From an uncultured SAR86 cluster bacterium (lineage in GTDB: Bacteria; Pseudomonadota; Gammaproteobacteria; Magnimaribacterales; D2472): a stretch of DNA of 64,000 bases. The stretch is from contig CACKPV010000001.1 in assembly GCA_902602185.1 (NCBI GenBank), positions 110,785 to 174,784 of the forward strand. The letters run 5' to 3'. Positions 1 through 64,000 of this stretch are shown here, one piece after another. The translations under genes and the position numbers were made by a program. How positions within the stretch are numbered: position 1 is the first letter of the stretch; each line of letters begins with the position of its first letter. The notes beneath the pieces are model-generated. The model did no database searches, was not told where the DNA came from, and was given only the letters and a program-made list of their open reading frames with translations.

Positions 1-665
1 TAGCAGTGCCGGATGCTGAAGTAGCTTCTCATGCCATAGTTGTGGCTAAAGAAAATAATCATGCAACTATGTGCTTAGTTAATTTAAAAGATGCTTCGGT
101 CACTGTTGAGAAACAAAATAATATTGATGAGAGTCGTGGTTATTTTTCCATTGAGTTTAAAAATACTCCTGCAGAGATAATTGGTGATAGTGGATCAGGT
201 TGGTTACATGCCGAAAAAATTCTAAATCATGCTGCAACTCTGTTTGCTTTTGAGCAGATCGGTGGTGCTCAAGAGACTTTAGATATGGCAAATGCTTACG
301 CAAAAGAGCGTTATGCCTTTGGGCGTCCTATTGGCTCTTTTCAAGCTATTAAACATAAACTAGCAGATATGTATATCGCACTTACACTTGCAAAATCTAA
401 CTCTTATTATGCTGCGTGGGCATTGTCAACTGATGCTGCTGAACTGCCAGCAGCTGCAGCAACTGCTAGAGTCTCAGCAACCAAAGCTTTTCAACTATGT
501 GCGCAAGAAAATATTCAAACTCATGGTGGGAATGGTTTTACATGGGAATATGATTGCCATCTTTTTTACAAACGTTCAAAACTGTTATCACTCAATCTTG
601 GTTCATTAGCCAGTTGGAAAGAAAAACTTATTCAAAGTTTAGAACAAGCAAATACTCAATCTTAG
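1..665 (+). CDS. Acyl-CoA dehydrogenase, C-terminal part (5' end outside window)
   Basis: The reading frame is open at the left edge, so the N-terminal catalytic half lies outside the window and the GTG at position 6 is internal. The visible part has the C-terminal helical domain of FAD-dependent acyl-CoA dehydrogenases, including ERYAFGRPIGSFQAIKHKLA, which contacts FAD and the neighbouring subunit, and a terminal GGNGFTWEYDCHLFYKR segment typical of the FadE clade that works in side-chain or branched acyl oxidation. It ends 8 bases before a second acyl-CoA dehydrogenase gene. In actinobacterial steroid degradation such adjacent pairs form heteromeric enzymes. Whether this pair does so is inference, and the substrate is unknown. 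Confidence 0.9.
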   Translation, partial: AVPDAEVASHAIVVAKENNHATMCLVNLKDASVTVEKQNNIDESRGYFSIEFKNTPAEIIGDSGSGWLHAEKILNHAATLFAFEQIGGAQETLDMANAYAKERYAFGRPIGSFQAIKHKLADMYIALTLAKSNSYYAAWALSTDAAELPAAAATARVSATKAFQLCAQENIQTHGGNGFTWEYDCHLFYKRSKLLSLNLGSLASWKEKLIQSLEQANTQS

Positions 666-673
666 GAGAAAAT

Positions 674-1903
674 ATGGATTTTAAAGATACCCCAGAAGAA
701 GCAAAATTTAGAGCAAAATGCCGTGCATGGTTAGAGGAGAATGCAGAACTTAAATCTGCTGAGACTAACTCGACCGAGAAAATGAATGTTGGGAATGAAT
801 CGGTATTAGAAAAAGCTAGGGTTTGGCAAAAGAAAAAATATGATGCTGGTTGGGCAATGCTGCATTGGCCTGAAGAATTTGGTGGTATTGGAGCTTCTCC
901 GATTGAGAGAATTATTTGGAGTGAAGAAGAATCTAAATTCGATGTACCCAGAGGAATTTATGAAATTGGTCTTGGAATGGCGGGACCAGTATTAATGGAA
1001 TATGCCACAGATGAACAAAAGGCAAGATACTTGCCCCCAATGGCAGAAGGAAAAGAAATCTGGTGTCAATTATTCTCAGAACCCTCTGCGGGCTCTGATG
1101 TTGCAGGATTACGATCAAAAGCGGTTCAAGATGGAGATAAATGGATAGTCAATGGGCAAAAGGTTTGGACCTCAGGTGCTCAATTTAGTGATTATGGTAT
1201 TCTCGTCGTCCGACACGATCCATCAGCTGCAAAGCATAAAGGCTTGACATTCTTTTTTGTAGACATGAAATCCAAAGGTATTGAAGTAAAACCCATTCAG
1301 CAAATCACTGGTGGGTCCAGTTTCAATGAAGTGTACTTCAATGATGTAGAAATTCCTGACTCTCACCGTTTGGGAGAAATTGGTGACGGTTGGAAAGTCG
1401 CTATCACAACCTTAATGAATGAACGCCTTGCCGTTGGAGATGCAAATGGAGTGGATGCCCGTGAAGCTTTTGAATTGGCTAAGCAACAAGATGATAGAGG
1501 TGCCCCTATGATTGAAAATCAAGCAGTGAGAGAATCAATTGCTGATTGGTATTGTGAGGCTAATGGTCTTAAAAATACTAAACTCAGAACTATGTCTGCT
1601 TTATCGCGAGGAGATACTCCTGGTCCAGAAGCATCAATCACCAAAGTTGTGAGTGCCAATAAACTTCAAGCTATTGGCAATTTTGGTATGGATGCTGCTG
1701 ATATGGCTGGCATGCTCATGGAGAAGGATCAAAAAACCTTTGAATTTCAACAAGCTTGGATGGGTGCTGCGGGACTACGTATAGCCGGTGGTACTGATGA
1801 AATCCTTAAAAACATTATTGCAGAACGAGTGTTAGGCTTACCCCAAGAAGCACGTGCAGATAAAGGGCTAGCTTTTAAAGATATTCCTACTGGAAAAAAT
1901 TAG
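674..1903 (+). CDS. Acyl-CoA dehydrogenase (second subunit-like copy)
   Basis: Full-length acyl-CoA dehydrogenase of 409 residues. It catalyses, or supports, flavin-dependent alpha,beta-desaturation of an acyl-CoA. The start is the ATG preceded by TTAGGAG. A longer frame opening at 554 would overlap the upstream gene by over 100 bases and is rejected. Recognisable parts are the N-terminal helical domain, the middle beta domain with QLFSEPSAGSDVAGL and WIVNGQKVWTSGA, and a C-terminal IAGGTDEILKNIIAERVLGL segment. The position that carries the catalytic Glu in medium-chain enzymes (YEGT) reads glycine here. That fits a heteromeric or alternative-base enzyme. It is probably co-transcribed with the preceding dehydrogenase. 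Confidence 0.9.
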   Translation: MDFKDTPEEAKFRAKCRAWLEENAELKSAETNSTEKMNVGNESVLEKARVWQKKKYDAGWAMLHWPEEFGGIGASPIERIIWSEEESKFDVPRGIYEIGLGMAGPVLMEYATDEQKARYLPPMAEGKEIWCQLFSEPSAGSDVAGLRSKAVQDGDKWIVNGQKVWTSGAQFSDYGILVVRHDPSAAKHKGLTFFFVDMKSKGIEVKPIQQITGGSSFNEVYFNDVEIPDSHRLGEIGDGWKVAITTLMNERLAVGDANGVDAREAFELAKQQDDRGAPMIENQAVRESIADWYCEANGLKNTKLRTMSALSRGDTPGPEASITKVVSANKLQAIGNFGMDAADMAGMLMEKDQKTFEFQQAWMGAAGLRIAGGTDEILKNIIAERVLGLPQEARADKGLAFKDIPTGKN

Positions 1904-3609
1904 TCTCTAAAATCAGCTAGAAATGAGAGGAATTCAACATTAGAACCCTCACTAACAACTATGTCACCAGCTGCAATGGACACAATAGGATTTCTTATCC
2001 CAGCTAGCACCTCTTTGAAAATTTGCTCAGAGGATTCCATAGCAATATCACAGGATGATTGATCAGAGTCGATAGTATTTACTTCTAAAATACTATTTCT
2101 AAGATATAAATTAAATTGTTTTCCAGAATCAAATCCCAGACATACTTTGAGTTTTTTACCCAAGAATTTTTCAGGATTCATGCGAATTGTCAAAATCTCC
2201 AAAAATGTTTCCAATGGCATTTGAGATAAGATATCAGGACTTCTTTCTGTGAGTGAGGTGTATGGTCTGCCCGATTCAAATTCGTGAGCCATTGACAATA
2301 AATAATTGCGCCGCGGAGGGTTAGATTCCCGAATTCCTAAGTAAGCAATGGCATCAAATTTTATATCTTGAACTTGCGATACATTAAATTCTCTTGCCAG
2401 AAGAAGATCTGCTAGCTCCAGTACCCATTGCATTTCTTTATTGTTATAGGCATTTTGCAATTCATTGAAAAGTGCCTCATCACCTCCTGCAAGAACTGAA
2501 ATCTTTTCTGCTTTTTGGGAAATCGTTAAAGGATCAAGATCAGCTGGATTGCCAGAAAACCATCCTAAATAGCCGTTAAATATAGATCTAATGGAGTATC
2601 TGACAGTTCCATAAAACTCTACCAAATAAGGAGATTCTGCAAGTTCCTCTGGCAATTGAATTGATTCAATAATCTCGTCAGCCGTAAAACCTTTATTCAT
2701 TAACCTGAGGGTTTGGTCATGGATAAATTGCATCCCATCCCGGTAAACAGTCAAAGCTTCCATCACTTCCTCCCCTTCAACAGGCATCGTATGACTGGGA
2801 AATAGTCTTGTTGGTTGCAAGGATCGCATATGATCAATACTTCGAATCCAACCTTTTACATCTCGGTGGGAGGTTCCTCTCAAAGTGTATAAATTCGGGA
2901 ATGTTTCATAAAAATTATCTCCTGGCATCAATGCATTAAATTCGGGTAACCAGACAAAAATTTGGTCATCTGTCTCTCCCGGTGCATGAAATAATTCTAG
3001 TTGTATTCCAGCAATATTGAGTTTCAGTTCTTTTTCGAAAGTTAAATTAGGAGCAATATAGCCTGGTGCATTATCTCCGGCTGCAAGAAATGGTCCTAAC
3101 CCGACATTAATCACATCTTCAGGTGGTAAGTTGGTGCCAAACATTCGACTGCTACGTAAGGAAATAATGGGTTGTAACTTACCCAAAATAGTATTAACTT
3201 TAGCTGCAGTGGTTGCGTGTGCAATTACTAAAGGAGCTTCTTCTTGTGCATGGTAAAATGCTGAAGCGCCAAAAACATGATCGCCGTGGTTATGGGTATA
3301 AATTATAGCTTCAATAGGATTATTGTTAATCTTTTGAAATTCTTTTAACACCTCTGCTGCTTGAGCAACGTCATCGGTAGTATCAATGATGATATTACCT
3401 GTATTTCCCTCAATCAGGATAGAATTCGCAATTCCGTACCCGATCGCAACATGGATTCCATTGTCATAGGAGTAAATACCTTTGGCAAAATTCTCAGAAT
3501 GTCTTTCTAACTTTTCTAGGGAGTTTAATTTTGGGGTCGGTATGGGTATATCATCAGAACAAGCTGTTAAAAAAATAATAATGAATGAACAAAGGTAAAA
3601 AAAACGCAT
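1900..3609 (-). CDS. MBL-fold alkylsulfatase-like lipoprotein (SdsA1 family)
   Basis: A 569-residue protein that begins with a lipoprotein signal peptide (lipobox LTAC, Cys at about residue 17), so it probably acts in the periplasm anchored to a membrane. The metallo-beta-lactamase core carries the zinc motif THNHGDH around residue 108 and later HAPGETDDQIFVW. The middle region NGYLGWFSGNPADLDPL matches the dimerisation domain of SdsA1-type alkyl sulfatases, and the C-terminus resembles their SCP2-like domain. Family members hydrolyse primary alkyl sulfate esters; the true substrate here is not known. It converges on the acyl-CoA dehydrogenase gene with a 4-base overlap, and the pairing could reflect use of the freed alcohol or acyl chain. 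Confidence 0.85.
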   Translation of the reverse strand: MRFFYLCSFIIIFLTACSDDIPIPTPKLNSLEKLERHSENFAKGIYSYDNGIHVAIGYGIANSILIEGNTGNIIIDTTDDVAQAAEVLKEFQKINNNPIEAIIYTHNHGDHVFGASAFYHAQEEAPLVIAHATTAAKVNTILGKLQPIISLRSSRMFGTNLPPEDVINVGLGPFLAAGDNAPGYIAPNLTFEKELKLNIAGIQLELFHAPGETDDQIFVWLPEFNALMPGDNFYETFPNLYTLRGTSHRDVKGWIRSIDHMRSLQPTRLFPSHTMPVEGEEVMEALTVYRDGMQFIHDQTLRLMNKGFTADEIIESIQLPEELAESPYLVEFYGTVRYSIRSIFNGYLGWFSGNPADLDPLTISQKAEKISVLAGGDEALFNELQNAYNNKEMQWVLELADLLLAREFNVSQVQDIKFDAIAYLGIRESNPPRRNYLLSMAHEFESGRPYTSLTERSPDILSQMPLETFLEILTIRMNPEKFLGKKLKVCLGFDSGKQFNLYLRNSILEVNTIDSDQSSCDIAMESSEQIFKEVLAGIRNPIVSIAAGDIVVSEGSNVEFLSFLADFRD

Positions 3610-3644
3610 AAAATATAAGAGTAATTTATTTTAACTGTTCTAGT

Positions 3645-5417
3645 ATGAAGCATCCACTGAAAATTGACTTTCCCAACTTATCGGTGACTAACAAAGGTTT
3701 TTTTAGCAAAGATTTTGATGATATTTATTTTCAACAAAATGGATTGCATGAATCCCATGAAATTTATGTCAATGGAAATAATTTAGCTGACCGATGGAGT
3801 AAATTTTCAAATGAGAATTTTTCTATTTGTGAGTTAGGTTTTGGGTTGGGCTTGAATTTTCTTGCAACTTTGCGTGAATGGAAGAAAAACTCTTATGACT
3901 TTTCACTGACCTATATTGGCATCGATAAGTTTGCGATACCAGATGAAATTGAAACTTTTCTTTTACGATCTTTTCCAGAATTAGCAGATGAAATAGGAAT
4001 CTTTCAAAATAATAAACCTATTCAAATGAATGGTTTCGAAGTTATTGAATTCCCTGATATTTCTTTACAACTAATTTTAATTACAGAAGAAGTGGAAATT
4101 GGTTTAACATCTGTTAAGGAAGACTCAATTGATGCTTGGTATCTAGATGGATTTGCTCCAAGTAAGAATCCGCAAATGTGGACAAATGAATTATGTCAAA
4201 CAATTAGTAAGTTAAGTGCTGATGGTGCTTCATTTTCATCTTTTACTGCAGCTGGTGTTGTTCGAAGATCATTAACACAAAATGGTTTTATCGTTAAAAA
4301 AATACCAGGTTTTCAAAATAAAAGGCATAGATCATGTGGGACTATTTCCAAAAAAACATATGCTCCAAAGGTGTGCAAAAATATTGCCATTATTGGTTCA
4401 GGGATAGCAGGGGCTACCCTGGCATACAAACTTTCTCAAAAAAATATTTCAGTTGATGTCTTTGATAGAGGAAAACATCCAAACTGTGAAACCTCATCCG
4501 GTCCCTTTTTATCAATGTATCCTAAATTTTCTTTAGGTAATGATCCAAGATCTTATTTTCTTACCCAATCTTATTATCATGCCTACAGATTTTACGTTCA
4601 TGAACTTAATCTAAGAAATTCTGGAATTGTGATGTTGGCAACAGATGAAAATAAAAAAGAATGGAATCAAAAGATTAAAAATTTGGGTAGAGACGATCTT
4701 TTTGAAGAATTGGATACAAAAAATCTGCAAAAGATCACCTCATCTCCTTCATCATATCCAGCCATAAAAATAAATCATGGTCTGCTATTGCAGCCAAAAA
4801 AACTTATCTCAAAACTGCTTAATCAAAATCATATAAAGTTCTTTGGAGATCACGAATTTGAAAAGTATGAATGTCATGATCAAAGTGTAAAATTATTCTT
4901 TCATGACCAAACTTATAAAAACTATGATGGGATTGTATTTTGTATGGGAGCATCATCCCTCTCCTTATTTAAAGGTTTAAAGACTACTCAAGGAAAAATG
5001 GCAGGGATCAATTCATCTGAATTTATCGACCCTATGATGCCCATTAATCATGACTGTTGCATCACACCTCAAGTTGAAACTATTAACTGGATTGCTAGCT
5101 CATACTCAAAAAACGGAGATGATTTGGATGAATCACTTATTGAGAAAATCCATAAAAGCCAAAAACTTTTTGGTTTAAAGGAAGATGCGGATCAATTTAC
5201 ACACTTTTGGCAAGGAGAACGGCTGGGGACTCCTGATCATACACCGATTGCTGGAGCATTAGATAATAATCGGGTGCTTTGTATTTCTGGTCTAGGATCA
5301 AGAGGGTCTTGTTATGCACCACTTTTGGCAGACTACATTGTTGCAATAGTTTTAAATCAGCAACTACCTGTATCAAAAAAAGTTGCGAAGTCATTGACTC
5401 CACAGCGGTATTTATAA
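3645..5417 (+). CDS. mnmC: Bifunctional tRNA-modifying enzyme MnmC
   Basis: A 590-residue fused enzyme for the last steps of wobble uridine (mnm5s2U34) formation in tRNA. The N-terminal part (about 1-245) is the SAM-dependent methyltransferase, with ELGFGLGLNFL as the SAM loop and DAWYLDGFAPSKNPQMW further on. The C-terminal part (about 246-590) is the FAD-dependent demodification oxidoreductase, opening with the dinucleotide-binding IAIIGSGIAGATLAYKL and ending with GLGSRGSCYAPLLA. It is somewhat shorter than the E. coli protein (668 residues) but both domains are intact. It is divergent from the alkylsulfatase-like gene across a gap of only 35 bases, and its 3' end overlaps the next minus-strand gene by 6 bases. 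Confidence 0.95.
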   Translation: MKHPLKIDFPNLSVTNKGFFSKDFDDIYFQQNGLHESHEIYVNGNNLADRWSKFSNENFSICELGFGLGLNFLATLREWKKNSYDFSLTYIGIDKFAIPDEIETFLLRSFPELADEIGIFQNNKPIQMNGFEVIEFPDISLQLILITEEVEIGLTSVKEDSIDAWYLDGFAPSKNPQMWTNELCQTISKLSADGASFSSFTAAGVVRRSLTQNGFIVKKIPGFQNKRHRSCGTISKKTYAPKVCKNIAIIGSGIAGATLAYKLSQKNISVDVFDRGKHPNCETSSGPFLSMYPKFSLGNDPRSYFLTQSYYHAYRFYVHELNLRNSGIVMLATDENKKEWNQKIKNLGRDDLFEELDTKNLQKITSSPSSYPAIKINHGLLLQPKKLISKLLNQNHIKFFGDHEFEKYECHDQSVKLFFHDQTYKNYDGIVFCMGASSLSLFKGLKTTQGKMAGINSSEFIDPMMPINHDCCITPQVETINWIASSYSKNGDDLDESLIEKIHKSQKLFGLKEDADQFTHFWQGERLGTPDHTPIAGALDNNRVLCISGLGSRGSCYAPLLADYIVAIVLNQQLPVSKKVAKSLTPQRYL

Positions 5418-5936
5418 CCGGTTCAGAAGAGAATTTATTAAAGCAGAGCGTGCTTCCACATCACCAGAATCATCAAGACGGTATTGATTGTAGCTGGTAA
5501 ATCCTGTCCACAGGGCATTCCCTGTTGCAGCATCTTTTACCGTTAAACGAAATAAAAATGTTGGTTTGGATTCAATATCATCATAAAAAGGATAACCATA
5601 ATAGCTGCGATAATATCTTGAATTGAAATAACTGTAATTTGAATCAACCTCCTCCTTTGTGGCAAAACTAATTTCCATCACAATAGGTGCATCTGTATTC
5701 ACCGACATACCTCGAAGAATTAATTCATTTTGTAAATCATTTTTAATGGAATCGACAACAATTGGGTTAATTTCTGGAGATAAATTATCTTTCTGAGCAG
5801 TGATTTGGAAACTGTCGTAGTTCAATAGTTCAAAGTTATCTACCCGATCTACATCCACATAAAAAGACTGAGTGGTTGAACAGGCTGCTGTCAAAAATAA
5901 ACAAAGCAAGATGTTAATATTTCTAAATATGCTCAT
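5412..5936 (-). CDS. DUF4136 family lipoprotein
   Basis: A 174-residue protein with a lipoprotein signal (FLTAAC, lipid Cys at about residue 19). The mature part has the DUF4136 pattern: a short strand FYVDVDRVDNFELLNYDSFQI, then I.NDLQNELILRGMS, then a strand-rich end with G.ALWTGFT. DUF4136 proteins are envelope lipoproteins without a settled function. It follows the SLT lipoprotein gene by 41 bases and may be the last gene of the long metY-ccm-smc-ligA run. Its stop overlaps mnmC by 6 bases. Confidence 0.8.
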   Translation of the reverse strand: MSIFRNINILLCLFLTAACSTTQSFYVDVDRVDNFELLNYDSFQITAQKDNLSPEINPIVVDSIKNDLQNELILRGMSVNTDAPIVMEISFATKEEVDSNYSYFNSRYYRSYYGYPFYDDIESKPTFLFRLTVKDAATGNALWTGFTSYNQYRLDDSGDVEARSALINSLLNRL

Positions 5937-5977
5937 ATTATTTAACTAAAGTTTATTTTTAAAAAATCAATGTATTC

Positions 5978-9172
<3,195 letters not shown>

Positions 9173-9174
9173 TC

Positions 9175-11358
9175 TTATTTAGCAGCAAATTCTACTGCTT
9201 GCTTCACATCAACTGAAACTACTCGAGACACTCCTGCCTCCTGCATTGTTACACCCATTAAAAAATCACTTTTTTCCATAGAAACCTTATTATGGGTAAT
9301 ACAAATAAATTGAATTTTTTGTGACATCTGGTCAACCATATTTATAAATCTTGATGTATTTAAATCATCAAGAGGTGCATCAACTTCATCAAGTAGACAA
9401 AAAGGTGCTGGATTTAATTCAAATAAAGCAAAAACTAATGCAAGTGCAGTCATAGCTTTTTCTCCACCAGATAATTGAGAAATTGAAGAATTCTTCTTAC
9501 CGGGAGGTTGAGCCATTAATTTAACACCGGCATGTAGATAATTGGATTCAGTTAAGAATAACTCTGCACGACCACCACCAAAAAGGATCGGAAACATTTC
9601 CTGTAATCTGGCATTAACTGCATTAAAGCTTTGAATAAATTTTTCTTTCGTTTCCTTATCAATTTTAGAAATAGCTTGATTTAACTTTTCTAGTGCATCT
9701 GTGAGATCATTATATTGAAGATCTAATTCTTCCTTTCTTTTGGTTTCTGCATCAATCTCATCAGGAGCAGCTAAGTTAATTGCTCCTAAACGAGAAATTT
9801 TTGCTCGAACTGAATCTAAATCAGCCTCCAATTGCTCAAATGTATATTCTGCATATTCGTTTTCGTGAACTTGATCAAGGCTTTGCCCCGAACCCTGAAT
9901 CTTATCAAATGCATTTTGCAGATGAACACTATGTGATCCTATTTCTATTTTTAATTCAGTTATTTTTTCATTGACGACCTTCACATCCAGCTCTGCTAGA
10001 GATTTTTGGTTTTCGAGTTGTGAGATCTCACTGTTTACTTTTGATTGTTCCTGACGAATTTGATTAAGTTGTGATTCAGAAATAGAGCTTTTCTGAATTA
10101 GTTCATTCAAACTTTTAGAAACCTCTTTTTCTAGACTTTGTTTTTTTTGTAACTCTCCTTGCAATATTGCTTCACGCTCTAAATATTCTTTACTCAAGTC
10201 TTTTGATTGCTCAATAACAATATTAAAAATACTTAAGAGAAGATCTTTTAGCTGAATGGCTTTATCTTTAATAAATTTCTGTGGGATATTTTCAATGAGA
10301 TCATCCATTAGGTGTAGTGCTTTTTCCTTTGGAGAAAGATTTTCAAAATCTAATGTTTTTGATAGTGACTCTTGGTAAGCTGACTGAGTCTGTTGCAATT
10401 CTGTTTGCAATTTTAAAATATCAGTTTTTAGACTTTGAAGATGCTGCTCATTTCGAGCAATCTCTGAACCAACCTCATAGAAATCTTTTTGAGCAGATTC
10501 GTACTGCGAAATAACCTCTTCATGTTCTGTTTTATACTGATCTAAACTAGATTGACCAGCTAAGACTCTCGATTCTTTAATAGAGAGGTCTTTTTGTAAC
10601 TCAGCCAATTGGGTATCTAATTTTTCTTTCTTTCTTTTTGCTTCAAGAGAAAATAATATAGCAATTTTTAATTCTAAATCTTTCTCTGTATGTTTGAGAT
10701 CATTATATTTTTTTGCTGCATTAGCTTGAGATTTTAATCTCCTAATAAGTCTGGTGATTTCCTCTCTGATATCATTAACCCTCCCCAAATTTTCTTTAGT
10801 TTTTTTAATTCTTCTTTCGGTTTCTTTTCGACGTTCTCGGTACTTAGAAACACCTGCTGCTTCTTCAATGTGTATTCTTAGTTCTTCGGGTTTTGCTGTA
10901 ACTAAGGATGAAACCATTCCTTGTTCGATAATGGCATAACTATTTGAACCAAGGCCAGTCCCTAAAAATATATCTTGAATGTCCTTACGGCGACATTTGA
11001 TTTGATTAATAAAATAAGCAGATTGACCATCTCTAGTCATTGATCTTTTAATTGCAATCTCCCCAAATTCGGCATATTCCCCACCGATTTTTCCTGAACT
11101 ATTATCAAATAACAACTCCACACTACATTGACCTGAAGGCTTTCTTTTATCAGATCCATTAAAAATCACATCAGACATTGAATCACCACGAAGTGTTTTA
11201 GCAGAAAGTTCTCCCAACACCCAACGCACAGCATCAATAATATTAGATTTCCCACAACCATTAGGACCAACAACAGCAACTAAATTTGTAGGGAACGATA
11301 TCCTCGTGGGATCCACGAAACTTTTGAAACCAGCTAATTTAATATGCTTAAGCTGCAT
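9175..11358 (-). CDS. smc: SMC ATPase with shortened arms and no recognisable hinge
   Basis: A chromosome-structuring SMC ATPase of 727 residues from the ATG at 11358 (a TTG lies one codon upstream). Family members are usually about 1150-1200. Both head halves are intact: Walker A GPNGCGKSN at about 32-40, then at the C-terminus the signature LSGGEK (about 630) and Walker B CLLDEVDAPLDD (about 655-666). The arms are cut to roughly 160 residues on one side and 200 on the other. The glycine-rich globular hinge that should sit between them is not visible; instead there is a short stretch of about 55 residues (about 337-392) rich in Leu, Ile and Lys. The frame is unbroken, so this is not an obvious pseudogene. 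ScpA/ScpB partners are not in the window. Confidence 0.9.
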   Translation of the reverse strand: MQLKHIKLAGFKSFVDPTRISFPTNLVAVVGPNGCGKSNIIDAVRWVLGELSAKTLRGDSMSDVIFNGSDKRKPSGQCSVELLFDNSSGKIGGEYAEFGEIAIKRSMTRDGQSAYFINQIKCRRKDIQDIFLGTGLGSNSYAIIEQGMVSSLVTAKPEELRIHIEEAAGVSKYRERRKETERRIKKTKENLGRVNDIREEITRLIRRLKSQANAAKKYNDLKHTEKDLELKIAILFSLEAKRKKEKLDTQLAELQKDLSIKESRVLAGQSSLDQYKTEHEEVISQYESAQKDFYEVGSEIARNEQHLQSLKTDILKLQTELQQTQSAYQESLSKTLDFENLSPKEKALHLMDDLIENIPQKFIKDKAIQLKDLLLSIFNIVIEQSKDLSKEYLEREAILQGELQKKQSLEKEVSKSLNELIQKSSISESQLNQIRQEQSKVNSEISQLENQKSLAELDVKVVNEKITELKIEIGSHSVHLQNAFDKIQGSGQSLDQVHENEYAEYTFEQLEADLDSVRAKISRLGAINLAAPDEIDAETKRKEELDLQYNDLTDALEKLNQAISKIDKETKEKFIQSFNAVNARLQEMFPILFGGGRAELFLTESNYLHAGVKLMAQPPGKKNSSISQLSGGEKAMTALALVFALFELNPAPFCLLDEVDAPLDDLNTSRFINMVDQMSQKIQFICITHNKVSMEKSDFLMGVTMQEAGVSRVVSVDVKQAVEFAAK
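10186..10353 (-). other. Non-coiled segment replacing the SMC hinge
   Basis: This codes for SMC residues of about 337-392, the only part between the two arm segments that does not read as a long Glu/Lys/Gln-rich coiled coil. It contains Pro twice (LSPKEK and ENIPQKF) and a hydrophobic run IQLKDLLLSIFNIVI. It could be a tight turn or a small dimerisation element. There is no CxxC, so it is not a Rad50-type zinc hook. The boundaries are approximate. Confidence 0.4.
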
Positions 11359-11391
11359 CAAAAAAAATCATATATGGTGTTATATTTTAAC

Positions 11392-12216
11392 CTAATTAGT
11401 CTCAGGACTCGAGTCAGATGACTGTTTCCATTGATCTTTTGCAATGTTTATAACTTTATGTTTATTATCTTCAGCAAAAACAATGTCTGATTCTCCATAA
11501 GAATAAATCTCATTATTTTTACAAAATAGAACAGTTCCAACGGTAATAACATCTTGACTTATAAAAGCTGTTGTTAGATCGATACCTGGTGCCTCCGCAT
11601 CTTCATTTGTCAATACAATCTTCTCCACCGGGTTTTCTTCATAAAAAAGAGCAATGGTGATTGGATCATCGGGTTCATCATCTCTAAAAATATTTGCAGC
11701 AACTGCAACAGCAAAAATTTCACATAAGTCAAAATTATTTATATTTATAGAAATACTGGTATTCAAATATTCTGGATACTTTGCATTTCTTACTTTTTTT
11801 GCAACTGCTAACCAACGATAGCTTTGTTCAAGATTTATAAAATTTTCTAAGCTTCCATTTATCCATGACTCCGCAGCAGGAATATTTCCTTGCCTTAATG
11901 CCTCCTCAATAAAAAACTGATACCAATCCAATAATGCTGAGCTAGACTTAACCTTAGTTTCAAAAAATTCATCAATATTTTCCCAGTCATCAGATTCAAG
12001 ATTGCCTTTAGCAACTATTTTAGAATAATCATCCATCATCTTTGCAGTGGTGAAACTACCAATCAGTGAATATTTACTTATGAAAAGAAAAGTTGAACTA
12101 AAGATTAAGAGTATTACTATTAATAGAACACTGTGGCGATGACTATTTTGTTTATCTAGCAGATATAAAAAAAATATTATCGAAACAACAAATATAATAG
12201 ATAAGATTATTATCAT
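11392..12216 (-). CDS. ccmI: CcmI-like cytochrome c maturation protein
   Basis: 274 residues from the ATG at 12216, which overlaps the ccmH stop as ATGA; the longer frame from 12276 is not needed. Two N-terminal membrane segments are separated by a short basic loop. A small helical region follows (LLDWYQFFIEEALRQGNIPAAESWI) where CcmI proteins have TPR-like repeats that hold apocytochrome c. The C-terminal part (FAVAVAANIFRDDEPDDPIT and on) resembles the strand-rich C-terminal domain of CcmI. It is shorter and more divergent than typical. Identification depends strongly on its place after ccmH. Confidence 0.7.
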   Translation of the reverse strand: MIIILSIIFVVSIIFFLYLLDKQNSHRHSVLLIVILLIFSSTFLFISKYSLIGSFTTAKMMDDYSKIVAKGNLESDDWENIDEFFETKVKSSSALLDWYQFFIEEALRQGNIPAAESWINGSLENFINLEQSYRWLAVAKKVRNAKYPEYLNTSISININNFDLCEIFAVAVAANIFRDDEPDDPITIALFYEENPVEKIVLTNEDAEAPGIDLTTAFISQDVITVGTVLFCKNNEIYSYGESDIVFAEDNKHKVINIAKDQWKQSSDSSPETN

Positions 12217-12575
12217 CTTCTCACAAAATGAAAAATTGAAAGAAGAAAAATAATAAACACTAAAGGTGCCAACCAAAGGAATATGTTTTCAGAAAATTTT
12301 GGTTGGTAAACTGAATCCTTACCAAACCTTTCAACTACATAATTCCGAATGTCTTGATCAGTATAGCCATCTTCTAAAAGTTCAAAAATTTTTTTCTTTA
12401 AATCTTCTGAGACAGGAGCATTTGAACTTGCTAGGGAGCCACTAGTACATTTAGGACAACGAATCTCATCAATTAATTGGTAGTAACGTGTCTCTGTTTG
12501 AAGATCTTGAAAATCAAATAGTTCCTCAGCATTTAAACTGATTGAAAATATCATTAAACACAAAAAAATTTTCAT
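12213..12575 (-). CDS. ccmH: Cytochrome c maturation protein CcmH (CcmL type)
   Basis: 120 residues with an N-terminal signal segment, a redox motif RCPKC (Cys40, Cys43) and a C-terminal membrane anchor. CcmH keeps the haem-binding cysteines of apocytochrome c reduced for ligation in the periplasm. The context LIDEIRCPKC then SEDLKKKIFELLEDGYTDQDIRNYVVERFG is the standard family pattern. Only the N-terminal module of the E. coli fused protein is present, and the TPR module is supplied by the separate ccmI. It overlaps ccmG and ccmI by 4 bases each. Confidence 0.95.
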   Translation of the reverse strand: MKIFLCLMIFSISLNAEELFDFQDLQTETRYYQLIDEIRCPKCTSGSLASSNAPVSEDLKKKIFELLEDGYTDQDIRNYVVERFGKDSVYQPKFSENIFLWLAPLVFIIFLLSIFHFVRR

Positions 12576-13114
12576 TTCTTATCAAAAATTTCCTGAACCA
12601 TAGGGTCAAAATAATTCATCCATATATCTTGATTGACAATACCAACATAATGAAGCACTACCTCATTATTTACAATCAGAAAAGTTTCAGGAGCTCCAGA
12701 TACTCCCAAATCGAGAGCAAAGGTTCCATTAGGATCATGAATGGAAAACTCATAAGGATCTCCCTTTGCCAGCAACCAATTCTTAGCATCATCTCGATCA
12801 TCCTTATAGTTAAGTCCTATTAAATTTACTGCAGATTCTAACTCCATTAAAAAAGGATGTTCAATGGCACAGGAAATACACCAACTTGCCCAAACATTCA
12901 TCACCACAATGGTATCTTTTTCAAGCTCACTAAAAAATTGTGAAGTGACTGGAAAGTCTCTGTTTAAACTATCCAAATTAAATTCTGGAATTGCTGACCG
13001 AGTCCTGTCCAAATTAACAGGATCTCCTGCCTCTTTATCTAATAACAAGATAAACATGGAAAAAACTCCAATAAAAATTAGCAGAGCAAATGTTCTAATG
13101 GTCAGATTAAACAT
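12572..13114 (-). CDS. ccmG: Thioredoxin-like CcmG/DsbE
   Basis: 180 residues: one N-terminal membrane anchor, then a periplasmic thioredoxin fold with active site WASWCISC (Cys79, Cys82) and the cis-Pro loop GVSGAPETF. It passes reducing power for apocytochrome c haem ligation. The start overlaps the 3' end of ccmF by 8 bases and its stop overlaps ccmH by 4, so translation is coupled along the operon. Confidence 0.95.
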   Translation of the reverse strand: MFNLTIRTFALLIFIGVFSMFILLLDKEAGDPVNLDRTRSAIPEFNLDSLNRDFPVTSQFFSELEKDTIVVMNVWASWCISCAIEHPFLMELESAVNLIGLNYKDDRDDAKNWLLAKGDPYEFSIHDPNGTFALDLGVSGAPETFLIVNNEVVLHYVGIVNQDIWMNYFDPMVQEIFDKK

Positions 13115-14993
13115 ATTTTTTCTTTCTCATGGAAAGTAAGATCCCCAATGTCATTATCACGGCAGCAACCCATATCCAGCGGGTATAGTAATTTAGTTGA
13201 ACGTTTACAATCCAACCTCCTGATGTTTGTTGCTCACCAATTGTGATGTAGACATCATGCAATGGAAATATCTTAATTGCTGATTCTGTTGTTATTTCTC
13301 CTCTTGTGAAATATTTTCTCTTTTGAGGTTTGAGTAAAAACTTATTTTTATCATCCTCAAAAATAAAAGTTGCCTCTAGAACGTCATGATTTGATTTAGA
13401 AAGTTTAGATAAATTATCAAAAGTGAAATTATAGTCCGCAAAAATTGCTGAAGAACCTGTCTTCATACTAAATGTCTTTTCTGAACTCAATGCTGCGTTC
13501 AAAGAGATAGTCATAATCAACATGCCAAAACCAAAGTGCGCAATCATACTAGCCACATTTACTTTGGTTTGATCCAAATACGAAATAATTACTGATTGCA
13601 GATACTTGAAAAAAATTAGCAAGCTAAAAAATAATCCACCTAGAAACCACCATGCAAAAGTATCTGTTAAAAGGGCTATGATGACAGTGACAATAGAGCT
13701 GGCAATACTGGCAATCAAAGATCCTCTTAAAATTTCCTGCAAAGAATTTGGACGGCTCCACAAACTATCAGTTGAGAGGACCATTGTAGATGCAGCTACA
13801 AAAGCTAGGGGGGCAAAAAGTAAATTGTAATAAGGAGCACCTACACTGATTCTATCGTCAAAGAAAAATTCCATGAATAATGGATACAGTACTCCTAAAA
13901 AAATAATGAAAATTCCGGTTAAAAAAAGAACATTGTTTAGGGAGATAAAATACTCTTTGGACAAAACTTTAATAGATTGTTGTGAAAATAAATTAGGTAA
14001 AAATCTTAAGTAATAAAATAATGGTATTGAGACAATCACACTTGAAATTAATAATAAATATAAGCCCCTTGTTGGGTCATTGGCAAAAGAGTGAACACTG
14101 TCAATAATTCCAGAGCGCACTATAAATGCTCCAAATAAGCTTAATGCAAAAACTAATAATGAAAGAAAGATTGTCCATGCTTTAATTGATTTTGATTGAT
14201 TAGACACAAACAACATATGGACTAAAGCTGTTGCCGCGAGCCATGGCATTAAGGCCACATTCTCCACTGGGTCCCAAAACCAATATCCTCCCCATCCCAA
14301 TTCATAATATGCCCACCAACTTCCAAGAGTGATTCCAAGAGTTAGAAATGCCCAAGCAATAAGTGAAAAGTTTTTAATTCTAGCTACAGGATACTCTGTG
14401 AAATCCTGCTTTATTAAGTAGGCAGAATTGAAAGCAAAGGCAATAATAAAACCAACATAGCCCAGATAAAGCATGGGAGGATGAATAGCTAATGCAGGGT
14501 CTTGTAAAACAGGATTTATGTCATTTCCTTCAAATGGAGATATTGGTAATAACCTCTCAAACGGGCTCGAAACAAGTAGTAAAAAAGCTAAAAATAAAAA
14601 TAGAATTAGACTAATAATTCCAAGCGTCTCAACATATAAATCTTCTTTTGAGTTATAAAATAACCAAAAAATAATTCCCCATAGTCCTAAAAAAACGATC
14701 CATAAAAATAGAGAGCCCTCATGAGCACTCCAAATGGAAGAAACTTTATAAAAGCCTGGTAAATTTGTATTGGAATGTGAGGCAATATACCTCATAGAAA
14801 AATCGTCTGTTAAAGCAAGGTAAACAAACAAAGAAAATGAAAGAAATAATGATAGTACTGCTACAAAAAATATATTAGGAACAAATCGTTGCAACGAGGA
14901 AGAGCTCGAATACATAGGGATCGATAATAAAAAAACAGCAAGAAATATGAGTCCAGAAAGAAAACTCAAAAAATGTGAAATTTCTCCAATCAT
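13107..14993 (-). CDS. ccmF: Cytochrome c haem lyase CcmF
   Basis: A 628-residue multi-pass inner-membrane protein that, with CcmH and CcmI, transfers haem from CcmE to apocytochrome c. The tryptophan-rich WWD segment is visible as YELGWGGYWFWDPVENVALM, and conserved periplasmic pieces such as DPALAIHPPMLYLGYVGF precede it. Length and topology (about 15 hydrophobic segments) fit the family. ATGA overlap with ccmE. Confidence 0.96.
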   Translation of the reverse strand: MIGEISHFLSFLSGLIFLAVFLLSIPMYSSSSSLQRFVPNIFFVAVLSLFLSFSLFVYLALTDDFSMRYIASHSNTNLPGFYKVSSIWSAHEGSLFLWIVFLGLWGIIFWLFYNSKEDLYVETLGIISLILFLFLAFLLLVSSPFERLLPISPFEGNDINPVLQDPALAIHPPMLYLGYVGFIIAFAFNSAYLIKQDFTEYPVARIKNFSLIAWAFLTLGITLGSWWAYYELGWGGYWFWDPVENVALMPWLAATALVHMLFVSNQSKSIKAWTIFLSLLVFALSLFGAFIVRSGIIDSVHSFANDPTRGLYLLLISSVIVSIPLFYYLRFLPNLFSQQSIKVLSKEYFISLNNVLFLTGIFIIFLGVLYPLFMEFFFDDRISVGAPYYNLLFAPLAFVAASTMVLSTDSLWSRPNSLQEILRGSLIASIASSIVTVIIALLTDTFAWWFLGGLFFSLLIFFKYLQSVIISYLDQTKVNVASMIAHFGFGMLIMTISLNAALSSEKTFSMKTGSSAIFADYNFTFDNLSKLSKSNHDVLEATFIFEDDKNKFLLKPQKRKYFTRGEITTESAIKIFPLHDVYITIGEQQTSGGWIVNVQLNYYTRWIWVAAVIMTLGILLSMRKKKYV

Positions 14994-15409
14994 GATGAAT
15001 CCAAGTCTAGGTTTGGTGGCATATAATTTTCATCATGTTTTGCAAAAACTTCCTCAGCATAAAACACTTCATTATGCATTTTTCCGAGGACCACAATTCC
15101 CTTGCCCTCCTTAAATAAGTCAGGAAGGAGTCCTTCATAACTAACTAAGATAGTCTCTTTAAAATCAGTAATCTCAAAAGAAATTATTGAACCAGTAATT
15201 GAAAATGAGTTTTCCTTGACCATGCCTCCTAATTTTACTCGTCTACTTGATGAAATATTCTTAGACTCATCGTTCATTAACATTTCTGACGGTGTGAAGA
15301 AATAGTCTAAATTTGAATTAAGTGCATATAAGATTGTACCAACACCTAGAGCAGAGACTAAAACAATGCTCAAAGCTCTAATTAACCTTTTCTTTCTATG
15401 CTCTTTCAT
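14990..15409 (-). CDS. ccmE: Haem chaperone CcmE
   Basis: 139 residues. A basic N-terminus is followed by one membrane anchor (about 10-30) and an OB-fold periplasmic domain. The C-terminal FAKHDENYMPP holds the covalently haem-binding His (His125 here). It carries haem from CcmABCD to CcmF. The start overlaps the ccmD stop by one base (TAATG). Confidence 0.96.
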   Translation of the reverse strand: MKEHRKKRLIRALSIVLVSALGVGTILYALNSNLDYFFTPSEMLMNDESKNISSSRRVKLGGMVKENSFSITGSIISFEITDFKETILVSYEGLLPDLFKEGKGIVVLGKMHNEVFYAEEVFAKHDENYMPPNLDLDSS

Positions 15410-15588
15410 TAATTATCTTTAATCTGAGAAAAAGTTTTTATTTCTTTCACCAGTCTATTTATTCTGAGAGCAAAATTTAAAATCAGTAATAATAAAGTTG
15501 TAAAAAGTACAATGACCACTATCCATACATAGATGCCATGACCTCCCATAAAAAAAATTTCATTTATGGATTCAAAGTAAAACTTCAT
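15409..15588 (-). CDS. ccmD: Haem exporter subunit CcmD
   Basis: 59 residues from the ATG at 15588, chosen because it overlaps the ccmC stop as ATGA; an in-frame start at 15603 would add five residues. A single membrane segment (about residues 18-38) follows GGHGIYVW, and a charged cytoplasmic tail follows it. CcmD stabilises the CcmABC-CcmE complex. The identification rests on size, the GGHG..VW pattern and its position between ccmC and ccmE. Confidence 0.9.
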   Translation of the reverse strand: MKFYFESINEIFFMGGHGIYVWIVVIVLFTTLLLLILNFALRINRLVKEIKTFSQIKDN

Positions 15589-16313
15589 AGTGACTTCACC
15601 CAAGATTTTGATTGCTCTCTTAAAAGAATTTCATAACGAGATGACAAAATGACAATCCCCATAATTAAACCAAAGAAAGAGAAAATTGATAGAAACAGAG
15701 GGGCTAACATTAACGGATCAATAGAGGGAGCATCAGTAAGTGTTATTGATGCTGATTGATGGAGTGTTGACCACCAATCAACCGACTTTTTTATAATTGG
15801 AATGTTTATGACTCCTGCCAAGACTATTATTGCAAAAAAACGGTCAGCTTTTTCATAATTATTAAATGACGAGTGAAGTGAAATTAATCCCAGATACATT
15901 ATAAGTAAAATCAATGTCGATGTTATTCTTGCATCCCATTGCCACCATGTTCCCCATGTTGGAATTCCCCATATAGATCCAGAAAAAAGAGCAAAGAAAG
16001 TGACAGCTGCACCTATGGGGGCTATTGATTTAGCAACATAAATTGATAATTTCAATCTCCACACTAAAAAAATAACAGAGCAAAATGCCATGATTAAAAA
16101 TAATATTTGTGATACGAAAGATGCTGGAACATGCATAAAAATAATTCTATACGAATTTCCTTGAATATAATCTTCTGGAGTGAAAAGCAACCCCCATGCC
16201 AATGCAAAAACATAAAGCAATACAAAAATAAGCAAGAAAGGATTTTGAATCTTAGTAGCAATCCTAAAATAAGACTTCGGAGATGCAAATTGATGAAAAA
16301 ATTTTTTTAACAC
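15585..16313 (-). CDS. ccmC: Haem-handling membrane protein CcmC
   Basis: 242 residues with six membrane segments. The periplasmic WWD motif reads TWGTWWQWDARITSTLI, flanked by conserved histidines (MHVPAS and LHSSF) that bind haem. CcmC loads haem onto CcmE. It lies 25 bases after ccmB, the widest gap inside the ccm block. Confidence 0.96.
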   Translation of the reverse strand: MLKKFFHQFASPKSYFRIATKIQNPFLLIFVLLYVFALAWGLLFTPEDYIQGNSYRIIFMHVPASFVSQILFLIMAFCSVIFLVWRLKLSIYVAKSIAPIGAAVTFFALFSGSIWGIPTWGTWWQWDARITSTLILLIMYLGLISLHSSFNNYEKADRFFAIIVLAGVINIPIIKKSVDWWSTLHQSASITLTDAPSIDPLMLAPLFLSIFSFFGLIMGIVILSSRYEILLREQSKSWVKSL

Positions 16314-16338
16314 TAAATTTATATAAGGTTTTTTAATC

Positions 16339-16989
16339 TCATTCCAAATGAATTTTTAAAATATATGAGATTACAAAAGGCATTAAAGGACCGCTTATAA
16401 GAGAGCATCCCAACAATAATAGAAGAAAGTTTGAGTAGTCTAATCCTAACAATGCAGCAGAAAGCATTTTTCCTAAAATAATTAGGACTGGAAATAATAA
16501 TGGGGTGATTATCAGCAAACCTAACAATGATCCTCGCTTTAAACTAACAGCATTCCCAAAAAAACAAAAATTAATAAAAATAAAATTGCTCAAAAGAAAT
16601 GATAAAAGAGAAACTAAATTTAAATTTGTCATAGCAACAGCTGACTGAAGAAATAACCATGACATACAACTAAGTGGTATACCTATTAAGAGAAAAGAAG
16701 AGGTGACTTTTGCAGAAACATAATCACTAAAATTATAGGATTTAAGAAGGTGCTGCTCCATAGAGCCATCGTCAAAATCTTCAAGAAAGACCTTCTCAGT
16801 TGATAACATTATTACAAGTAAAGATATGATCCATAAGAAGGAGAAAGTAGTTTGATGGGAAAATTTAGTGTCTATGTCTTGGGTAAGAGGAAAGGCAACC
16901 AAAATAAGAACAAAAACTGATAAGGGTCCTAACCAGGAGCGAAGTTGTCTTACCATTTTGAACAATTCTTTAAAAAAAAGTCTAATCAT
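16339..16989 (-). CDS. ccmB: Haem exporter permease CcmB
   Basis: 216 residues from the ATG at 16989, which overlaps the end of ccmA by 8 bases; a start at 17025 would place 12 extra residues inside ccmA. Six membrane segments, and STEKVFLEDFDDGSMEQHLL is the typical CcmB cytoplasmic loop. It is the membrane part of the CcmAB ABC module that drives release of holo-CcmE. Confidence 0.93.
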   Translation of the reverse strand: MIRLFFKELFKMVRQLRSWLGPLSVFVLILVAFPLTQDIDTKFSHQTTFSFLWIISLLVIMLSTEKVFLEDFDDGSMEQHLLKSYNFSDYVSAKVTSSFLLIGIPLSCMSWLFLQSAVAMTNLNLVSLLSFLLSNFIFINFCFFGNAVSLKRGSLLGLLIITPLLFPVLIILGKMLSAALLGLDYSNFLLLLLGCSLISGPLMPFVISYILKIHLE

Positions 16990-17554
16990 CCAAACATATC
17001 TCCGAATATGGTAAATCAATATCAATATGTGAAGTAATGACTGCAGATTTTCCAGTTTTGATATGATTGAATAAAAATTTTTCTAAAAGTTTTTTTGAAT
17101 CATCATCAAGTCCAACAAAAGGCTCATCTAGCAATATTAATCGTGCTTTTGAAAGGATGACTCTTGCTAATGCTAGTTTTTTTTGTTGTCCATACGATAG
17201 ATTTCCAACCGTCTCAGACATGAGATCTAGGAGAGATAAATCATTTAAGACTTTTAGATTTTTATCATTTAATTTCAAATCCATTAGATATAGATTATCT
17301 TTCACGGACAAATAGGTTTTAAGTCCATTTTTATGACCCAAAAATTCAAATTCTTTTTCTCCGAAACTAAATTCTTTTTCAATAAAACCTTTTTTAGGAG
17401 GAGTTATCCCAAGCATGATTTTCAGTAAAGTAGTTTTCCCAGAACCATTAGATCCAGAAATACGAATCAACTCCCCCTCTGAAATTGCAAAAGAAAGATT
17501 ATGAAATAATTTTTTGTTATTTACAGAAAATGAAAGGTTGTTTACTTTTATCAT
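16982..17554 (-). CDS. ccmA: ABC ATPase CcmA
   Basis: 190 residues with Walker A GSNGSGKTTLLK, signature LSYGQQKKLALAR and Walker B LILLDEPFVGLD. It powers the CcmB permease and the release of CcmE from CcmCD. Slightly shorter than the usual 200-210 residues. It starts 2 bases after the glycosyltransferase-like gene, so the ccm operon is transcribed together with metY. Confidence 0.95.
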   Translation of the reverse strand: MIKVNNLSFSVNNKKLFHNLSFAISEGELIRISGSNGSGKTTLLKIMLGITPPKKGFIEKEFSFGEKEFEFLGHKNGLKTYLSVKDNLYLMDLKLNDKNLKVLNDLSLLDLMSETVGNLSYGQQKKLALARVILSKARLILLDEPFVGLDDDSKKLLEKFLFNHIKTGKSAVITSHIDIDLPYSEICLDD

Positions 17555-17556
17555 TC

Positions 17557-18069
17557 TTAGGTTATTTTTACATCCTTTGATCTAATTATAAGAGCAGGTA
17601 AAGTTTTTTGGGGATCAATACGAGAGTAAAGTCTTTTTGCTATTTCCTCAAAAGGCATCAAGTTTATTGCTCCGATACCACCTAAAGAAAAATATAAATC
17701 TTTAGAAAAAAAGATTCCTTGCTCGAGACTTGGTATATGCCTCAAAAAGGTATTTGCTTTCTTTAAGTGTTGTAAAAAATTTTTTCTTCTGCTGTTGAAT
17801 GCAAACCAACCCCAAGATGGTTGATTAATAAGTGCCATTTTTTTGAGAATCTTTCTTGCACTTTGAGTTGGTTGGCAACCAGGAGGAAGCAGAATAATAA
17901 TATTTCCATCCGCATTGGCAATTAAGATATCGAGCATAGTCACTATTTCTTCTTTATGATTGAAATTAAGAGGAAGGACAGATTCATGAGTGTCAGTCTT
18001 AAAAAAACTAAGTTTTTGGAGTCTTTGTTCGGAGCCCAAAATAATAAAATTTAGCAAAATCTTATTCAA
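17557..18069 (-). CDS. Small glycosyltransferase-like protein (TIGR04283-like)
   Basis: 170 residues starting at a TTG that overlaps the metY stop (TTGA). The middle and end recall TIGR04283-type family 2 glycosyltransferases: a short hydrophobic strand followed by PPGCQPTQSARKILKKM, then WGWFAFNSRR, then IPSLEQGIFFSKDLYFSLGGI and MPFEEIAKRLY. The N-terminal nucleotide-binding part is very reduced and no clear DxD is seen, so activity is doubtful. Position between metY and ccmA gives no clear job. The family call is a pattern match only. Confidence 0.5.
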   Translation of the reverse strand: MNKILLNFIILGSEQRLQKLSFFKTDTHESVLPLNFNHKEEIVTMLDILIANADGNIIILLPPGCQPTQSARKILKKMALINQPSWGWFAFNSRRKNFLQHLKKANTFLRHIPSLEQGIFFSKDLYFSLGGIGAINLMPFEEIAKRLYSRIDPQKTLPALIIRSKDVKIT

Positions 18070-19364
18070 GCATCTACTTTATCTAATGCATTTGAGAGAT
18101 CTTCAAGGATATCATCTATGTGTTCAATTCCAATTGATAATCTAACATAACCCGGTGTAACACCTGCATTCAAAAGCTCATCTTCATTTAACTGACTATG
18201 AGTTGTGCTTGCTGGATGAATTGCTAAGCTTCGTGAATCTCCTATGTTTGCAACGTGATAAAACATTTCAAGGGAGTTAATAAATTGTTTTCCTGCTTCA
18301 ATACCACCTTTTAACTCAAATCCCATCAGTCCCCCGTTACCTTTGGTGAGGTATTTTCTAGCTCTTTCTTGATAAATACCATCAGCAATTGATGGATGAC
18401 TCACTCTTTCGACCTTGGGGTGCTTTGAGAGAAAATCTGCAACTTGATCAGCATTAATAGAATGCTCTCTCATTCTCAAAGCAAGAGTTTCCAAGCCTTG
18501 AATGAACATAAATGCATTGAAAGGACTCATTGCTGCACCCATATCTCTCAACATAGTTGTTCTTAATTTTAAGATATAAGCAATGGGCCCAAGTGGTTTT
18601 ACTGCCTCAGACCATACTGCTCCAGAATATGACGGATCGGGTTCATTCAATGCTGGTTGCCTCTCTTTAAAATCTTCCCAATCAAAAAGCCCACTATCTA
18701 CAATTATTCCCCCAATTGATGTGCCGTGTCCACCAATGTATTTGGTAGTAGAATGAATGATGATAGTTGCTCCATAGTCAAATGGACGACAAATAACTGG
18801 AGCAGCAGTGTTATCGACAATTAGTGGAATGCCAAGTGGTTTTCCAATTGCTGCGACTTCACCAATAGGGAAGACCTCAAAACTTGGATTAGGTAAAACT
18901 TCACCATAAAAAGCTCTTGTTTTTTCGTCCACAGCTTTTTGAAAATTCTCAGGATCTTTTGGGTCAACAAATCTAGCTTCGATTCCCATATCAGCCATAA
19001 CATTTTTAAATTGATTATAAGTACCCCCATAAAGATGAGATGAAGTTACAAAATTATCTCCTTTCTTACATAAATTTTGAATAGCATATGCTGCTGCTGC
19101 CTGCCCAGAAGCAACAGCTACTGCTCCTACTCCACCTTCAATAGCAGAAACTCTGTCTTCTAAGACAGCGCAAGTAGGATTCATTATTCTGGAATAAATG
19201 TTTCCTAATTCTGAGAGACCAAAAAGATTTGCAGCATGATCACAATCATCGAATTGAAAGCTTGTTGTTTGATGAATAGGAACAGCGACAGAGTTTGTAT
19301 TTTCATCTTTGCGCCAACCAGCATGAAGACCGATAGTTTCTGGATTAGTGTAGTTTTTTGTCAT
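18066..19364 (-). CDS. metY: O-acetylhomoserine sulfhydrylase MetY
   Basis: 432 residues, a PLP enzyme of the Cys/Met metabolism family that makes homocysteine from O-acetylhomoserine and sulfide. The N-terminal ETIGLHAGW and PIHQTTSF, the PLP loop SGQAAAAYAI and the PLP-binding Lys in STTKYIGGHGTSIGG are all visible, and the C-terminal RLSIGIEHIDDILEDL is typical. The length matches MetY (about 430) rather than MetB/MetC (about 390). It is the first gene of the long minus-strand run. The 139-base divergent upstream region holds two short palindromes. Confidence 0.94.
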   Translation of the reverse strand: MTKNYTNPETIGLHAGWRKDENTNSVAVPIHQTTSFQFDDCDHAANLFGLSELGNIYSRIMNPTCAVLEDRVSAIEGGVGAVAVASGQAAAAYAIQNLCKKGDNFVTSSHLYGGTYNQFKNVMADMGIEARFVDPKDPENFQKAVDEKTRAFYGEVLPNPSFEVFPIGEVAAIGKPLGIPLIVDNTAAPVICRPFDYGATIIIHSTTKYIGGHGTSIGGIIVDSGLFDWEDFKERQPALNEPDPSYSGAVWSEAVKPLGPIAYILKLRTTMLRDMGAAMSPFNAFMFIQGLETLALRMREHSINADQVADFLSKHPKVERVSHPSIADGIYQERARKYLTKGNGGLMGFELKGGIEAGKQFINSLEMFYHVANIGDSRSLAIHPASTTHSQLNEDELLNAGVTPGYVRLSIGIEHIDDILEDLSNALDKVDA

Positions 19365-19387
19365 AGTTTTTCTCTAAAAGTAAAAAA

Positions 19388-19431
19388 AAGATATCTTAAG
19401 AAATTGTTAACTTGATTGTAGATTATAATCT
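19388..19431. promoter_or_regulatory. Two short palindromes in the metY/cupin divergent region
   Basis: AAGATATCTT (19388-19397) and AGATTATAATCT (19420-19431) are perfect palindromes between the divergent metY and cupin genes. The second contains TATAAT on both strands, so it could serve as a -10 element in either direction, although no good -35 is seen at the right distance. The core AGATATCT differs from the E. coli MetJ box at two positions; a single copy is not enough to claim MetJ control. Confidence 0.25.
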
Positions 19432-19503
19432 TTATAGTGAAAATAATAAAAAAATTGATGATATTTTATAAACTTTAAGTATCATAGTGTTTTAAATTTA
19501 ATT

Positions 19504-19908
19504 ATGGCAAGAAAATACGTAAACTTTAGAGTCGGTGGTTCACCTTATAAGGATACAGATGCCTATACGGTTTGGACTAATGACCTACTTCAAAAGGTTA
19601 TTGCCTCAAAAACTATAATCCAACCGGGGCAAAGTACAGATGGACACAAATTAATTGATTCCGATGTTGTATATGTAATAGTCAATGGAAGAGGCACAAT
19701 GGAAGTTATTGAGTACATGAATACCGAAGAAGGGCATGGTGGAGATCCATCTTATGGAGTTGAGCATCAAGATTCATATGATCTTGCAGCTGGTGATGTA
19801 ATTTTGGTGCAATCAGGAGATTTCGTAAAAGTTATAAATAAGTCAGATCATGATCAACTTGCTTATTTAAGAATCTTTGACCGTGAAGGTTGGCGTGATA
19901 AGAAATAA
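19504..19908 (+). CDS. Cupin-like small protein
   Basis: 134 residues with a single-domain cupin pattern: KTIIQPGQSTDGHKLIDSDVVYVIVNGRGTMEV followed by DLAAGDVILVQSGDFVKVINKS and a last strand DQLAYLRIF. Only one of the usual cupin histidines is obvious, so metal binding is uncertain. Function not recognised. It overlaps the start of the acid phosphatase gene, so the two are probably one transcript. Confidence 0.65.
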   Translation: MARKYVNFRVGGSPYKDTDAYTVWTNDLLQKVIASKTIIQPGQSTDGHKLIDSDVVYVIVNGRGTMEVIEYMNTEEGHGGDPSYGVEHQDSYDLAAGDVILVQSGDFVKVINKSDHDQLAYLRIFDREGWRDKK

Positions 19909-20710
19909 ATTTCTTTTTATCTACATAATTTCATTTACTTTTCTACTCTCAAATACTGCTTTTGCCGATAAAAATTTAGAATCTCTGCTTGCTGTTCTAT
20001 TCACTCAAACTTCTGCGGAAATGAAAGCAACTCAGTTACAAACTTTCCAAACTGCAACAAACCTTCTTGATGATGCCTTAAAAGATTCCTCATGGACTGC
20101 TATACCAAATAGTTTTCCAAAAGATAAGCCACCAGCTATTATTTTAGATGTTGATGAAACTGTTCTTGATAATAGTTTTTATAATGCAAGAAATATTATT
20201 GACGAAACAAATTATCCTGAAAATTGGTCAGATTGGGTATTTGAAGAGAATGCAAAAAAAATTCCTGGATCACTCGAATTCCTTAAGATTGCTCAATCAT
20301 ATGGGATAAAAATCTTCTATGTTACAAATAGAGCTGCTGAGTATGAAACTGCTACTAGAAACAATTTAAAAAAACTTAATTACCCATTTGATGATGATGA
20401 AGATGTTTTACTAATGAAAGGTGAAAAAGGTTGGGAATCCAGTAAAGAAAGTAGACGTAATCTGATTGCTAGAAATTATCGAGTTTTGATGATATTTGGT
20501 GATAATTTTATCGATTTTGTTGAGGTTTCAGCTACATCTGCCAAACAACGAAAAAATCGTGTCGAGGAATATTCTGATTATTGGGGAGAAAAGTGGTTTA
20601 TGTTACCGAATCCAGTATATGGCTATTGGGAAAGATCTCTTTATGAATTTCAAAATATTTCCGAAGAACAGAGAACAAAAAAACGTTTAGAATTACTTGA
20701 AATTAATTGA
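19892..20710 (+). CDS. Secreted class B-like acid phosphatase (HAD, e(P4) type)
   Basis: 272 residues from a GTG at 19892, preceded by GAAGG and followed at once by a signal peptide ending AFA. Starts further upstream would bury the signal. The HAD motif ILDVDETVLDN supplies the nucleophile Asp, FYVTNR is motif II, and the C-terminal FGDNFIDF the last acidic motif. This is the pattern of the secreted acid phosphatase/5'-nucleotidase lipoprotein e(P4) family, but no lipobox is present, so it is probably periplasmic and soluble. It overlaps the cupin gene by 17 bases and the convergent nuclease gene by 8. Confidence 0.88.
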   Translation, partial: GVIRNKFLFIYIISFTFLLSNTAFADKNLESLLAVLFTQTSAEMKATQLQTFQTATNLLDDALKDSSWTAIPNSFPKDKPPAIILDVDETVLDNSFYNARNIIDETNYPENWSDWVFEENAKKIPGSLEFLKIAQSYGIKIFYVTNRAAEYETATRNNLKKLNYPFDDDEDVLLMKGEKGWESSKESRRNLIARNYRVLMIFGDNFIDFVEVSATSAKQRKNRVEEYSDYWGEKWFMLPNPVYGYWERSLYEFQNISEEQRTKKRLELLEIN

Positions 20711-21683
20711 TTTTAACTTCTGCAAATATTGGTAAATGATCAGATATGCCCTTTTGTGTAGCAAATCCATAGCCAATGGGCTTACCACTTTTGACATCAC
20801 TATTAATTTCATTTTGAATCAAGCGAATATTACTAAAAGATAGATTTCTTTTTTTAACTATCATTATTGCATCAAGAAAAGACCATGTATTGTCTCGAGA
20901 ATAAAAGTAAGTTCCACGACATCCTTTACAACCCTCTAAATGAGAAATTGACCAGTAAGAGGAAAGTTTTTCAAAAATCTTTTCATCTTTTTCTTCGTTA
21001 CTTGTGACATTAAAATCTCCCAAAGCAATTACAGGGTCATTGTGGGTTGATGCCAGTTTATTAAGGGTATTGAAAGCATCATATCTCATATCCACACTAA
21101 GTGATGGAGAAGGGAAATGCACCACATAAAAACGTATTATAGAATCACTTATAGCAAGTTTTACCTCAAGAATTGGGCGGGTGTCACGAGTTGATTTTGA
21201 AGTTTGAAAATCAATTTCAAAATTTTTAACTCCGTAAATTGGAAATTTACTAATGATTGCATTATCGATGCCTCGATAATCTTTGCCCTCCAAAAGAGCA
21301 TAGTTGTTGTATCCAAACTCCTCCAAAGATTCAAATAAAGATTTAAGAACTAACTCATTTTCAACTTCCTGCAAAGCTACAACATCAGGTGTTGATTCCA
21401 TTGCGGCAAAAAAATCTTTTATATTTTTAATTTTTCTTTGCTTGTGCTCTACAGACCAATTCATAAACAAACACTCATTTTTATATGTAGTACTTCTAAT
21501 TTTCATACAACTTTTTTGATGATCAATATTTGTTTTAAGAGATGCAGGAAGATAAGCCTTGTCATCTTTACCTACATCGTCCTGATTATCAAAAAGATTT
21601 TCAACATTGAATGTCATTACAGAGAAAGTTTGCGCTTCAAGCACTGAAGTAAAAATTAAAAGTAATAATAAAAAAAATTTCAT
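20703..21683 (-). CDS. Secreted endonuclease/exonuclease/phosphatase family protein
   Basis: 326 residues with a signal peptide (about 1-17). The EEP metal-dependent phosphodiesterase fold is clear: FSVMTFNVENLFD, VVALQEVENE with the catalytic Glu, VVHFPSPS, ALGDFNVTSNEE and the final SDHLPIFAEV. Members include extracellular nucleases and lipid phosphatases; the substrate cannot be read from sequence. The ATG follows the steroid-reductase-like gene with a one-base overlap. With the convergent secreted phosphatase it would suit scavenging of organic phosphate or nucleotides, which is inference. Confidence 0.85.
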   Translation of the reverse strand: MKFFLLLLLIFTSVLEAQTFSVMTFNVENLFDNQDDVGKDDKAYLPASLKTNIDHQKSCMKIRSTTYKNECLFMNWSVEHKQRKIKNIKDFFAAMESTPDVVALQEVENELVLKSLFESLEEFGYNNYALLEGKDYRGIDNAIISKFPIYGVKNFEIDFQTSKSTRDTRPILEVKLAISDSIIRFYVVHFPSPSLSVDMRYDAFNTLNKLASTHNDPVIALGDFNVTSNEEKDEKIFEKLSSYWSISHLEGCKGCRGTYFYSRDNTWSFLDAIMIVKKRNLSFSNIRLIQNEINSDVKSGKPIGYGFATQKGISDHLPIFAEVKIN

Positions 21684-22456
21684 TAGTATATGTATGGCAA
21701 TATAGCCTTTCTATCAGGAGGATATTCATCAAAATTTTGAAGATACCATTTATGATTAGCCACACTTCGTGGGAACAGGTTGGCTATGGTCCAGGCAAGG
21801 AAAACTGCACCTGATGGACTCCATGTCATGACAGTCCACCCCAACCACTCTAAGATCTCCCCAAAGTAGTTTGGTGATGAAATCTTTTCGTATAAGAAAC
21901 CTCTGGGAATATGATATCCACTTCCTGAGGTTTTGCGTAAATTTATTAAAAGATAGTCTGACTTGATATTAATATAAAAACCTATAACAAAGATGATGAT
22001 CCCAAAGATGAATTGTGCACTTAACAGCCATGCTGCATCATATTCCTGCAATAACAATAGCCATGCTGCTTGAAAAAGAACATTAAAAATATTGAAGATA
22101 AAAGCAAGACCTGCTACGAGAACAGGCATTGTCTTACCTTGCATATCGGCTTGAAAGGGCCATATTAGTGTTCTGTGTGTGTAATGCAGCAACCATATAC
22201 ATAAAAAGATAATTGTCGTTGTCGAAGTTTGCTCTTTAAAAATAAAAAATAGGTATGCTATAAAAAAAACAGATGGTGCTTCCATAACGATCCAACCTGT
22301 TCGAGCACTCATTGATGGCCCCCAATTGCTAGAAACATGTCTCCCATAAGGAGCAGTTACAAAAAATAGATAACAAAATGTTACAACGGCAATGAGGGAC
22401 CAAATCCATATAAACATATAAAAGTTTGAAGCAAAAAAATTAAGAACTGCTGTCAT
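21683..22456 (-). CDS. Steroid 5-alpha-reductase C-terminal family membrane protein
   Basis: 257 residues with six or seven membrane segments. The C-terminal half has the 5-alpha-reductase family signature: SGYHIPRGFLYEKISSPNYF, then EILEWLGWTVMTWS, and NHKWYLQNFDEYPPDRKAILP at the end. Bacterial members are NADPH-linked membrane reductases of largely unknown substrate. It lies between yidD (4-base overlap) and the EEP gene in the thrS run. Confidence 0.85.
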   Translation of the reverse strand: MTAVLNFFASNFYMFIWIWSLIAVVTFCYLFFVTAPYGRHVSSNWGPSMSARTGWIVMEAPSVFFIAYLFFIFKEQTSTTTIIFLCIWLLHYTHRTLIWPFQADMQGKTMPVLVAGLAFIFNIFNVLFQAAWLLLLQEYDAAWLLSAQFIFGIIIFVIGFYINIKSDYLLINLRKTSGSGYHIPRGFLYEKISSPNYFGEILEWLGWTVMTWSPSGAVFLAWTIANLFPRSVANHKWYLQNFDEYPPDRKAILPYIY

Positions 22457-22671
22457 AATTCTTTTGGGACAGGATCATTGCCCTGTCCTCCTCCAGGTCT
22501 ACATCTCCAAATTCTTTTAAAACCTAGAATAGATCCATTCCAAAACCCGAACCTTTCAATTGCAATCATCGTATAATTTGAGCATGTCGGGTGATAGCGA
22601 CAATTCTGACCAATATATGGAGATAAAAAGATTTGGTATAACCTAATTAGTTTTATTGCTATAAACTTCAT
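22453..22671 (-). CDS. yidD: Membrane protein insertion efficiency factor YidD
   Basis: 72 residues with the YidD pattern LIRLYQIFLSPYIGQNCRYH, PTCSNYTMIAIERFG and RIWRCRPGGGQGNDPVP. It helps YidC insert membrane proteins. In most gammaproteobacteria the gene sits in the rpmH-rnpA-yidD-yidC cluster. Here it follows thrS directly (one-base overlap) and none of the usual neighbours is present. Confidence 0.96.
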   Translation of the reverse strand: MKFIAIKLIRLYQIFLSPYIGQNCRYHPTCSNYTMIAIERFGFWNGSILGFKRIWRCRPGGGQGNDPVPKEL

Positions 22672-24608
22672 TAATCGTGATGTGGAGCTTTAACTTCTTC
22701 TGAGATAAATTTCATAAAATTTTTCAATGACATTTCTTGTGTTTCCGAATTTCCAAGTCGTCTGATGTTTACCGATTGATCTTCAATCTCTTTTTTTCCT
22801 AAAACTATGACCATGGGATTTTTTTGTGCCATATGATCTCTAACTTTGTAACTAATTTTTTCATTTCGTTGATCCAATCTATAACGAATATTGAGCTGAT
22901 CAAGATTGGATGCGATTTCTTTAGCGTACTCATTTGCATCATCTGTCACGGTAGCTATCACTACTTGAATGGGTGCCAACCAAATTGGAAGATTCCCTTT
23001 ATAGTTTTCTATTAAAATTCCAATAAATCTTTCAAATGATCCTAAAATTGCTCTATGCAACATCACAGGATAATGTTTATCTCCATCCTCCCCAATATAT
23101 TGAGCATCCAACCTCTCAGGAAGATTAAAGTCAGCTTGCAAAGTTCCGCATTGCCAACTCCTACCCAATGCATCAGTTAAAACAAAATCAAGCTTCGGAC
23201 CATAGAAAGCTCCATCTCCTTCATCTATGTCGTAAGCATAACCTAATTTTTCTATTGCACTTTGTAAAGAATTTTCAGCTTGATCCCAAATCTCATCACT
23301 TCCAACTCTAATCTCAGGACGGGTCGATAACTTAATTTTAAAATCATTAAAACCAAGATCGTTGTATATTTTTGATAACAGTTTAATAAATAAATCAGTC
23401 TCACCTTCAATTTGAGCTTCTGTACAAAAAATATGTCCATCATCCTGGGTGAAGCCGCGAACACGCATCAATCCATGCATAGTCCCAGATGCCTCATAAC
23501 GATGGCATGATCCAAATTCGGCATATCGCATCGGAAGCTCTCTATAGGATCGAACTCCTTGATTGAAAACCTGAACATGACATGGGCAGTTCATTGGCTT
23601 TAATGCATTTGTTCTTTTCTCATTAGCATGTTCTTCATCTATCTCTGTTATGAACATGTTTTCTCGGTATTTATCCCAATGTCCAGATTTTTCCCAAAGT
23701 TTCCTATCAACAACAAGGGGTGTCCGAATTTCATGATATCCAGATTCTTGTTGTCGAAAGCGAATGTATTCCTCAAGTTTAGTGTAAATTGTCCAACCAC
23801 GTGGATGCCAAAATACCATCCCAGGTGCCTCATCTTGAAAATGAAATAAATTCATATCTTTACCAATCTTTCGATGATCGCGTTGTTCTGCTTCCTCTAA
23901 ATTTGCAAGGTATTCATCCTGCTCCTTTTGATTTCGCCAGGCTGTTCCGTAAATACGAGTCAACATTTCATTTTTTGCATCCCCTCGCCAATAAGCACCA
24001 GAAACTTTAGTTAACTTAAAAGCCCCAATGAAACCTAAGTTAGGTAAATGTGGTCCTTTGCAAAGGTCTATGAAATTTGAATCATCATTCGTATAAATTT
24101 GAAAGTCATCATCTTGGTCTGCATCCTTGATGATCTGTTGCTTGTAAGTTTCATCTAAATTGGCAAAAAGTTTGCTTACTTCTGACTTCGAATGCAGTGT
24201 TTTCTTTACTAATGATCCTTTAGCAACAATATCTAACATTTTATTTTGAATAGCTTGCAAGTCCTCTGATGAAATTGGATCCTCAAATAAAACGTCATAG
24301 TAGAAGCCATTTTCAATGGTTGGGCCAATAGCGAGTTTTGCAGATGGATATAAGTTTTTCACAGCAGCAGCTAAAACCTGTGCAGCAACCGTATGTCGCA
24401 TAATTTCAAGACCATCTTCTGAATCAATTGTGATAATAGAAACCTCTGCCTTGTCAGGCAATGGGTCTAATAAATCCTTCTGCGAACCATTTATCCATGC
24501 AGCAACTGCACTCTTGGCAAGATTTTTTCCAATATCATTTGCAAGATCAAATGCATTAGCACCATCTGGGAGTTGTCTTGAAGAACCATCTGGTAATTTA
24601 ATTTCCAT
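22671..24608 (-). CDS. thrS: Threonyl-tRNA synthetase
   Basis: 645 residues. An N-terminal TGS domain (EIKLPDGSSRQLPDGA) and an editing domain (TDDSNFIDLCKGPHLPNLG) precede the class II core with PMNCPCHVQVF (zinc Cys), RVRGFTQDDGHIFC and a C-terminal anticodon-binding domain. Length is standard. In most bacteria thrS is followed by infC-rpmI-rplT; here it is followed by yidD instead, so the usual translation cluster is split. Confidence 0.97.
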   Translation of the reverse strand: MEIKLPDGSSRQLPDGANAFDLANDIGKNLAKSAVAAWINGSQKDLLDPLPDKAEVSIITIDSEDGLEIMRHTVAAQVLAAAVKNLYPSAKLAIGPTIENGFYYDVLFEDPISSEDLQAIQNKMLDIVAKGSLVKKTLHSKSEVSKLFANLDETYKQQIIKDADQDDDFQIYTNDDSNFIDLCKGPHLPNLGFIGAFKLTKVSGAYWRGDAKNEMLTRIYGTAWRNQKEQDEYLANLEEAEQRDHRKIGKDMNLFHFQDEAPGMVFWHPRGWTIYTKLEEYIRFRQQESGYHEIRTPLVVDRKLWEKSGHWDKYRENMFITEIDEEHANEKRTNALKPMNCPCHVQVFNQGVRSYRELPMRYAEFGSCHRYEASGTMHGLMRVRGFTQDDGHIFCTEAQIEGETDLFIKLLSKIYNDLGFNDFKIKLSTRPEIRVGSDEIWDQAENSLQSAIEKLGYAYDIDEGDGAFYGPKLDFVLTDALGRSWQCGTLQADFNLPERLDAQYIGEDGDKHYPVMLHRAILGSFERFIGILIENYKGNLPIWLAPIQVVIATVTDDANEYAKEIASNLDQLNIRYRLDQRNEKISYKVRDHMAQKNPMVIVLGKKEIEDQSVNIRRLGNSETQEMSLKNFMKFISEEVKAPHHD

Positions 24609-24638
24609 AACCTATTATATTTTAATTTTACAATTTAA

Positions 24639-25595
24639 TTAATCTTGGATTTTTCCAGTTTGATCAAACTTTGAGAAAAAACTCCATATAGTTGAAGCTG
24701 CTGAAATATCATCATCAACCCCAGGCCATTCATGCCCAAAGTCTTCTAGCAAATATAATTCAACATTAACAGCATTTTGACAATCTGAATATATTTCGTG
24801 ATATCCACCACCATAGCCATCATTGTTATTATCTTGAATTGAAAATGTCTCAGGAATAGGATCACAATTATTGTATTGTGTCCAAAATTCAATTGATTCA
24901 GGTATTGAACGAAACCCGTAAGCACCATCGAATGGAATTACTGCATCATTGGCACCATGAATTTGCATAACTGCAGTTGGATGATCTGGAGAACATCCAT
25001 TGTAGGTATAATCTGACATTGAACCAGTAACAGAGGCTATCGCAGCTATTTCATGGCCTAAATAGCATGCGAGATGGTAGCTCATAAAACCTCCATTTGA
25101 CATACCATTTGCATAAATACGGTCATGATTAAAATCATAAGTATCTTTTAACCAATCAATAATATATTGAATAAATCCCAAATCATTAACACTGCTTCCA
25201 GATGTAAACGCACCAATATTCCAGTGAGTACCACCCTTGGTTGGATGAACAGTACCTTGAGGAAAGATAGCTAAAAAATTATTATTATCTGCCAGAGACC
25301 TATATCCAGTATATTGCATATTCCATGAAGCATAACTGCCATATCCATGCAAAGAAAAAAGAACAGATGCTTCATCGTTAAGGATTGTAGGGACATAAAT
25401 GAAAAATTCTCTTTGCAATCCGTCATAAATAAAATCACAATTAAATGTATTTGAACCTGAAATAGAGCAACTTGGTTGAGTATTTTGTGCAGGAGTTTGA
25501 ATTATAGGATCAACCTCTTTGGGAGTAGAAGAGCCCCCTCCACAACTTCCTAAAAGAAAGACAGAAATTATAGCTAAAGACTTTAAATAGTTCAT
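24639..25595 (-). CDS. PHB depolymerase/feruloyl-esterase-like lipoprotein (LpqC type)
   Basis: About 318 residues from the ATG at 25595, which puts a lipobox (LLGSC) right after a short hydrophobic signal; starts at 25616 or 25622 are possible. The alpha/beta hydrolase core has FSLHGYGSYASW, FPQGTVHPTKGGTHWNIG, the nucleophile elbow YANGMSNGGFMSYHLAC, HGANDAVIPFDG and a late His in LEDFGHEWPG. Such enzymes hydrolyse polyester or aromatic acid esters. A glycine/serine-rich stretch after the lipid Cys is probably a linker. It precedes thrS by 30 bases. Confidence 0.85.
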   Translation of the reverse strand: MNYLKSLAIISVFLLGSCGGGSSTPKEVDPIIQTPAQNTQPSCSISGSNTFNCDFIYDGLQREFFIYVPTILNDEASVLFSLHGYGSYASWNMQYTGYRSLADNNNFLAIFPQGTVHPTKGGTHWNIGAFTSGSSVNDLGFIQYIIDWLKDTYDFNHDRIYANGMSNGGFMSYHLACYLGHEIAAIASVTGSMSDYTYNGCSPDHPTAVMQIHGANDAVIPFDGAYGFRSIPESIEFWTQYNNCDPIPETFSIQDNNNDGYGGGYHEIYSDCQNAVNVELYLLEDFGHEWPGVDDDISAASTIWSFFSKFDQTGKIQD

Positions 25596-25676
25596 ACAAT
25601 TACCAAGGATAAACATATTCATGTTTGAAATCCATATCCGAGATTGATAACCTAGAAATCTAATACGGAGAAAAAA

Positions 25677-26045
25677 ATGGAAATTTATGTTATTTATGCG
25701 CTTATTCTTGCCATTCTTCAGATGTGGTTGATACCAATGACCATAGATATCAAAAACTTAAAATGGATGATGGGTAGTAGAGATGAAGCACGGAATAGCT
25801 CTCAATTGCATCAAAGAGCAGTGCGGGCAGGTGCTAATTTACAAGAAAGCTTGCCAGCATTCCTTGCATTAGTGCTTGCGGCAATGATTCTAGAGATTAA
25901 TGTTGATGCAGCTGCATGCTGGTGGCTCGTATTTCGAACATTACATGGATTACTATATCTTGCAGGTACAAACTACTTAAGAACTTTAGCTTATTTTGGC
26001 TCGATAGGCTCACTTGTAGCAATGGTTATTGCCATAATGCCATAA
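25677..26045 (+). CDS. MAPEG family membrane protein
   Basis: 122 residues with four membrane segments. The pattern RDEARNSSQLHQRAVRAGANLQES followed by PAFLALVLAA and WWLVFRTLHGLLYLAG.NYLRTLAYF is that of the MAPEG family (membrane proteins linked to glutathione and eicosanoid metabolism). The bacterial role is not known. It is divergent from the esterase gene and followed by a strong bidirectional terminator. Confidence 0.9.
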   Translation: MEIYVIYALILAILQMWLIPMTIDIKNLKWMMGSRDEARNSSQLHQRAVRAGANLQESLPAFLALVLAAMILEINVDAAACWWLVFRTLHGLLYLAGTNYLRTLAYFGSIGSLVAMVIAIMP

Positions 26046-26075
26046 AAAAAGCCATGTATAACAACATGGCTTTTT
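26044..26075. terminator. Bidirectional intrinsic terminator
   Basis: A 7-bp perfect stem GCCATGT/ACATGGC (26051-26057 and 26064-26070) with a 6-base loop, flanked by seven As on the left and five Ts on the right. It can stop both the MAPEG transcript and the convergent secreted-protein transcript. It is the only convergent junction in the window with an obvious intrinsic terminator. Confidence 0.85.
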
Positions 26076-26090
26076 CCAAAAAATATACTG

Positions 26091-26843
26091 TTATTGAGCT
26101 AATGGATCTGTTAAGTATGTACCTATGTATCTAACGGCATCGTCAGAGCATTCCATAGTAGCTTCAACCTCTTCTCCAAATTGACCCCACCAATCATTTT
26201 CTCTTGCAAGTTGCCAATTAACAGCTTCATTTGCAAATGAACCTGGTGAGTCAACTAAAACAAAATCATATGGGGCTTCGTTGGTACTGCCATGAGTTCT
26301 AAAAAAAAGACGTCCACCACCTTTAGCTCCATCAGCTTTTGTTGTCTCAGCAATTTTATCCATAAGTTTAATGGCATCCATGCTTTCCTTACCATCGTTT
26401 AGTTTGCAGTAAGAGTAATCAACAGGCCATGCATCGCCATCCGGGGCCGAATTAGCATAAATATACTGATAACCGCGAATGCCATCACATTTTGAAACTT
26501 TATCAAACTTAGCTTGTAAAGCACTGCCATTATCAATCCAATTTTGGGTGCCGTTAGCCATATCAGCAATACTAGGCCAATGTCCCGACCAAATATAATC
26601 AAAATCACGGTCTTGATCATATGTCTCCACTAACAAAACCGCATCATAATCACCGACATCACGATACTTATCTAAAAATCGGTTAAATTCGGCAGCTACT
26701 CTCTTAAGATCATCCATGTCTTGTCCTTCGTTAAAATTGCAGAAGTAATATTCTGCAGCAACCCATGTTCCATTGACGTGATCGTCAGCAAAAGTAAGTT
26801 CAGTGAAGGAAAAAACACACAATAAAGTTAATAGTTTTTTCAT
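26091..26843 (-). CDS. Secreted two-module protein of unknown function
   Basis: 250 residues with a cleavable signal peptide (about 1-19). The mature part is an internal duplication: each half starts with YxFC or YSYC followed by a N(E/D)G.(D/E)..D pattern and a helix, and closes with a Cys before Asp or Ser (KCD and ECS). Cys35-Cys119 and Cys146-Cys232 are likely disulfides. The fold looks like a dimeric alpha/beta barrel repeated twice, which is inference. It is a distant paralogue of the lipoprotein at 35411-36277. The gene has its own promoter (26873-26900) and a GGAG ribosome site. Confidence 0.75.
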   Translation of the reverse strand: MKKLLTLLCVFSFTELTFADDHVNGTWVAAEYYFCNFNEGQDMDDLKRVAAEFNRFLDKYRDVGDYDAVLLVETYDQDRDFDYIWSGHWPSIADMANGTQNWIDNGSALQAKFDKVSKCDGIRGYQYIYANSAPDGDAWPVDYSYCKLNDGKESMDAIKLMDKIAETTKADGAKGGGRLFFRTHGSTNEAPYDFVLVDSPGSFANEAVNWQLARENDWWGQFGEEVEATMECSDDAVRYIGTYLTDPLAQ

Positions 26844-26861
26844 AGTAATTCTCCAAAAAAT

Positions 26862-26879
26862 ATAGAACTTAAATTCTAT
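26862..26879. repeat. Inverted repeat over the promoter -10
   Basis: ATAGAA (26862-26867) and TTCTAT (26874-26879) form a 6-bp inverted repeat with a 6-base spacer, overlapping the -10 of the secreted-protein gene. It could be an operator half-site pair or a 5' leader hairpin. No regulator is identified. Confidence 0.3.
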
Positions 26880-26900
26880 TTAATTGATATTAGAGGTCAA
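26873..26900 (-). promoter_or_regulatory. Sigma-70-type promoter of the secreted two-module gene
   Basis: On the minus strand TTGACC (26900-26895) and TAGAAT (26878-26873) are separated by 16 bases, five of six matches to each consensus hexamer. This lies about 30 bases upstream of the ATG and ahead of a GGAG ribosome site. It is among the best promoter matches noticed here. Confidence 0.6.
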
Positions 26901-26918
26901 GGGTTTTTAAAACTTAAT

Positions 26919-28304
26919 TTATGAATTTTCAACTTTCCAGGTAGTTCCCTCAGATGTATCTTCTAAGATAATACCTGCTTGTTTTAATTCTGCTCTAATT
27001 ATATCTGCTGCTTCAAAGTCTTTTTGAGCTTTAAAAATGTTTCTCTGCTTAATTAAATTTTCGATCCTATTTTTCTCAGAAAGAGAAATTTTAGATTCTT
27101 TTTGAAACCATGAGTCAGGATTGTCATGAAATAAACCTAGCACTTCTCCTGCAAAAATAAGTACTGATTTAATTTCTTCTAAAGAAAACTTAGCTGTGGT
27201 CTTCAGAACTTTATTTAAAAAGGTTATAGATTCCGGAATATTAAGATCATTACATAAGATAGTAGACAACTCGTGTTTAAGCTTGCTTTCTTCAAGCACC
27301 TCAATTTCAGAATTATTTTTTAAAAAATTATAGCCTTTATCTAAAAAGTTTTTTGATTGATAAAGAAGATGTTCATTCCAATCCAAAGATTTGCGATAGT
27401 GAGTTGATAGAAGAGCAAGTCTGATAACTTCTCCGTGATAATTTCCAAGAATATCATTAATCAAAATTATATTATTTAAAGATTTTGACATTTTTTCGCC
27501 ATCTACAGTAACAAAACCATTATGAATCCAATACCTAGCATAATCTTCTGGATTTTCAGAATTATTATTTGCACAAGTCTGTGCAATCTCATTTTCATGG
27601 TGAGGAAAAATTAAATCTTGGCCTCCACCATGAATGTCGAATGGTATTTGCAAATTAACCTCTGACATCACGCAGCATTCTGTATGCCATCCAGGTCTCC
27701 CAAATCCCCAAGGTGAGTTCCAACCTGGTTGATTTTCGTTTGATGGTTTCCACAAAACAAAGTCCTGTTGATTTTTTTTAATATTTGAAACTTGAACTCT
27801 GCTGCCTGCAAGTTGTTGATCAAATGCTCTATTTGAAAGCTTTCCATATGCAGCATGTTCAGGAACATGGAAAAAAACATGTCCATCTTTTTCATATGCT
27901 TTGCCACCTTCTATAAGTTGTTGAATAAAATCAACCATTTCTTTCACATACTCAGTTGCTTTAGGCTGAACATCTGGAGGTAGTACATTGAGTTTAGACA
28001 TGTCCTCATTGTAAATTTTAGTATATTTTTGAGTAAGTTCATCTATAGAAACATCCAACTCCTTGGCAGCTTCGATAATCTTGTCATCTATATCGGTGAT
28101 ATTTGAAACATAAGTTACATTTGTATACTTTGCCCTGAATAATCTGACAAAAGAATCAAAAACAATTGCCATTCTGGCATTGCCAATGTGAGCAAAGTTA
28201 TAGACTGTTGGTCCGCAAGCATAAATGCGGATATTGTTAATGTCTATAGGTTCAAATGTTTTCTTTTGATTTGATAAAGAATCATATAAAAGAATGTCGT
28301 TCAT
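26919..28304 (-). CDS. cysS: Cysteinyl-tRNA synthetase
   Basis: 461 residues of a class I aminoacyl-tRNA synthetase. The HIGH motif is in CGPTVYNFAHIGNARM, zinc ligands include the Cys and His of HTECCVMSEVNL and PHHENEIAQ, and KMSKS is in GEKMSKSLNNIILI. A C-terminal DALR region follows. In E. coli cysS neighbours ppiB-lpxH; here it is the end of a folE-maf-cysS run and ppiB-lpxH is 29 kb away. Confidence 0.97.
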   Translation of the reverse strand: MNDILLYDSLSNQKKTFEPIDINNIRIYACGPTVYNFAHIGNARMAIVFDSFVRLFRAKYTNVTYVSNITDIDDKIIEAAKELDVSIDELTQKYTKIYNEDMSKLNVLPPDVQPKATEYVKEMVDFIQQLIEGGKAYEKDGHVFFHVPEHAAYGKLSNRAFDQQLAGSRVQVSNIKKNQQDFVLWKPSNENQPGWNSPWGFGRPGWHTECCVMSEVNLQIPFDIHGGGQDLIFPHHENEIAQTCANNNSENPEDYARYWIHNGFVTVDGEKMSKSLNNIILINDILGNYHGEVIRLALLSTHYRKSLDWNEHLLYQSKNFLDKGYNFLKNNSEIEVLEESKLKHELSTILCNDLNIPESITFLNKVLKTTAKFSLEEIKSVLIFAGEVLGLFHDNPDSWFQKESKISLSEKNRIENLIKQRNIFKAQKDFEAADIIRAELKQAGIILEDTSEGTTWKVENS

Positions 28305-28312
28305 GATTATTA

Positions 28313-28924
28313 CTATAACTCAATGATGCTGAGTTCATTTAACTTTTCAATTAGATGTTCCATTGCTAGTCCCATTACTGTACTCTCAAGCCCATTAATA
28401 CTTGAAAAAAGGTTTCTACCATTCGATTCCAGGTGATAACATCCACAAGCACTATAGGGTTTGTCTAAGTCTAAGTAGTCCTCAATTTCTTGAAGAGATA
28501 GTTCTTTCATTACAAGTTCAGTTACATCAAAATTTGACCAAATTTCTTTTCCAGCAAAACAAATGGATATTCCATTATTTTGTAAATGTTTATTTCCTGA
28601 TAATGCCTGAAGATGATTGACAGCATCTTTATGGTCAATAGGTTTATCAAAAATCTTATCGTCTAAAGTGCACATATTATCTGAACCTATAACATATGCT
28701 TTTGGATTTTCTTTGCTGACTTTTAATGCTTTTTCAGAAGCTAATCGTGTTACTTGTTTACTGATTGGTTTTCCAAAAAGCTCTTTCTTGAGGAGATTCT
28801 CATTCACATTTGACGTTACTACTTGAAACTCGATACCAGCTTGCGTGAGTAACTCACTTCGAATTCTTGATCCACTGGCAAGAATTATCTTACTCGTTGT
28901 TTTTGAAACTTTGAAAAATGTCAA
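28313..28924 (-). CDS. Maf family nucleotide pyrophosphatase
   Basis: 203 residues. The N-terminal IILASGSRIRSELLTQAGIEF, the middle KALKVSKENPKAYVIGSDNMC and LDDKIFDKP are the Maf pattern of house-cleaning nucleotide pyrophosphatases that hydrolyse modified or canonical NTPs. The usual SPRR loop reads SRIR, a YceF-like or variant form. It sits between folE and cysS with gaps of 8-9 bases. Confidence 0.85.
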   Translation of the reverse strand: MTFFKVSKTTSKIILASGSRIRSELLTQAGIEFQVVTSNVNENLLKKELFGKPISKQVTRLASEKALKVSKENPKAYVIGSDNMCTLDDKIFDKPIDHKDAVNHLQALSGNKHLQNNGISICFAGKEIWSNFDVTELVMKELSLQEIEDYLDLDKPYSACGCYHLESNGRNLFSSINGLESTVMGLAMEHLIEKLNELSIIEL

Positions 28925-28933
28925 TAGTGAAAC

Positions 28934-29521
28934 TTATGAACTGGTTGTAATTAAGTTCATAAACTCAGCTCTTGTGTCTGGGTTTTGTCTAAAGGTCCCA
29001 AGCATTGTGGATGTAATTGTGGAACTTTCTGGCTTATGAACACCTCTAGTAGTCATGCATTGATGTTTAGCATTTACCACTACTGCAACACCTTTGGGCT
29101 CCAGAACTTCATTAATCACATTGGCAATCTGTGCTGTCATGACTTCTTGAGTTTGAAGTCTTTTCCCAAAAATATCAACGACTCTTGCCAGTTTACTGAT
29201 GCCCACAATTCTCTTGTTGGGCAAGTAACCAACATGAGCCTTTCCTAAAATAGGAACCATATGATGCTCGCAGTGAGACTCCACACGAATATCTTTGACA
29301 ATAACCATCTCATCATAACCTTCAACCTCTTCAAAAACCTTTGAAAGAACTTCTTTTGGATCTTTATCGTAACCAGCAAAAAATTGCTCATAAGCTCTGA
29401 CAACCCTCTTAGGGGTTTCAATTAAGCCTTCTCTATCTGGATTATCTCCAGTCCAAGCAAGCATGGTTCTTACCGCAGCTTCTGCCTCTGCTCTCGATGG
29501 TTTCTTATTATTTTCAGACAT
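28934..29521 (-). CDS. folE: GTP cyclohydrolase I
   Basis: 195 residues; the first enzyme of tetrahydrofolate synthesis from GTP. The zinc and active-site pattern [23 protein letters not shown], then [20 protein letters not shown] and [13 protein letters not shown] are intact. The start codon lies inside a perfect 34-bp tandem duplication, giving a second copy of the ribosome-binding and start region just upstream. From the upstream ATG a 13-codon leader runs out of frame and ends across the real start. Confidence 0.96.
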
Positions 29522-29578
29522 GATTTTTATTTAGGTGTGTATCTTTTTCAGACATGATTTTTATTTAGGTGTGTATCT
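29511..29578. repeat. Perfect 34-bp tandem duplication at the folE start
   Basis: Copy one is 29511-29544 and copy two 29545-29578, identical in all 34 bases. Each contains the sequence around the folE start (minus strand ATGTCTGAAAA) and the bases upstream of it. Because 34 is not a multiple of three, the upstream ATG at 29555 opens a separate reading frame. Confidence 0.9.
29514..29555 (-). CDS. Possible 13-residue leader ORF overlapping the folE start
   Basis: From the ATG in the upstream repeat copy the frame reads [13 protein letters not shown] and stops at a TGA that overlaps the folE ATG by 8 bases. The arrangement would allow terminating ribosomes to reinitiate at folE. It may be merely the by-product of a duplication; no conservation data are available. 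Confidence 0.3.
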
Positions 29579-29613
29579 TATAAATAAATTGGAGTAATTA
29601 AAAGGTTTTCAAG

Positions 29614-30312
29614 CTATGAACTTTTATTTAGTTGAAGAGAATATTGCTGCTCTTGTTTTAATGCAGCATCAACATCGATGGATTCTTCCTCATTCATTAT
29701 TTTTTTCAATGTTGTAATTGATCTGGGGTTGAGTGAATTAATTTTACTAATAATTTTTTCTGCATGCTCTTGCATTGCAACTTGATTTTTAAAGATTTTG
29801 CTAATACCTCCAAAATGAAAGATTTTTTCAACTGAAATTTTTTTTCCGGTTAAAACCATTTCTCTAACAACTGATGCTGGTAATAATCTCTGCAAATGAG
29901 CATTGCCTATTAAAATATCTAGATGAATGCCCGGCATCTGAAAAAAACACCCCTCTTTTGCCAAGACAATGTCAGATGCTGATGCGATGAAAAGACCAGC
30001 TCCAATTACGTAACCATGACATAGAGTAATTACTGGAACGTCACTCTGCCTAATTGCCCGAGCAGTCTTCCAAAGCAAGTCATGAATAACTTCGGCTTTA
30101 ACACCCTCTGGGAGATCTTCTTTTAAATCAGCACCTGCACAAAATCCTTTTCCTTCGGACTTAATAATGATCGATCTGACATTACGATCATTAGAACATT
30201 GGTCAATATCTGAAAATAACTTTTCTAAATCTTTTGAAGACAAAGCATTTACTGGTGGTGACTTGATTGTTATAACAGTTGTTTTATCTTGAGTTTGAGT
30301 TGAAATACTCAT
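29614..30312 (-). CDS. Enoyl-CoA hydratase/isomerase family protein
   Basis: 232 residues of the crotonase fold. The oxyanion loops are visible as SEGKGFCAGADLKED and CHGYVIGAGLFIASASDIVLA, then FQMPGIHLDI. Glutamates typical of enoyl-CoA hydratase are not obvious in the second loop, so the reaction is open. The ATG directly follows the TAA of the large membrane protein, so the two are probably made from one message. Confidence 0.82.
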   Translation of the reverse strand: MSISTQTQDKTTVITIKSPPVNALSSKDLEKLFSDIDQCSNDRNVRSIIIKSEGKGFCAGADLKEDLPEGVKAEVIHDLLWKTARAIRQSDVPVITLCHGYVIGAGLFIASASDIVLAKEGCFFQMPGIHLDILIGNAHLQRLLPASVVREMVLTGKKISVEKIFHFGGISKIFKNQVAMQEHAEKIISKINSLNPRSITTLKKIMNEEESIDVDAALKQEQQYSLQLNKSS

Positions 30313-32058
30313 TTAAAACAAGAACCAACCAGATGCATCATATTCTATACCCGTGGATACAAAACCTTGGACCGCAAATAAAAAACCAGTTAACACCAAT
30401 CCCAAAATTGATCCTATGACTCCGTTATGAGCAGGATAACCAAGAATTGTAGTAGGTTTGTATATTAGCTCTTTGTAATTAATAGATTCATCAACTTGCT
30501 CCAATAAAGCTTTGGCACTTTGCAAATCAGTGATGCGATCATCATGCTCACCTTTGAGTTTCAATTCCCAAATTTCTTCTTCAATAATAAAAATCTCATT
30601 CCTTACAAAATCTCGGTGTTCAGCACTTAAAGATTGAAGTTTTATGGCTTTATAAATTGAAAACAAACTTATGGAAGAAATTAAAAATCCAATTGCAACA
30701 ATGACATAAATTGTTGAGATATGATGACGCATTTCGGTCCAAATAATTATATTGAGGACTGCGACGCACAACAATGAATACAGAACAAGAATTGAGGTAT
30801 AACCTTGAACACGCAGGAAAAATGCCTCTCCAAATGATCGCATCACTTTCCTAATATTCATCCAACCAAATACATTAAGTCGCTTTTGAAGATCTAAGTA
30901 AACTGAATTCTTTTTTAAATCTCCTGAAGACCTCATCAACTCAACAAAGGCTAGACCAGGATATGCAACCATCTGCCCTAACTTATTTGCAGTTTTAAAA
31001 CGTCTTTCATAATCGATGGAACAAACGAGACCAAACATAAGCAATTGAAACCCATTAGCAAACCCTATCAACGTTGCACTAGAAATAATTTTCTCTTGTA
31101 TTGTTTCACCAAATAACATTCCTCCATATAAAAATTTAGAAAGAAAAGGTGTTACTACCATTATCATAATAGTGCTATACATGACTACTTCAAAAAACTT
31201 AAATGTCCTAAAGTCATATACGGATTTTAAGATTTTATGCAAAATAAACCCTGAAGCTATTTGATTTTCATCAGTCGCACTTGTTTTCGGTGGGAACAAA
31301 GGATGGAAAGGTTCATTTCTTAATTGTTTTGAAGTTTCAGCATCAAACTCCAAGGGTATTGCCTGTAGACAAGTATCATTTTCATCCATGGCAACTGTAA
31401 GCTCATCCTCAATTATTCCTGGGAAGTTATATGGTCTCAACCAACCTTGCCCTACCAAACGCCTTATTGTTTTATCATTATCCCAATCTGGTGCTGGTAA
31501 ACACAGTCTCTCTAAATCTTCCGGACGAAAATAACCATATTTGGTTGCAATTATGAGTCTTCTCATAAATAGAAGTAAGTAAGCAAGAATCATATGAAAG
31601 GGATCGATATTAGCAATTACTTGAATATCACTAAAAAGTGCAAGAAAAAGCCCTATATTCATCAGCCATGAAGCAGGATAGATAATTAACCATGATTGAA
31701 TAATAAAAAGTTTTGGATGATGCTTGGTAGATACTGCAAGAAGACCTCTGTTATTCATTACGTGCCAAGCCCTACTCATGCTTCCTTCCATAATGAGAGC
31801 CGCTAGAGGAGAAAATACTACTGGAGGAAGATTTTCATAAATTAGTGACTTCCAAAATGCAGACCAAGAAAATTTTACAGGTGAATGAAAATTTTCCGGC
31901 TTCCCCGTTTTTGAGGCACTTCTTAATTTAGCAGCTTCATACGATGAAGAAATGCCTGAAATAAACTTCTCATCTTCGGTATTTGAGGGTTTTCTTAGAC
32001 TTAGAAAAGACTCTTGAATTTCTTGAGAATGAGTTTTATTTTTAAAATCTTCAGACAT
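30313..32058 (-). CDS. Large multi-pass membrane protein, unknown
   Basis: 581 residues, not recognised. An N-terminal soluble stretch of about 90 residues, three membrane segments (about 95-185), a cytoplasmic region of about 110 residues with RPEDLERLCLPAPDWDNDKTIRRLVGQGWLRPYNFPG, then four or five more membrane segments. A charged helical loop (about 490-540) precedes the last one. It is paired with a crotonase gene, with stop and start codons abutting. No transporter, synthase or kinase motif was identified. Confidence 0.6.
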   Translation of the reverse strand: MSEDFKNKTHSQEIQESFLSLRKPSNTEDEKFISGISSSYEAAKLRSASKTGKPENFHSPVKFSWSAFWKSLIYENLPPVVFSPLAALIMEGSMSRAWHVMNNRGLLAVSTKHHPKLFIIQSWLIIYPASWLMNIGLFLALFSDIQVIANIDPFHMILAYLLLFMRRLIIATKYGYFRPEDLERLCLPAPDWDNDKTIRRLVGQGWLRPYNFPGIIEDELTVAMDENDTCLQAIPLEFDAETSKQLRNEPFHPLFPPKTSATDENQIASGFILHKILKSVYDFRTFKFFEVVMYSTIMIMVVTPFLSKFLYGGMLFGETIQEKIISSATLIGFANGFQLLMFGLVCSIDYERRFKTANKLGQMVAYPGLAFVELMRSSGDLKKNSVYLDLQKRLNVFGWMNIRKVMRSFGEAFFLRVQGYTSILVLYSLLCVAVLNIIIWTEMRHHISTIYVIVAIGFLISSISLFSIYKAIKLQSLSAEHRDFVRNEIFIIEEEIWELKLKGEHDDRITDLQSAKALLEQVDESINYKELIYKPTTILGYPAHNGVIGSILGLVLTGFLFAVQGFVSTGIEYDASGWFLF

Positions 32059-32074
32059 AATTTATATTGTAACA

Positions 32075-32725
32075 ATGTCAAATTTAAAAGCATTAATTAA
32101 TCCTGTCACTCCGTTCCAGCAAAATGCACCTGTTGTTTTTTGTATCCAGTCACGAAAATGTGCCTTTGTTGATCCAGGAGGTGATATTGAAATACTTCTT
32201 AATACAGCAAAAAAACATTCTCTAATTCCAGAAAAAATACTTTTAACTCATGGACATATTGACCATGCAGGAGGTGCTGAAGAGCTTGCAGATATTTTGC
32301 AAATACCTATTGAAGGCCCCCACAAGAAAGATAAATTTTTGTTAGATGGATTAGAGGACCTGGGTCAAAAACTTGGAGTGCATGCCAGGAATTGTTCTCC
32401 TTCTATTTGGTTAGATGAGGGAGACAAGGTAACAATTGGCAAGGTCACATTAGATGTTTATTTTTGTCCTGGACATACTCCCGGGCATATTATTTTTGTC
32501 CAAAAGGAATCAAAGCTTGCATTAGTTGGAGATGTTTTATTCAATGGGTCAATTGGAAGAACAGATTTGCCAGGAGGGAACTTTCAAGAACTAATTGATT
32601 CAATTGAAAAAAAATTATGGCCTCTGGGAGATACCATCGAATTTATTCCAGGTCATGGTCCAAATTCTAGTTTTGGACAAGAAAGACTGACCAACCCATT
32701 TGTAGCTGATAAGAATTTAAGATAA
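32075..32725 (+). CDS. Glyoxalase II-like MBL hydrolase (YcbL/GloC type)
   Basis: 216 residues of a single metallo-beta-lactamase domain. Zinc ligands are in LTHGHIDHAGGAEELA, CPGHTPGHIIFV, LVGDVLFNGSIGRTDLPGG and FIPGHGPNSSFGQE. The GRTDLPGG and PGHGP pattern is that of YcbL/GloC-type thioester hydrolases acting on S-lactoylglutathione-like substrates. It is divergent from the membrane protein by 16 bases, and its 3' end overlaps the DUF1330 gene by 9 bases. Confidence 0.9.
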   Translation: MSNLKALINPVTPFQQNAPVVFCIQSRKCAFVDPGGDIEILLNTAKKHSLIPEKILLTHGHIDHAGGAEELADILQIPIEGPHKKDKFLLDGLEDLGQKLGVHARNCSPSIWLDEGDKVTIGKVTLDVYFCPGHTPGHIIFVQKESKLALVGDVLFNGSIGRTDLPGGNFQELIDSIEKKLWPLGDTIEFIPGHGPNSSFGQERLTNPFVADKNLR

Positions 32726-33010
32726 ATAACCTTCAACAATTGCATAATTTCTTTTTGCTCCATCTCCTAATATGTTAAGTGCATCTTGATATTCCTGACT
32801 TTGATAAGCTTTTAAGGCAATCTCATAAGATGGAAATTCCACAACCACATTTCTTGAAAAATCATCACCTTCAGTAGTTTTTTGCTTTCCTCCACGCACA
32901 AGGAAAATACCACCAAACTTTTCAATTACTTTCTCGGCTAAATTGCCATAGGATTTGAGTTTATCTAAATCATAAATGTGTGCTTTTGCAACCCAATAAC
33001 CTTTAGGCAT
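32717..33010 (-). CDS. DUF1330 family protein
   Basis: 97 residues with the DUF1330 dimeric alpha/beta-barrel pattern: YWVAKAHIYDLDKLKSY, then GGIFLVRGGKQKTTEGDD, VVVEFPSYEIALKAYQSQEY and the C-terminal NYAIVEGY. Biochemical role unknown. It begins 3 bases after the second crotonase gene and is the last gene of the photolyase-related run. Confidence 0.88.
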   Translation of the reverse strand: MPKGYWVAKAHIYDLDKLKSYGNLAEKVIEKFGGIFLVRGGKQKTTEGDDFSRNVVVEFPSYEIALKAYQSQEYQDALNILGDGAKRNYAIVEGYLS

Positions 33011-33013
33011 TAT

Positions 33014-33688
33014 TTATCTAAAGATTAAAGGTTCAATCACCTTAACAGTATCTGCAATATAAACTGATTTTGTCTTTTCGTATTGCGGATGGCCTAGGGT
33101 TGCTAAATCTGTTGCTTTATCCAAGACAACCTTTTCAATATCCGAAGCTGCAACTAACTCATCGATAATTCCAGCCGTTACCGCATCATGAAAAGAGTAT
33201 GGATCTGCATGCAATAAAATGCGATATGCATGGTCTTTGGTAATTCTACTTGCAACTAACTCCATAATACTTGTAGGAATATCCATACCATTTCTTACTT
33301 CATTTGCTTGCACAATGAATTTATCATCTAAACCAATACGATAATCAGTGCTTGTAGACATAAACAATCCCATTGCAATTGTATGCCCAGTCAAAACTGA
33401 AATGGTAGGTCGAGGAAAAGTAAACAAATTAAACATTAGTTGCATTCCCATATCACTCATTTTTGTAATACGGTCAAAATCTTTTGAAGCAAAAGTTTTT
33501 AAGTCAAAGCCAGCAGAAAAAATTCCCTCACGACCCTTGATTACCAAGCAACCCTTGTCTCTTGGAACTTCATCCAAACAAGCATTAATGGCTTCAAGCA
33601 TTTCAATCGAAAAAGCATTTACTTTTCCATCATCAAGAGTGATGAAAGAAATGTTATCTTGAATTTCTAAGTTTGCATAATCTGACAT
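33014..33688 (-). CDS. Crotonase family protein (enoyl-CoA hydratase-like)
   Basis: 224 residues. FITLDDGKVNAFSIEML, KGREGIFSAGFDLKTF (first oxyanion loop) and LTGHTIAMGLFMSTSTDYRIG (second loop) place it in the crotonase superfamily. No acidic catalytic pair is clear. It lies downstream of the DUF2256 gene by 3 bases and upstream of the DUF1330 gene by 3, so it is transcribed with them. Confidence 0.85.
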   Translation of the reverse strand: MSDYANLEIQDNISFITLDDGKVNAFSIEMLEAINACLDEVPRDKGCLVIKGREGIFSAGFDLKTFASKDFDRITKMSDMGMQLMFNLFTFPRPTISVLTGHTIAMGLFMSTSTDYRIGLDDKFIVQANEVRNGMDIPTSIMELVASRITKDHAYRILLHADPYSFHDAVTAGIIDELVAASDIEKVVLDKATDLATLGHPQYEKTKSVYIADTVKVIEPLIFR

Positions 33689-33691
33689 TAA

Positions 33692-33841
33692 TCAATCTCC
33701 TTGTTTTGATATGGTTTTACACTTTTTGCTGCAAAAACGGATTTCATCCCATGAGCGCTCCCACTTTTTCCTCCAAGTAAAAGGCCTATTACATATTACA
33801 CAAATTTTTGAAGGAAGGTTTGTTTTTTTTATTTTTTTCAA
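33692..33841 (-). CDS. DUF2256 family small protein
   Basis: 49 residues, short enough to be easily missed. It starts at a TTG that overlaps the TGA of the photolyase-related gene. The four-Cys pattern is CVIC at residues 14-17 and CSKKC at 37-41, with RPFTWRKKWERSWDEIRFC between them, the hallmark of DUF2256, a zinc-ribbon-like family. The family is repeatedly found next to photolyase-related genes, as here, which suggests a joint function, though no activity is established. Confidence 0.9.
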   Translation of the reverse strand: MKKIKKTNLPSKICVICNRPFTWRKKWERSWDEIRFCSKKCKTISKQGD

Positions 33842-35334
33842 CTAAAAGTTTTGGTTTCAATAAAATTATTTGCTGCAGAAAAAATAGCTTCTTTTCTCTC
33901 GGCGTCTAGTTTGGCATGAGCATTAACCATAATTGATAACCTTGGATTTGTTTTGAAAAAATCGAGGTTATCTTCAATAAATTTCCAATAAAGACCATCT
34001 ACAACTTGGCACCAAGGACCTTTTGAAAAATTTGACATTCGCAAAATATAACTTGAGCCACAAATATATGGTTTTGTTGAAAAAACTCCACCATCAGCAA
34101 ATGTTCCCATACCATAAACATTTGGAACCATTACCCAATCCGAAGAATCAACAAACATTTCCATAAACCACTGGTAAATTTTGTCAGGATGAATCCTCGA
34201 CATATTCATAATGCTTGCAAGAATCATCAATCTATTAATATGATGGGTAAAACCAAATTTCTGTGCACCCAAAATTGCATTATCAAGTGGGTCAATTCCC
34301 GTTGTACCATTGTACCAATCAGAAGTCATCTGCCTTTTATGATTCCAAAAGTTTCTTGAAATCATACGCTCAGAGAAATTCTGATAAGCTCCACGAATAA
34401 ATTCTCTCCATCCAGAAACCTGACGGATAAAACCCTCTAAACTATTAATTGGAATATTATTTTTCTTTGCATATTCGACTGCAGCATCAATCACAAAATC
34501 AGGTGTGATCAATCCCATGTTTAATGAAGTACTCAATGCTGAATGAAAGATAAAATGCTCATTTGGCCTAACAGCATCCTCATAAGGTCCAAAATTTTCA
34601 AACCTGATCTCAAAAAATTCTTGCATCCAATCAAAAGCCTGTTGATGGGTATAAGGGAAAAAAAGGTTTTCTTCACCAGGGTGGTCAGGAAATTTTGAAC
34701 TAACAAAATCTTTAATTTGATCATAATCCTTTGGTGGTACTATTTTAGGAATATTTGGTAATTCCATTTTTTTGGGAAGTTTTTTTCTATTATCTTCATC
34801 AAAACTCCATTTTCCACCGACTGGTTTTCCATCATCAACAAGAAGGTCTAATCTTTTTCGAGCACGTCTGTAATAGGTTGCTTGCAAGATAAAATCTTTA
34901 TTTTCACAAAAATCCGCAAAGTCTGGCCGGTTATCTAGAAACATTGGTGAAGTTTTTATCTCGACAGCAATATTAAGTTGCGAAAGCAATGCTATGAGAT
35001 CTTCTTCAAAAGGTTTATCTTCTATTTCAAAAAAAGTAACTTTTTTAATTTTTTGGTCGTAAATAGTATTTTTAAGTTTTTCAAAAAAAGAGGTTTCAAA
35101 TTCATTTGAAAAATCGTAATAAATTACCGTTTTTCCAATTGATGAGATCTTATCTCTCATGGCACGCATGGCACAAAAAAATAAAAGTATTTTAGCTTTA
35201 TGATGTTTGACATAAGTACAAAGTCCAAAATCCTCGGCCATGAAAACAATTTCATTCTCTGTAAAATCTTGATATTCAAGGGGGAATAATTGATTACCAA
35301 GAATCACCCTAAGGGTTTTGGAATGTTCAGACAT
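33838..35334 (-). CDS. Photolyase-related protein (cryptochrome/photolyase family, PF04244)
   Basis: 498 residues. The N-terminal part has the Rossmann-like start LRVILGNQLFPLEY; the C-terminal half has the helical FAD domain pattern SGWREFIRGAY, FWNHKRQMTSDWYNGTTGIDPLDNAI and NRLMILASIMNMSRIHPDKIYQWFMEMFVDSSDWVM. Relatives bind a [4Fe-4S] cluster through a CxxC-type segment after YIRRMS; here that stretch reads RMSNFSKGPWCQVVDGLYW, with only one Cys. The cluster is therefore probably absent. The likely role is light-driven repair of UV lesions, but a cryptochrome role is not excluded. Confidence 0.88.
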   Translation of the reverse strand: MSEHSKTLRVILGNQLFPLEYQDFTENEIVFMAEDFGLCTYVKHHKAKILLFFCAMRAMRDKISSIGKTVIYYDFSNEFETSFFEKLKNTIYDQKIKKVTFFEIEDKPFEEDLIALLSQLNIAVEIKTSPMFLDNRPDFADFCENKDFILQATYYRRARKRLDLLVDDGKPVGGKWSFDEDNRKKLPKKMELPNIPKIVPPKDYDQIKDFVSSKFPDHPGEENLFFPYTHQQAFDWMQEFFEIRFENFGPYEDAVRPNEHFIFHSALSTSLNMGLITPDFVIDAAVEYAKKNNIPINSLEGFIRQVSGWREFIRGAYQNFSERMISRNFWNHKRQMTSDWYNGTTGIDPLDNAILGAQKFGFTHHINRLMILASIMNMSRIHPDKIYQWFMEMFVDSSDWVMVPNVYGMGTFADGGVFSTKPYICGSSYILRMSNFSKGPWCQVVDGLYWKFIEDNLDFFKTNPRLSIMVNAHAKLDAERKEAIFSAANNFIETKTFS

Positions 35335-35367
35335 TAGTAATAATTATGAATTTTTTAGGTTTTTTCA

Positions 35368-35398
35368 ATAAAAACCACTCTGTAAAGAGTGGTTTTTA
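35368..35398 (-). terminator. Intrinsic terminator after the Cys-paired lipoprotein gene
   Basis: A 10-bp perfect stem AAAACCACTC/GAGTGGTTTT (35371-35380 and 35387-35396) with a 6-base loop. On the minus strand it ends in a run of Ts, about 15 bases after the lipoprotein stop and before the photolyase-related start. On the plus strand the opposite side also reads T-rich. Confidence 0.85.
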
Positions 35399-35410
35399 AA
35401 AAAGCCTTTT

Positions 35411-36277
35411 TTAGAAAGTAGGCATAAAGTCTTTATCATCGGCATTATAAAAAACATAGCCATGATAAATATCTGGAACTTCGTCACATTGTGCAAATTC
35501 ACTAAACTGAGGGAATAAAATACTTCTCATCTTGGTTTCGAAAACTTCTTCACTTTTAGCCATTGATTCAGCACTGTTAGTAAAACTTGCCCAAAGAAAA
35601 TCTATTCCATTTTCAGTATGTGAGCCTTGCTCATTCAATTGAGCATAATAGTTTCCATAGTGAAAAGAGGTTCCTGCAAAACCTTCAGCATTTGCCATTA
35701 CTTCAGCTGTATACTTTGGAAGAAATGCAACTGCATCACTTTTAGATGAGCCTTCGTTGTAATAACATCTGTGAAATTCACTGAAAAAATAACCACTTTC
35801 AGGAAGTTCCCCAAATTCAGTAGCATCAATTGGAAAAATCGCATCTAAGGCATTTCTTCCCTCGACATCACAGGTCAATACATCTGCATATTTTTCACTC
35901 CACGCCACAGCATCCGGGTTGCTTGACCAACTTTGCCATGCAGCATCTGCTTCCTCTTGGGAAGACCACATTAGCTCCCACCATCCAGTATCACCAAAGG
36001 CATTAGTATCAGCTGCTGGAACATAACCCCATGCTCCTCGTAGAGAATCATCTGTCAGCAACTTTTGATAATCTGCAATCATAGAAGTCATATTCTCCGA
36101 ATTAAATCCGGGACCACCCTCACAGGCCATGAACTCAATGAAATAAGGTTCTGGATTTGAAATATCTTCTGTTGGGCTTGTTTCCATTAGGGCATTTCTT
36201 CCCTCATTACTTCCACAACTTACTATTAAAAATGAACCTAATATGATCCCAAAAAAATAAAAACTCTTTTTTGTCAT
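35411..36277 (-). CDS. Two-module lipoprotein of unknown function, paralogue of the 26091 gene
   Basis: 288 residues with a lipobox (IVSC, lipid Cys21). Two similar modules follow, each introduced by EGRNAL (residues 25-30 and 139-144). Each has an early Cys (52 in FMACEGG, 171 in FHRCYYNEG) and a late one (136 in LTCD, 264 in AQCD), likely disulfides. The 84-residue spacing of the first pair equals that in the secreted paralogue, and the YxxxEF/NEG motif recurs. Aromatic-rich patches (WWELMW, FLWASF) could line a pocket. No function recognised. The ribosome site GGAG precedes the ATG. Confidence 0.75.
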   Translation of the reverse strand: MTKKSFYFFGIILGSFLIVSCGSNEGRNALMETSPTEDISNPEPYFIEFMACEGGPGFNSENMTSMIADYQKLLTDDSLRGAWGYVPAADTNAFGDTGWWELMWSSQEEADAAWQSWSSNPDAVAWSEKYADVLTCDVEGRNALDAIFPIDATEFGELPESGYFFSEFHRCYYNEGSSKSDAVAFLPKYTAEVMANAEGFAGTSFHYGNYYAQLNEQGSHTENGIDFLWASFTNSAESMAKSEEVFETKMRSILFPQFSEFAQCDEVPDIYHGYVFYNADDKDFMPTF

Positions 36278-36349
36278 TTTTTTTCTCCGTTAAAATTGTT
36301 TAATTCATTATGCATCAATAAAAGTTGAGAGACAAAATGCATTAATGTT

Positions 36350-36439
36350 TGGCGGAGAGAGAGGGATTCGAACCCTCGATACAGTTACCCGTATAACACC
36401 TTAGCAGGGTGCCGCTTTCGACCACTCAGCCACCTCTCC
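36350..36439 (-). tRNA. tRNA-Ser(GCT)
   Basis: 90 bases including an encoded CCA. Acceptor stem GGAGAGG pairs with TCTCTCC; the T arm is GAGGG-TTCGAAT-CCCTC; the anticodon loop CTGCTAA gives GCT; and a long variable arm is present, as expected for serine. It lies 39 bases after the dihydroorotase gene. In pseudomonads and relatives a tRNA-Ser(GCT) follows alaS-lysC-csrA, so this is a conserved place with csrA missing. Confidence 0.95.
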
Positions 36440-36458
36440 TAAACCTTTCGTTATTATG

Positions 36459-36472
36459 ATCAACTAGTTGAT
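36459..36472. repeat. 14-bp perfect palindrome
   Basis: ATCAACTAGTTGAT lies between the dihydroorotase stop codon and tRNA-Ser. It has no spacer and no following T run, so it is a poor terminator; it could be a protein binding site in the tRNA promoter region or chance. Confidence 0.35.
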
Positions 36473-36478
36473 GAATAT

Positions 36479-37813
36479 CTAGTAATTAAACTCTAATCTT
36501 TTTCCAAAAAGTGGGGATTTAGCAAATACTCCATCTTTAAAGGCAATATTACCATTCAAAATTGTGGCAAAAATTGATGATCTGAGAGTTCTATTTTCGA
36601 GTGGTGACCACCCACATTTAAATAGAATATTATCCTTTTTGACTGTGTAATGTTTGTCTAAATCTACGCAAGTTAAATCGGCAAAATAACCCTCTCTGAT
36701 ATAACCTCTATCTTTAATATTAAATCTCTTAGCAACATTATGACTAGATTTTTCAACGATCATCTCGAGAGAAAAAATTCCATCAAAATAAAACTCTAGA
36801 AGCATCTGAAGAGAATGTTGAACAAGAGGAATACCAGCAGGAATTTTTGGATACTTTCCACTCTTCTCCTCAAAAGTATGTGGAGCATGATCCGTAGCAA
36901 AAATATCAATCTTGTTTGCTGTGACTGCATCAATTAGTCCAAGTCTATCTTCTTCAGTCTTTATAGATGGATTACAAACAATAAAATTACCAAGTTCTTC
37001 ATAATCTTTATCACTGAAAGTTAGATGATGTACACAGCCCTCTGCAGTAATTTTTTTATTATCTATTGGACCTGGCTCAAATAAGTCCATCTCTCTTTTT
37101 GTTGATAAATGCAGTACATGGAGATTGGCTCCAAATCTTTTTGCAAGACCAACTGCCAAAGAGCTAGATAAATAGCAACACTCCTCATCTCGAATAACAG
37201 CATGATGAGCTGCATGCAATTGATCTCCATATTTTTCTTGGAAAATATTTTCATTTTCAACCAGTCTTTTTGGATCTTCGCAATGAGTCACAATATTAGT
37301 GGGGCAATGTTCAAATATTTTTTCTAATGATTCATATTTATTCACTAATAAATCACCGGTCGAAGCGCCCATAAAAACTTTCAGACCACATGATGCATTA
37401 GGATCAGATTTTTTGATTTCTTCGATATTATCATTGGTTGCACCAAGGTAAAAAGAATAATTTGCATATGACTTATTTGCAGCAATATCAAATTTTTTTT
37501 CTAAATTCTCAATGGTTGAGGTATTAGGATTAACGTTAGGCATTTCAAAATAACTTGTCACCCCTCCTGCAATTGCAGCCTTGGATTCAGTAGCTATTTC
37601 TCCTTTATGAGTTAATCCCGGCTCTCTGAAATGCACTTGATCATCAATTAAACCTGGTATTAAAAGTTTGCCTTGCAAATCAATTTCATTTCTTGCTTCA
37701 GAACTAATATTGCCTGCAATTTTTTCAATTCTTTCATTGTTTATTCCAATATCTACTTCTGAAACAATATTTTCATTAACAACATTGCAATTTTTTAAGA
37801 CTAGGTCATACAT
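36479..37813 (-). CDS. pyrC: Dihydroorotase, class I (PyrC-like)
   Basis: 444 residues; catalyses ring closure of carbamoyl aspartate in pyrimidine synthesis. The metal site reads IDDQVHFREPG instead of the commoner DxHxHxREPG, so the first His is Gln. The carbamylated Lys is in GLKVFMGAST, further ligands are THCED and LHVLHLST, and the catalytic Asp is in TDHAPHT. The length and HFREPG pattern fit class I (amidohydrolase) enzymes. It follows lysC by 2 bases, where csrA usually sits. A related hydantoinase-type activity cannot be excluded. Confidence 0.88.
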   Translation of the reverse strand: MYDLVLKNCNVVNENIVSEVDIGINNERIEKIAGNISSEARNEIDLQGKLLIPGLIDDQVHFREPGLTHKGEIATESKAAIAGGVTSYFEMPNVNPNTSTIENLEKKFDIAANKSYANYSFYLGATNDNIEEIKKSDPNASCGLKVFMGASTGDLLVNKYESLEKIFEHCPTNIVTHCEDPKRLVENENIFQEKYGDQLHAAHHAVIRDEECCYLSSSLAVGLAKRFGANLHVLHLSTKREMDLFEPGPIDNKKITAEGCVHHLTFSDKDYEELGNFIVCNPSIKTEEDRLGLIDAVTANKIDIFATDHAPHTFEEKSGKYPKIPAGIPLVQHSLQMLLEFYFDGIFSLEMIVEKSSHNVAKRFNIKDRGYIREGYFADLTCVDLDKHYTVKKDNILFKCGWSPLENRTLRSSIFATILNGNIAFKDGVFAKSPLFGKRLEFNY

Positions 37814-37815
37814 AT

Positions 37816-39030
37816 TTACTTTTCCAATTCAAATTCATCATGCAAGACTCTCACAGCTTTTTCAAGGTCATTTTTTGCAATGACAATTGTCATTTTAATT
37901 TCCGATGTGCTGATCATACCAATATTGATATTATGCTCTGCTAATGCTCTGAAAGCTTTCGATGCAACACCCGCATGAGATCTTATTCCAACTCCAACAA
38001 TCGATACCTTGGCAATCTTATTATCAATTAATATATCTTTATAATTTATAGATTCTTGTATTATTGGAACGACTCTATCGAGTAGGAACTTTTCATCAGA
38101 ATCGATGGTAAAAGTGAAATCTGTTTTCCCTTCAATACCTACATTTTGTACGATTACATCTACTTGAATATCTGCATCACTGAGAGGTCCAAGAATTTTA
38201 GAGGCAATACCGGGAGTATCCTCGACGGCAGTAAAAGTTACTTTAGTTTGGTTTTTCTGAAAAGCAATTCCTGAAATTTCTGCATCTTCCATATTATTAT
38301 CATCTAAATTTATCATAGTACCAGTACCCTCACTAAAACTCGACAACACTCGAACTGGGACTCGGTATTTATTGGCAAATTCGACAGCTCTTATTTGAAT
38401 TACTTTTGCTCCTTGACCTGATAATTCCAACATCCCCTCCATTGAAATTTGTTCAAGTTTTTTGGCGCTTGGCACTACATTTGGGTCGGTTGTATAAATT
38501 CCATCCACATCAGTATAGATATCACATCTCTTAGCATCAACGGCTGCTGCAATTGCTACTGCTGTGGTATCAGAACCTCCTCTTCCTAGAGTTGTAACAT
38601 CTCCCCCCTCAGTAATCCCCTGAAATCCTGTAATAATTGGAACATTATCCTCTTCCAAAATTTTTTGCATTCTTTGTTTATCAATATCTAAAATTTTTGC
38701 CTTAGAGAATTGAGATGTAGTTCTCAGTGATACTTGAGATGCGGAATATGATTTTGCAGAGATGCCTTCTGACTCTAATGCCATTGCAAGAAGTGATGCA
38801 CTTACTTTTTCTCCGGTAGAAATTAATGCATCAAATTCTCTTTTATTTGGAGTGGAACTAAAAGATTTTGAAAGCTCAATCAAACGATCAGTTTCCCCAC
38901 TCATAGCAGACACTACTACGATTACTTTTGAGTTTTTTGTAGCTGCTTCTATTATTTTAGCCACATGTGCGATTCTCTCTGTTGAGCCAACAGAAGTCCC
39001 ACCGAATTTTTGAACGATTATATTTTTCAA
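37816..39030 (-). CDS. lysC: Aspartate kinase LysC
   Basis: 404 residues; phosphorylates aspartate at the head of the Lys/Thr/Met pathway. The kinase domain starts IIVQKFGGTSVGS and contains GFQGITEGGDVTTLGRGGSDTTA. Two C-terminal ACT domains (from about residue 260) are expected to mediate feedback by amino acids. It starts 11 bases after alaS in the same run. Linkage alaS-lysC is common in gammaproteobacteria. Confidence 0.95.
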   Translation of the reverse strand: MKNIIVQKFGGTSVGSTERIAHVAKIIEAATKNSKVIVVVSAMSGETDRLIELSKSFSSTPNKREFDALISTGEKVSASLLAMALESEGISAKSYSASQVSLRTTSQFSKAKILDIDKQRMQKILEEDNVPIITGFQGITEGGDVTTLGRGGSDTTAVAIAAAVDAKRCDIYTDVDGIYTTDPNVVPSAKKLEQISMEGMLELSGQGAKVIQIRAVEFANKYRVPVRVLSSFSEGTGTMINLDDNNMEDAEISGIAFQKNQTKVTFTAVEDTPGIASKILGPLSDADIQVDVIVQNVGIEGKTDFTFTIDSDEKFLLDRVVPIIQESINYKDILIDNKIAKVSIVGVGIRSHAGVASKAFRALAEHNINIGMISTSEIKMTIVIAKNDLEKAVRVLHDEFELEK

Positions 39031-39041
39031 GGTTTTGCCTC

Positions 39042-41624
39042 TCAGGCCAGTGATTCTATGATATTTGGGATAGAAGATACAAATTTAGATTTAGAAACTG
39101 GTTTGCCTGCTCCTTGAGCAAATTCAGTTCTGCCACCTCCTTTTCCATCAATCTTTGCAGTCAAGGAAGTTACAATATCTTTTGCAGAGATTGACCCTTG
39201 TAAATCTTTGGAGATTCCACATAGGATACTCATAGTGTCTTTTTTTACACTCAAGCAAATAAAAATAGTCTTTGTAGTTTCTTGAATGACATTATCAACA
39301 ACTGCTCGAAGCACTTTGGGTTCACTTGTTGTATATTGATGTATTTTTAACAGTATGTTTTCATTAGAGACAACAATTTCATGCTCCTCTTCAGATTCAA
39401 CCGATAAACTCACAGATTCTTTATTAGTTTTTTTTAGTTCTTTATTCTGTTTGAGCACCCCTTCAATTTTTGCTTCCACTTCATCTAATGGAGCATTCAG
39501 CATAGTTTGAGCTGAGGTAACGATCGACCTTAAATTAGCAAAGTACTCAAATGCTCTTGGCCCTGACAAAGCTTCTATTCTTCTTACTCCAGAAGAAACA
39601 CTCGATTGACTCACGATGATAAATGCTCCTAAATCTCCAGTTCTTTTGACATGAGTACCCCCGCACAGCTCCAGTGAGAAATCATCTTCACCTATAGATA
39701 GAACTCGCACTTGTTCATCATATTTTTCTCCAAAAAGTGATTCTGCTCCTGTTTTCTTAGCATCATCCAAGTCCATGATTTTAGTTGTGACTTCAACGTT
39801 CTTGAGTATTTCTGCATTAACCATTTCTTCAATTCTTCTTATCTCTTCTTCAGTAAGTGCAGTTTTATGAGAAAAATCAAAACGTAATTTATATTCGTCA
39901 ACTAGAGAGCCCTTTTGTTGAACATGATCTCCAAGAACATGCTTGAGTGCCGCATGCACAAGATGCGTTGCAGAGTGATGAGATTCAGTTTTTTTTCTTT
40001 TATTTGTGTCCACTTCAATAGATATTTTATCATCAACCTCAAGGGATCCAGTTTCTAAATTAATCTGATGTAAAAAGACTTTTCCTTGTTTTTGACAATC
40101 TTTGATGCTGCCTGAACAGTTTTTACCTTTAAAAACTCCTCTATCTCCAACCTGACCCCCTGATTCAGCATAAATAGGTGTTTGATCAACCGCAAAAAAA
40201 TATTCACCTTGTTTATCAACTTTAGATTTTTTATCTTGTCCTGCCCATATAGCAATCACTTTAGTATCGAGAGTCATCTCAGAATAGCCTAAGAATTCTG
40301 TATCTTCAACATTGATGATGTCTGGCATCTCTGATTTAAAATAACTTGATGCTTTTGAGGTAGTCTTTTGCACCCCCATAGCTCTATCAAATCCAGCTTT
40401 ATCTATCTCTAAGTTTTTTTCCCTTGCAATGTCAGCAGTTAAATCATATGGAAATCCATAAGTATCATGGAGCTTAAAAACTAAATTTCCATTTATAATC
40501 TGATTTGGATGATTAGCAATTGCCTCATCAAGAATTTTTATGCCCTTTTCTAAAGTAGTTAGAAACTGTTTTTCTTCAAATTTTATTATCTCTTCTAAAT
40601 CACTCTCAAGTTTCTTTATTTCTGGATAGGCTCCTTCCATTTCCTCTACCAATACCGAAGCTAATTTATATAAAAATGGTTTTCTTGCTCCAATCTTATA
40701 ACCGTGACGGATAGCTCTTCGCATAATCCTTCGCAACACATAACCTCTTCCCTCATTACTTGGAGAAATTCCATCGGCAATTAAGAAACAAGTAGATCTA
40801 ATATGATCGGCAATTACTTTATGAGATGTATTTCCGGAAGATTCCAAAAGACTCTCTGAAGCTGCTATTAAATTTTTAAAAGAATCTATTTCGTAATTGG
40901 AATTAACCCCTTGAAGCACAGCTGCTATTCTTTCCAAACCCATTCCAGTATCAACAGATGGTTCGGGTAATTTGTGAAGCTTGCCTTCCGAATCTCTGTT
41001 AAATTGCATAAAGACTAGATTCCATATTTCTACGAAGCGATCTCCCTCATCACCATCATGACCCGGAGGAGTCCCCTCAATGTGGTCACCGTGATCATAA
41101 AAGATTTCTGAGCAAGGTCCGCATGGACCTGTTTCAGCCATAGACCAAAAATTATCTTTTTCCCCAAGTTTAGCAATTCTCTCGGGTTCAATCCCTATTT
41201 CATGAATCCAAATATCACGTGCTTCATCATCATCCTCATAAACCGTAATCCACAATCGATCCGGTTCAAGATTAAGTTTTTCAGTTAAAAACTGCCAAGC
41301 TAATTTTATTGCATCCTTTTTGAAATAATCTCCAAAACTAAAATTTCCAAGCATTTCAAAGAAAGTATGATGCCTTAATGTGTAACCAACATTTTCAAGA
41401 TCATTATGTTTGCCACCTGCTCGAATACATTTTTGTGAGCTTGTTGCCCTATCAAACTTCTTTGGTTCTTGTCCAAGAAAAATGTCCTTAAATTGAACCA
41501 TACCGGCATTGGTAAAAAGTAAGGTCTTATCATTAACTGGAACCAGTGAACTAGATGGAACAATTTGATGATCATTTCCCTCAAAAAAATCTAGAAAAGC
41601 TTGTCTTATTTCATTAGTTTTCAT
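39042..41624 (-). CDS. alaS: Alanyl-tRNA synthetase
   Basis: 860 residues from the ATG at 41624, chosen because the family N-terminus is K.NEIRQAFLDFF; the start at 41654 adds ten residues of SDR overlap. The class II core has PNAGMVQFKD-like and RAGGKHNDLENVG segments; an editing domain with HSATHLVHAAL and the zinc-binding CGGTHVKRTGDLG follows, then a C-terminal coiled/DHHA1 region with GGGRTEFAQGAG. Its start overlaps the SDR stop by 11 bases. Confidence 0.97.
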   Translation of the reverse strand: MKTNEIRQAFLDFFEGNDHQIVPSSSLVPVNDKTLLFTNAGMVQFKDIFLGQEPKKFDRATSSQKCIRAGGKHNDLENVGYTLRHHTFFEMLGNFSFGDYFKKDAIKLAWQFLTEKLNLEPDRLWITVYEDDDEARDIWIHEIGIEPERIAKLGEKDNFWSMAETGPCGPCSEIFYDHGDHIEGTPPGHDGDEGDRFVEIWNLVFMQFNRDSEGKLHKLPEPSVDTGMGLERIAAVLQGVNSNYEIDSFKNLIAASESLLESSGNTSHKVIADHIRSTCFLIADGISPSNEGRGYVLRRIMRRAIRHGYKIGARKPFLYKLASVLVEEMEGAYPEIKKLESDLEEIIKFEEKQFLTTLEKGIKILDEAIANHPNQIINGNLVFKLHDTYGFPYDLTADIAREKNLEIDKAGFDRAMGVQKTTSKASSYFKSEMPDIINVEDTEFLGYSEMTLDTKVIAIWAGQDKKSKVDKQGEYFFAVDQTPIYAESGGQVGDRGVFKGKNCSGSIKDCQKQGKVFLHQINLETGSLEVDDKISIEVDTNKRKKTESHHSATHLVHAALKHVLGDHVQQKGSLVDEYKLRFDFSHKTALTEEEIRRIEEMVNAEILKNVEVTTKIMDLDDAKKTGAESLFGEKYDEQVRVLSIGEDDFSLELCGGTHVKRTGDLGAFIIVSQSSVSSGVRRIEALSGPRAFEYFANLRSIVTSAQTMLNAPLDEVEAKIEGVLKQNKELKKTNKESVSLSVESEEEHEIVVSNENILLKIHQYTTSEPKVLRAVVDNVIQETTKTIFICLSVKKDTMSILCGISKDLQGSISAKDIVTSLTAKIDGKGGGRTEFAQGAGKPVSKSKFVSSIPNIIESLA

Positions 41625-42423
41625 CGGAGGTCTTACGCTTTCTATATCTACCACCAGTCAATCTATTACTTAATAAGGACACAAGTTTGGGGGCATATTT
41701 TATTAAAAAAACAATGATTTTGTATCTTTTGCTTGGAATTGACATTCTTTTTCTTTTGAACATTGCATCTAAGCCCTCTTCAGCAACACTTTCTACATCT
41801 AACTTCATAAAAGCAGGAACTTTGTCCATTTCTTTTTGAGTACCTGATGCTGAGTGGAACTCTGTAATCACAAAACCTGGACAAACAGATGTGGACGAAA
41901 TCCCTCTGTATTTGTAACTGATATTCATAGCATCACTAAAACGATTCATGAATGTTTTGATGGGTCCATAAAGAACTTGAATGGTAGATGGGGGAGCAAA
42001 GGAGGCAACTGATGAAACTATCATGATGTAACCATTATTTGCTTTGAGCATGTCAGGGATAAATAATTTAGTCAAAGCAATAACAGAAATTCCGAGCACC
42101 CTGATAAATTTCTCTTCCTGCTCCATTGGAGTTTTATGGAAAGGGGCTGGTAAACCATATCCAGCATTATTGATCAAAACCTCGACATCATAGTTTTTGC
42201 TTTTACAAAAATCATAAAGTGCTTGCGGAGCATCTGGCTCTGCAAGGTCTGCTGCAAAGTAATCAACTTTTACATTAAATTCTGTTTGCAATTCTTGGCA
42301 AAATTCTTTGAGTCTATCTTTTCTTCTTGCAGTTAAAATAATGTTGTACCCTCTCGCAGCAAGTTGTTTGGCAATCTCTGCTCCTATTCCTGCTGAAGCT
42401 CCTGTAATTAAAGCATATTTCAT
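41614..42423 (-). CDS. Short-chain dehydrogenase/reductase (DltE-like)
   Basis: 269 residues of a classical SDR. The NAD(P)-binding TGASAGIGAEIAKQL is at the N-terminus, LINNAGYG in the middle, and the catalytic Ser and YxxxK appear as IVSSVASFAPP and VLYGPIKTF. The basic residues in ARRKDRL favour NADPH. The C-terminal tail is rich in Lys/Arg with a hydrophobic helix, possibly membrane-associated. The substrate is unknown. It lies between the carbonic anhydrase gene and alaS. Confidence 0.88.
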   Translation of the reverse strand: MKYALITGASAGIGAEIAKQLAARGYNIILTARRKDRLKEFCQELQTEFNVKVDYFAADLAEPDAPQALYDFCKSKNYDVEVLINNAGYGLPAPFHKTPMEQEEKFIRVLGISVIALTKLFIPDMLKANNGYIMIVSSVASFAPPSTIQVLYGPIKTFMNRFSDAMNISYKYRGISSTSVCPGFVITEFHSASGTQKEMDKVPAFMKLDVESVAEEGLDAMFKRKRMSIPSKRYKIIVFLIKYAPKLVSLLSNRLTGGRYRKRKTSDEN

Positions 42424-42938
42424 TAAAAACCTTCCTTACGAAATCGTTTTGCATTTTCAACATAAAAATGAGAATTCAATCTTGGGAGTTCTTGCTCTTC
42501 AGTTGATAGCTGGCGTGTGATTCTTGCAGGTATACCCATCACCATTGAACCATCTGGTATGTCCATCTTTTCAGTGATTAGTGCTTTGGCGCCGATAATA
42601 CAATTTTTCCCAATTCGTGCACCATTTAAAATAACTGAATTTATTCCAATCAAAGTATCATTGCCAATGTTACACCCGTGAATCATTGCCATATGTCCAA
42701 TTGTGACATTTCTTCCAATTTCACATTTGAATCCAGGATCGGTATGGAGAATGGCACCATCTTGAATATTAGATCCATCTCCAACAATGATTGGCTCATT
42801 ATCACCTCTCAAAATTGCATTAAACCAAACGCTTGAATTTTTCCCTAAATAGACATCACCAATGACTGTTGCGTTTTCAGCAACCCAAAAACTATTGTCA
42901 GCAGAAGTAAATTTCTTTTTACCTAGTTCTTTTATCAT
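42423..42938 (-). CDS. Gamma-class carbonic anhydrase-like protein (left-handed beta-helix)
   Basis: 171 residues from the ATG that overlaps the NUDIX stop as ATGA; a longer frame is rejected. Hexapeptide repeats run from ENATVIGDVYLG onward. The His residues expected for the metal site are in LHTDPG and IGHMAMIHGC. The family includes zinc carbonic anhydrases and YrdA-like proteins with uncertain activity. It lies in the nudL-like/carbonic anhydrase/SDR/alaS run. Confidence 0.9.
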   Translation of the reverse strand: MIKELGKKKFTSADNSFWVAENATVIGDVYLGKNSSVWFNAILRGDNEPIIVGDGSNIQDGAILHTDPGFKCEIGRNVTIGHMAMIHGCNIGNDTLIGINSVILNGARIGKNCIIGAKALITEKMDIPDGSMVMGIPARITRQLSTEEQELPRLNSHFYVENAKRFRKEGF

Positions 42939-43516
42939 AAAAAATTTAACTCTATTTCTGCATTGAAGCATCTATTTAAAAAAATTGTTGTAAACATTGC
43001 GGTCAATCCCCAAATTTTATAATTATTATAACTCCAACTGGGAACATTAAGCTCCTTTCCATCTCTAGATAAATCCTCCCAAACAATATTCTGCGATTTC
43101 ATCAGATAATCAATTGGAACGAGAAATATAGATTCTATCTCTTCGTTTGGTGTCAACTGATATTCAAACTTTCCTGTAGCAACAAATGGATGTACAAGCA
43201 CTCCATGTCTTGAAATCAAAGGGTCAAATGTTCCTAACATGTCAATTTCTTGTGGTTGCAAATTTGTTTCTTCATGGGTTTCACGAATTGCAGTTTCAGC
43301 AAGATTTAAATCTCTTTCATCCTGCATACCACCAGGAAATGAAACCTCTCCAGCATGAGTTGTCATATTTGAAGATCTCAGTGTATAAATCAGATCAACG
43401 GGGATGCCTTGATCATTTTGTTTAATATAAATTAAAATTCCAGCCTGTTTTTTATCAAAGTCTTTTACATCGATAGTTGTTAACGGGTCTAGTTTATCTT
43501 TTATGTCTGAAATCAT
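42935..43516 (-). CDS. NUDIX hydrolase, CoA pyrophosphatase type
   Basis: 193 residues. The NUDIX box reads PGGMQDERDLNLAETAIRETHEETNL and is followed by FDPLISRHGVLVHPFVA, the CoA pyrophosphatase (NudL-like) pattern; the preceding R.SNMTTHAGEVSFPGG is its UPF0035 signature. Such enzymes hydrolyse CoA to phosphopantetheine and 3',5'-ADP. It heads the carbonic anhydrase-SDR-alaS-lysC run and is divergent from the next NUDIX gene by 41 bases. Confidence 0.9.
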   Translation of the reverse strand: MISDIKDKLDPLTTIDVKDFDKKQAGILIYIKQNDQGIPVDLIYTLRSSNMTTHAGEVSFPGGMQDERDLNLAETAIRETHEETNLQPQEIDMLGTFDPLISRHGVLVHPFVATGKFEYQLTPNEEIESIFLVPIDYLMKSQNIVWEDLSRDGKELNVPSWSYNNYKIWGLTAMFTTIFLNRCFNAEIELNFL

Positions 43517-43557
43517 ATAAGATAGTTTAACTTTTTAATTTTTACAGGGGCAAATTA

Positions 43558-44094
43558 GTGAAGTATTGTTCAAACTGTGGCAGTGATCAATTGAAATTTA
43601 TCATTCCCGAAGATGATAATCGCAAGCGCTTTTGTTGTCCTGACTGTGGAGAAATATTTTACTCAAATCCCAATGTTGTTGTGGGTGCCTTGAGTGTTCA
43701 TGACAATAAAATTCTAATGGCAAAAAGAAATATTTTTCCTCGCAAAGATAAGTGGACACTGCCAGCAGGTTTCCTTGAAAATGGGGAGACATTACAAGAA
43801 GGTGCAATTCGTGAAACTCAAGAAGAAACACTTGCTGATATAAAGATCATCCAACCCTACACCATGATTAGTTTGCCGCATATAAATCAAGTACACATGT
43901 TTTATTTAGCCAATCTACCAAATGCAATTTTTGGAACCACAATAGAAAGTTCTGAAGTTAAATTATTGGCATTAGAAGAAATCCCTTGGGAAGAAGTAGC
44001 CTTCCCAACTGTGAAATTAACACTTAAATTTTATCAAGACGATCTTTCGAAAAACACTTTTACCTTTAGAGAAGATCAAATTCTTCTCAGCTAA
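43558..44094 (+). CDS. NUDIX hydrolase with N-terminal zinc ribbon
   Basis: 178 residues starting at GTG. Two CxxC pairs (YCSNC and CCPDC) form a zinc ribbon of the NudC type; the NUDIX box is GFLENGETLQEGAIRETQEETLA. The ribbon resembles NADH pyrophosphatase, but the protein is shorter, so the substrate may be NADH or another nucleoside diphosphate derivative. It converges on purL, with a gap of 3 bases. Confidence 0.88.
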   Translation: MKYCSNCGSDQLKFIIPEDDNRKRFCCPDCGEIFYSNPNVVVGALSVHDNKILMAKRNIFPRKDKWTLPAGFLENGETLQEGAIRETQEETLADIKIIQPYTMISLPHINQVHMFYLANLPNAIFGTTIESSEVKLLALEEIPWEEVAFPTVKLTLKFYQDDLSKNTFTFREDQILLS

Positions 44095-44097
44095 AAT

Positions 44098-47000
44098 CTA
44101 GCAGAATTTTTTGGCATTGATAAAGATTTGCATCCATGGAGAATATTCTTTCCAATGACTGGGTTTCCATGAAAACTGTATGCTTCTGAACACTCTTTCT
44201 GGGTGCGGCATCAAAATAGAAACTCTTCCATCTTGATTTGCTACACCGGTTATTCCCATGACAGAACCATTAGGATTCAGAGGGTACTGCTCAGTTGAAT
44301 TCCCATTTGAATTTACAAAATTCATAAAGACTTGGTTTTGCTCATCCAGTATTTTGAAATCATTAGATTCATTAAAAGCTACTTGTCCCTCTCCGTGAGC
44401 GCATGCTATTGGTAAGGACCAATCTTCCATGCCAGCAAATAATATTGAACTTGATTTCTGTATTTTGACTTGTGTCAAGCGTGCTTCAAATTGATCTGAA
44501 TGATTTTTTACAAAAGTTGGCCAATATTGGGTCCCAGGAATAATACTTTTTAGGTTTGATAGCATTTGGCAGCCATTACATACTCCCAAAGTAAATTTCT
44601 TATCATTATGAAAAAATGATGCAAATTCATCATTCAATCTGTCATTGAATAAAATTGAGTTTGCCCAACCTTTACCCGCACCTAAAACATCCCCGTACGA
44701 AAAGCCACCGCATGCTGCAAGCCCCTGAAAATCTTCAAGAGTCATCCTATTTTTAATAAGATCATCCATATGAACATCAACTGCTTCGAAACCTGCTGCC
44801 ATAAAAGCAGCTGCCATTTCGAATTGACCATTAATACCTTGCTCCCTCAGAATCGCAACCTTTGGTTTTTGCTTTAAAAAATTAAAAATGGAATTTTTGG
44901 GTTGTGACATCTGAAATGTATCACTTGTAAATAATCCTTTATGATCGGTGTCTGAAATTAAATCATACTCTGCTAATGCATCATCTTTATTATCTCGCAT
45001 TGCCTTAATATGATAACTGGTTTGACTCCAAGCTCTTTCCAAGTCAGTGATACATTTGTCTAAAATTACATTATTATTTTTAGTTTTGATAGAGATTCTT
45101 TTACCTACTGGTTTGCCTACTTGGCACATACTTATGTTCATCTGCTTTGCAGAAGACCTTAGCAAATTATAATTTTTCGCATCAATCTGAATAACAGCAC
45201 CTATGGTTTCAGCAAATGGAAAAAGTTTCAGTTGCTCTTCTAGTGTAAAGATTTCATCCGTGCTGCTGTTGTTTGCAACTTCCCAAGTTATGCCGATTTT
45301 ATTGGTAAAACAAAGTTCAGATAAGCAACACAAAAGACCTCCATCCGAAACATCATGCAACGCAAGAATACTCTTATTTCTGATATTTTCTTGGAGAAAA
45401 TCAAACATACTCTTAATGGAATCTGGAGAAATATCTGGGATAGCATTTTTTTCTAGGGCTAAATTTTCGTCAGGAAAAACATATGCTAATAGTGGATGAG
45501 CTGTATTTTGATATTCTGTAGTGATTGCCTGTCGTACATCATTCACATTAGCTACTGCAGTAATGATGCCACTGAGGGGACTATTTACCTCAAAAGGATG
45601 TTCCTCACTGTCCCAAGTAGTAGACATAGATAGAGAATCTTTGCCGACGGGGATAGCAATATTTAAGTCAACGCAAAAATCAGAAAGAGCTTGAACCCCT
45701 AACCTTAAATTTAAATCATCGACATTATTACCAGTTGCTGACATCCAATTAGCTGAAACTTTGATATTGCTCAATGATGAAATGGGTACCGAAACCAAAT
45801 TCATAATTGCTTCTGACATGGCCATGCGCATTGATGCTGCAGCATCTACCATTGCGAAATGAGGTTTTTCTCCTATTGCAATAGCCTCCCCTTCGAAGCT
45901 ATCAAATGATCGCAAAGCCATAGCATAATTTGAGGTTGGTACTTGCCACTTCCCGATAAATTGATCCCTTGCAGTCATGCCACCAACGGTTCGGTCTCCA
46001 ATGGTAATCAAAAAAGATTTCGAAGCTATAGTTGGGTCTGATAAAGCTTCCTCTAGAGTTTTGTGTTGTAAGAAAGGTTGTTGAATTGGATTGATGGTTG
46101 TGACATTTTTTGGATCAAGAGGTAAATCACCAAACAACATCTCTAAAGGAACATCAACTGGGTATTCATTTTTAATTTGATCAAACAACTTTATTGATTT
46201 TTCTTCGATAGTTGTTCCAACTACTGCAAAAGGACAACGTTCTCGCTGACAAATTGCTTCAAAAACTTTTTCATTATCTTTATTGATAGCAATTACATAT
46301 CTTTCTTGAGATTCATTTGACCAGATTTCCATGGGAGACATGGATTCATCTGCGCAAGGTATTTTTTCTAAGTGAATAAATACACCATGATTTGAATCTT
46401 TGGCTAGTTCAGGAATGGCATTGGATAACCCTCCTGCTCCGACATCGTGAATAAATTCGATAATGCTTGGATCTTCTGAATTACAAAAATTTATAACTTC
46501 CTGACATCGTCTTTCCATTTCGGCATTATCCCGTTGCACGGAGGCAAAATCTAAATCTTCATCACTTTCTCCAGATGACATGGAAGAAGCAGCTCCCCCA
46601 CCTAAACCAATTAACATTGAGGGGCCGCCCAAAACAATAATGAGATAATCTTCAGCAATATCTTTTTTAAAATTATTTCTGTCTAAAATTTCGCCAATGC
46701 CACCGGCTAACATTATAGGTTTGTGATAACCAAAAAATTTTCCGTTTTCAGGTGCTGTCTCTAAAGAACGAAAATAACCCAATATATTTGGTCGACCAAA
46801 CTCGTTATTAAATGCTGCAGCACCGATTGGAGCTTCTATCATTATCTCTAAAGGAGAAGCAATTCTCTCAGGTTTAAATTCTTTTCCCTCCCAACTCTTA
46901 GGTAATGAGGGAATTCTCAGGTTTGAAACGTTAAAGCCAACTAGACCAACTTTTGGTTTAGCACCCATGCCAGTAGCTCCCTCATCCCTAATTTCTCCTC

Positions 47001-47910
47001 CCGAACCTGTAGAGGCCCCGGGATAGGGAGAAATTGCTGTTGGATGATTGTGGGTTTCCACTTTTATAGTTGTGTTAACTTTCTCTGGATTTGCTTCAAA
47101 TTTATTATTACGAATTGATAATTTTTCTACACAAGTACCAGAAATTACGGCTGCATTGTCTTTATATGCAGAAATTAATCCCTTTGGTGATGAACTACTT
47201 GTTTTTTTAATTAAATCAAATAATGAATTTTCTTGCTCGATACCATCAACAAACCATTTAGTATTAAAAATTTTGTGCCGACAATGTTCAGAGTTTGCTT
47301 GGGAAAACATCATGAGCTCAGCATCCGTTGGATTCCTATCCTGTTTCTTATAAAAATCTAAGAGGTATTTTATTTCTGCTGAGGATAGAGCAAAACCAAA
47401 TTCCTCATTTGCTGCCATCAATGCAGATTGACCATTTTCAATAACATTAATGATGTTTAATTGCCTTTGTGGTTGTTTTTGAAAAAAACTTTTAATTTCT
47501 TCCTCACTAAATAAAGACTGAGTCATTCGATCAAACAATGTGTCAAAATTTAAATCATTTTTCTCATTTATATTCTCCAAAGCAAAACCAATAAATTTCT
47601 CAATTCTAAATATGTTTTTAATGCCAACATTTTGGACTATGTCTTGAGTTTTTGATGACCATGGACTTATGGTTGACTTTCTGGGTCCAATGAAAAAATT
47701 AAAGTCTGATGAAAATTCTTTCGCATCGAGGATTGCTTTGAGATTATCAAATTTCTCACAGTTATTTTTTGACTGTATCAAAAAAACTTCTTTGGCATGA
47801 AATATTGCTGAGGTTTTGTTATGAGAATTAAATGCAGTAATAAGTTTCTTGAGAGCAGATGGAGAAAAAGCATTTGCCCCGGTGAGAATTTTTATTTTTG
47901 TATTGGTCAC
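44098..47910 (-). CDS. purL: Phosphoribosylformylglycinamidine synthase (single-chain PurL)
   Basis: 1270 residues; converts FGAR, glutamine and ATP to FGAM in purine synthesis. Domain order: N-terminal PurS-like domain, linker, two PurM-like ATP-binding halves (MFSQANSEHCRHKIFN and VETHNHPTAISPYPGASTG in the first) and a C-terminal glutaminase with the nucleophile in LGVCNGCQML and the catalytic His-x-Glu in PHPERVF. This large form is typical of proteobacteria. It is divergent from the mltF-like gene by 20 bases. Confidence 0.97.
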   Translation of the reverse strand: MTNTKIKILTGANAFSPSALKKLITAFNSHNKTSAIFHAKEVFLIQSKNNCEKFDNLKAILDAKEFSSDFNFFIGPRKSTISPWSSKTQDIVQNVGIKNIFRIEKFIGFALENINEKNDLNFDTLFDRMTQSLFSEEEIKSFFQKQPQRQLNIINVIENGQSALMAANEEFGFALSSAEIKYLLDFYKKQDRNPTDAELMMFSQANSEHCRHKIFNTKWFVDGIEQENSLFDLIKKTSSSSPKGLISAYKDNAAVISGTCVEKLSIRNNKFEANPEKVNTTIKVETHNHPTAISPYPGASTGSGGEIRDEGATGMGAKPKVGLVGFNVSNLRIPSLPKSWEGKEFKPERIASPLEIMIEAPIGAAAFNNEFGRPNILGYFRSLETAPENGKFFGYHKPIMLAGGIGEILDRNNFKKDIAEDYLIIVLGGPSMLIGLGGGAASSMSSGESDEDLDFASVQRDNAEMERRCQEVINFCNSEDPSIIEFIHDVGAGGLSNAIPELAKDSNHGVFIHLEKIPCADESMSPMEIWSNESQERYVIAINKDNEKVFEAICQRERCPFAVVGTTIEEKSIKLFDQIKNEYPVDVPLEMLFGDLPLDPKNVTTINPIQQPFLQHKTLEEALSDPTIASKSFLITIGDRTVGGMTARDQFIGKWQVPTSNYAMALRSFDSFEGEAIAIGEKPHFAMVDAAASMRMAMSEAIMNLVSVPISSLSNIKVSANWMSATGNNVDDLNLRLGVQALSDFCVDLNIAIPVGKDSLSMSTTWDSEEHPFEVNSPLSGIITAVANVNDVRQAITTEYQNTAHPLLAYVFPDENLALEKNAIPDISPDSIKSMFDFLQENIRNKSILALHDVSDGGLLCCLSELCFTNKIGITWEVANNSSTDEIFTLEEQLKLFPFAETIGAVIQIDAKNYNLLRSSAKQMNISMCQVGKPVGKRISIKTKNNNVILDKCITDLERAWSQTSYHIKAMRDNKDDALAEYDLISDTDHKGLFTSDTFQMSQPKNSIFNFLKQKPKVAILREQGINGQFEMAAAFMAAGFEAVDVHMDDLIKNRMTLEDFQGLAACGGFSYGDVLGAGKGWANSILFNDRLNDEFASFFHNDKKFTLGVCNGCQMLSNLKSIIPGTQYWPTFVKNHSDQFEARLTQVKIQKSSSILFAGMEDWSLPIACAHGEGQVAFNESNDFKILDEQNQVFMNFVNSNGNSTEQYPLNPNGSVMGITGVANQDGRVSILMPHPERVFRSIQFSWKPSHWKEYSPWMQIFINAKKFC

Positions 47911-47930
47911 AAAATACAGTCTAAAATGGT

Positions 47931-48659
47931 ATGAAGATAATTATAAAGGGGATTGTAATCAAAGGGGAAATGAGGAAAAGTTATTTCAAAAATATCTATA
48001 TTGTTATTTTGTTATGTCTAGCTGGTTGTTCTCAGCAAACTCCTGAGCAACTTTGTGAAACTGAGCTCAATGCTTCCACTAATCTATTTCAGGTAAATGA
48101 TTTTGAAGAGAATAAATTCTTCTCTATGATTGAAAGTGATCTACCCAAATTTCAGGAATATTTCAAAGAGGCAGCTCAATTATCAGATGTTGATTGGAGA
48201 ATGATAGCTGCTATTGGTTTCCAAGAATCACAATGGAATCCTGAGGCAGTGTCAGCAATGGGTGTCCAAGGAATTATGATGTTAACCGAAGATACTGCTA
48301 AAGATTTCAATGTTACTGATCGTCAAGATCCAAAACAAAATATTCTTGCTGGCAGTCTTCATTTTTCAAATATAAATGAGCAGATCAGTAATTTAGGCAT
48401 AATAGATGAAAGATTTTATTTTACACTTACTGCCTACAATATTGGTTTTTCAAACTTTCGAAGAGCTTGGAAAAAATATGAGAGTCAACAATCTCCTGAA
48501 TGGAAATCTTTTAAAAAACCTCTCAGTGAGCTATCTGGAAAAGAAGTGTATTTTGTTGATCTCAATAATTATCCAAGAGGGAAGCAAGCAATTGATTTCA
48601 CAGAAAAAGTCTCTGATTATTACTTGCTTCTTAGGGCTTACACTTGTTTACAAAACTAA
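47931..48659 (+). CDS. MltF-like lytic transglycosylase lipoprotein without its SBP domain
   Basis: 242 residues; an internal ATG at 47970 with AGGGG in front is an alternative start. A lipobox (LAGC) lies near residue 33. The C-terminal part matches the SLT domain of Mlt[21 protein letters not shown] with the catalytic Glu, then [13 protein letters not shown] and [12 protein letters not shown]. The periplasmic substrate-binding-like N-terminal domain of MltF (about 250 residues) is missing. Its position next to purL is the same as in E. coli. It trims peptidoglycan at the outer membrane. Confidence 0.88.
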
Positions 48660-50662
48660 ATTGCCAATAGCTTATATTTAAGCTCTTTAATTTTATCGCG
48701 ACAAAAAGCAGCTTTCTCAAACTCGGTTTTATTTGCATAACTGAACATTTGTTTTTCTAATTTTTCTATCGATTTTGAAATTCCCTCGGGTGAAAGTTCA
48801 TCAATTTTAAATTTAAGATCTTTTGTGAAGTCTTGCTTCTTATTTTTTGCTGCCCTAGTATTTGGACGAGCACCTTCCATAATATCTTTGACCTCTTTTC
48901 GAATACTTTTTGGTGTGATTTTATTGTCCTGATTAAATTGCACTTGGATATCTCTTCTACGGGAGGTTTCATCTAATGCACTTTGCATTGAATTTGTAAT
49001 GTGATCTGCATACAAGATTGCTTTACCACGAATGTTTCGGGCAGCTCTACCAATGGTTTGAATTAGGGTAGTTTCTGATCTTAAGAAGCCTTCTTTATCA
49101 GCATCTAAAATTGCAACTAAGCTGACTTCAGGAATATCTAAACCTTCTCGGAGTAAATTAATACCAACTAGTACATCAAACTTACCCAGACGCAGATCTC
49201 TGATAATCTCTACTCTTTCAACAGTATCAATGTCAGAATGCATGTAGCGTGTTTTTATATCATTTTCATTAAGATAATCAGTTAAATCCTCTGCCATACG
49301 TTTTGTAAGGGTAGTTATCAATACTCTTTCTTTTAATTTTGCCCTTTCATTGCACTCTCCTATAACATCATCGATTTGCGTGCCAGCCGGGCGAATCTCT
49401 GTCTCTGGATCAATCAATCCTGTTGGGCGAACAAGAAGTTCAACCAAATTATCATTTTTTTCATCTTCATATCTGCTGGGAGTGGCTGAAACATAAACTC
49501 TCTGAGGTGCAATTGATTCCCACTCCTCAAACATTAGTGGGCGATTATCAACAGCTGAAGGTAAACGAAAACCATATTCTACAAGGGTTTCCTTCCTCGA
49601 ACGGTCTCCTTTATACATTGCACCGATTTGTGGAATTGTTACATGCGATTCATCGATAAATACAATGGCATTTTTAGGAACAAAATCGAAGAGACATGGG
49701 GGTGGTTCTCCTGATTGTCTTCCCGATAAATATCTTGAATAATTCTCGATGCCTTGACAATAACCCAGTTCACGCATCATTTCTAAATCATACTGGGTTC
49801 TTTCTTTGAGTCGCTGCGCTTCAACCAGTTTTTGATTGGCATGTAAAAATTCAATTCTCTCTTTTAATTCCTCCTCAATTAATGGTAAACATGCATTAAT
49901 TTTTTCTCGTGGGGTTACATAATGGGTTTTAGGGAATATCGTTGCACGGGGTGTTTTATTTAACATTTCTCCTGTTAATGAATCAATCCAAATAAGATCT
50001 TCAATTTCATCTCCAAACATTTGAATTCGTAAACCCTCTCTTTCAGAATCAGCTGGGAATATATCAATAGTGTCCCCCCTCACCCTAAAAGTACCTCTTC
50101 GAAAATCTAAATCATTGCGGGTATATTGCATAGTTGAGAGTTTCTTGAGTAAAGTAGGTTGACTCACTTCATCTCCTCGATCCAAATGCATCACCATTTC
50201 CAAATAGCTTTCAGGCGCACCCAATCCATATATAGAAGAAACGGTTGCAATGACAATTGAATCCTTTCTTTCAATAAGTGCTTTGGTAGCAGATAAGCGC
50301 ATTTGCTCAATATGCTCATTAATAGATGCATCTTTTGCTATATAGGTATCGGATGCCGGAACATAGGCTTCTGGTTGGTAATAATCATAATACGAAACAA
50401 AATACTCGACCGAATTTTTAGGAAAAAAATCTCTAAACTCACCATATAATTGAGCTGCAAGAGTTTTATTATGAGCCATGACAATTGCTGGACGTTGCGT
50501 TTCTTCGATAACTTTTGCCATAGTGTAAGTTTTACCAGAGCCGGTAACTCCTAATAGTGTTTGATGCAGTAACCCATCATTAAGGCCAGAAACTAGCTTA
50601 TTGATAGCCTCTGGTTGTGACCCTGCTGGTTCAAAACTGCTTATAACTTTTAAATCTTTCAC
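48656..50662 (-). CDS. uvrB: Excinuclease ABC subunit B
   Basis: 668 residues; the damage-verifying helicase-like subunit of nucleotide excision repair. Walker A is [15 protein letters not shown], the beta-hairpin region has [11 protein letters not shown], the DEAD-like box is [13 protein letters not shown], motif [14 protein letters not shown], and a C-terminal UVR coiled coil ([17 protein letters not shown]) binds UvrC. The upstream 48 bases hold no recognisable LexA box (CTGT-N8-ACAG), unlike umuD. The 3' end overlaps the mltF-like gene by 4 bases. Confidence 0.97.
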
Positions 50663-50670
50663 TAATAAAT

Positions 50671-50699
50671 TTACTTAATTAAAAAAAATTAATTATAAT
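50671..50699 (+). promoter_or_regulatory. Putative promoter of tRNA-Asn
   Basis: TATAAT at 50694-50699 lies 11 bases before the mature tRNA 5' end. A weak -35, TTACTT at 50671-50676, is 17 bases upstream. The -10 is a perfect match. Transcription would start within a few bases of the tRNA. Confidence 0.5.
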
Positions 50700-50710
50700 G
50701 CTTTTCACGC

Positions 50711-50785
50711 TCCCCTGTAGCTCAGCGGTAGAGCAGTTGACTGTTAATCAATTGGTCGTGTGTTCGATCCACACCGGGGGAGCCA
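50711..50785 (+). tRNA. tRNA-Asn(GTT)
   Basis: 75 bases with encoded CCA. Acceptor TCCCCTG pairs with CGGGGGA (one G-T pair); D arm with AGCTCAGCGGTAGAGC; anticodon loop CTGTTAA gives GTT; T arm TTCGATC. A protein gene starts 17 bases downstream with no terminator between, so it may be read from the same transcript. Confidence 0.96.
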
Positions 50786-50802
50786 TAATATATAATTATT
50801 TT

Positions 50803-51309
50803 ATGAAAAGAATATTATTTGCATTTACTTTTATTATATCAATGAGTGCTTTCTCAGAAATTTCAAACACCAGTTCTAATTGGTATGTTGTAACCGACCA
50901 AGTCATGGGAGGTAAATCAGAACTTCAAGCAGATTTTGATAATGGTGTTTTTAGTTTGAATGGATATGTCACTACAGTTAATAATGGAGGTTTTGTAAGA
51001 CTTTCTCATCGACCTCAAAATTTAACAAATAAAATTCAAGGTATTCGTTTTGTTGCAAAAGGTAATAATGAAAAATATGAGGTTCATGTCACAATGCAAG
51101 GTTTAAGAATGCCTCCTTGGGCATACCATAGTTCTATATTTGAAGTCACAAAGGATTGGCAAACATTTGAAATTAATTTTTCTGATTTCGAAAAAAAATC
51201 AGGTATGTCACCAAAACTCAACCCAAGTAGCATCAGAGACATCAGTTTTGCTGGCTATGGAAGAAACTTTGATGTCGATCTAATGATTACAGAGGTTAGT
51301 TTTTTTTGA
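50803..51309 (+). CDS. CIA30-domain secreted protein
   Basis: 168 residues from the ATG at 50803; a longer frame would run through the tRNA and is rejected. A signal peptide ends near AFS (about residue 17). The body has the CIA30 (complex I intermediate-associated protein 30) jelly-roll pattern: WYVVTDQVMGGKSE, FSLNGYVTTVNNGGFVRLSH, IQGIRFVAKGN and KLNPSSIRDISFAGYG. The bacterial role is unsettled. It lies 17 bases after tRNA-Asn and converges on the accessory operon with a 12-base gap. Confidence 0.88.
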   Translation: MKRILFAFTFIISMSAFSEISNTSSNWYVVTDQVMGGKSELQADFDNGVFSLNGYVTTVNNGGFVRLSHRPQNLTNKIQGIRFVAKGNNEKYEVHVTMQGLRMPPWAYHSSIFEVTKDWQTFEINFSDFEKKSGMSPKLNPSSIRDISFAGYGRNFDVDLMITEVSFF

Positions 51310-51321
51310 CCAAAAAATTAC

Positions 51322-51687
51322 TCACTCACCTAAAGACCAAGATTTTTTTAATATTGAAATAATCTTTTCTTCTTCGGGTCTCTTGATGCCATCTGCCCAT
51401 AAGACTTTTTTGCAAAATTCTAAAATTTTTACTTGTAACTCCTTACTTTCTATAAAATTTGCATACTTTTTAGCTGTCTCACTTAAACCCCTGTTCTCAT
51501 ACACATTCCTATTAACTTCATCAACCAATTCATGAAAATCTTCTTCACCCAAACTTAAGTCAATATTTTGTGAAATGGCATCATAAATTAAATTATATTC
51601 AGTCTCATGAGGTTCCAAATCAGCTACCATAACTAAAATTGCCAGTTTGAAAAAATATTTATCATTTGGAGAAAAATTTAGATTCAT
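51322..51687 (-). CDS. TerB-like small helical protein (accessory operon, last gene)
   Basis: 121 residues, all helical. Two similar halves recall TerB: LAILVMVADLEPHETEYNLI near the start and KVLWADGIKRPEEEKIISILKKSW near the end, the second with the TerB ADG...EE...I pattern. TerB-type domains occur in tellurite-resistance and phage-response neighbourhoods and may bind metal at acidic positions. The ATG overlaps the ParB-like gene stop by 4 bases, so it belongs to the operon. Fold assignment is a pattern match. Confidence 0.6.
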   Translation of the reverse strand: MNLNFSPNDKYFFKLAILVMVADLEPHETEYNLIYDAISQNIDLSLGEEDFHELVDEVNRNVYENRGLSETAKKYANFIESKELQVKILEFCKKVLWADGIKRPEEEKIISILKKSWSLGE

Positions 51688-52862
51688 TTTTTGATATTTT
51701 TTTTCTTTGGAAAACTCATTGTGGCATTACTGAGGTGTCTGGCATGAATTGAAATAGATTTTAAATCATGACCCAAATTTTCATATGTCCTAATTGACTT
51801 TCTTATTTTTTTAATTGTATTTTTATGCATCAACCAATCCGCAAACTCTTTAACTCTCTTGTATTCAGCATCTCCAACACCGCCCTCAAGAGCTCTTCTT
51901 ACTGCCTCAGCAAGGTCAATCTTTTCTTCCATTAAATCTAATACAAGCTCGATGTCATTGTGTGTCTCAAATGCTCTTCCGATCAAACGTAGATTATCTG
52001 TATATGATACCAACTTTGCTGATGAACCGTCTGCTGCTGCTGCTTCGATTTGCTTCTCCTCTTTAACCTGTTTTATCATCATATGATCAAATGCATTTGG
52101 AGCAGCATTTTCGATTTTTCCTTTGAGAAATGAATATGAATTGAATACTTTTCGAAGCATGTTTATTTCTTTGTTACCAGCTACAATTCTTTGCCAGTAT
52201 GCATAATATTTCTTTTGGACAAGGGAACTCATTTTATACTGTTGCATGAAATCAACAGTTTTGACTGCCCTACTAACTCTTAATTGGGGTAGATTGAAAA
52301 AATTAGCAACCATCTTAGTTGCTTCCGTTTTTGAAGCATTTTTGTTTTTCATAATATCCATTGTTTCTCTGAATAAATAATTTACTTCCTCAAATGCTGC
52401 CCATTTATTTTTACCTTTCAATTGGGTCTGTCCAATAAAATTCTTCATTACTCTCTCGTCAGTACCGTCAGGGAGAACATTCACTTCAATCTCAGACCAT
52501 TTTTTTGAATCCTTACCCTTTCTATGAAGGGCCATCGCTACTGCTAGTCGCGTATTACCTTCGTACACAACATAATTTTGAGTATTTATATCCAAAGCTA
52601 CCCAAACTGCTTCATTTATTTGTCCATCTGATTCAATATCTTTCCTCAATTTTTGAAGATCTTTAGTTAAAGAAAGTTTTTCAAAAATTTCTGCACGGGA
52701 TATAGTTCCGGTATCCCTTTCATCTTCCAACAATGAATAAATTCTTGGGTTATCTTCCCAAAAATGAAGATCTGCTATCTTTGCGTAACCATTAATAACA
52801 GTATATTGTTTTCCTTGAATAGTTTTTGGTCTTGCTTGGCTACCTCTTATTTTTAGTTTCAT
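51684..52862 (-). CDS. ParB/Srx-fold protein 1 (accessory operon)
   Basis: 392 residues. Box I reads DNPR (residues 37-40) and box II EGNTR (101-105), where chromosomal ParB has GERRxR. A middle region with NFIGQTQLKGKNKWAAFEEV is mirrored in the second ParB-like protein (AHFVGKKEWTPYSKG). Behind it lies a helical, possibly DNA-binding, part (KTEATKMVANFFNLPQLRVSRAV). No ParA is near, so it is probably not a segregation factor. The fold binds NTPs or acts as a nuclease in other families; the activity here is unknown. It follows the SNF2 gene by 12 bases. Confidence 0.75.
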   Translation of the reverse strand: MKLKIRGSQARPKTIQGKQYTVINGYAKIADLHFWEDNPRIYSLLEDERDTGTISRAEIFEKLSLTKDLQKLRKDIESDGQINEAVWVALDINTQNYVVYEGNTRLAVAMALHRKGKDSKKWSEIEVNVLPDGTDERVMKNFIGQTQLKGKNKWAAFEEVNYLFRETMDIMKNKNASKTEATKMVANFFNLPQLRVSRAVKTVDFMQQYKMSSLVQKKYYAYWQRIVAGNKEINMLRKVFNSYSFLKGKIENAAPNAFDHMMIKQVKEEKQIEAAAADGSSAKLVSYTDNLRLIGRAFETHNDIELVLDLMEEKIDLAEAVRRALEGGVGDAEYKRVKEFADWLMHKNTIKKIRKSIRTYENLGHDLKSISIHARHLSNATMSFPKKKNIKK

Positions 52863-52874
52863 TTTAAAATCCTC

Positions 52875-54338
52875 TCATGTACTCAAAACCTCTGCAAGTA
52901 ACTCAGCAAAATCAAAACTCATTTCTTTTTCATATTCATCTTTTGTTATATCTCCTTGAGCATATCTAGCAGCAATTTCTTTTGCAGCAAGTAATGCATC
53001 GACCCATTCATCAATGGAATTCTTAGCAATTATCTTATAAATGTAACATTCTTTCTTTTGAGAAATTCTATAAATCCTGTCTTGAGCTTGAAGATAGTTT
53101 TCTAGACTGAAATTTCTATCAAAAAAAATTGAATAGTTTGCCTCCACAAGAGTTAAGCCCTCTCTTGCTACTCCTGGAGTTGTAATCAAAATATCAATGC
53201 TGTTGTTCGTTCTAAAATTTGAGATAAGTTTGTCCCTATGCTTAACATCTATACCGCCGTGAATCCCAACACATCCTTTTAAATCAAATTGTTTGCAAAG
53301 CCATTCAACGTTATCGATAAAATTAGTCCATATAATAATTTTCGATTCCTCAGAGCGAGCTTTATCAACAATTTTTTTTAATGGTTCTAACTTACAGGCT
53401 TTACCAGCATAACTCTCATCTACAAGGTAAGGGTTTGAAGCAATTTGAACTAAACGCAATAATCTTTTCAAAATTACTTCAACATCTTCCTCAACTAACT
53501 TACCTTCTTTGATCACTGATGCATACAATTCTTTTTGTAATTTTGAATACAAAACCTGTTGTTTTTTCTCTAAGTCTACATATTCAACAACAAATTTTTT
53601 TCCGGGTAATTCGATTCCAGCAGTTTTTTTTGTCTCCCTAACAGAACAATCTGAAATAATTTCTCTTAAAGCATTTAGTGCATTTTTAAAAATAATTTGA
53701 CCGCTGTAACTTTTACTTAAATTATTATCGAGATCATATTCATCTTTAAAATCACCAAAATTTTTTCCAAGTCTTTGGCCAAAATCTAAAAAATAAATTT
53801 GTGACCAAACATCATATGGTCTATTAGAAATAGGTGTACCAGTCATAATAATTCTTTTTTTTGCATCCGGTGCGATAGCATGGAATGCTTTTGCAGTTTG
53901 AGATTTAGGATTTTTTATTTGAGTTGATTCATCAAGAATGATTCCTGCATTTCTAAAATTAAAAAAACTTTTAAAAGCTTCCAAATTGTTTCTGACGGAC
54001 TCGAAATTTGTTAAATAAATAAAGCCAGGTGCAAACATTTTTTCTAGTGATTCAGCTTTGTCAGATCCTAAAACTATTGGTTGTAAATTACCATGAATAA
54101 TAAATTCATCTTGCCAATTTTTAATTAAACTTTTTTTAGTAACTATTAAAACAGAATCAACCTGCTCATCTCCCAACCAAAAATAAGTTAAATCAATTGC
54201 AATTTTAGTTTTACCTAAACCCTGCTCATGAAATATTGCAAAGTACTCATTATTTTTTATCTGATCAAAAGCTTCCTGCTGAAATGGGTATGCATTTTTT
54301 TTTAAATTAAGAATTGGTGATTTCCGTAAAAATTTCAT
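52875..54338 (-). CDS. Compact SNF2-family helicase/translocase (accessory operon)
   Basis: 487 residues, superfamily 2. Motif Q/I region HEQGLGKTKIA (GLGKT 40-44), DEST as motif II at 136-139, TGTPISN as motif III at 166-172, and the second lobe IITTPGVAREGLTLVEAN and QAQDRIYRISQKK (motif VI). The short insert and lack of extra domains resemble phage and defence SNF2 proteins rather than RapA. It would move along duplex DNA using ATP. It sits between the nuclease-like gene (gap 9) and ParB-like 1 (gap 12). Confidence 0.9.
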   Translation of the reverse strand: MKFLRKSPILNLKKNAYPFQQEAFDQIKNNEYFAIFHEQGLGKTKIAIDLTYFWLGDEQVDSVLIVTKKSLIKNWQDEFIIHGNLQPIVLGSDKAESLEKMFAPGFIYLTNFESVRNNLEAFKSFFNFRNAGIILDESTQIKNPKSQTAKAFHAIAPDAKKRIIMTGTPISNRPYDVWSQIYFLDFGQRLGKNFGDFKDEYDLDNNLSKSYSGQIIFKNALNALREIISDCSVRETKKTAGIELPGKKFVVEYVDLEKKQQVLYSKLQKELYASVIKEGKLVEEDVEVILKRLLRLVQIASNPYLVDESYAGKACKLEPLKKIVDKARSEESKIIIWTNFIDNVEWLCKQFDLKGCVGIHGGIDVKHRDKLISNFRTNNSIDILITTPGVAREGLTLVEANYSIFFDRNFSLENYLQAQDRIYRISQKKECYIYKIIAKNSIDEWVDALLAAKEIAARYAQGDITKDEYEKEMSFDFAELLAEVLST

Positions 54339-54347
54339 AGATTCTGA

Positions 54348-54845
54348 TTACTCGGTTAAACCTAACTCACTGATAACTTCAAAATTCACCAAATTTGCTT
54401 GAGTCCTCTTTTTTGATTTTGTTAACAGCATTCGTGCTTCATTAAGGAGAAATTCTGGTAAGGCATACAAAATTAATGTCTCATAATCATCTCTTTCAGC
54501 TTTTTTTTGTAAGTGAAAAAAATAAACATCCATTTGCTCAAACTTTCTTTTTTTATCTGTATTCCAATCACTTGCTGTTTTGCCTTCTCCAATTAAATAA
54601 AAATTTTTTTTGTTCCCATAAAATTTTGCTGAAGTATCTCTTGCAATCAAATCAGGTATTACAGGATGATCACAGATATCAGACTCTTTTATTTTAAGGG
54701 TAGAACTAAATTTGCTTTGATCCTGAATGCTTTTATCTTTTCTAATGCTTAGTGAAGGTCTATCTGGCAAGATAAATTTTTCTACCCATTCATTAAGACA
54801 ATCAACATAGGCAAGGTGAGTACCTTCAAGATTATGAGATGACAT
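54348..54845 (-). CDS. Putative PD-(D/E)XK nuclease (accessory operon)
   Basis: 165 residues. The motif set of the PD-(D/E)XK fold is visible: PD at 64-65 in VIPDLIARD, then ExK at 87-89 in FYLIGEGKTASDW, then a helix with a conserved-type Gln104 (KRKFEQMDVYF). The spacing PD-22-ExK-Q fits restriction-endonuclease-like folds. No extra DNA-binding domain is apparent, so it probably works with the helicase and ParB-like proteins. The call is by motif only; a non-cleaving relative is possible. Confidence 0.6.
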   Translation of the reverse strand: MSSHNLEGTHLAYVDCLNEWVEKFILPDRPSLSIRKDKSIQDQSKFSSTLKIKESDICDHPVIPDLIARDTSAKFYGNKKNFYLIGEGKTASDWNTDKKRKFEQMDVYFFHLQKKAERDDYETLILYALPEFLLNEARMLLTKSKKRTQANLVNFEVISELGLTE

Positions 54846-54855
54846 ATTAAAATAA

Positions 54856-55878
54856 CTAATCCTCTTTCGAGTCTAAGAAAATTCCTAATTCAATACTCAA
54901 ATAATCTAATGCAGAAAGATCTTTTTCTGAAAGATTTTTTTTATGTTTGTTTATTGTTGAAAGTCTATCTCCTAATTCCTCGGCAAGATCTGCCAATGTT
55001 GAATTGTTCAATGGAGTTTTATTACTTGTTGATAAATATTGTGCAGCAACTTCTGCAACACTTTCTTTTCCTTTTAAAAATGCTTCCTTTGCATCTTTAT
55101 TACTCAGAATATCTGGTATCTTTCTTACATCACGGATCTGACCAATCTTTTCATCTCTAACCCACTTTGAAAAAATATCTCTTGCTTTCTTTTCAGATCC
55201 AGCATGATCCTCTAGTGCAGCTCTAATTGATGATCTGGAACAGTACTCAGCAAATTGTGTAAATCTTTTTTTTGGAGGATTAATACCATCTTTTTCAGGA
55301 GAGAAAAGTGGAACAAAATGCTCTTGAAACATATGAAATGCCTCTAAATTAGCTGTAATCTTAGAATCACTCCCACCAACAATTTTTTTTATGTCTTCAA
55401 CTTGCCTTCCTGCATGTAACAATTTATGAATAAATAAGCCTTTTGAGTAGGGAGTCCATTCCTTTTTGCCTACAAAGTGTGCTTGCAGTCTTAAGTTATC
55501 TATCAAGCTTTTATCCATATTTTCATAAACTAGTGCTGGTATTGAATCCCAGTTATTCTCTTGAGAAATATTTGCATCATCAGAAAACTTTCGATAAATT
55601 GCCAATCTAGTATTCCCTTCTATACAGACATATCTATCAATGTTTTTTATTAAGATTATTGGTTCAATTATCGTTCCAGCAGCTCGTATAGATTTTTGAA
55701 GCTCTTCAGCATCAGGACCATACTCTTCAGAGCCATGAGGTTGAAGAAGAATACTTTCCAACCATGCTTGTTGTTCAGAATCTGAATCATAAGCTTTGTT
55801 AGCACCATCAAAATGGCCAATTCGGGGGTTATCCTTATCCAAGTCAATTTTAGTAATTGGAATATGCTCAAATTTCAT
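54856..55878 (-). CDS. ParB/Srx-fold protein 2 (accessory operon)
   Basis: 340 residues. Box I is DNPR (16-19) and box II EGNTRL (87-92). The N-terminal KFEHIPITKIDLDKDNPRI is the classical ParB opening. The middle part contains GKKEW.P.S.G like its operon partner. The C-terminal half is long and helical (SGSEKKARDIF..., then TLADLAEELGDRLSTI) and shows no known partner-binding motif. Ribosome site GGAG precedes the ATG. It is the first full-sized gene of the operon. Confidence 0.75.
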   Translation of the reverse strand: MKFEHIPITKIDLDKDNPRIGHFDGANKAYDSDSEQQAWLESILLQPHGSEEYGPDAEELQKSIRAAGTIIEPIILIKNIDRYVCIEGNTRLAIYRKFSDDANISQENNWDSIPALVYENMDKSLIDNLRLQAHFVGKKEWTPYSKGLFIHKLLHAGRQVEDIKKIVGGSDSKITANLEAFHMFQEHFVPLFSPEKDGINPPKKRFTQFAEYCSRSSIRAALEDHAGSEKKARDIFSKWVRDEKIGQIRDVRKIPDILSNKDAKEAFLKGKESVAEVAAQYLSTSNKTPLNNSTLADLAEELGDRLSTINKHKKNLSEKDLSALDYLSIELGIFLDSKED

Positions 55879-55954
55879 ATAATTTCTCCAAGAAATATTT
55901 TTTTTCTTTTAGATTATCTATTTTTATCTTCATCTCCTCAAGAAGTTTATCCAT
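55868..55954 (-). CDS. Possible 28-residue leader ORF ahead of the accessory operon
   Basis: A short frame from the ATG at 55954 encodes a Lys/Glu/Leu-rich helix (it starts MDKLLEEMKIKI) and ends 11 bases inside the ParB-like gene. It carries the ParB-like ribosome site GGAG within its own codons, so its translation could influence that of the operon. It could be chance; no upstream ribosome site was confirmed. Confidence 0.3.
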   Translation of the reverse strand: MDKLLEEMKIKIDNLKEKKYFLEKLYEI

Positions 55955-56001
55955 GAGTTACAAAAAAAGAAAAGTCTACATATTTTTGATAACATAATTT
56001 T

Positions 56002-57105
56002 ATGAAAATTTCTAAAGACAACCTTTTAAAAAAGGTCTCGTCTAAAGACAATCAGTTAATTAAAAGTTTGGACATCCTAATAGAAGATATCAATGCTAAT
56101 ACAAGCATTAATTTTTTTGGAAGACTTGCCTTTTGGCATCAATTAATCAACCGTATGAAGGTAAGAGATCGAATAGAAACAATCTACAAAAAAAATAATT
56201 TCTCGAACGTTGCTGATCCTATTTTTATCACTGGATTGCCAAGATCTGGAACAACGTTTTTATTTGACTTATTAAATATAAACGTTGATCTGAGAGGTCC
56301 TTTATATTGGGAAATCACAAGACCAACACCATTAATAAATTCCAGTAGTAAAAAAGCTTATATAAGATCATTTTTTACTGATGTGGAACTAAACTTAGCC
56401 AGATTGATTGTTCCAAATCTTGATGCAATGCATAAAATAAGGGCAAACTCTCCAGAAGAGTGTGAACAACTTAATACAATTACGGCAAAAAGTGTTGTGT
56501 ACCTTTACATGGCAAAGCTTCCTAATTATTTTCAATATCTAATGCAAACAGATTTTACAAATGTCTTTGAATGGCATAAGAAGTTTTTTCAGATTCTCGA
56601 ATTGTCAAATCGTCCCAAAAAATGGTTGTTAAAAGATCCATCGCACATTGAGCACATTCCAGAAATTCTCAAGGTGTATCCTAATGCAAAATTTATACAT
56701 CTGTTTCGTGATCCCTTGAAATCAATTGCATCCACATGCAGCTTAACCTCGAAAATTCAAAAGGGTCTCTCAAAATCTATAAATAATGAAGGTATTGGGA
56801 AAGACATAATAACATTTTGGGGAAATGCAATTGCCAAAAATAAAATTGGGAGGACCCTGCTAAGGGCTGATCAAAATCTAGACATTGAATACTCAGAGTT
56901 CATCGCAGATCCAATCGAAACCATTAAAAACATTTATGATTTTCTTAAATTACCACTAAATTCAGATGAACTCGAAAAGAAACAAAACTTCCTCAAAGTT
57001 CATGTAAAAAATAAATATGGAAAACATTCTTATCAATTAGAAGACTATGGACTTACTGATAATCTTGTCAATGAAAAAATTTCTTTAAATTGGCAAATTC
57101 AATAG
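56002..57105 (+). CDS. Sulfotransferase family protein
   Basis: 367 residues. The PAPS 5'-phosphosulfate loop reads FITGLPRSGTTFLFDLL, and the 3'-phosphate motif is FIHLFRDPLKSIAS further on; KWLLKDPSH is the middle motif. The family transfers sulfate from PAPS to hydroxyl or amine groups of small molecules or glycans. The acceptor is unknown. It is divergent from the accessory operon by about 50 bases and lies 15 bases before ppiB. Confidence 0.88.
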   Translation: MKISKDNLLKKVSSKDNQLIKSLDILIEDINANTSINFFGRLAFWHQLINRMKVRDRIETIYKKNNFSNVADPIFITGLPRSGTTFLFDLLNINVDLRGPLYWEITRPTPLINSSSKKAYIRSFFTDVELNLARLIVPNLDAMHKIRANSPEECEQLNTITAKSVVYLYMAKLPNYFQYLMQTDFTNVFEWHKKFFQILELSNRPKKWLLKDPSHIEHIPEILKVYPNAKFIHLFRDPLKSIASTCSLTSKIQKGLSKSINNEGIGKDIITFWGNAIAKNKIGRTLLRADQNLDIEYSEFIADPIETIKNIYDFLKLPLNSDELEKKQNFLKVHVKNKYGKHSYQLEDYGLTDNLVNEKISLNWQIQ

Positions 57106-57120
57106 TGTAAAATACTTTCT

Positions 57121-57633
57121 ATGGAAACACTTATTGCCGTTGTCATCACAACCTCTCTTGGGGACATACACTTAGAATTAGATAGTCAAAATGCTCCTAT
57201 TACTGTTCAAAACTTTGTTGATCTTGCTGAAAAGAATTATTACGACAATACAATTTTTCATCGTGTCATCAACAATTTTATGGTTCAAGGTGGTGGTTTA
57301 ACAGCCGACATGAAAACTAAACCTTCATTCACAGCACCCATTCAGAATGAGGCAAATAATGGTCTTGCAAATAATCGCGGAACCATTGCTATGGCTCGAA
57401 CTAATGATCCGCATTCTGCTACATCACAATTTTTTATCAATCATAAGGATAATAGTTTTTTAAATTTTACTTCTGAATCAACCCGAGGTTGGGGGTATAC
57501 TGTTTTTGGTAAAGTTACTGAAGGGATGGACATCGTTGATACAATTGCTGAGGTTCAAACAGGCAATGTTATGCAATATCAAGATGTTCCACTCGAGCCC
57601 ATAATTATTGAGTCTGTCAAAATTATTCAGTGA
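57121..57633 (+). CDS. ppiB: Peptidyl-prolyl cis-trans isomerase B (cyclophilin)
   Basis: 170 residues, cytoplasmic cyclophilin. FHRVINNFMVQGGG, NRGTIAMART, ATSQFFINHKDNSFLNF and GWGYTVFGKV are the conserved pieces, with the catalytic Arg in FHRV. The gene overlaps lpxH by 4 bases (GTGA), a pairing also seen in E. coli (ppiB-lpxH). Confidence 0.96.
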   Translation: METLIAVVITTSLGDIHLELDSQNAPITVQNFVDLAEKNYYDNTIFHRVINNFMVQGGGLTADMKTKPSFTAPIQNEANNGLANNRGTIAMARTNDPHSATSQFFINHKDNSFLNFTSESTRGWGYTVFGKVTEGMDIVDTIAEVQTGNVMQYQDVPLEPIIIESVKIIQ

Positions 57634-58361
57634 ATAATATCCTTTGTATTTCTGATCTACATTTAGATTCTGTAGATTCACCCTTGACAGAAGCATTATT
57701 TAATTTGTTACTAGAGCACAAAAATGTTCCGACAGACCTCTACCTACTCGGTGATCTTTTTGAAATTTGGATTGGTGATGATCATGAAACTGATCTTGCA
57801 AATGCAGTTGCAGAGCATCTATCTGACTTTGCTAAAGATCATAATAATATTTTTTTTATTCATGGTAATAGAGATTTCTTGGTTGGAGATGCTTTTGCTC
57901 AAAGGGGTAATTTCAAATTATGTTGTGACCCAACTTATATCACTTTTGGAGATATGAAGATTGCCTTGAGTCATGGTGATTTTTTATGCACCTCTGATGT
58001 TGACTATATTAATTTTAGAAATTCGGTAAGAACTTCCAAATGGCAGGTTAATTTTTTACAAAAATCTCTCGGTGAAAGAAAGACTATTGCCTCTGAAATG
58101 CGGCAACAAAGTAAAGTCTCAAGCTTCCAAAAAGATTCTGTGATTACTGATGTAAATGTTGATGCAGTTCTTGATTTTCTCAGTATGGAACAGCCTGATA
58201 TTTTTGTTCACGGTCATACGCACCGTCCAAAAATTCATCAGCATAAATTAAATGATCAGACTTGTGATCGTTACGTATTGGGAGATTGGGGCGATACGGG
58301 TTGGTATTTTAAGATTGATAAAAACGGTCCTGAGCTGATCCAGTTTAATATTTCGTCGTAG
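57630..58361 (+). CDS. lpxH: UDP-2,3-diacylglucosamine diphosphatase LpxH
   Basis: 243 residues starting at GTG inside the ppiB stop. Calcineurin-like phosphoesterase motifs: CISDLHLD, LYLLGDLFEIWIGDD, FIHGNRDFLVG, LSHGDFLCTSD and IFVHGHTHRPKI. It produces lipid X in lipid A synthesis, so the organism has an outer membrane with LPS. Confidence 0.96.
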   Translation: MNNILCISDLHLDSVDSPLTEALFNLLLEHKNVPTDLYLLGDLFEIWIGDDHETDLANAVAEHLSDFAKDHNNIFFIHGNRDFLVGDAFAQRGNFKLCCDPTYITFGDMKIALSHGDFLCTSDVDYINFRNSVRTSKWQVNFLQKSLGERKTIASEMRQQSKVSSFQKDSVITDVNVDAVLDFLSMEQPDIFVHGHTHRPKIHQHKLNDQTCDRYVLGDWGDTGWYFKIDKNGPELIQFNISS

Positions 58362-58381
58362 TTGTAAGCACTCAAAATATA

Positions 58382-58397
58382 CTGTATATTTATACAG
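58382..58397. promoter_or_regulatory. SOS (LexA) box upstream of umuD
   Basis: A perfect CTGT-N8-ACAG palindrome (ctgtatatttatacag) lies 20 bases upstream of the umuD ATG, matching the E. coli LexA consensus. It indicates SOS-dependent control of umuDC and hence a LexA of the gammaproteobacterial type elsewhere in the genome. Confidence 0.9.
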
Positions 58398-58417
58398 TAA
58401 ATTAAACTGAAAAATCA

Positions 58418-58849
58418 ATGAAACTAAAGTATTTAGGCACCATGCTGACGGATGATTATCCGCCTTTTGAAATACCTTATTTTCAAGACATGGTGGCAGC
58501 AGGATTCCCAAGTCCTGCTAGTGATTTCATGGAAAATCCTATTGATCTAAACCAATACCTTGTCAAAAATGGAGTGGCAACTTTTTTATTCAGAGTCAGT
58601 GGTACTTCGATGATTGAAGCACTTATTGATGATGGCTCACTATTGCTAGTTGATTGTAGTATGCAAGCAATACATAACAGCATTGTAGTGGCAAAGATAC
58701 ATGGTGATTTAGTCTGTCGGCGCCTATGTTTAAGACCCAAATATTGCTTAATTGCTGAAAATAAAGAGTATCAGCCCATCTATTTAGATCCAGATATGGA
58801 ATTTGAAATTATGGGAGTGGTAACTGCTGTAATCCATCAATTTGCATGA
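58418..58849 (+). CDS. umuD: UmuD-like protein with Arg at the catalytic Lys position
   Basis: 143 residues. UmuD partners UmuC in translesion synthesis after RecA-stimulated self-cleavage. The cleavage site is conserved (Ala28-Gly29 in AAGFPSPA) and so is the nucleophile (Ser64 in SGTSM). By alignment with the E. coli segment TVKKLQLRP, the general-base Lys97 position is Arg101 in VCRRLCLRP. The codon at 58718 reads CGG. Self-cleavage may therefore be slow or lost. It overlaps umuC by 4 bases. Confidence 0.92.
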   Translation: MKLKYLGTMLTDDYPPFEIPYFQDMVAAGFPSPASDFMENPIDLNQYLVKNGVATFLFRVSGTSMIEALIDDGSLLLVDCSMQAIHNSIVVAKIHGDLVCRRLCLRPKYCLIAENKEYQPIYLDPDMEFEIMGVVTAVIHQFA

Positions 58850-60099
58850 TTGCTTTAGTCGACTGTGACAGCTTTTACGCATCTTGTGAAAGAATCTTTC
58901 GCCCAGATTTAGCACATAAACCAGTAGTTGTACTCTCAAACAATGATGGTTGCGTTATTGCCAGGAGCAAGGAAGCCAAAGCCCTTGATATCAACATGGG
59001 AGTACCTTGGTTTAAAGTAAAAAAGAGGTATCTTGCTAAAGGAGGTGTAGTATTTTCTTCAAACTTTGCACTCTATGGAGACATATCTCGAAGAGTAATG
59101 GCCGTCTTGAAGATGATGTCACCTCGTACTGAAATTTATAGCATCGATGAAGCATTTTTAGAGTTATCAGGAATCTCTAAACATATAGGCTGTGAAAAGA
59201 TGGGGATAACAATAAAATCAACGATTAACAAATGGACAAAAATACCGGTTCGAATTGGAATAGGTCCTACCAAAACTCTTGCAAAAGTAGCCAGCTATCA
59301 AATTAAAAAATATGATTTACCATCAAGAGTGTTGGTGTTAAATGATAAACACTCTATTGAAAAAGCTTTAAAAGAAACTCCTATCATAAAAGTTTGGGGA
59401 GTAGGTTCTCGGTTGGCCAAGAAACTAGTAGTAGAAAATGTTGAAACTGCTTGGGATTTATCAAGGCTACCTCCTGAGTATATTAAGCAAAAGTTTAGTG
59501 TTGTATTAGAGCGTACACTGCGAGAACTAAACGGCGAACAGTGTTTGGAGATAGAAGATATTCAACCAACTAAGAAACAAATTATGGTTAGTCGTAGCTT
59601 CGCGCATAAGGTTAATGACCTCTCTATGTTACATGCAATAATAAATGACTTTGTTGCTCGTGCTGCAGAAAAATTACGTAGTGAGCAACAGAAATGCTCA
59701 TCTGTTTCAGTCTTTATCCGTAATAGTTATTTTAGAAAAGAAGAATATGAGTGTGGGTTCAATAATTTTATTCTGCCCTATCCCTCAGACGATACCCGAG
59801 ATTTCTTGAAAGTTGTAAACAAAATGTTGCCTCTAATGTATAAATCTAATGTGCAGTATTCAAAAGCAGGAGTCATGCTCAGTAGTTTTTCCAACTCCAG
59901 CACTGTGCAAGATGTTGTTTTTCCAGAACTACATCAAAAATGTAATTCGGCTTTAATGAAGACCATGGATAAATTAAATTATTATGGATATCCGGTCTAT
60001 TTAGCCTCTCAAAATGCTGGTAGATTTAATCCCATACAAAGAAAAATGGTCTCGCCAAAATATACGACCAATTGGAATGATCTACCTCTCGTTAGATAG
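58846..60099 (+). CDS. umuC: DNA polymerase V catalytic subunit UmuC
   Basis: 417 residues of a Y-family polymerase. Catalytic acids are in IALVDCDSFYASCE and YSIDEAFLEL; LPSRVLVL and the HhH region WGVGSRLAKKL follow. The position of the beta-clamp motif (QLNLF in E. coli) reads QDVVF after SNSSTV, so clamp binding may be weak. The SOS box lies upstream of umuD, its operon partner. The 3' end overlaps the DUF1289 gene by 8 bases. Confidence 0.96.
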   Translation: MIALVDCDSFYASCERIFRPDLAHKPVVVLSNNDGCVIARSKEAKALDINMGVPWFKVKKRYLAKGGVVFSSNFALYGDISRRVMAVLKMMSPRTEIYSIDEAFLELSGISKHIGCEKMGITIKSTINKWTKIPVRIGIGPTKTLAKVASYQIKKYDLPSRVLVLNDKHSIEKALKETPIIKVWGVGSRLAKKLVVENVETAWDLSRLPPEYIKQKFSVVLERTLRELNGEQCLEIEDIQPTKKQIMVSRSFAHKVNDLSMLHAIINDFVARAAEKLRSEQQKCSSVSVFIRNSYFRKEEYECGFNNFILPYPSDDTRDFLKVVNKMLPLMYKSNVQYSKAGVMLSSFSNSSTVQDVVFPELHQKCNSALMKTMDKLNYYGYPVYLASQNAGRFNPIQRKMVSPKYTTNWNDLPLVR

Positions 60100-60541
60100 A
60101 GAGATTATGAAAGCGATTGAAGTAAGCTTCTGATAACTCAGAGAACTCTGTATTCATAAGCTGATTGAGATCAGGCAATGGATAATGGGCATATTGGGGG
60201 AGGACCTGCACTCCAAAATCTTCTAAGTTTAGTTCTTGTTTCCCAGATGCTCGTAATAAATCAAACAACCAGGTAATAGGTTCCATAGAGTCATTAAATT
60301 TAATTGAGTGTTCAGATAATTTCGAATGGAAAACATCTGGATCAATAATGGAAAATTTTTCTTGTAATACTTTTATTTTAAATTGCTCAATACGAGAATT
60401 TACAATGGCACGTTCATCATCTGAGTATTTTGGCCAACTGATAATCTCATGTGAAAACCGACGGCATCCTTTACAGACGTCGTCACCAAAAGTTGTGGAA
60501 CATATTCCAATGCATGGAGTTGCAGATCGTGTTCTTCGCAT
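60092..60541 (-). CDS. DUF1289 family protein
   Basis: 149 residues. The N-terminal Cys-rich segment TPCIGICSTTFGDDVCKGCRR followed by E..SW.KYSDDER is the DUF1289 signature, a probable small metal-binding domain. The C-terminal 90 residues have no recognised domain. Function unknown. Convergent with umuC (8-base overlap) and divergent from acnB. Confidence 0.88.
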   Translation of the reverse strand: MRRTRSATPCIGICSTTFGDDVCKGCRRFSHEIISWPKYSDDERAIVNSRIEQFKIKVLQEKFSIIDPDVFHSKLSEHSIKFNDSMEPITWLFDLLRASGKQELNLEDFGVQVLPQYAHYPLPDLNQLMNTEFSELSEAYFNRFHNLSI

Positions 60542-60618
60542 TTAAAAATCATACCTCATCTAAAGTAATTTGTAATATGATTGGCAATAAGAGATTAGAG
60601 CAGTAAAATACTCATCAA

Positions 60619-63198
60619 ATGATTAAAGAATACCAAAAAAATGCAAATGAAAGGCTTGCGCAAGGTATTCCACCTCTTCCTTTATCTGCAGAACAAACTG
60701 CCGAACTAATAGAACTATTAAAAAAAGATAATAATGATAATTCTGAACTGTTAATGCATTTATTTCAGGAGAGGATTCCAGCTGGTGTAGATGATGCTGC
60801 TTACATCAAGGCAAGTTTTCTCTCAGATCTTGCACGCGGCAATACCTCCAGCCCAAGCATCAATAGAAATCAAGCTGTGTTCTTTTTAGGCACTATGCTG
60901 GGAGGATATAATATTCAACCACTTATTGATTGTCTTGAAATAGAAGATTTGGCACAGGATGCTGCATTAGCGCTTTCAAATACCTTGTTAATTTTTGACG
61001 CTTTTAACGACATTTTTGAAATGTCAAAAGATAATGAGTATGCAAAAAAAGTCATTAACTCTTGGGCAAATGGTGAATGGTTCTTAAATAAGAAAGATAT
61101 TGAAAATCAAATCCCTCTTACCATTTTTAAGGTTCCTGGAGAAATAAATACTGATGACCTATCTCCTGCACCAGATGCTTGGTCTAGACCCGATATACCC
61201 TTACACGCCCTAGCAATGTTAAAAATGCCAAGAGATGGTATCGATTCACCTCTTGAGACTATCGAAAAATTAAAAAAATTAGGAAATCCAATTGCATTTG
61301 TTGGAGATGTTGTGGGAACCGGATCTTCTAGAAAATCAGCTACGAACTCTTTGCTTTGGCATATTGGAGATGACATTCCCTATATCCCTAATAAAAAAGA
61401 AGGAGGATATTGCTTTGGAGGAAAGATTGCTCCAATTTTTTACAATACCTTAGAGGATTCAGGTGCATTTCCTGTTGAATGCGATGTTTCAAAACTGGAG
61501 ATGGGTCAAGAAATTATTTTCCATCCCTTTGCTGGAAAGATTACTTCAGCAAAAGATCAAAAAACTCTGTGTGAATTTTCTCTGAAAAATGAAGTTTTAC
61601 TTGATGAGGTTAGAGCAAATGGAAGAATTCCTCTTATAATTGGCAGACAACTAACAGATAAAACAAGAGATATTCTTGGGTTAGAACCTTCCAAGATTTT
61701 TAGAAGGCCAAATCAAAAAGATTCGAATGAATCTGGTTATACTCTTGCGCAAAAAATGGTTGGAAAAGCTTGTGGTGTGGAAGGTATTAGACCTGGAAGT
61801 TATTGTGAACCAAGGATGACTTCAGTGGGCTCACAAGATACAACAGGACCCATGACCAGAGATGAATTAAAAGAATTAGCTTGTCTTGGTTTTTCTGCAG
61901 ATTTAGTAATGCAATCCTTTTGTCATACTGCTGCTTATCCAAAACCAGTTGATATAGAAACTCAGCATTCACTTCCTGAATTTATAAAGACTCGGGGTGG
62001 AGTCTCTTTAAAACCTGGAGATGGAATCATCCATTCCTGGCTTAATAGAATGCTTATACCTGATACCGTCGGTACTGGAGGAGATAGCCATACTCGCTTT
62101 CCAATTGGCATCAGCTTTCCAGCAGGTTCTGGTCTTGTTGCTTTTGCTGCAACATTAGGGGTAATGCCACTTGATATGCCTGAATCTGTTTTAGTTCGTT
62201 TTAAGGGTGAAATGCAACCAGGTATTACCTTGCGTGATTTGGTAAATGCAATTCCTTATGCTGCGATCCAACAAGGCTATCTGACTGTTGCCAAAAAAGG
62301 TAAAAAAAATATTTTTTCAGGCAGATGCTTAGAAGTTGAAGGACTTCCCTTTTTGAAAGTAGAACAAGCATTTGAAATCTCAGATGCTTCTGCCGAAAGG
62401 TCTGCATCGGGATGCACTATTAAGTTAGACAAAGAACCAGTGATTGAATATTTAAATTCAAACATTGTCATGCTTCGCTGGATGATTGCTAATGGTTATG
62501 GAGACGAAAAAACTTTGGAAAGAAGAGCTCAGGCTATGGAAGAATGGTTAAAAAATCCAACATTACTAGAAGCTGATAAAAATGCAGAATATGCTGCAAC
62601 TATTGAAATTGATTTAAATGAAATCACAGAACCTTTATTGGCATGTCCAAACGATCCAGATGATATTAAACCTTTGTCAGCAGTTGCAAATACTGAAATT
62701 GATGAAGTATTTTTGGGTTCTTGTATGACTAATATTGGTCATTTTAGAGCAGCAGGACATCTTTTGAGTAAGCATAAAAAAACGTCAGCTCGTTTTTGGG
62801 TTGTGCCACCTACTAAAATGGATGAACAGCAACTAAAAGATGAGGGAATATATCAAGTATTTGGTGAATCTGGTTCAAGGACTGAGATGCCTGGCTGTTC
62901 TTTATGTATGGGTAACCAGGCAAGAGTTCTGGCAAACTCAACAGTCGTTTCAACTTCAACAAGAAATTTCCCAAATAGACTTGGGGACGGAGCTGACGTT
63001 TTTTTAGCATCTGCCGAGTTAGCAGCAGTGTCTGCAATTCTTGGAAAAATTCCTACTATGGAAGAGTATTTAGAATTTATGAATGAGATTGATCCATTAT
63101 CAAAGGATATTTACAGATATCTGAATTTTAACGAGTTACCAAGTTATATTGAGCAAGCTAATTCTGCGAAAATTCCTACGATTAATGTGGTAACTTAG
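60619..63198 (+). CDS. acnB: Aconitate hydratase B
   Basis: 859 residues; a TCA-cycle aconitase, often also able to bind mRNA when iron is low. The N-terminal HEAT-like region is followed by the mobile domain ([25 protein letters not shown]) and the [4Fe-4S] region, with Cys in [11 protein letters not shown] and the pair in [14 protein letters not shown]. Length matches E. coli AcnB. It converges on purF with a 17-base overlap. Confidence 0.97.
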
Positions 63199-64000
63199 TT
63201 GCTTTTCGTTCAGCCATTTTCACAACATCACTTCTAGAACTTTCAAGCTTTTCAAGATAGCCATCATCTAAAGGTGTTGGATATTGACCTGTAAATATAG
63301 AAGTTTCAAAATTATCGATTTCAGGATTTCCTTCTTGAACTGAATTTATTAAATCTTCAAGAGTTTGATAGATTAGTTTGTCTGCACCTATTATCTTTGC
63401 AACTTCATCTTCACTTTTATTATTTGCTACAAGCTCTTTAGTGGCTGCCATATCTATTCCATAAAGATTTTGATATCTAACCGGTGGTGATGCTGAAGCA
63501 AAAATAACTTTTTTAGCACCAGCTTCTCTGGCCATGTCAATGATTTGCTTACTCGTTGTTCCTCTAACAATCGAATCATCCACTAAAAGAACATTTTTAT
63601 CTTTAAATTCTAAATCAAGAATGTTTAATTTTCTGCGAACAGATTTTTTTCTTTCTTCTTGAAAAGGCATGATAAAAGTTCTTCCAATATATCTATTTTT
63701 GACAAAACCTTGCCTATAAGGTTTTTTTAAGTCTGCAGCAAGTTGTAGAGCTGCTGTTGTTGAGCTGTCTGGAATGGGTATTACCACATCAATATCTTTA
63801 TCAATTTTTAGCTTCCTAATTTTAGATGCTAACTTTAATCCCATTCGCATTCTGGATTTATACACTGAAACTTCATCAATTGTGGAGTCGGGTCTTGCAA
63901 GGTAAACATATTCAAAAATACAGGGTGAATTTTGCACTTTTTCAAAACATTGCTGCGAATGAAGATTGCCGTCATTATCAATAAAGATTGCTTCACCTGG
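63182..64000 (-). CDS. purF: Amidophosphoribosyltransferase, C-terminal part (5' end outside window)
   Basis: The frame is open through the right edge (it reads [10 protein letters not shown]...QQCFEK there), so the GTG at 63937 is internal and the N-terminal glutaminase domain lies outside. The visible part has [23 protein letters not shown] and the PRPP-binding loop [17 protein letters not shown]. PurF catalyses the first committed step of purine synthesis. Its usual partner cvpA would lie outside the window. Confidence 0.96.

Follow-up and report, generated by a model that had tools for sequence, protein, structure and literature searches.

An Smc without a hinge across the SAR86 order, its arms joined by a short helical tip that probably dimerises

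Analysis of a 64,000-nucleotide stretch of DNA from an uncultured SAR86 cluster bacterium (hereafter the window) revealed an smc gene whose 727-residue product retains complete ATPase heads and lacks the hinge. The hinge is regarded as an essential and near-universal part of SMC proteins, and models of how DNA enters, how the ring closes and how loops are extruded depend on it. The gene is the sole, orthologous smc of this SAR86 bacterium, and on balance we favor the view that it encodes a true Smc-ScpAB condensin in which the hinge has been exchanged for a helical tip that probably dimerises.

The smc gene occupies 9175..11358 of the window on the minus strand, with an ATG at 11358, a stop codon at 9175-9177 and 727 codons without interruption, and its product scored 818.6 bits against the NCBIfam SMC_prok_B model (cut-off 567). 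The N-terminal half of the ATPase head (residues 1-165; 10864..11358, minus strand, as are all features of the protein) matches the Smc head structures 5xg3, 3zgx and 5h68 and shows a mean pairwise identity of 0.85 within the family of the window genome (f1); the C-terminal half, together with the head-proximal joint and neck, spans residues 521-727 (9178..9798), as indicated by conservation and by the Smc head structure matches. The sequence-only reading had described intact ATPase motifs in an open frame, and all were found: Walker A, GPNGCGKSN (residues 31-39; 11242..11268); the ABC signature, LSGGEK (residues 629-634; 9457..9474); and Walker B, CLLDEVDAPLDD (residues 654-665; 9364..9399). 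No other SMC match was present in the genome, a 1.09 Mb draft that is 82% complete.

Between the heads, AlphaFold2 models place an N-terminal arm helix (residues 171-339; 10342..10848), a helical tip (residues 339-392; 10183..10344, also delimited by conservation) and a C-terminal arm (residues 393-520; 9799..10182). Typical gammaproteobacterial Smc proteins match PF06470 (Pfam SMC_hinge) at approximately residues 524-620, and the SMC_prok_B lineage carries a hinge at its center; in the window protein the two arms are joined by only ~50 residues, all of them helical, and PF06470 gave no match. Nor did PF06470 match anywhere in the genomes of the SAR86 order (0/61). PF06470 alone is an insufficient guide, as it failed to detect the central region of at least one full-length SMC from a lineage other than Gammaproteobacteria and was also silent in a Caulobacter control genome, and we therefore judged hinge absence by length, structure model and a second profile built from gammaproteobacterial hinges, given the weakness of the Pfam model on diverged hinges. 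This gamma hinge profile detected a hinge within smc in all 15 hinged gammaproteobacterial genomes tested, the positive control, and in none of the 61 SAR86-order genomes. Since both searches were empty in all 61, SAR86 Smc lacks a hinge in cis, none could be detected in trans, and we reject a hinge encoded as a separate gene. Three full-length SMCs from outside Gammaproteobacteria (L150 in G239, L161 in G378 and L162 in G266) have a middle that looks globular, that of L150 being missed by PF06470.

A zinc hook as substitute for the hinge was also rejected, as CxxC was absent from the window protein and from 22 other hinge-less SMCs checked; the five cysteines of the window protein (residues 35, 78, 122, 654 and 686) all lie within the heads. 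The earlier description of an SMC with neither hinge nor CxxC hook thus holds, and the trait extends throughout the order. A short smc was found in 57 of the 61 SAR86-order genomes, one gene each, the remaining four lacking a match, and the carriers represent 18 genera, four families and several single-contig genomes. Intact proteins measure 727-736 aa (most of f1 and all of f4), 810-827 aa (f2 and f3) or 995-996 aa (part of f1), and the incomplete copies are split between contigs (G012) or cut by contig ends (G003 and G056). An earlier reading had missed that the SMCs of relatives occur at several lengths, all of them hinge-less.

The same survey bears on whether the window gene reflects an assembly deletion or is a pseudogene. 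Apart from the incompleteness of the host draft genome (82%), nothing was found in support of this reading, and the comparison with relatives that had been proposed as a check turned up no full-length smc, every intact copy among the 57 carriers being short. Single-cell genomes and MAGs of the SAR86 cluster are the nearest records, and species at 44-71% identity share the hinge-less architecture in independent assemblies, including single-contig ones (G010, G015, G038, G040, G042 and G045), with open frames and conserved motifs. The hinge-less smc of these relatives rules out an assembly deletion, and the probability left to any such artifact is negligible.

The window gene falls far short of the norm in Pseudomonadota. 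Among 133 genomes with a head match, every other clear smc encoded ~1130 aa or more, save one copy cut by a contig end. In wider samples, comprising 124 genomes class-wide (one per family) and 199 phylum-wide, intact smc genes again encoded ~1130 aa or more with few exceptions, namely the SAR86 order, a family designated f38, a hinged 1000-aa gene (G063) and fragments cut or split across contigs.

Family f38 is gammaproteobacterial, with genomes of 0.7-1.1 Mb and Smc proteins of 930-937 aa that have no hinge (loci L111 and L139-L143; genomes G094, G183, G186, G187, G189 and G192); the gamma hinge profile matched in 0/5 f38 genomes. Two other families of the same order, f127 and f128, have Smc proteins of ~1130-1176 aa, in which PF06470 matched 7/8 genomes and the gamma hinge profile 5/5 of those tested. 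In trees of the heads, from which actinobacterial rows were left out, SAR86 formed one clade (100/99) among gammaproteobacterial SMCs, and f38 grouped with the hinged f127 and f128 (98/90). The head tree and the genome-based taxonomy are the basis on which hinge loss in f38 appears independent of the loss in SAR86; with the heads alone, an AU test did not reject a single hinge-less clade (p 0.12-0.13).

Hinge loss in SAR86 is accompanied by changes in arm length. Both coiled-coil arms of the window protein are about half the usual length, the N-side arm comprising ~169 residues; the arm of wild-type Bacillus subtilis Smc has 344 residues, and prokaryotic Smc arms have modal lengths of 238, 341 and 515 and possibly, as a minor mode, 163 (PMC5344682). 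The 995-aa SAR86 proteins (L038 in G016, L039 in G019, L040 in G036, L041 in G028 and L044 in G014) are hinge-less too, with the N-terminal arm tandemly duplicated at an offset of 120 aa, the C-terminal arm at 143 aa and a single tip between the duplicated arms. The duplicates are identical at up to 37 of 60 positions, compared to 14-16 of 60 in shuffles, and because the extra ~270 aa are tandem arm copies, these forms are ruled out as hinge-bearing ancestors. Genera g8 and g9 each hold both 995-aa and ~730-aa forms, indicating that arm length was altered repeatedly, through gain, loss or transfer, in lineages that stayed hinge-less throughout. The duplication itself may have arisen once or several times; its identical offsets favor a single origin, and the sequence identities are ambiguous.

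What stands in place of the hinge is a small, predicted helical cap. The segment at residues 337-392 had been described as short and rich in Pro and Ile; it is indeed short, with a composition rich in Leu, Ile and Lys and only two Pro in 56 residues, and is a helical cap as opposed to a Pro-rich spacer. AlphaFold2 modeling of residues 261-470 gave an all-helical tip (mean pLDDT 91.5), in which the N-arm helix runs to residue 339 and is followed by a turn, a short helix (342-356), a loop and a continuous C-arm helix from 361. A full-length model, whose heads folded poorly, probably owing to an input of just seven close sequences, gave a nearly identical tip. Within f1, pairwise identity in the tip was 0.50 (0.60 in the first helix) compared to 0.34 in the adjoining distal arms, with the conserved pattern NLSPKEKA..LLD..I ... 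LK.LL..IL.IA..QSK. Around position 10285, the tip loop (residues 358-359) differs in length by up to five residues among f1 members, through an indel between conserved flanking helices.

The conserved hydrophobic residues of the f1 tip (341, 347, 348, 350, 351, 354, 355, 358, 363, 367, 370, 374, 377, 378, 380 and 381) span more than one helix face, and in the first tip helix (here 342-358) two sets, 347/351/354/358 and 348/350/355, lie on separate faces. Judged from sequence, this surface appears to exceed the needs of one hairpin, and one face may serve the intramolecular hairpin and another a partner. Searches of the tip against Pfam and PDB sequences returned designed helical repeats and chance matches only, with no known dimerisation domain, and a fold search with the arm-tip model returned nothing at E ≤ 0.001; the hits beyond that threshold were long coiled coils, including the B. 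subtilis Smc arms of 5nnv (Z 13.8, rmsd 2.6, 210 aligned), a score near the range of generic helical matches.

SAR86 has also kept the partners of Smc. ScpA was found in 55 and ScpB in 54 of the 61 SAR86-order genomes, and ParB in 39 of 41 SAR86 genomes; in the window genome, where a search for scpA and scpB had been proposed, both are present, side by side (G000:C1, 291.0-292.2 kb). That ScpA, ScpB and ParB are kept argues, at the level of gene content, that the protein still acts as the Smc-ScpAB condensin. In the mechanism that we propose, SAR86 Smc would most likely remain the ATPase of a ParB-loaded Smc-ScpA-ScpB condensin that has lost the hinge and approximately half the length of both arms, with a ~50-residue helical cap closing the hairpin. 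Two caps would meet through the second conserved hydrophobic face, holding the protomers together as the hinge did, and, as ScpA would bridge the heads, a shorter ring or rod would result. Tip-mediated dimerisation would be the simplest mechanism given the precedent of B. subtilis Smc, in which the apical fold is irrelevant but dimerisation there is required, its loss leaving the protein non-functional (PMC5344682). The 995-aa forms, which extend both arms and keep one tip, also favor the tip as an apical contact. The sequence-only reading had offered either dimerisation through another element or a head-only or monomeric ATPase; the conserved helical tip and the retention of ScpA, ScpB and ParB favor the first, and the second is not favored.

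Some features count against a dimer cap. The tip of f4 is conserved no better than its arms (0.26), an oddity if the interface were both shared and essential; tip sequences diverge strongly between SAR86 families; and the tip matches no known dimerisation domain. The tips of f2, f3, f4 and f38 are short and helical-looking without clear sequence likeness to each other. This lack of a clear common motif among the four SAR86 families and f38, together with the retained ScpA and ScpB, would fit a complex with no apical contact, in which ATP sandwiching and the ScpA/ScpB kleisin alone join the heads, and the arms are possibly zipped into a rod; small chromosomes would then have no need of a hinge. 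We regard this as rather unlikely, given that the f1 tip is preferentially conserved with surplus hydrophobic surface and that B. subtilis Smc loses function when hinge dimerisation is abolished (PMC5344682). That a working condensin without any apical dimer interface arose by convergent loss in several streamlined ocean lineages is similarly doubtful; if it were true, a closed SMC hinge would be unnecessary for chromosome folding by Smc-ScpAB.

Less likely still, the tip could bind a membrane protein, a topoisomerase or some other, unknown factor acting as a bridge, with the bound protein taking the role of the hinge. A tip that is both conserved and hydrophobic requires a partner of some kind, and the hinge of Escherichia coli MukB interacts with topoisomerase IV (PMC4255302), but no obvious additional gene lies beside smc, which sits in an ordinary ccm-smc-zipA-ligA order, and no hinge-domain protein is encoded elsewhere in the genome. 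Downstream, zipA (8585..9172, minus strand; PF04354, 1.1e-13) starts two bases after the smc stop codon and is followed by ligA, encoding the NAD-dependent DNA ligase (6558..8588, minus strand; NCBIfam match and synteny). Loci of the same genus and G016 share the smc-zipA-ligA order, and for the other three SAR86 families examined ligA is found a short way downstream of smc. The ZipA protein is short (195 aa), Pfam recognising its C-terminal domain and the NCBIfam ZipA model giving 23.7 against a cut-off of 119.65. On the other side, between a CcmH/NrfF-like gene and smc, an ORF at 11392-12276 (minus strand) has no NCBIfam match, is 26-28% identical to the ORF of relatives at the equivalent place and is perhaps a diverged CcmI.

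A different relationship is suggested by RecN, whose coiled-coil tip mediates self-contact and which is not known to have accessory proteins. RecN is likewise a short-armed SMC-like ATPase (PMC4255302), and the short arms and missing hinge of the SAR86 protein could mark it as a RecN- or Rad50-like repair ATPase that has abandoned the condensin role. This seems very improbable: the window protein scored 44.5 bits against RecN (cut-off 407.85), a weak match beside its SMC_prok_B score, it has no zinc hook, no second SMC match occurs in the genome, and ScpA, ScpB and ParB are kept. Rad50/SbcC and MukB also resemble SMC proteins in architecture and have another element at the apex, whereas the SAR86 protein has no CxxC and has ScpA and ScpB as partners, and no MukB model was among the best 25 NCBIfam matches of the window protein.

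Our preferred reading of a hinge-exchanged condensin has a close likeness in canonical Smc-ScpAB (TIGR02168; the B. subtilis and Pseudomonas type), which shares head sequence and motifs, neck, joint, the ScpA/ScpB/ParB partners and the smc-zipA-ligA neighborhood; the SAR86 form differs in having no hinge, arms of about half length and a ~50-aa helical tip. An engineered parallel is B. subtilis Smc(Zh), which has the zinc hook of Pyrococcus furiosus Rad50 for a hinge and grows normally on rich medium; in it, too, an unrelated element caps Smc arms and heads, though that element is a zinc hook and the arms are longer (PMC5344682). In nature, hinge-less SMCs of a marine actinobacterial clade were described in a 2025 ocean-gene survey by Sussfeld et al. 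and likewise combine heads and a coiled-coil hairpin without hinge or zinc hook in abundant ocean bacteria, differing in belonging to Actinobacteria, not Gammaproteobacteria (PMC12153180). The actinobacterial and SAR86 losses are most likely separate. The literature searched yielded no paper about SAR86 SMC, and what is new here is the hinge-less SMC of SAR86, its retained ScpA, ScpB and ParB, the conserved tip, the duplicated arms and family f38.

In sum, SAR86 SMC is an smc orthologue by descent without a feature normally taken as defining, and either another element, probably the helical cap, performs the job of the hinge or that job is not needed. An entire order of ocean bacteria, abundant and with small genomes, and apparently a second gammaproteobacterial family too, lives without the hinge, SAR86 having kept kleisin, ScpB and ParB despite its loss and having varied arm length by duplication of whole segments. 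These natural short, simple condensins could serve to test the need for apical contact, arm length and DNA binding by the hinge in loop extrusion.

Follow-up and report, generated by a model that had tools for sequence, protein, structure and literature searches.

A paired-ParB, SNF2 and nuclease gene core at a SAR86 insertion hotspot: a candidate DNA-targeting defence module

Introduction

What is the function of a compact set of genes in which two ParB-like proteins are encoded together with a helicase and a small nuclease? Such a set was noticed in an uncultured SAR86 cluster bacterium, within a 64,000-nucleotide stretch of contig CACKPV010000001.1 (assembly GCA_902602185.1) that is referred to here as the window and to whose first letter all positions refer. 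An initial annotation, made from the sequence alone, proposed that five genes form an undescribed DNA-targeting system in which the ParB-like pair recognises or modifies a nucleotide or DNA mark and loads a helicase-nuclease. Mobile elements widely encode orphan ParB folds that bind CTP, ATP or GTP, with a nucleotide specificity that is poorly predictable from sequence (PMC12704722), while the ParB-like N-domain of DndI is a phosphorothioate sensor controlling a nuclease (PMC11662687). The gene content, relatives and genomic setting of the SAR86 cassette were examined, and the best reading is that it is probably a horizontally moving, restriction-type DNA-targeting defence module, a judgement held with moderate confidence.

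Results

Five intact open reading frames, encoding ParB1, NUC, SNF2, ParB2 and TerB in order of transcription, occupy positions 51322-55878 of the minus strand. The genes are separated by 10, 9 and 12 bases and then by a 4-base ATGA overlap, in agreement with the original description of a minus-strand operon with gaps of 12 bases or less or an ATGA overlap. That description had extended the operon to position 55954, where a 28-codon ORF of a different frame (55868..55954, minus strand) starts; ParB1 itself starts at 55878. The 3' end of this short ORF overlaps the ParB1 start and, from its sequence alone, it is a possible leader peptide of uncertain status. To the left, the cassette is bordered by a CIA30-like ORF (50698..51309, plus strand) that is conserved in relatives with an empty site and whose longest form contains a tRNA-Asn gene (50711-50785) within its 5' part; uvrB (48656-50662, minus strand) lies beyond it. 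To the right is a sulfotransferase-family gene (56002..57105, plus strand), followed by PPIase, lpxH, umuD and umuC genes. The five genes between these flanks include no ParA, methyltransferase, integrase or toxin-antitoxin pair, as had been stated.

Both ParB-like proteins contain DNPR and EGNTR motifs. ParB1 (P0001; 54856..55878, minus strand; 340 aa) was assigned to the ParB/Srx fold from Pfam, homologues and gene order, its Pfam ParB_N match being weak (E 5e-4) and under Pfam's cut-off. ParB2 (P0004; 51684..52862, minus strand; 392 aa) had no Pfam match, and a sequence-profile search found no solved relative. Its NPR (residues 38-40) and EGNTRLA (101-107) motifs correspond to NPR and EGN.RLA patterns that are invariant among 71-74 homologues, and its AlphaFold2 model (pLDDT 90.6) was matched by Foldseek to CTP-bound ParB and Noc structures (probability 1.00, E 1.4e-4). 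Profiles of the two proteins aligned with an hhalign E-value of 1.8e-38 across 237 columns (BLASTP, 1e-7), and on this sequence comparison ParB1 and ParB2 are paralogues. A ParB-type N-domain with box I (NPR) and the GxxR motif, the features that define membership of the ParB/Srx fold, was found. The annotation of two ParB/Srx-fold proteins is upheld by the motifs, the structural match of ParB2 and the alignment of the two profiles. The PADLOC names PDC-M38A and PD-Lambda-5_A were rejected as identities, representing only a weak match to the ParB domain.

The second gene encodes a small PD-(D/E)xK-type protein (NUC, P0002; 54348..54845, minus strand; 165 aa) with the signature P64-D65 ... E87-x-K89 ... 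Q104. D65, E87 and Q104 are invariant in 76 homologues, and P64 and K89 are kept in at least 90%. The AlphaFold2 model (pLDDT 87) has the order alpha-beta-beta-beta-alpha-beta expected for this fold, so that the protein described as PD...ExK...Q does combine an alpha-beta core with a conserved D and E-x-K; its best fold matches, to XisH, FokI and McrC family nucleases, were weak (E 0.02 or worse). No solved relative was found by sequence-profile search. The identities of NUC and ParB2 rest on conservation and structure, Pfam giving no match for either. The third gene encodes a minimal SWI2/SNF2 ATPase (P0003; 52875..54338, minus strand; 487 aa) with HEQGLGKT and QAQDRIYRISQ motifs, for which Pfam SNF2-rel_dom (111 bits) and Helicase_C (63 bits) confirmed the proposed minimal helicase. 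Among homologues, EQGLGK is present in 88 of 89 and QxxDRxxRxxQ in all 89, and the nearest solved structure by sequence is the Snf2/Rad54-family helicase 1z63. With PADLOC, the ZorD profile scored 166 bits on the helicase region, and there were helicase-domain cross-matches to DrmA/DrmD and a match to the DpdE-type helicase. The last gene (P0005; 51322..51687, minus strand; 121 aa), which begins within the end of ParB2 (4-base ATGA overlap), was rightly called TerB-like, with a Pfam TerB score of 25 bits that is barely above the cut-off of 24.4.

A genome search with an SNF2 alignment confirmed 245 stretches; the best 80 of these were read and the 165 weaker ones left out. These 80 were combined with plasmid loci, viral loci and the window into a set of 95 loci, so that every count on this set refers, for its genome part, to the best 80 of 245. 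The window SNF2 is 42-66% identical to those of the best 80 genome loci. All four of ParB1, NUC, SNF2 and ParB2 occur in the same order on one strand, as they do in the window, in 88 of the 95 loci; ParB1 is present in 93, NUC in 94 and ParB2 in 91, and most loci short of the full complement are cut by contig ends. Gaps between core genes are 30 bases or less in 243 of 263 cases. The core loci come from at least 15 phyla, and the branching of the SNF2 tree disagrees with taxonomy. Searches independent of SNF2 led to the same arrangement: a plasmid search with ParB1 alone recovered rhizobial and Roseomonas plasmids ordered ParB1-nuclease-SNF2-ParB2, the ParB1 and ParB2 searches had seven plasmid records and seven viral contigs in common, and a viral contig found by the ParB2 search (L198) also bears the core set. 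Chance is excluded as the source of the arrangement because the core is conserved in distant genomes.

The proposal of a five-gene system therefore stands for a four-gene core; the usual set is larger, with a radical-SAM gene and often more, and TerB is not part of the core. Similarly, conservation in unrelated genomes, proximity to defence genes and variability between strains, the supporting outcome named in the initial annotation, were found for the first four genes, whereas TerB is a SAR86 feature. Homologues were not single or unlinked and did not match a known phage or plasmid module, phages carrying distant SNF2 genes without ParBs. The view that the system is undescribed also held: the four-gene set had no match in PADLOC (2023), NCBIfam, Pfam or the published papers searched, a collection with few subscription papers and with preprints and supplements outside its scope. 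As a separate observation, identical SNF2 proteins were present under different taxonomic labels (L041 = L042 and L021 = L090), sequence identities that point to a degree of binning error or to very recent transfer.

A radical-SAM gene adjoins the core in 86 of the 95 loci, a figure that may be high because the seeds of the SNF2 search were mostly from radical-SAM-bearing loci and the 165 weaker loci lie outside the count. In these 86 loci, the gene is downstream of the core on the same (54) or the opposite (14) strand, or upstream on the same (14) or the opposite (4) strand. The CxxxCxxC motif is kept in 84 of 84 radical-SAM proteins of ordinary length. Further partners are an HSP90-like (GHKL) ATPase gene in 64 of the 95 loci and a DndB-family gene, identified as DndB/DpdB, in 32, the latter suggesting coupling to a modification system. 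Of the nine loci lacking a radical-SAM gene, seven are cut by contig ends, and the only true exceptions among the loci read are the window and L012, both from SAR86. No radical-SAM homologue was present at the window locus or found in the window genome, which is 82% complete and was searched with no positive control. As L008 and L099, which make up the branch outside the SAR86 pair, also have a radical-SAM gene, loss in SAR86 would be the simplest reading of the SNF2 tree, whose root is uncertain because the phage outgroups have long branches.

The second exception, L012, belongs to SAR86 genome AG-333-J13 and forms a clade with the window locus (support 99) in the SNF2 tree, the two SNF2 proteins being 66% identical. 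Its ParB module occupies the same insertion site. In AG-333-J13, ParB2 carries a C-terminal fused TerB domain that is 29% identical to the window TerB, and 3 bases downstream of this fusion lies a gene for a Dam/DpnM-like adenine methyltransferase. TerB is outside the conserved core and is a SAR86 feature that replaces, in SAR86 only, the usual radical-SAM/HSP90-like cassette. A methyltransferase linked to the nuclease is absent from the window operon and present only in the sister locus. The window genome contains an unlinked D12 methyltransferase that is absent from nine same-genus relatives; this gene is not claimed as the missing partner because its subfamily differs from that of the Dam/DpnM-like enzyme of AG-333-J13.

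In eight of nine same-genus relatives the insertion site is empty, consisting of uvrB, CIA30, a phosphatase-like gene, a 143- to 159-aa gene and the sulfotransferase gene without an insert. In the ninth (L167), the site is occupied by a C5-methyltransferase and GHKL cassette, and other C5-methyltransferase cassettes are found at the uvrB site in family members L174 and L175. The sulfotransferase-family border gene was detected in 29 of 41 genomes searched, and in most same-genus relatives uvrB is no more than a few kilobases away. In SAR86, the position next to uvrB is a hotspot at which cassettes are swapped. ParB1 was found in only two of 203 SAR86-order genomes, namely the window genome and one with a match at the L012 coordinates, and ParB2 (at E 1e-20) in none of 397 other Pseudomonadota genomes. 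Elsewhere, core flanks include PD-T7-1, DrmB, type IV restriction, AbiEii and IetA genes, integrases and resolvases, in a few loci each and as raw occurrences. Viral-contig copies of the core are near tail, endolysin and integrase genes. Defence genes show this pattern of rarity, spread across phyla and residence at a site where cassettes are swapped.

Discussion

From these features we infer a defence role for the core. Recognition of DNA or of a mark by the ParB pair, followed by loading of the helicase-nuclease, is a putative role that fits the anatomy of the locus. In the proposed mechanism, the paralogous ParB1 and ParB2 would act together as a nucleotide-gated pair that binds DNA, loading onto that of an invader at a sequence or mark. 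Once loaded, the pair would recruit the SNF2 motor, which would travel on duplex DNA and deliver the nuclease. Self and non-self would be told apart by a separable partner, usually the radical-SAM cassette, acting through DNA modification or its control, and in AG-333-J13 the Dam-like methyltransferase. Since the window locus has no such partner, it may depend on a trans-acting factor or on a feature of the invader (i.e. a foreign modification or an unusual DNA state), or may have undergone secondary reduction. The probable role of TerB is that of a regulator or sensor bound to ParB2. The lack of a self-protection gene at the window locus counts against the defence reading, as do the failure to find a radical-SAM homologue in the 82%-complete genome, the weak fold match of the nuclease and the partial dependence of the radical-SAM link on seeds that carry this gene.

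Two other explanations likewise start from a restriction system. One is modification-dependent (type IV-like) restriction, in which the ParB pair reads a foreign DNA modification, SAR86 therefore needs no self-modification and the radical-SAM cassette has another role. ParB/Srx-fold sensors of modified DNA are known (DndI, SspE) and the window locus is without a modification gene, but a Dam-like methyltransferase adjoins the SAR86 sister copy and the DndB-family partner in 32 loci (genome part, best 80 of 245) suggests coupling to a modification system; this explanation is considered unlikely, while deserving serious weight. A little less probable again is that the window cassette is a reduced or decaying restriction core from which the self-recognition (radical-SAM/HSP90-like) half has gone, and which either is inactive or is tolerated only because cutting has ceased. 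Retention of the five intact ORFs and their catalytic residues argues against decay, as does the gain of TerB, which is not mere gene loss. Moreover, the radical-SAM-less form recurs at the equivalent site of the second SAR86 genome, with 66% SNF2 identity, and has therefore persisted. The evidence for such a remnant is the prevalence of radical-SAM genes in 86 of 95 loci (genome part, best 80 of 245) and in the branch outside the SAR86 pair (L008, L099), together with the failure to find a homologue in the 82%-complete window genome.

Two explanations without a defence function fare less well. The cassette could be a DNA-modification or repair machine, with radical-SAM, HSP90-like and ParB proteins writing or maintaining a mark and the SNF2 and nuclease remodelling or processing DNA. 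DndB-family partners do belong to modification systems and radical-SAM enzymes are, as is generally known, frequent makers of unusual modifications. This is nevertheless improbable: SAR86 keeps the nuclease while the presumed writer half is absent, and the sporadic distribution and cassette-swapping hotspot are a better match for conflict genes. Capture by the chromosome of a phage or plasmid replication or partition module is the least probable explanation, and very much so. Phages carry related SNF2 helicases, some adjoining a small VRR-NUC, the ParB fold is typical of partition, and plasmid and viral copies of the core exist. However, the identity of the phage SNF2s does not exceed about 30%, they had no ParB or radical-SAM gene beside them in the loci read, ParB1 was unmatched in 50,697 phage records, no ParA is present, and the phage VRR-NUC tested fails to align with NUC.

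The defence-module reading can be extended, more tentatively and with the balance tipped somewhat against it, to a broad undescribed defence system. A pair of nucleotide-gated ParB clamps would steer the SNF2 and nuclease, the radical-SAM enzyme and HSP90-like ATPase would make or guard a novel DNA modification, and the SAR86 form would be the same cutter with another self-recognition partner (TerB, alone or together with a Dam-like methyltransferase). If this is true, ParB-type switches, known from chromosome partition, would have been recruited for recognition by a mobile immune nuclease, and the tie between a radical-SAM enzyme and a DNA restriction core in many phyla would point to a novel DNA modification. 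As natural loci exist with and without the radical-SAM half, the split between cutting and self-recognition is directly testable.

Comparison with known systems

The closest parallels are with Dnd and Ssp (DndBCDE-DndI, SspABCD-SspE), in which a ParB/Srx-fold NTPase is likewise linked to a nuclease and the modification half is separable from the restriction half; a DndB-family partner is also found in a third of the core loci. In contrast to Dnd and Ssp, the core loci have no adjacent DndC, DndD, DndE or cysteine desulfurase, the nuclease is of the PD-(D/E)xK and not the HNH type, and there is a pair of ParB paralogues, an SNF2 motor, and radical-SAM and HSP90-like partners. A DndC/SspD sulfurtransferase with DndD/E or SspB/C is absent from the window locus, and homologous plasmid loci carry nothing of the set but a DndB-family gene. 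On plasmid pTiAF3.44, a ParB1-like gene adjoins dndABCDE. The Dpd (7-deazaguanine) system shares a DpdB-like (DndB) partner, present in 32 loci, and the similarity of DpdE to SNF2, but the SNF2, nuclease and ParB pair of the core are different from the Dpd set. DpdB is missing from the window, and no DpdA transglycosylase was present among the five window proteins or at the core loci read.

DISARM, Zorya (ZorD) and BREX (BrxH) each have an SNF2-family translocase next to or fused with a nuclease, whereas here a minimal 487-aa SNF2 is accompanied by a separate nuclease. PADLOC detected no DrmB or DrmC in the window operon, DrmA appearing only as a helicase-domain cross-match; there is no ZorA or ZorB, the ZorD match being limited to the helicase region; and none of the five window proteins matched PglZ or BrxC. 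The COG1743-DUF499-SNF2-nuclease(-EVE) operon (PMC7641849) similarly joins SNF2 and PD-(D/E)xK functions to a modification half, but its helicase and nuclease are fused and it has a methyltransferase and a CDC6-like ATPase where the core has the ParB pair and radical-SAM gene.

The ParB2 model resembles the CTP-bound ParB and Noc proteins of the CTP-gated clamps (ParABS, Noc), with GxxR kept. It differs from these systems in that the window operon has no ParA partner, two paralogues share one operon with a motor and a nuclease, and CTP binding is putative. Phage early-gene pairs of SNF2 and VRR-NUC also place a small nuclease beside a minimal SNF2 helicase, but SNF2 identity is about 28-30%, there are no ParB genes and the nuclease is not alignable. 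With P0003 alone as query, viral contigs gave no match; the SAR86 SNF2 pair retrieved only distant phage SNF2s, and the four contigs read had no ParB neighbours. A link between NUC and phage VRR-NUC was not supported, the one VRR-NUC sequence tested giving no alignment. When tested against this core, DISARM, Zorya, BREX, Dnd/Ssp, Dpd, ParABS and the phage SNF2/VRR-NUC pair each failed in at least one defining feature. The four-gene set is new to the sources searched and belongs to the known helicase-nuclease kind of restriction.

The interval between uvrB and a sulfotransferase gene, equivalent to window positions 51310-56001, is an insertion hotspot in SAR86 whose cassette content differs among relatives. 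The cassettes comprised a GHKL ATPase and a C5 methyltransferase in locus L167 (genome G006), two C5 methyltransferases with other genes in L174 (G020), and a 653-aa protein with one C5 methyltransferase in L175 (G013). At the window's own locus, a 28-codon ORF (55868-55954, minus strand; MDKLLEEMKIKIDNLKEKKYFLEKLYEI) overlaps the start of ParB1 and possibly encodes a leader peptide.

Elsewhere in the window's genome (G000), a solitary D12-class adenine methyltransferase gene (contig C1:220123-221013; L177:6121-7014) lies among housekeeping genes ~55 kb from the module and had no counterpart in any of the nine same-genus relatives searched. Two C5 DNA methyltransferase genes are arranged in tandem on contig C2 (223097-225327; L186, L187).

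Four plasmid loci (L006:16935-18866, L005, L007 and L008) have two further genes beside the radical-SAM cassette, one with a PIN_8 domain and one for a second GHKL ATPase, and this pair may constitute a module of its own. In six loci from Firmicutes, Spirochaetes and Bacteroidetes (L028, L060, L080, L081, L089 and L097), the radical-SAM gene is upstream and divergent, and an uncharacterised protein of ~224 aa is encoded downstream of ParB2. Identical SNF2 proteins were observed under different phylum labels (L041 and L042; L021 and L090), suggesting either very recent transfer or a binning error.

On plasmid pTiAF3.44 (L010:5593-9239), dndABCDE is directly adjoined by a DEAD-type helicase and a ParB1-like gene; this gene neighbourhood separately links ParB1-like proteins with DNA phosphorothioation.
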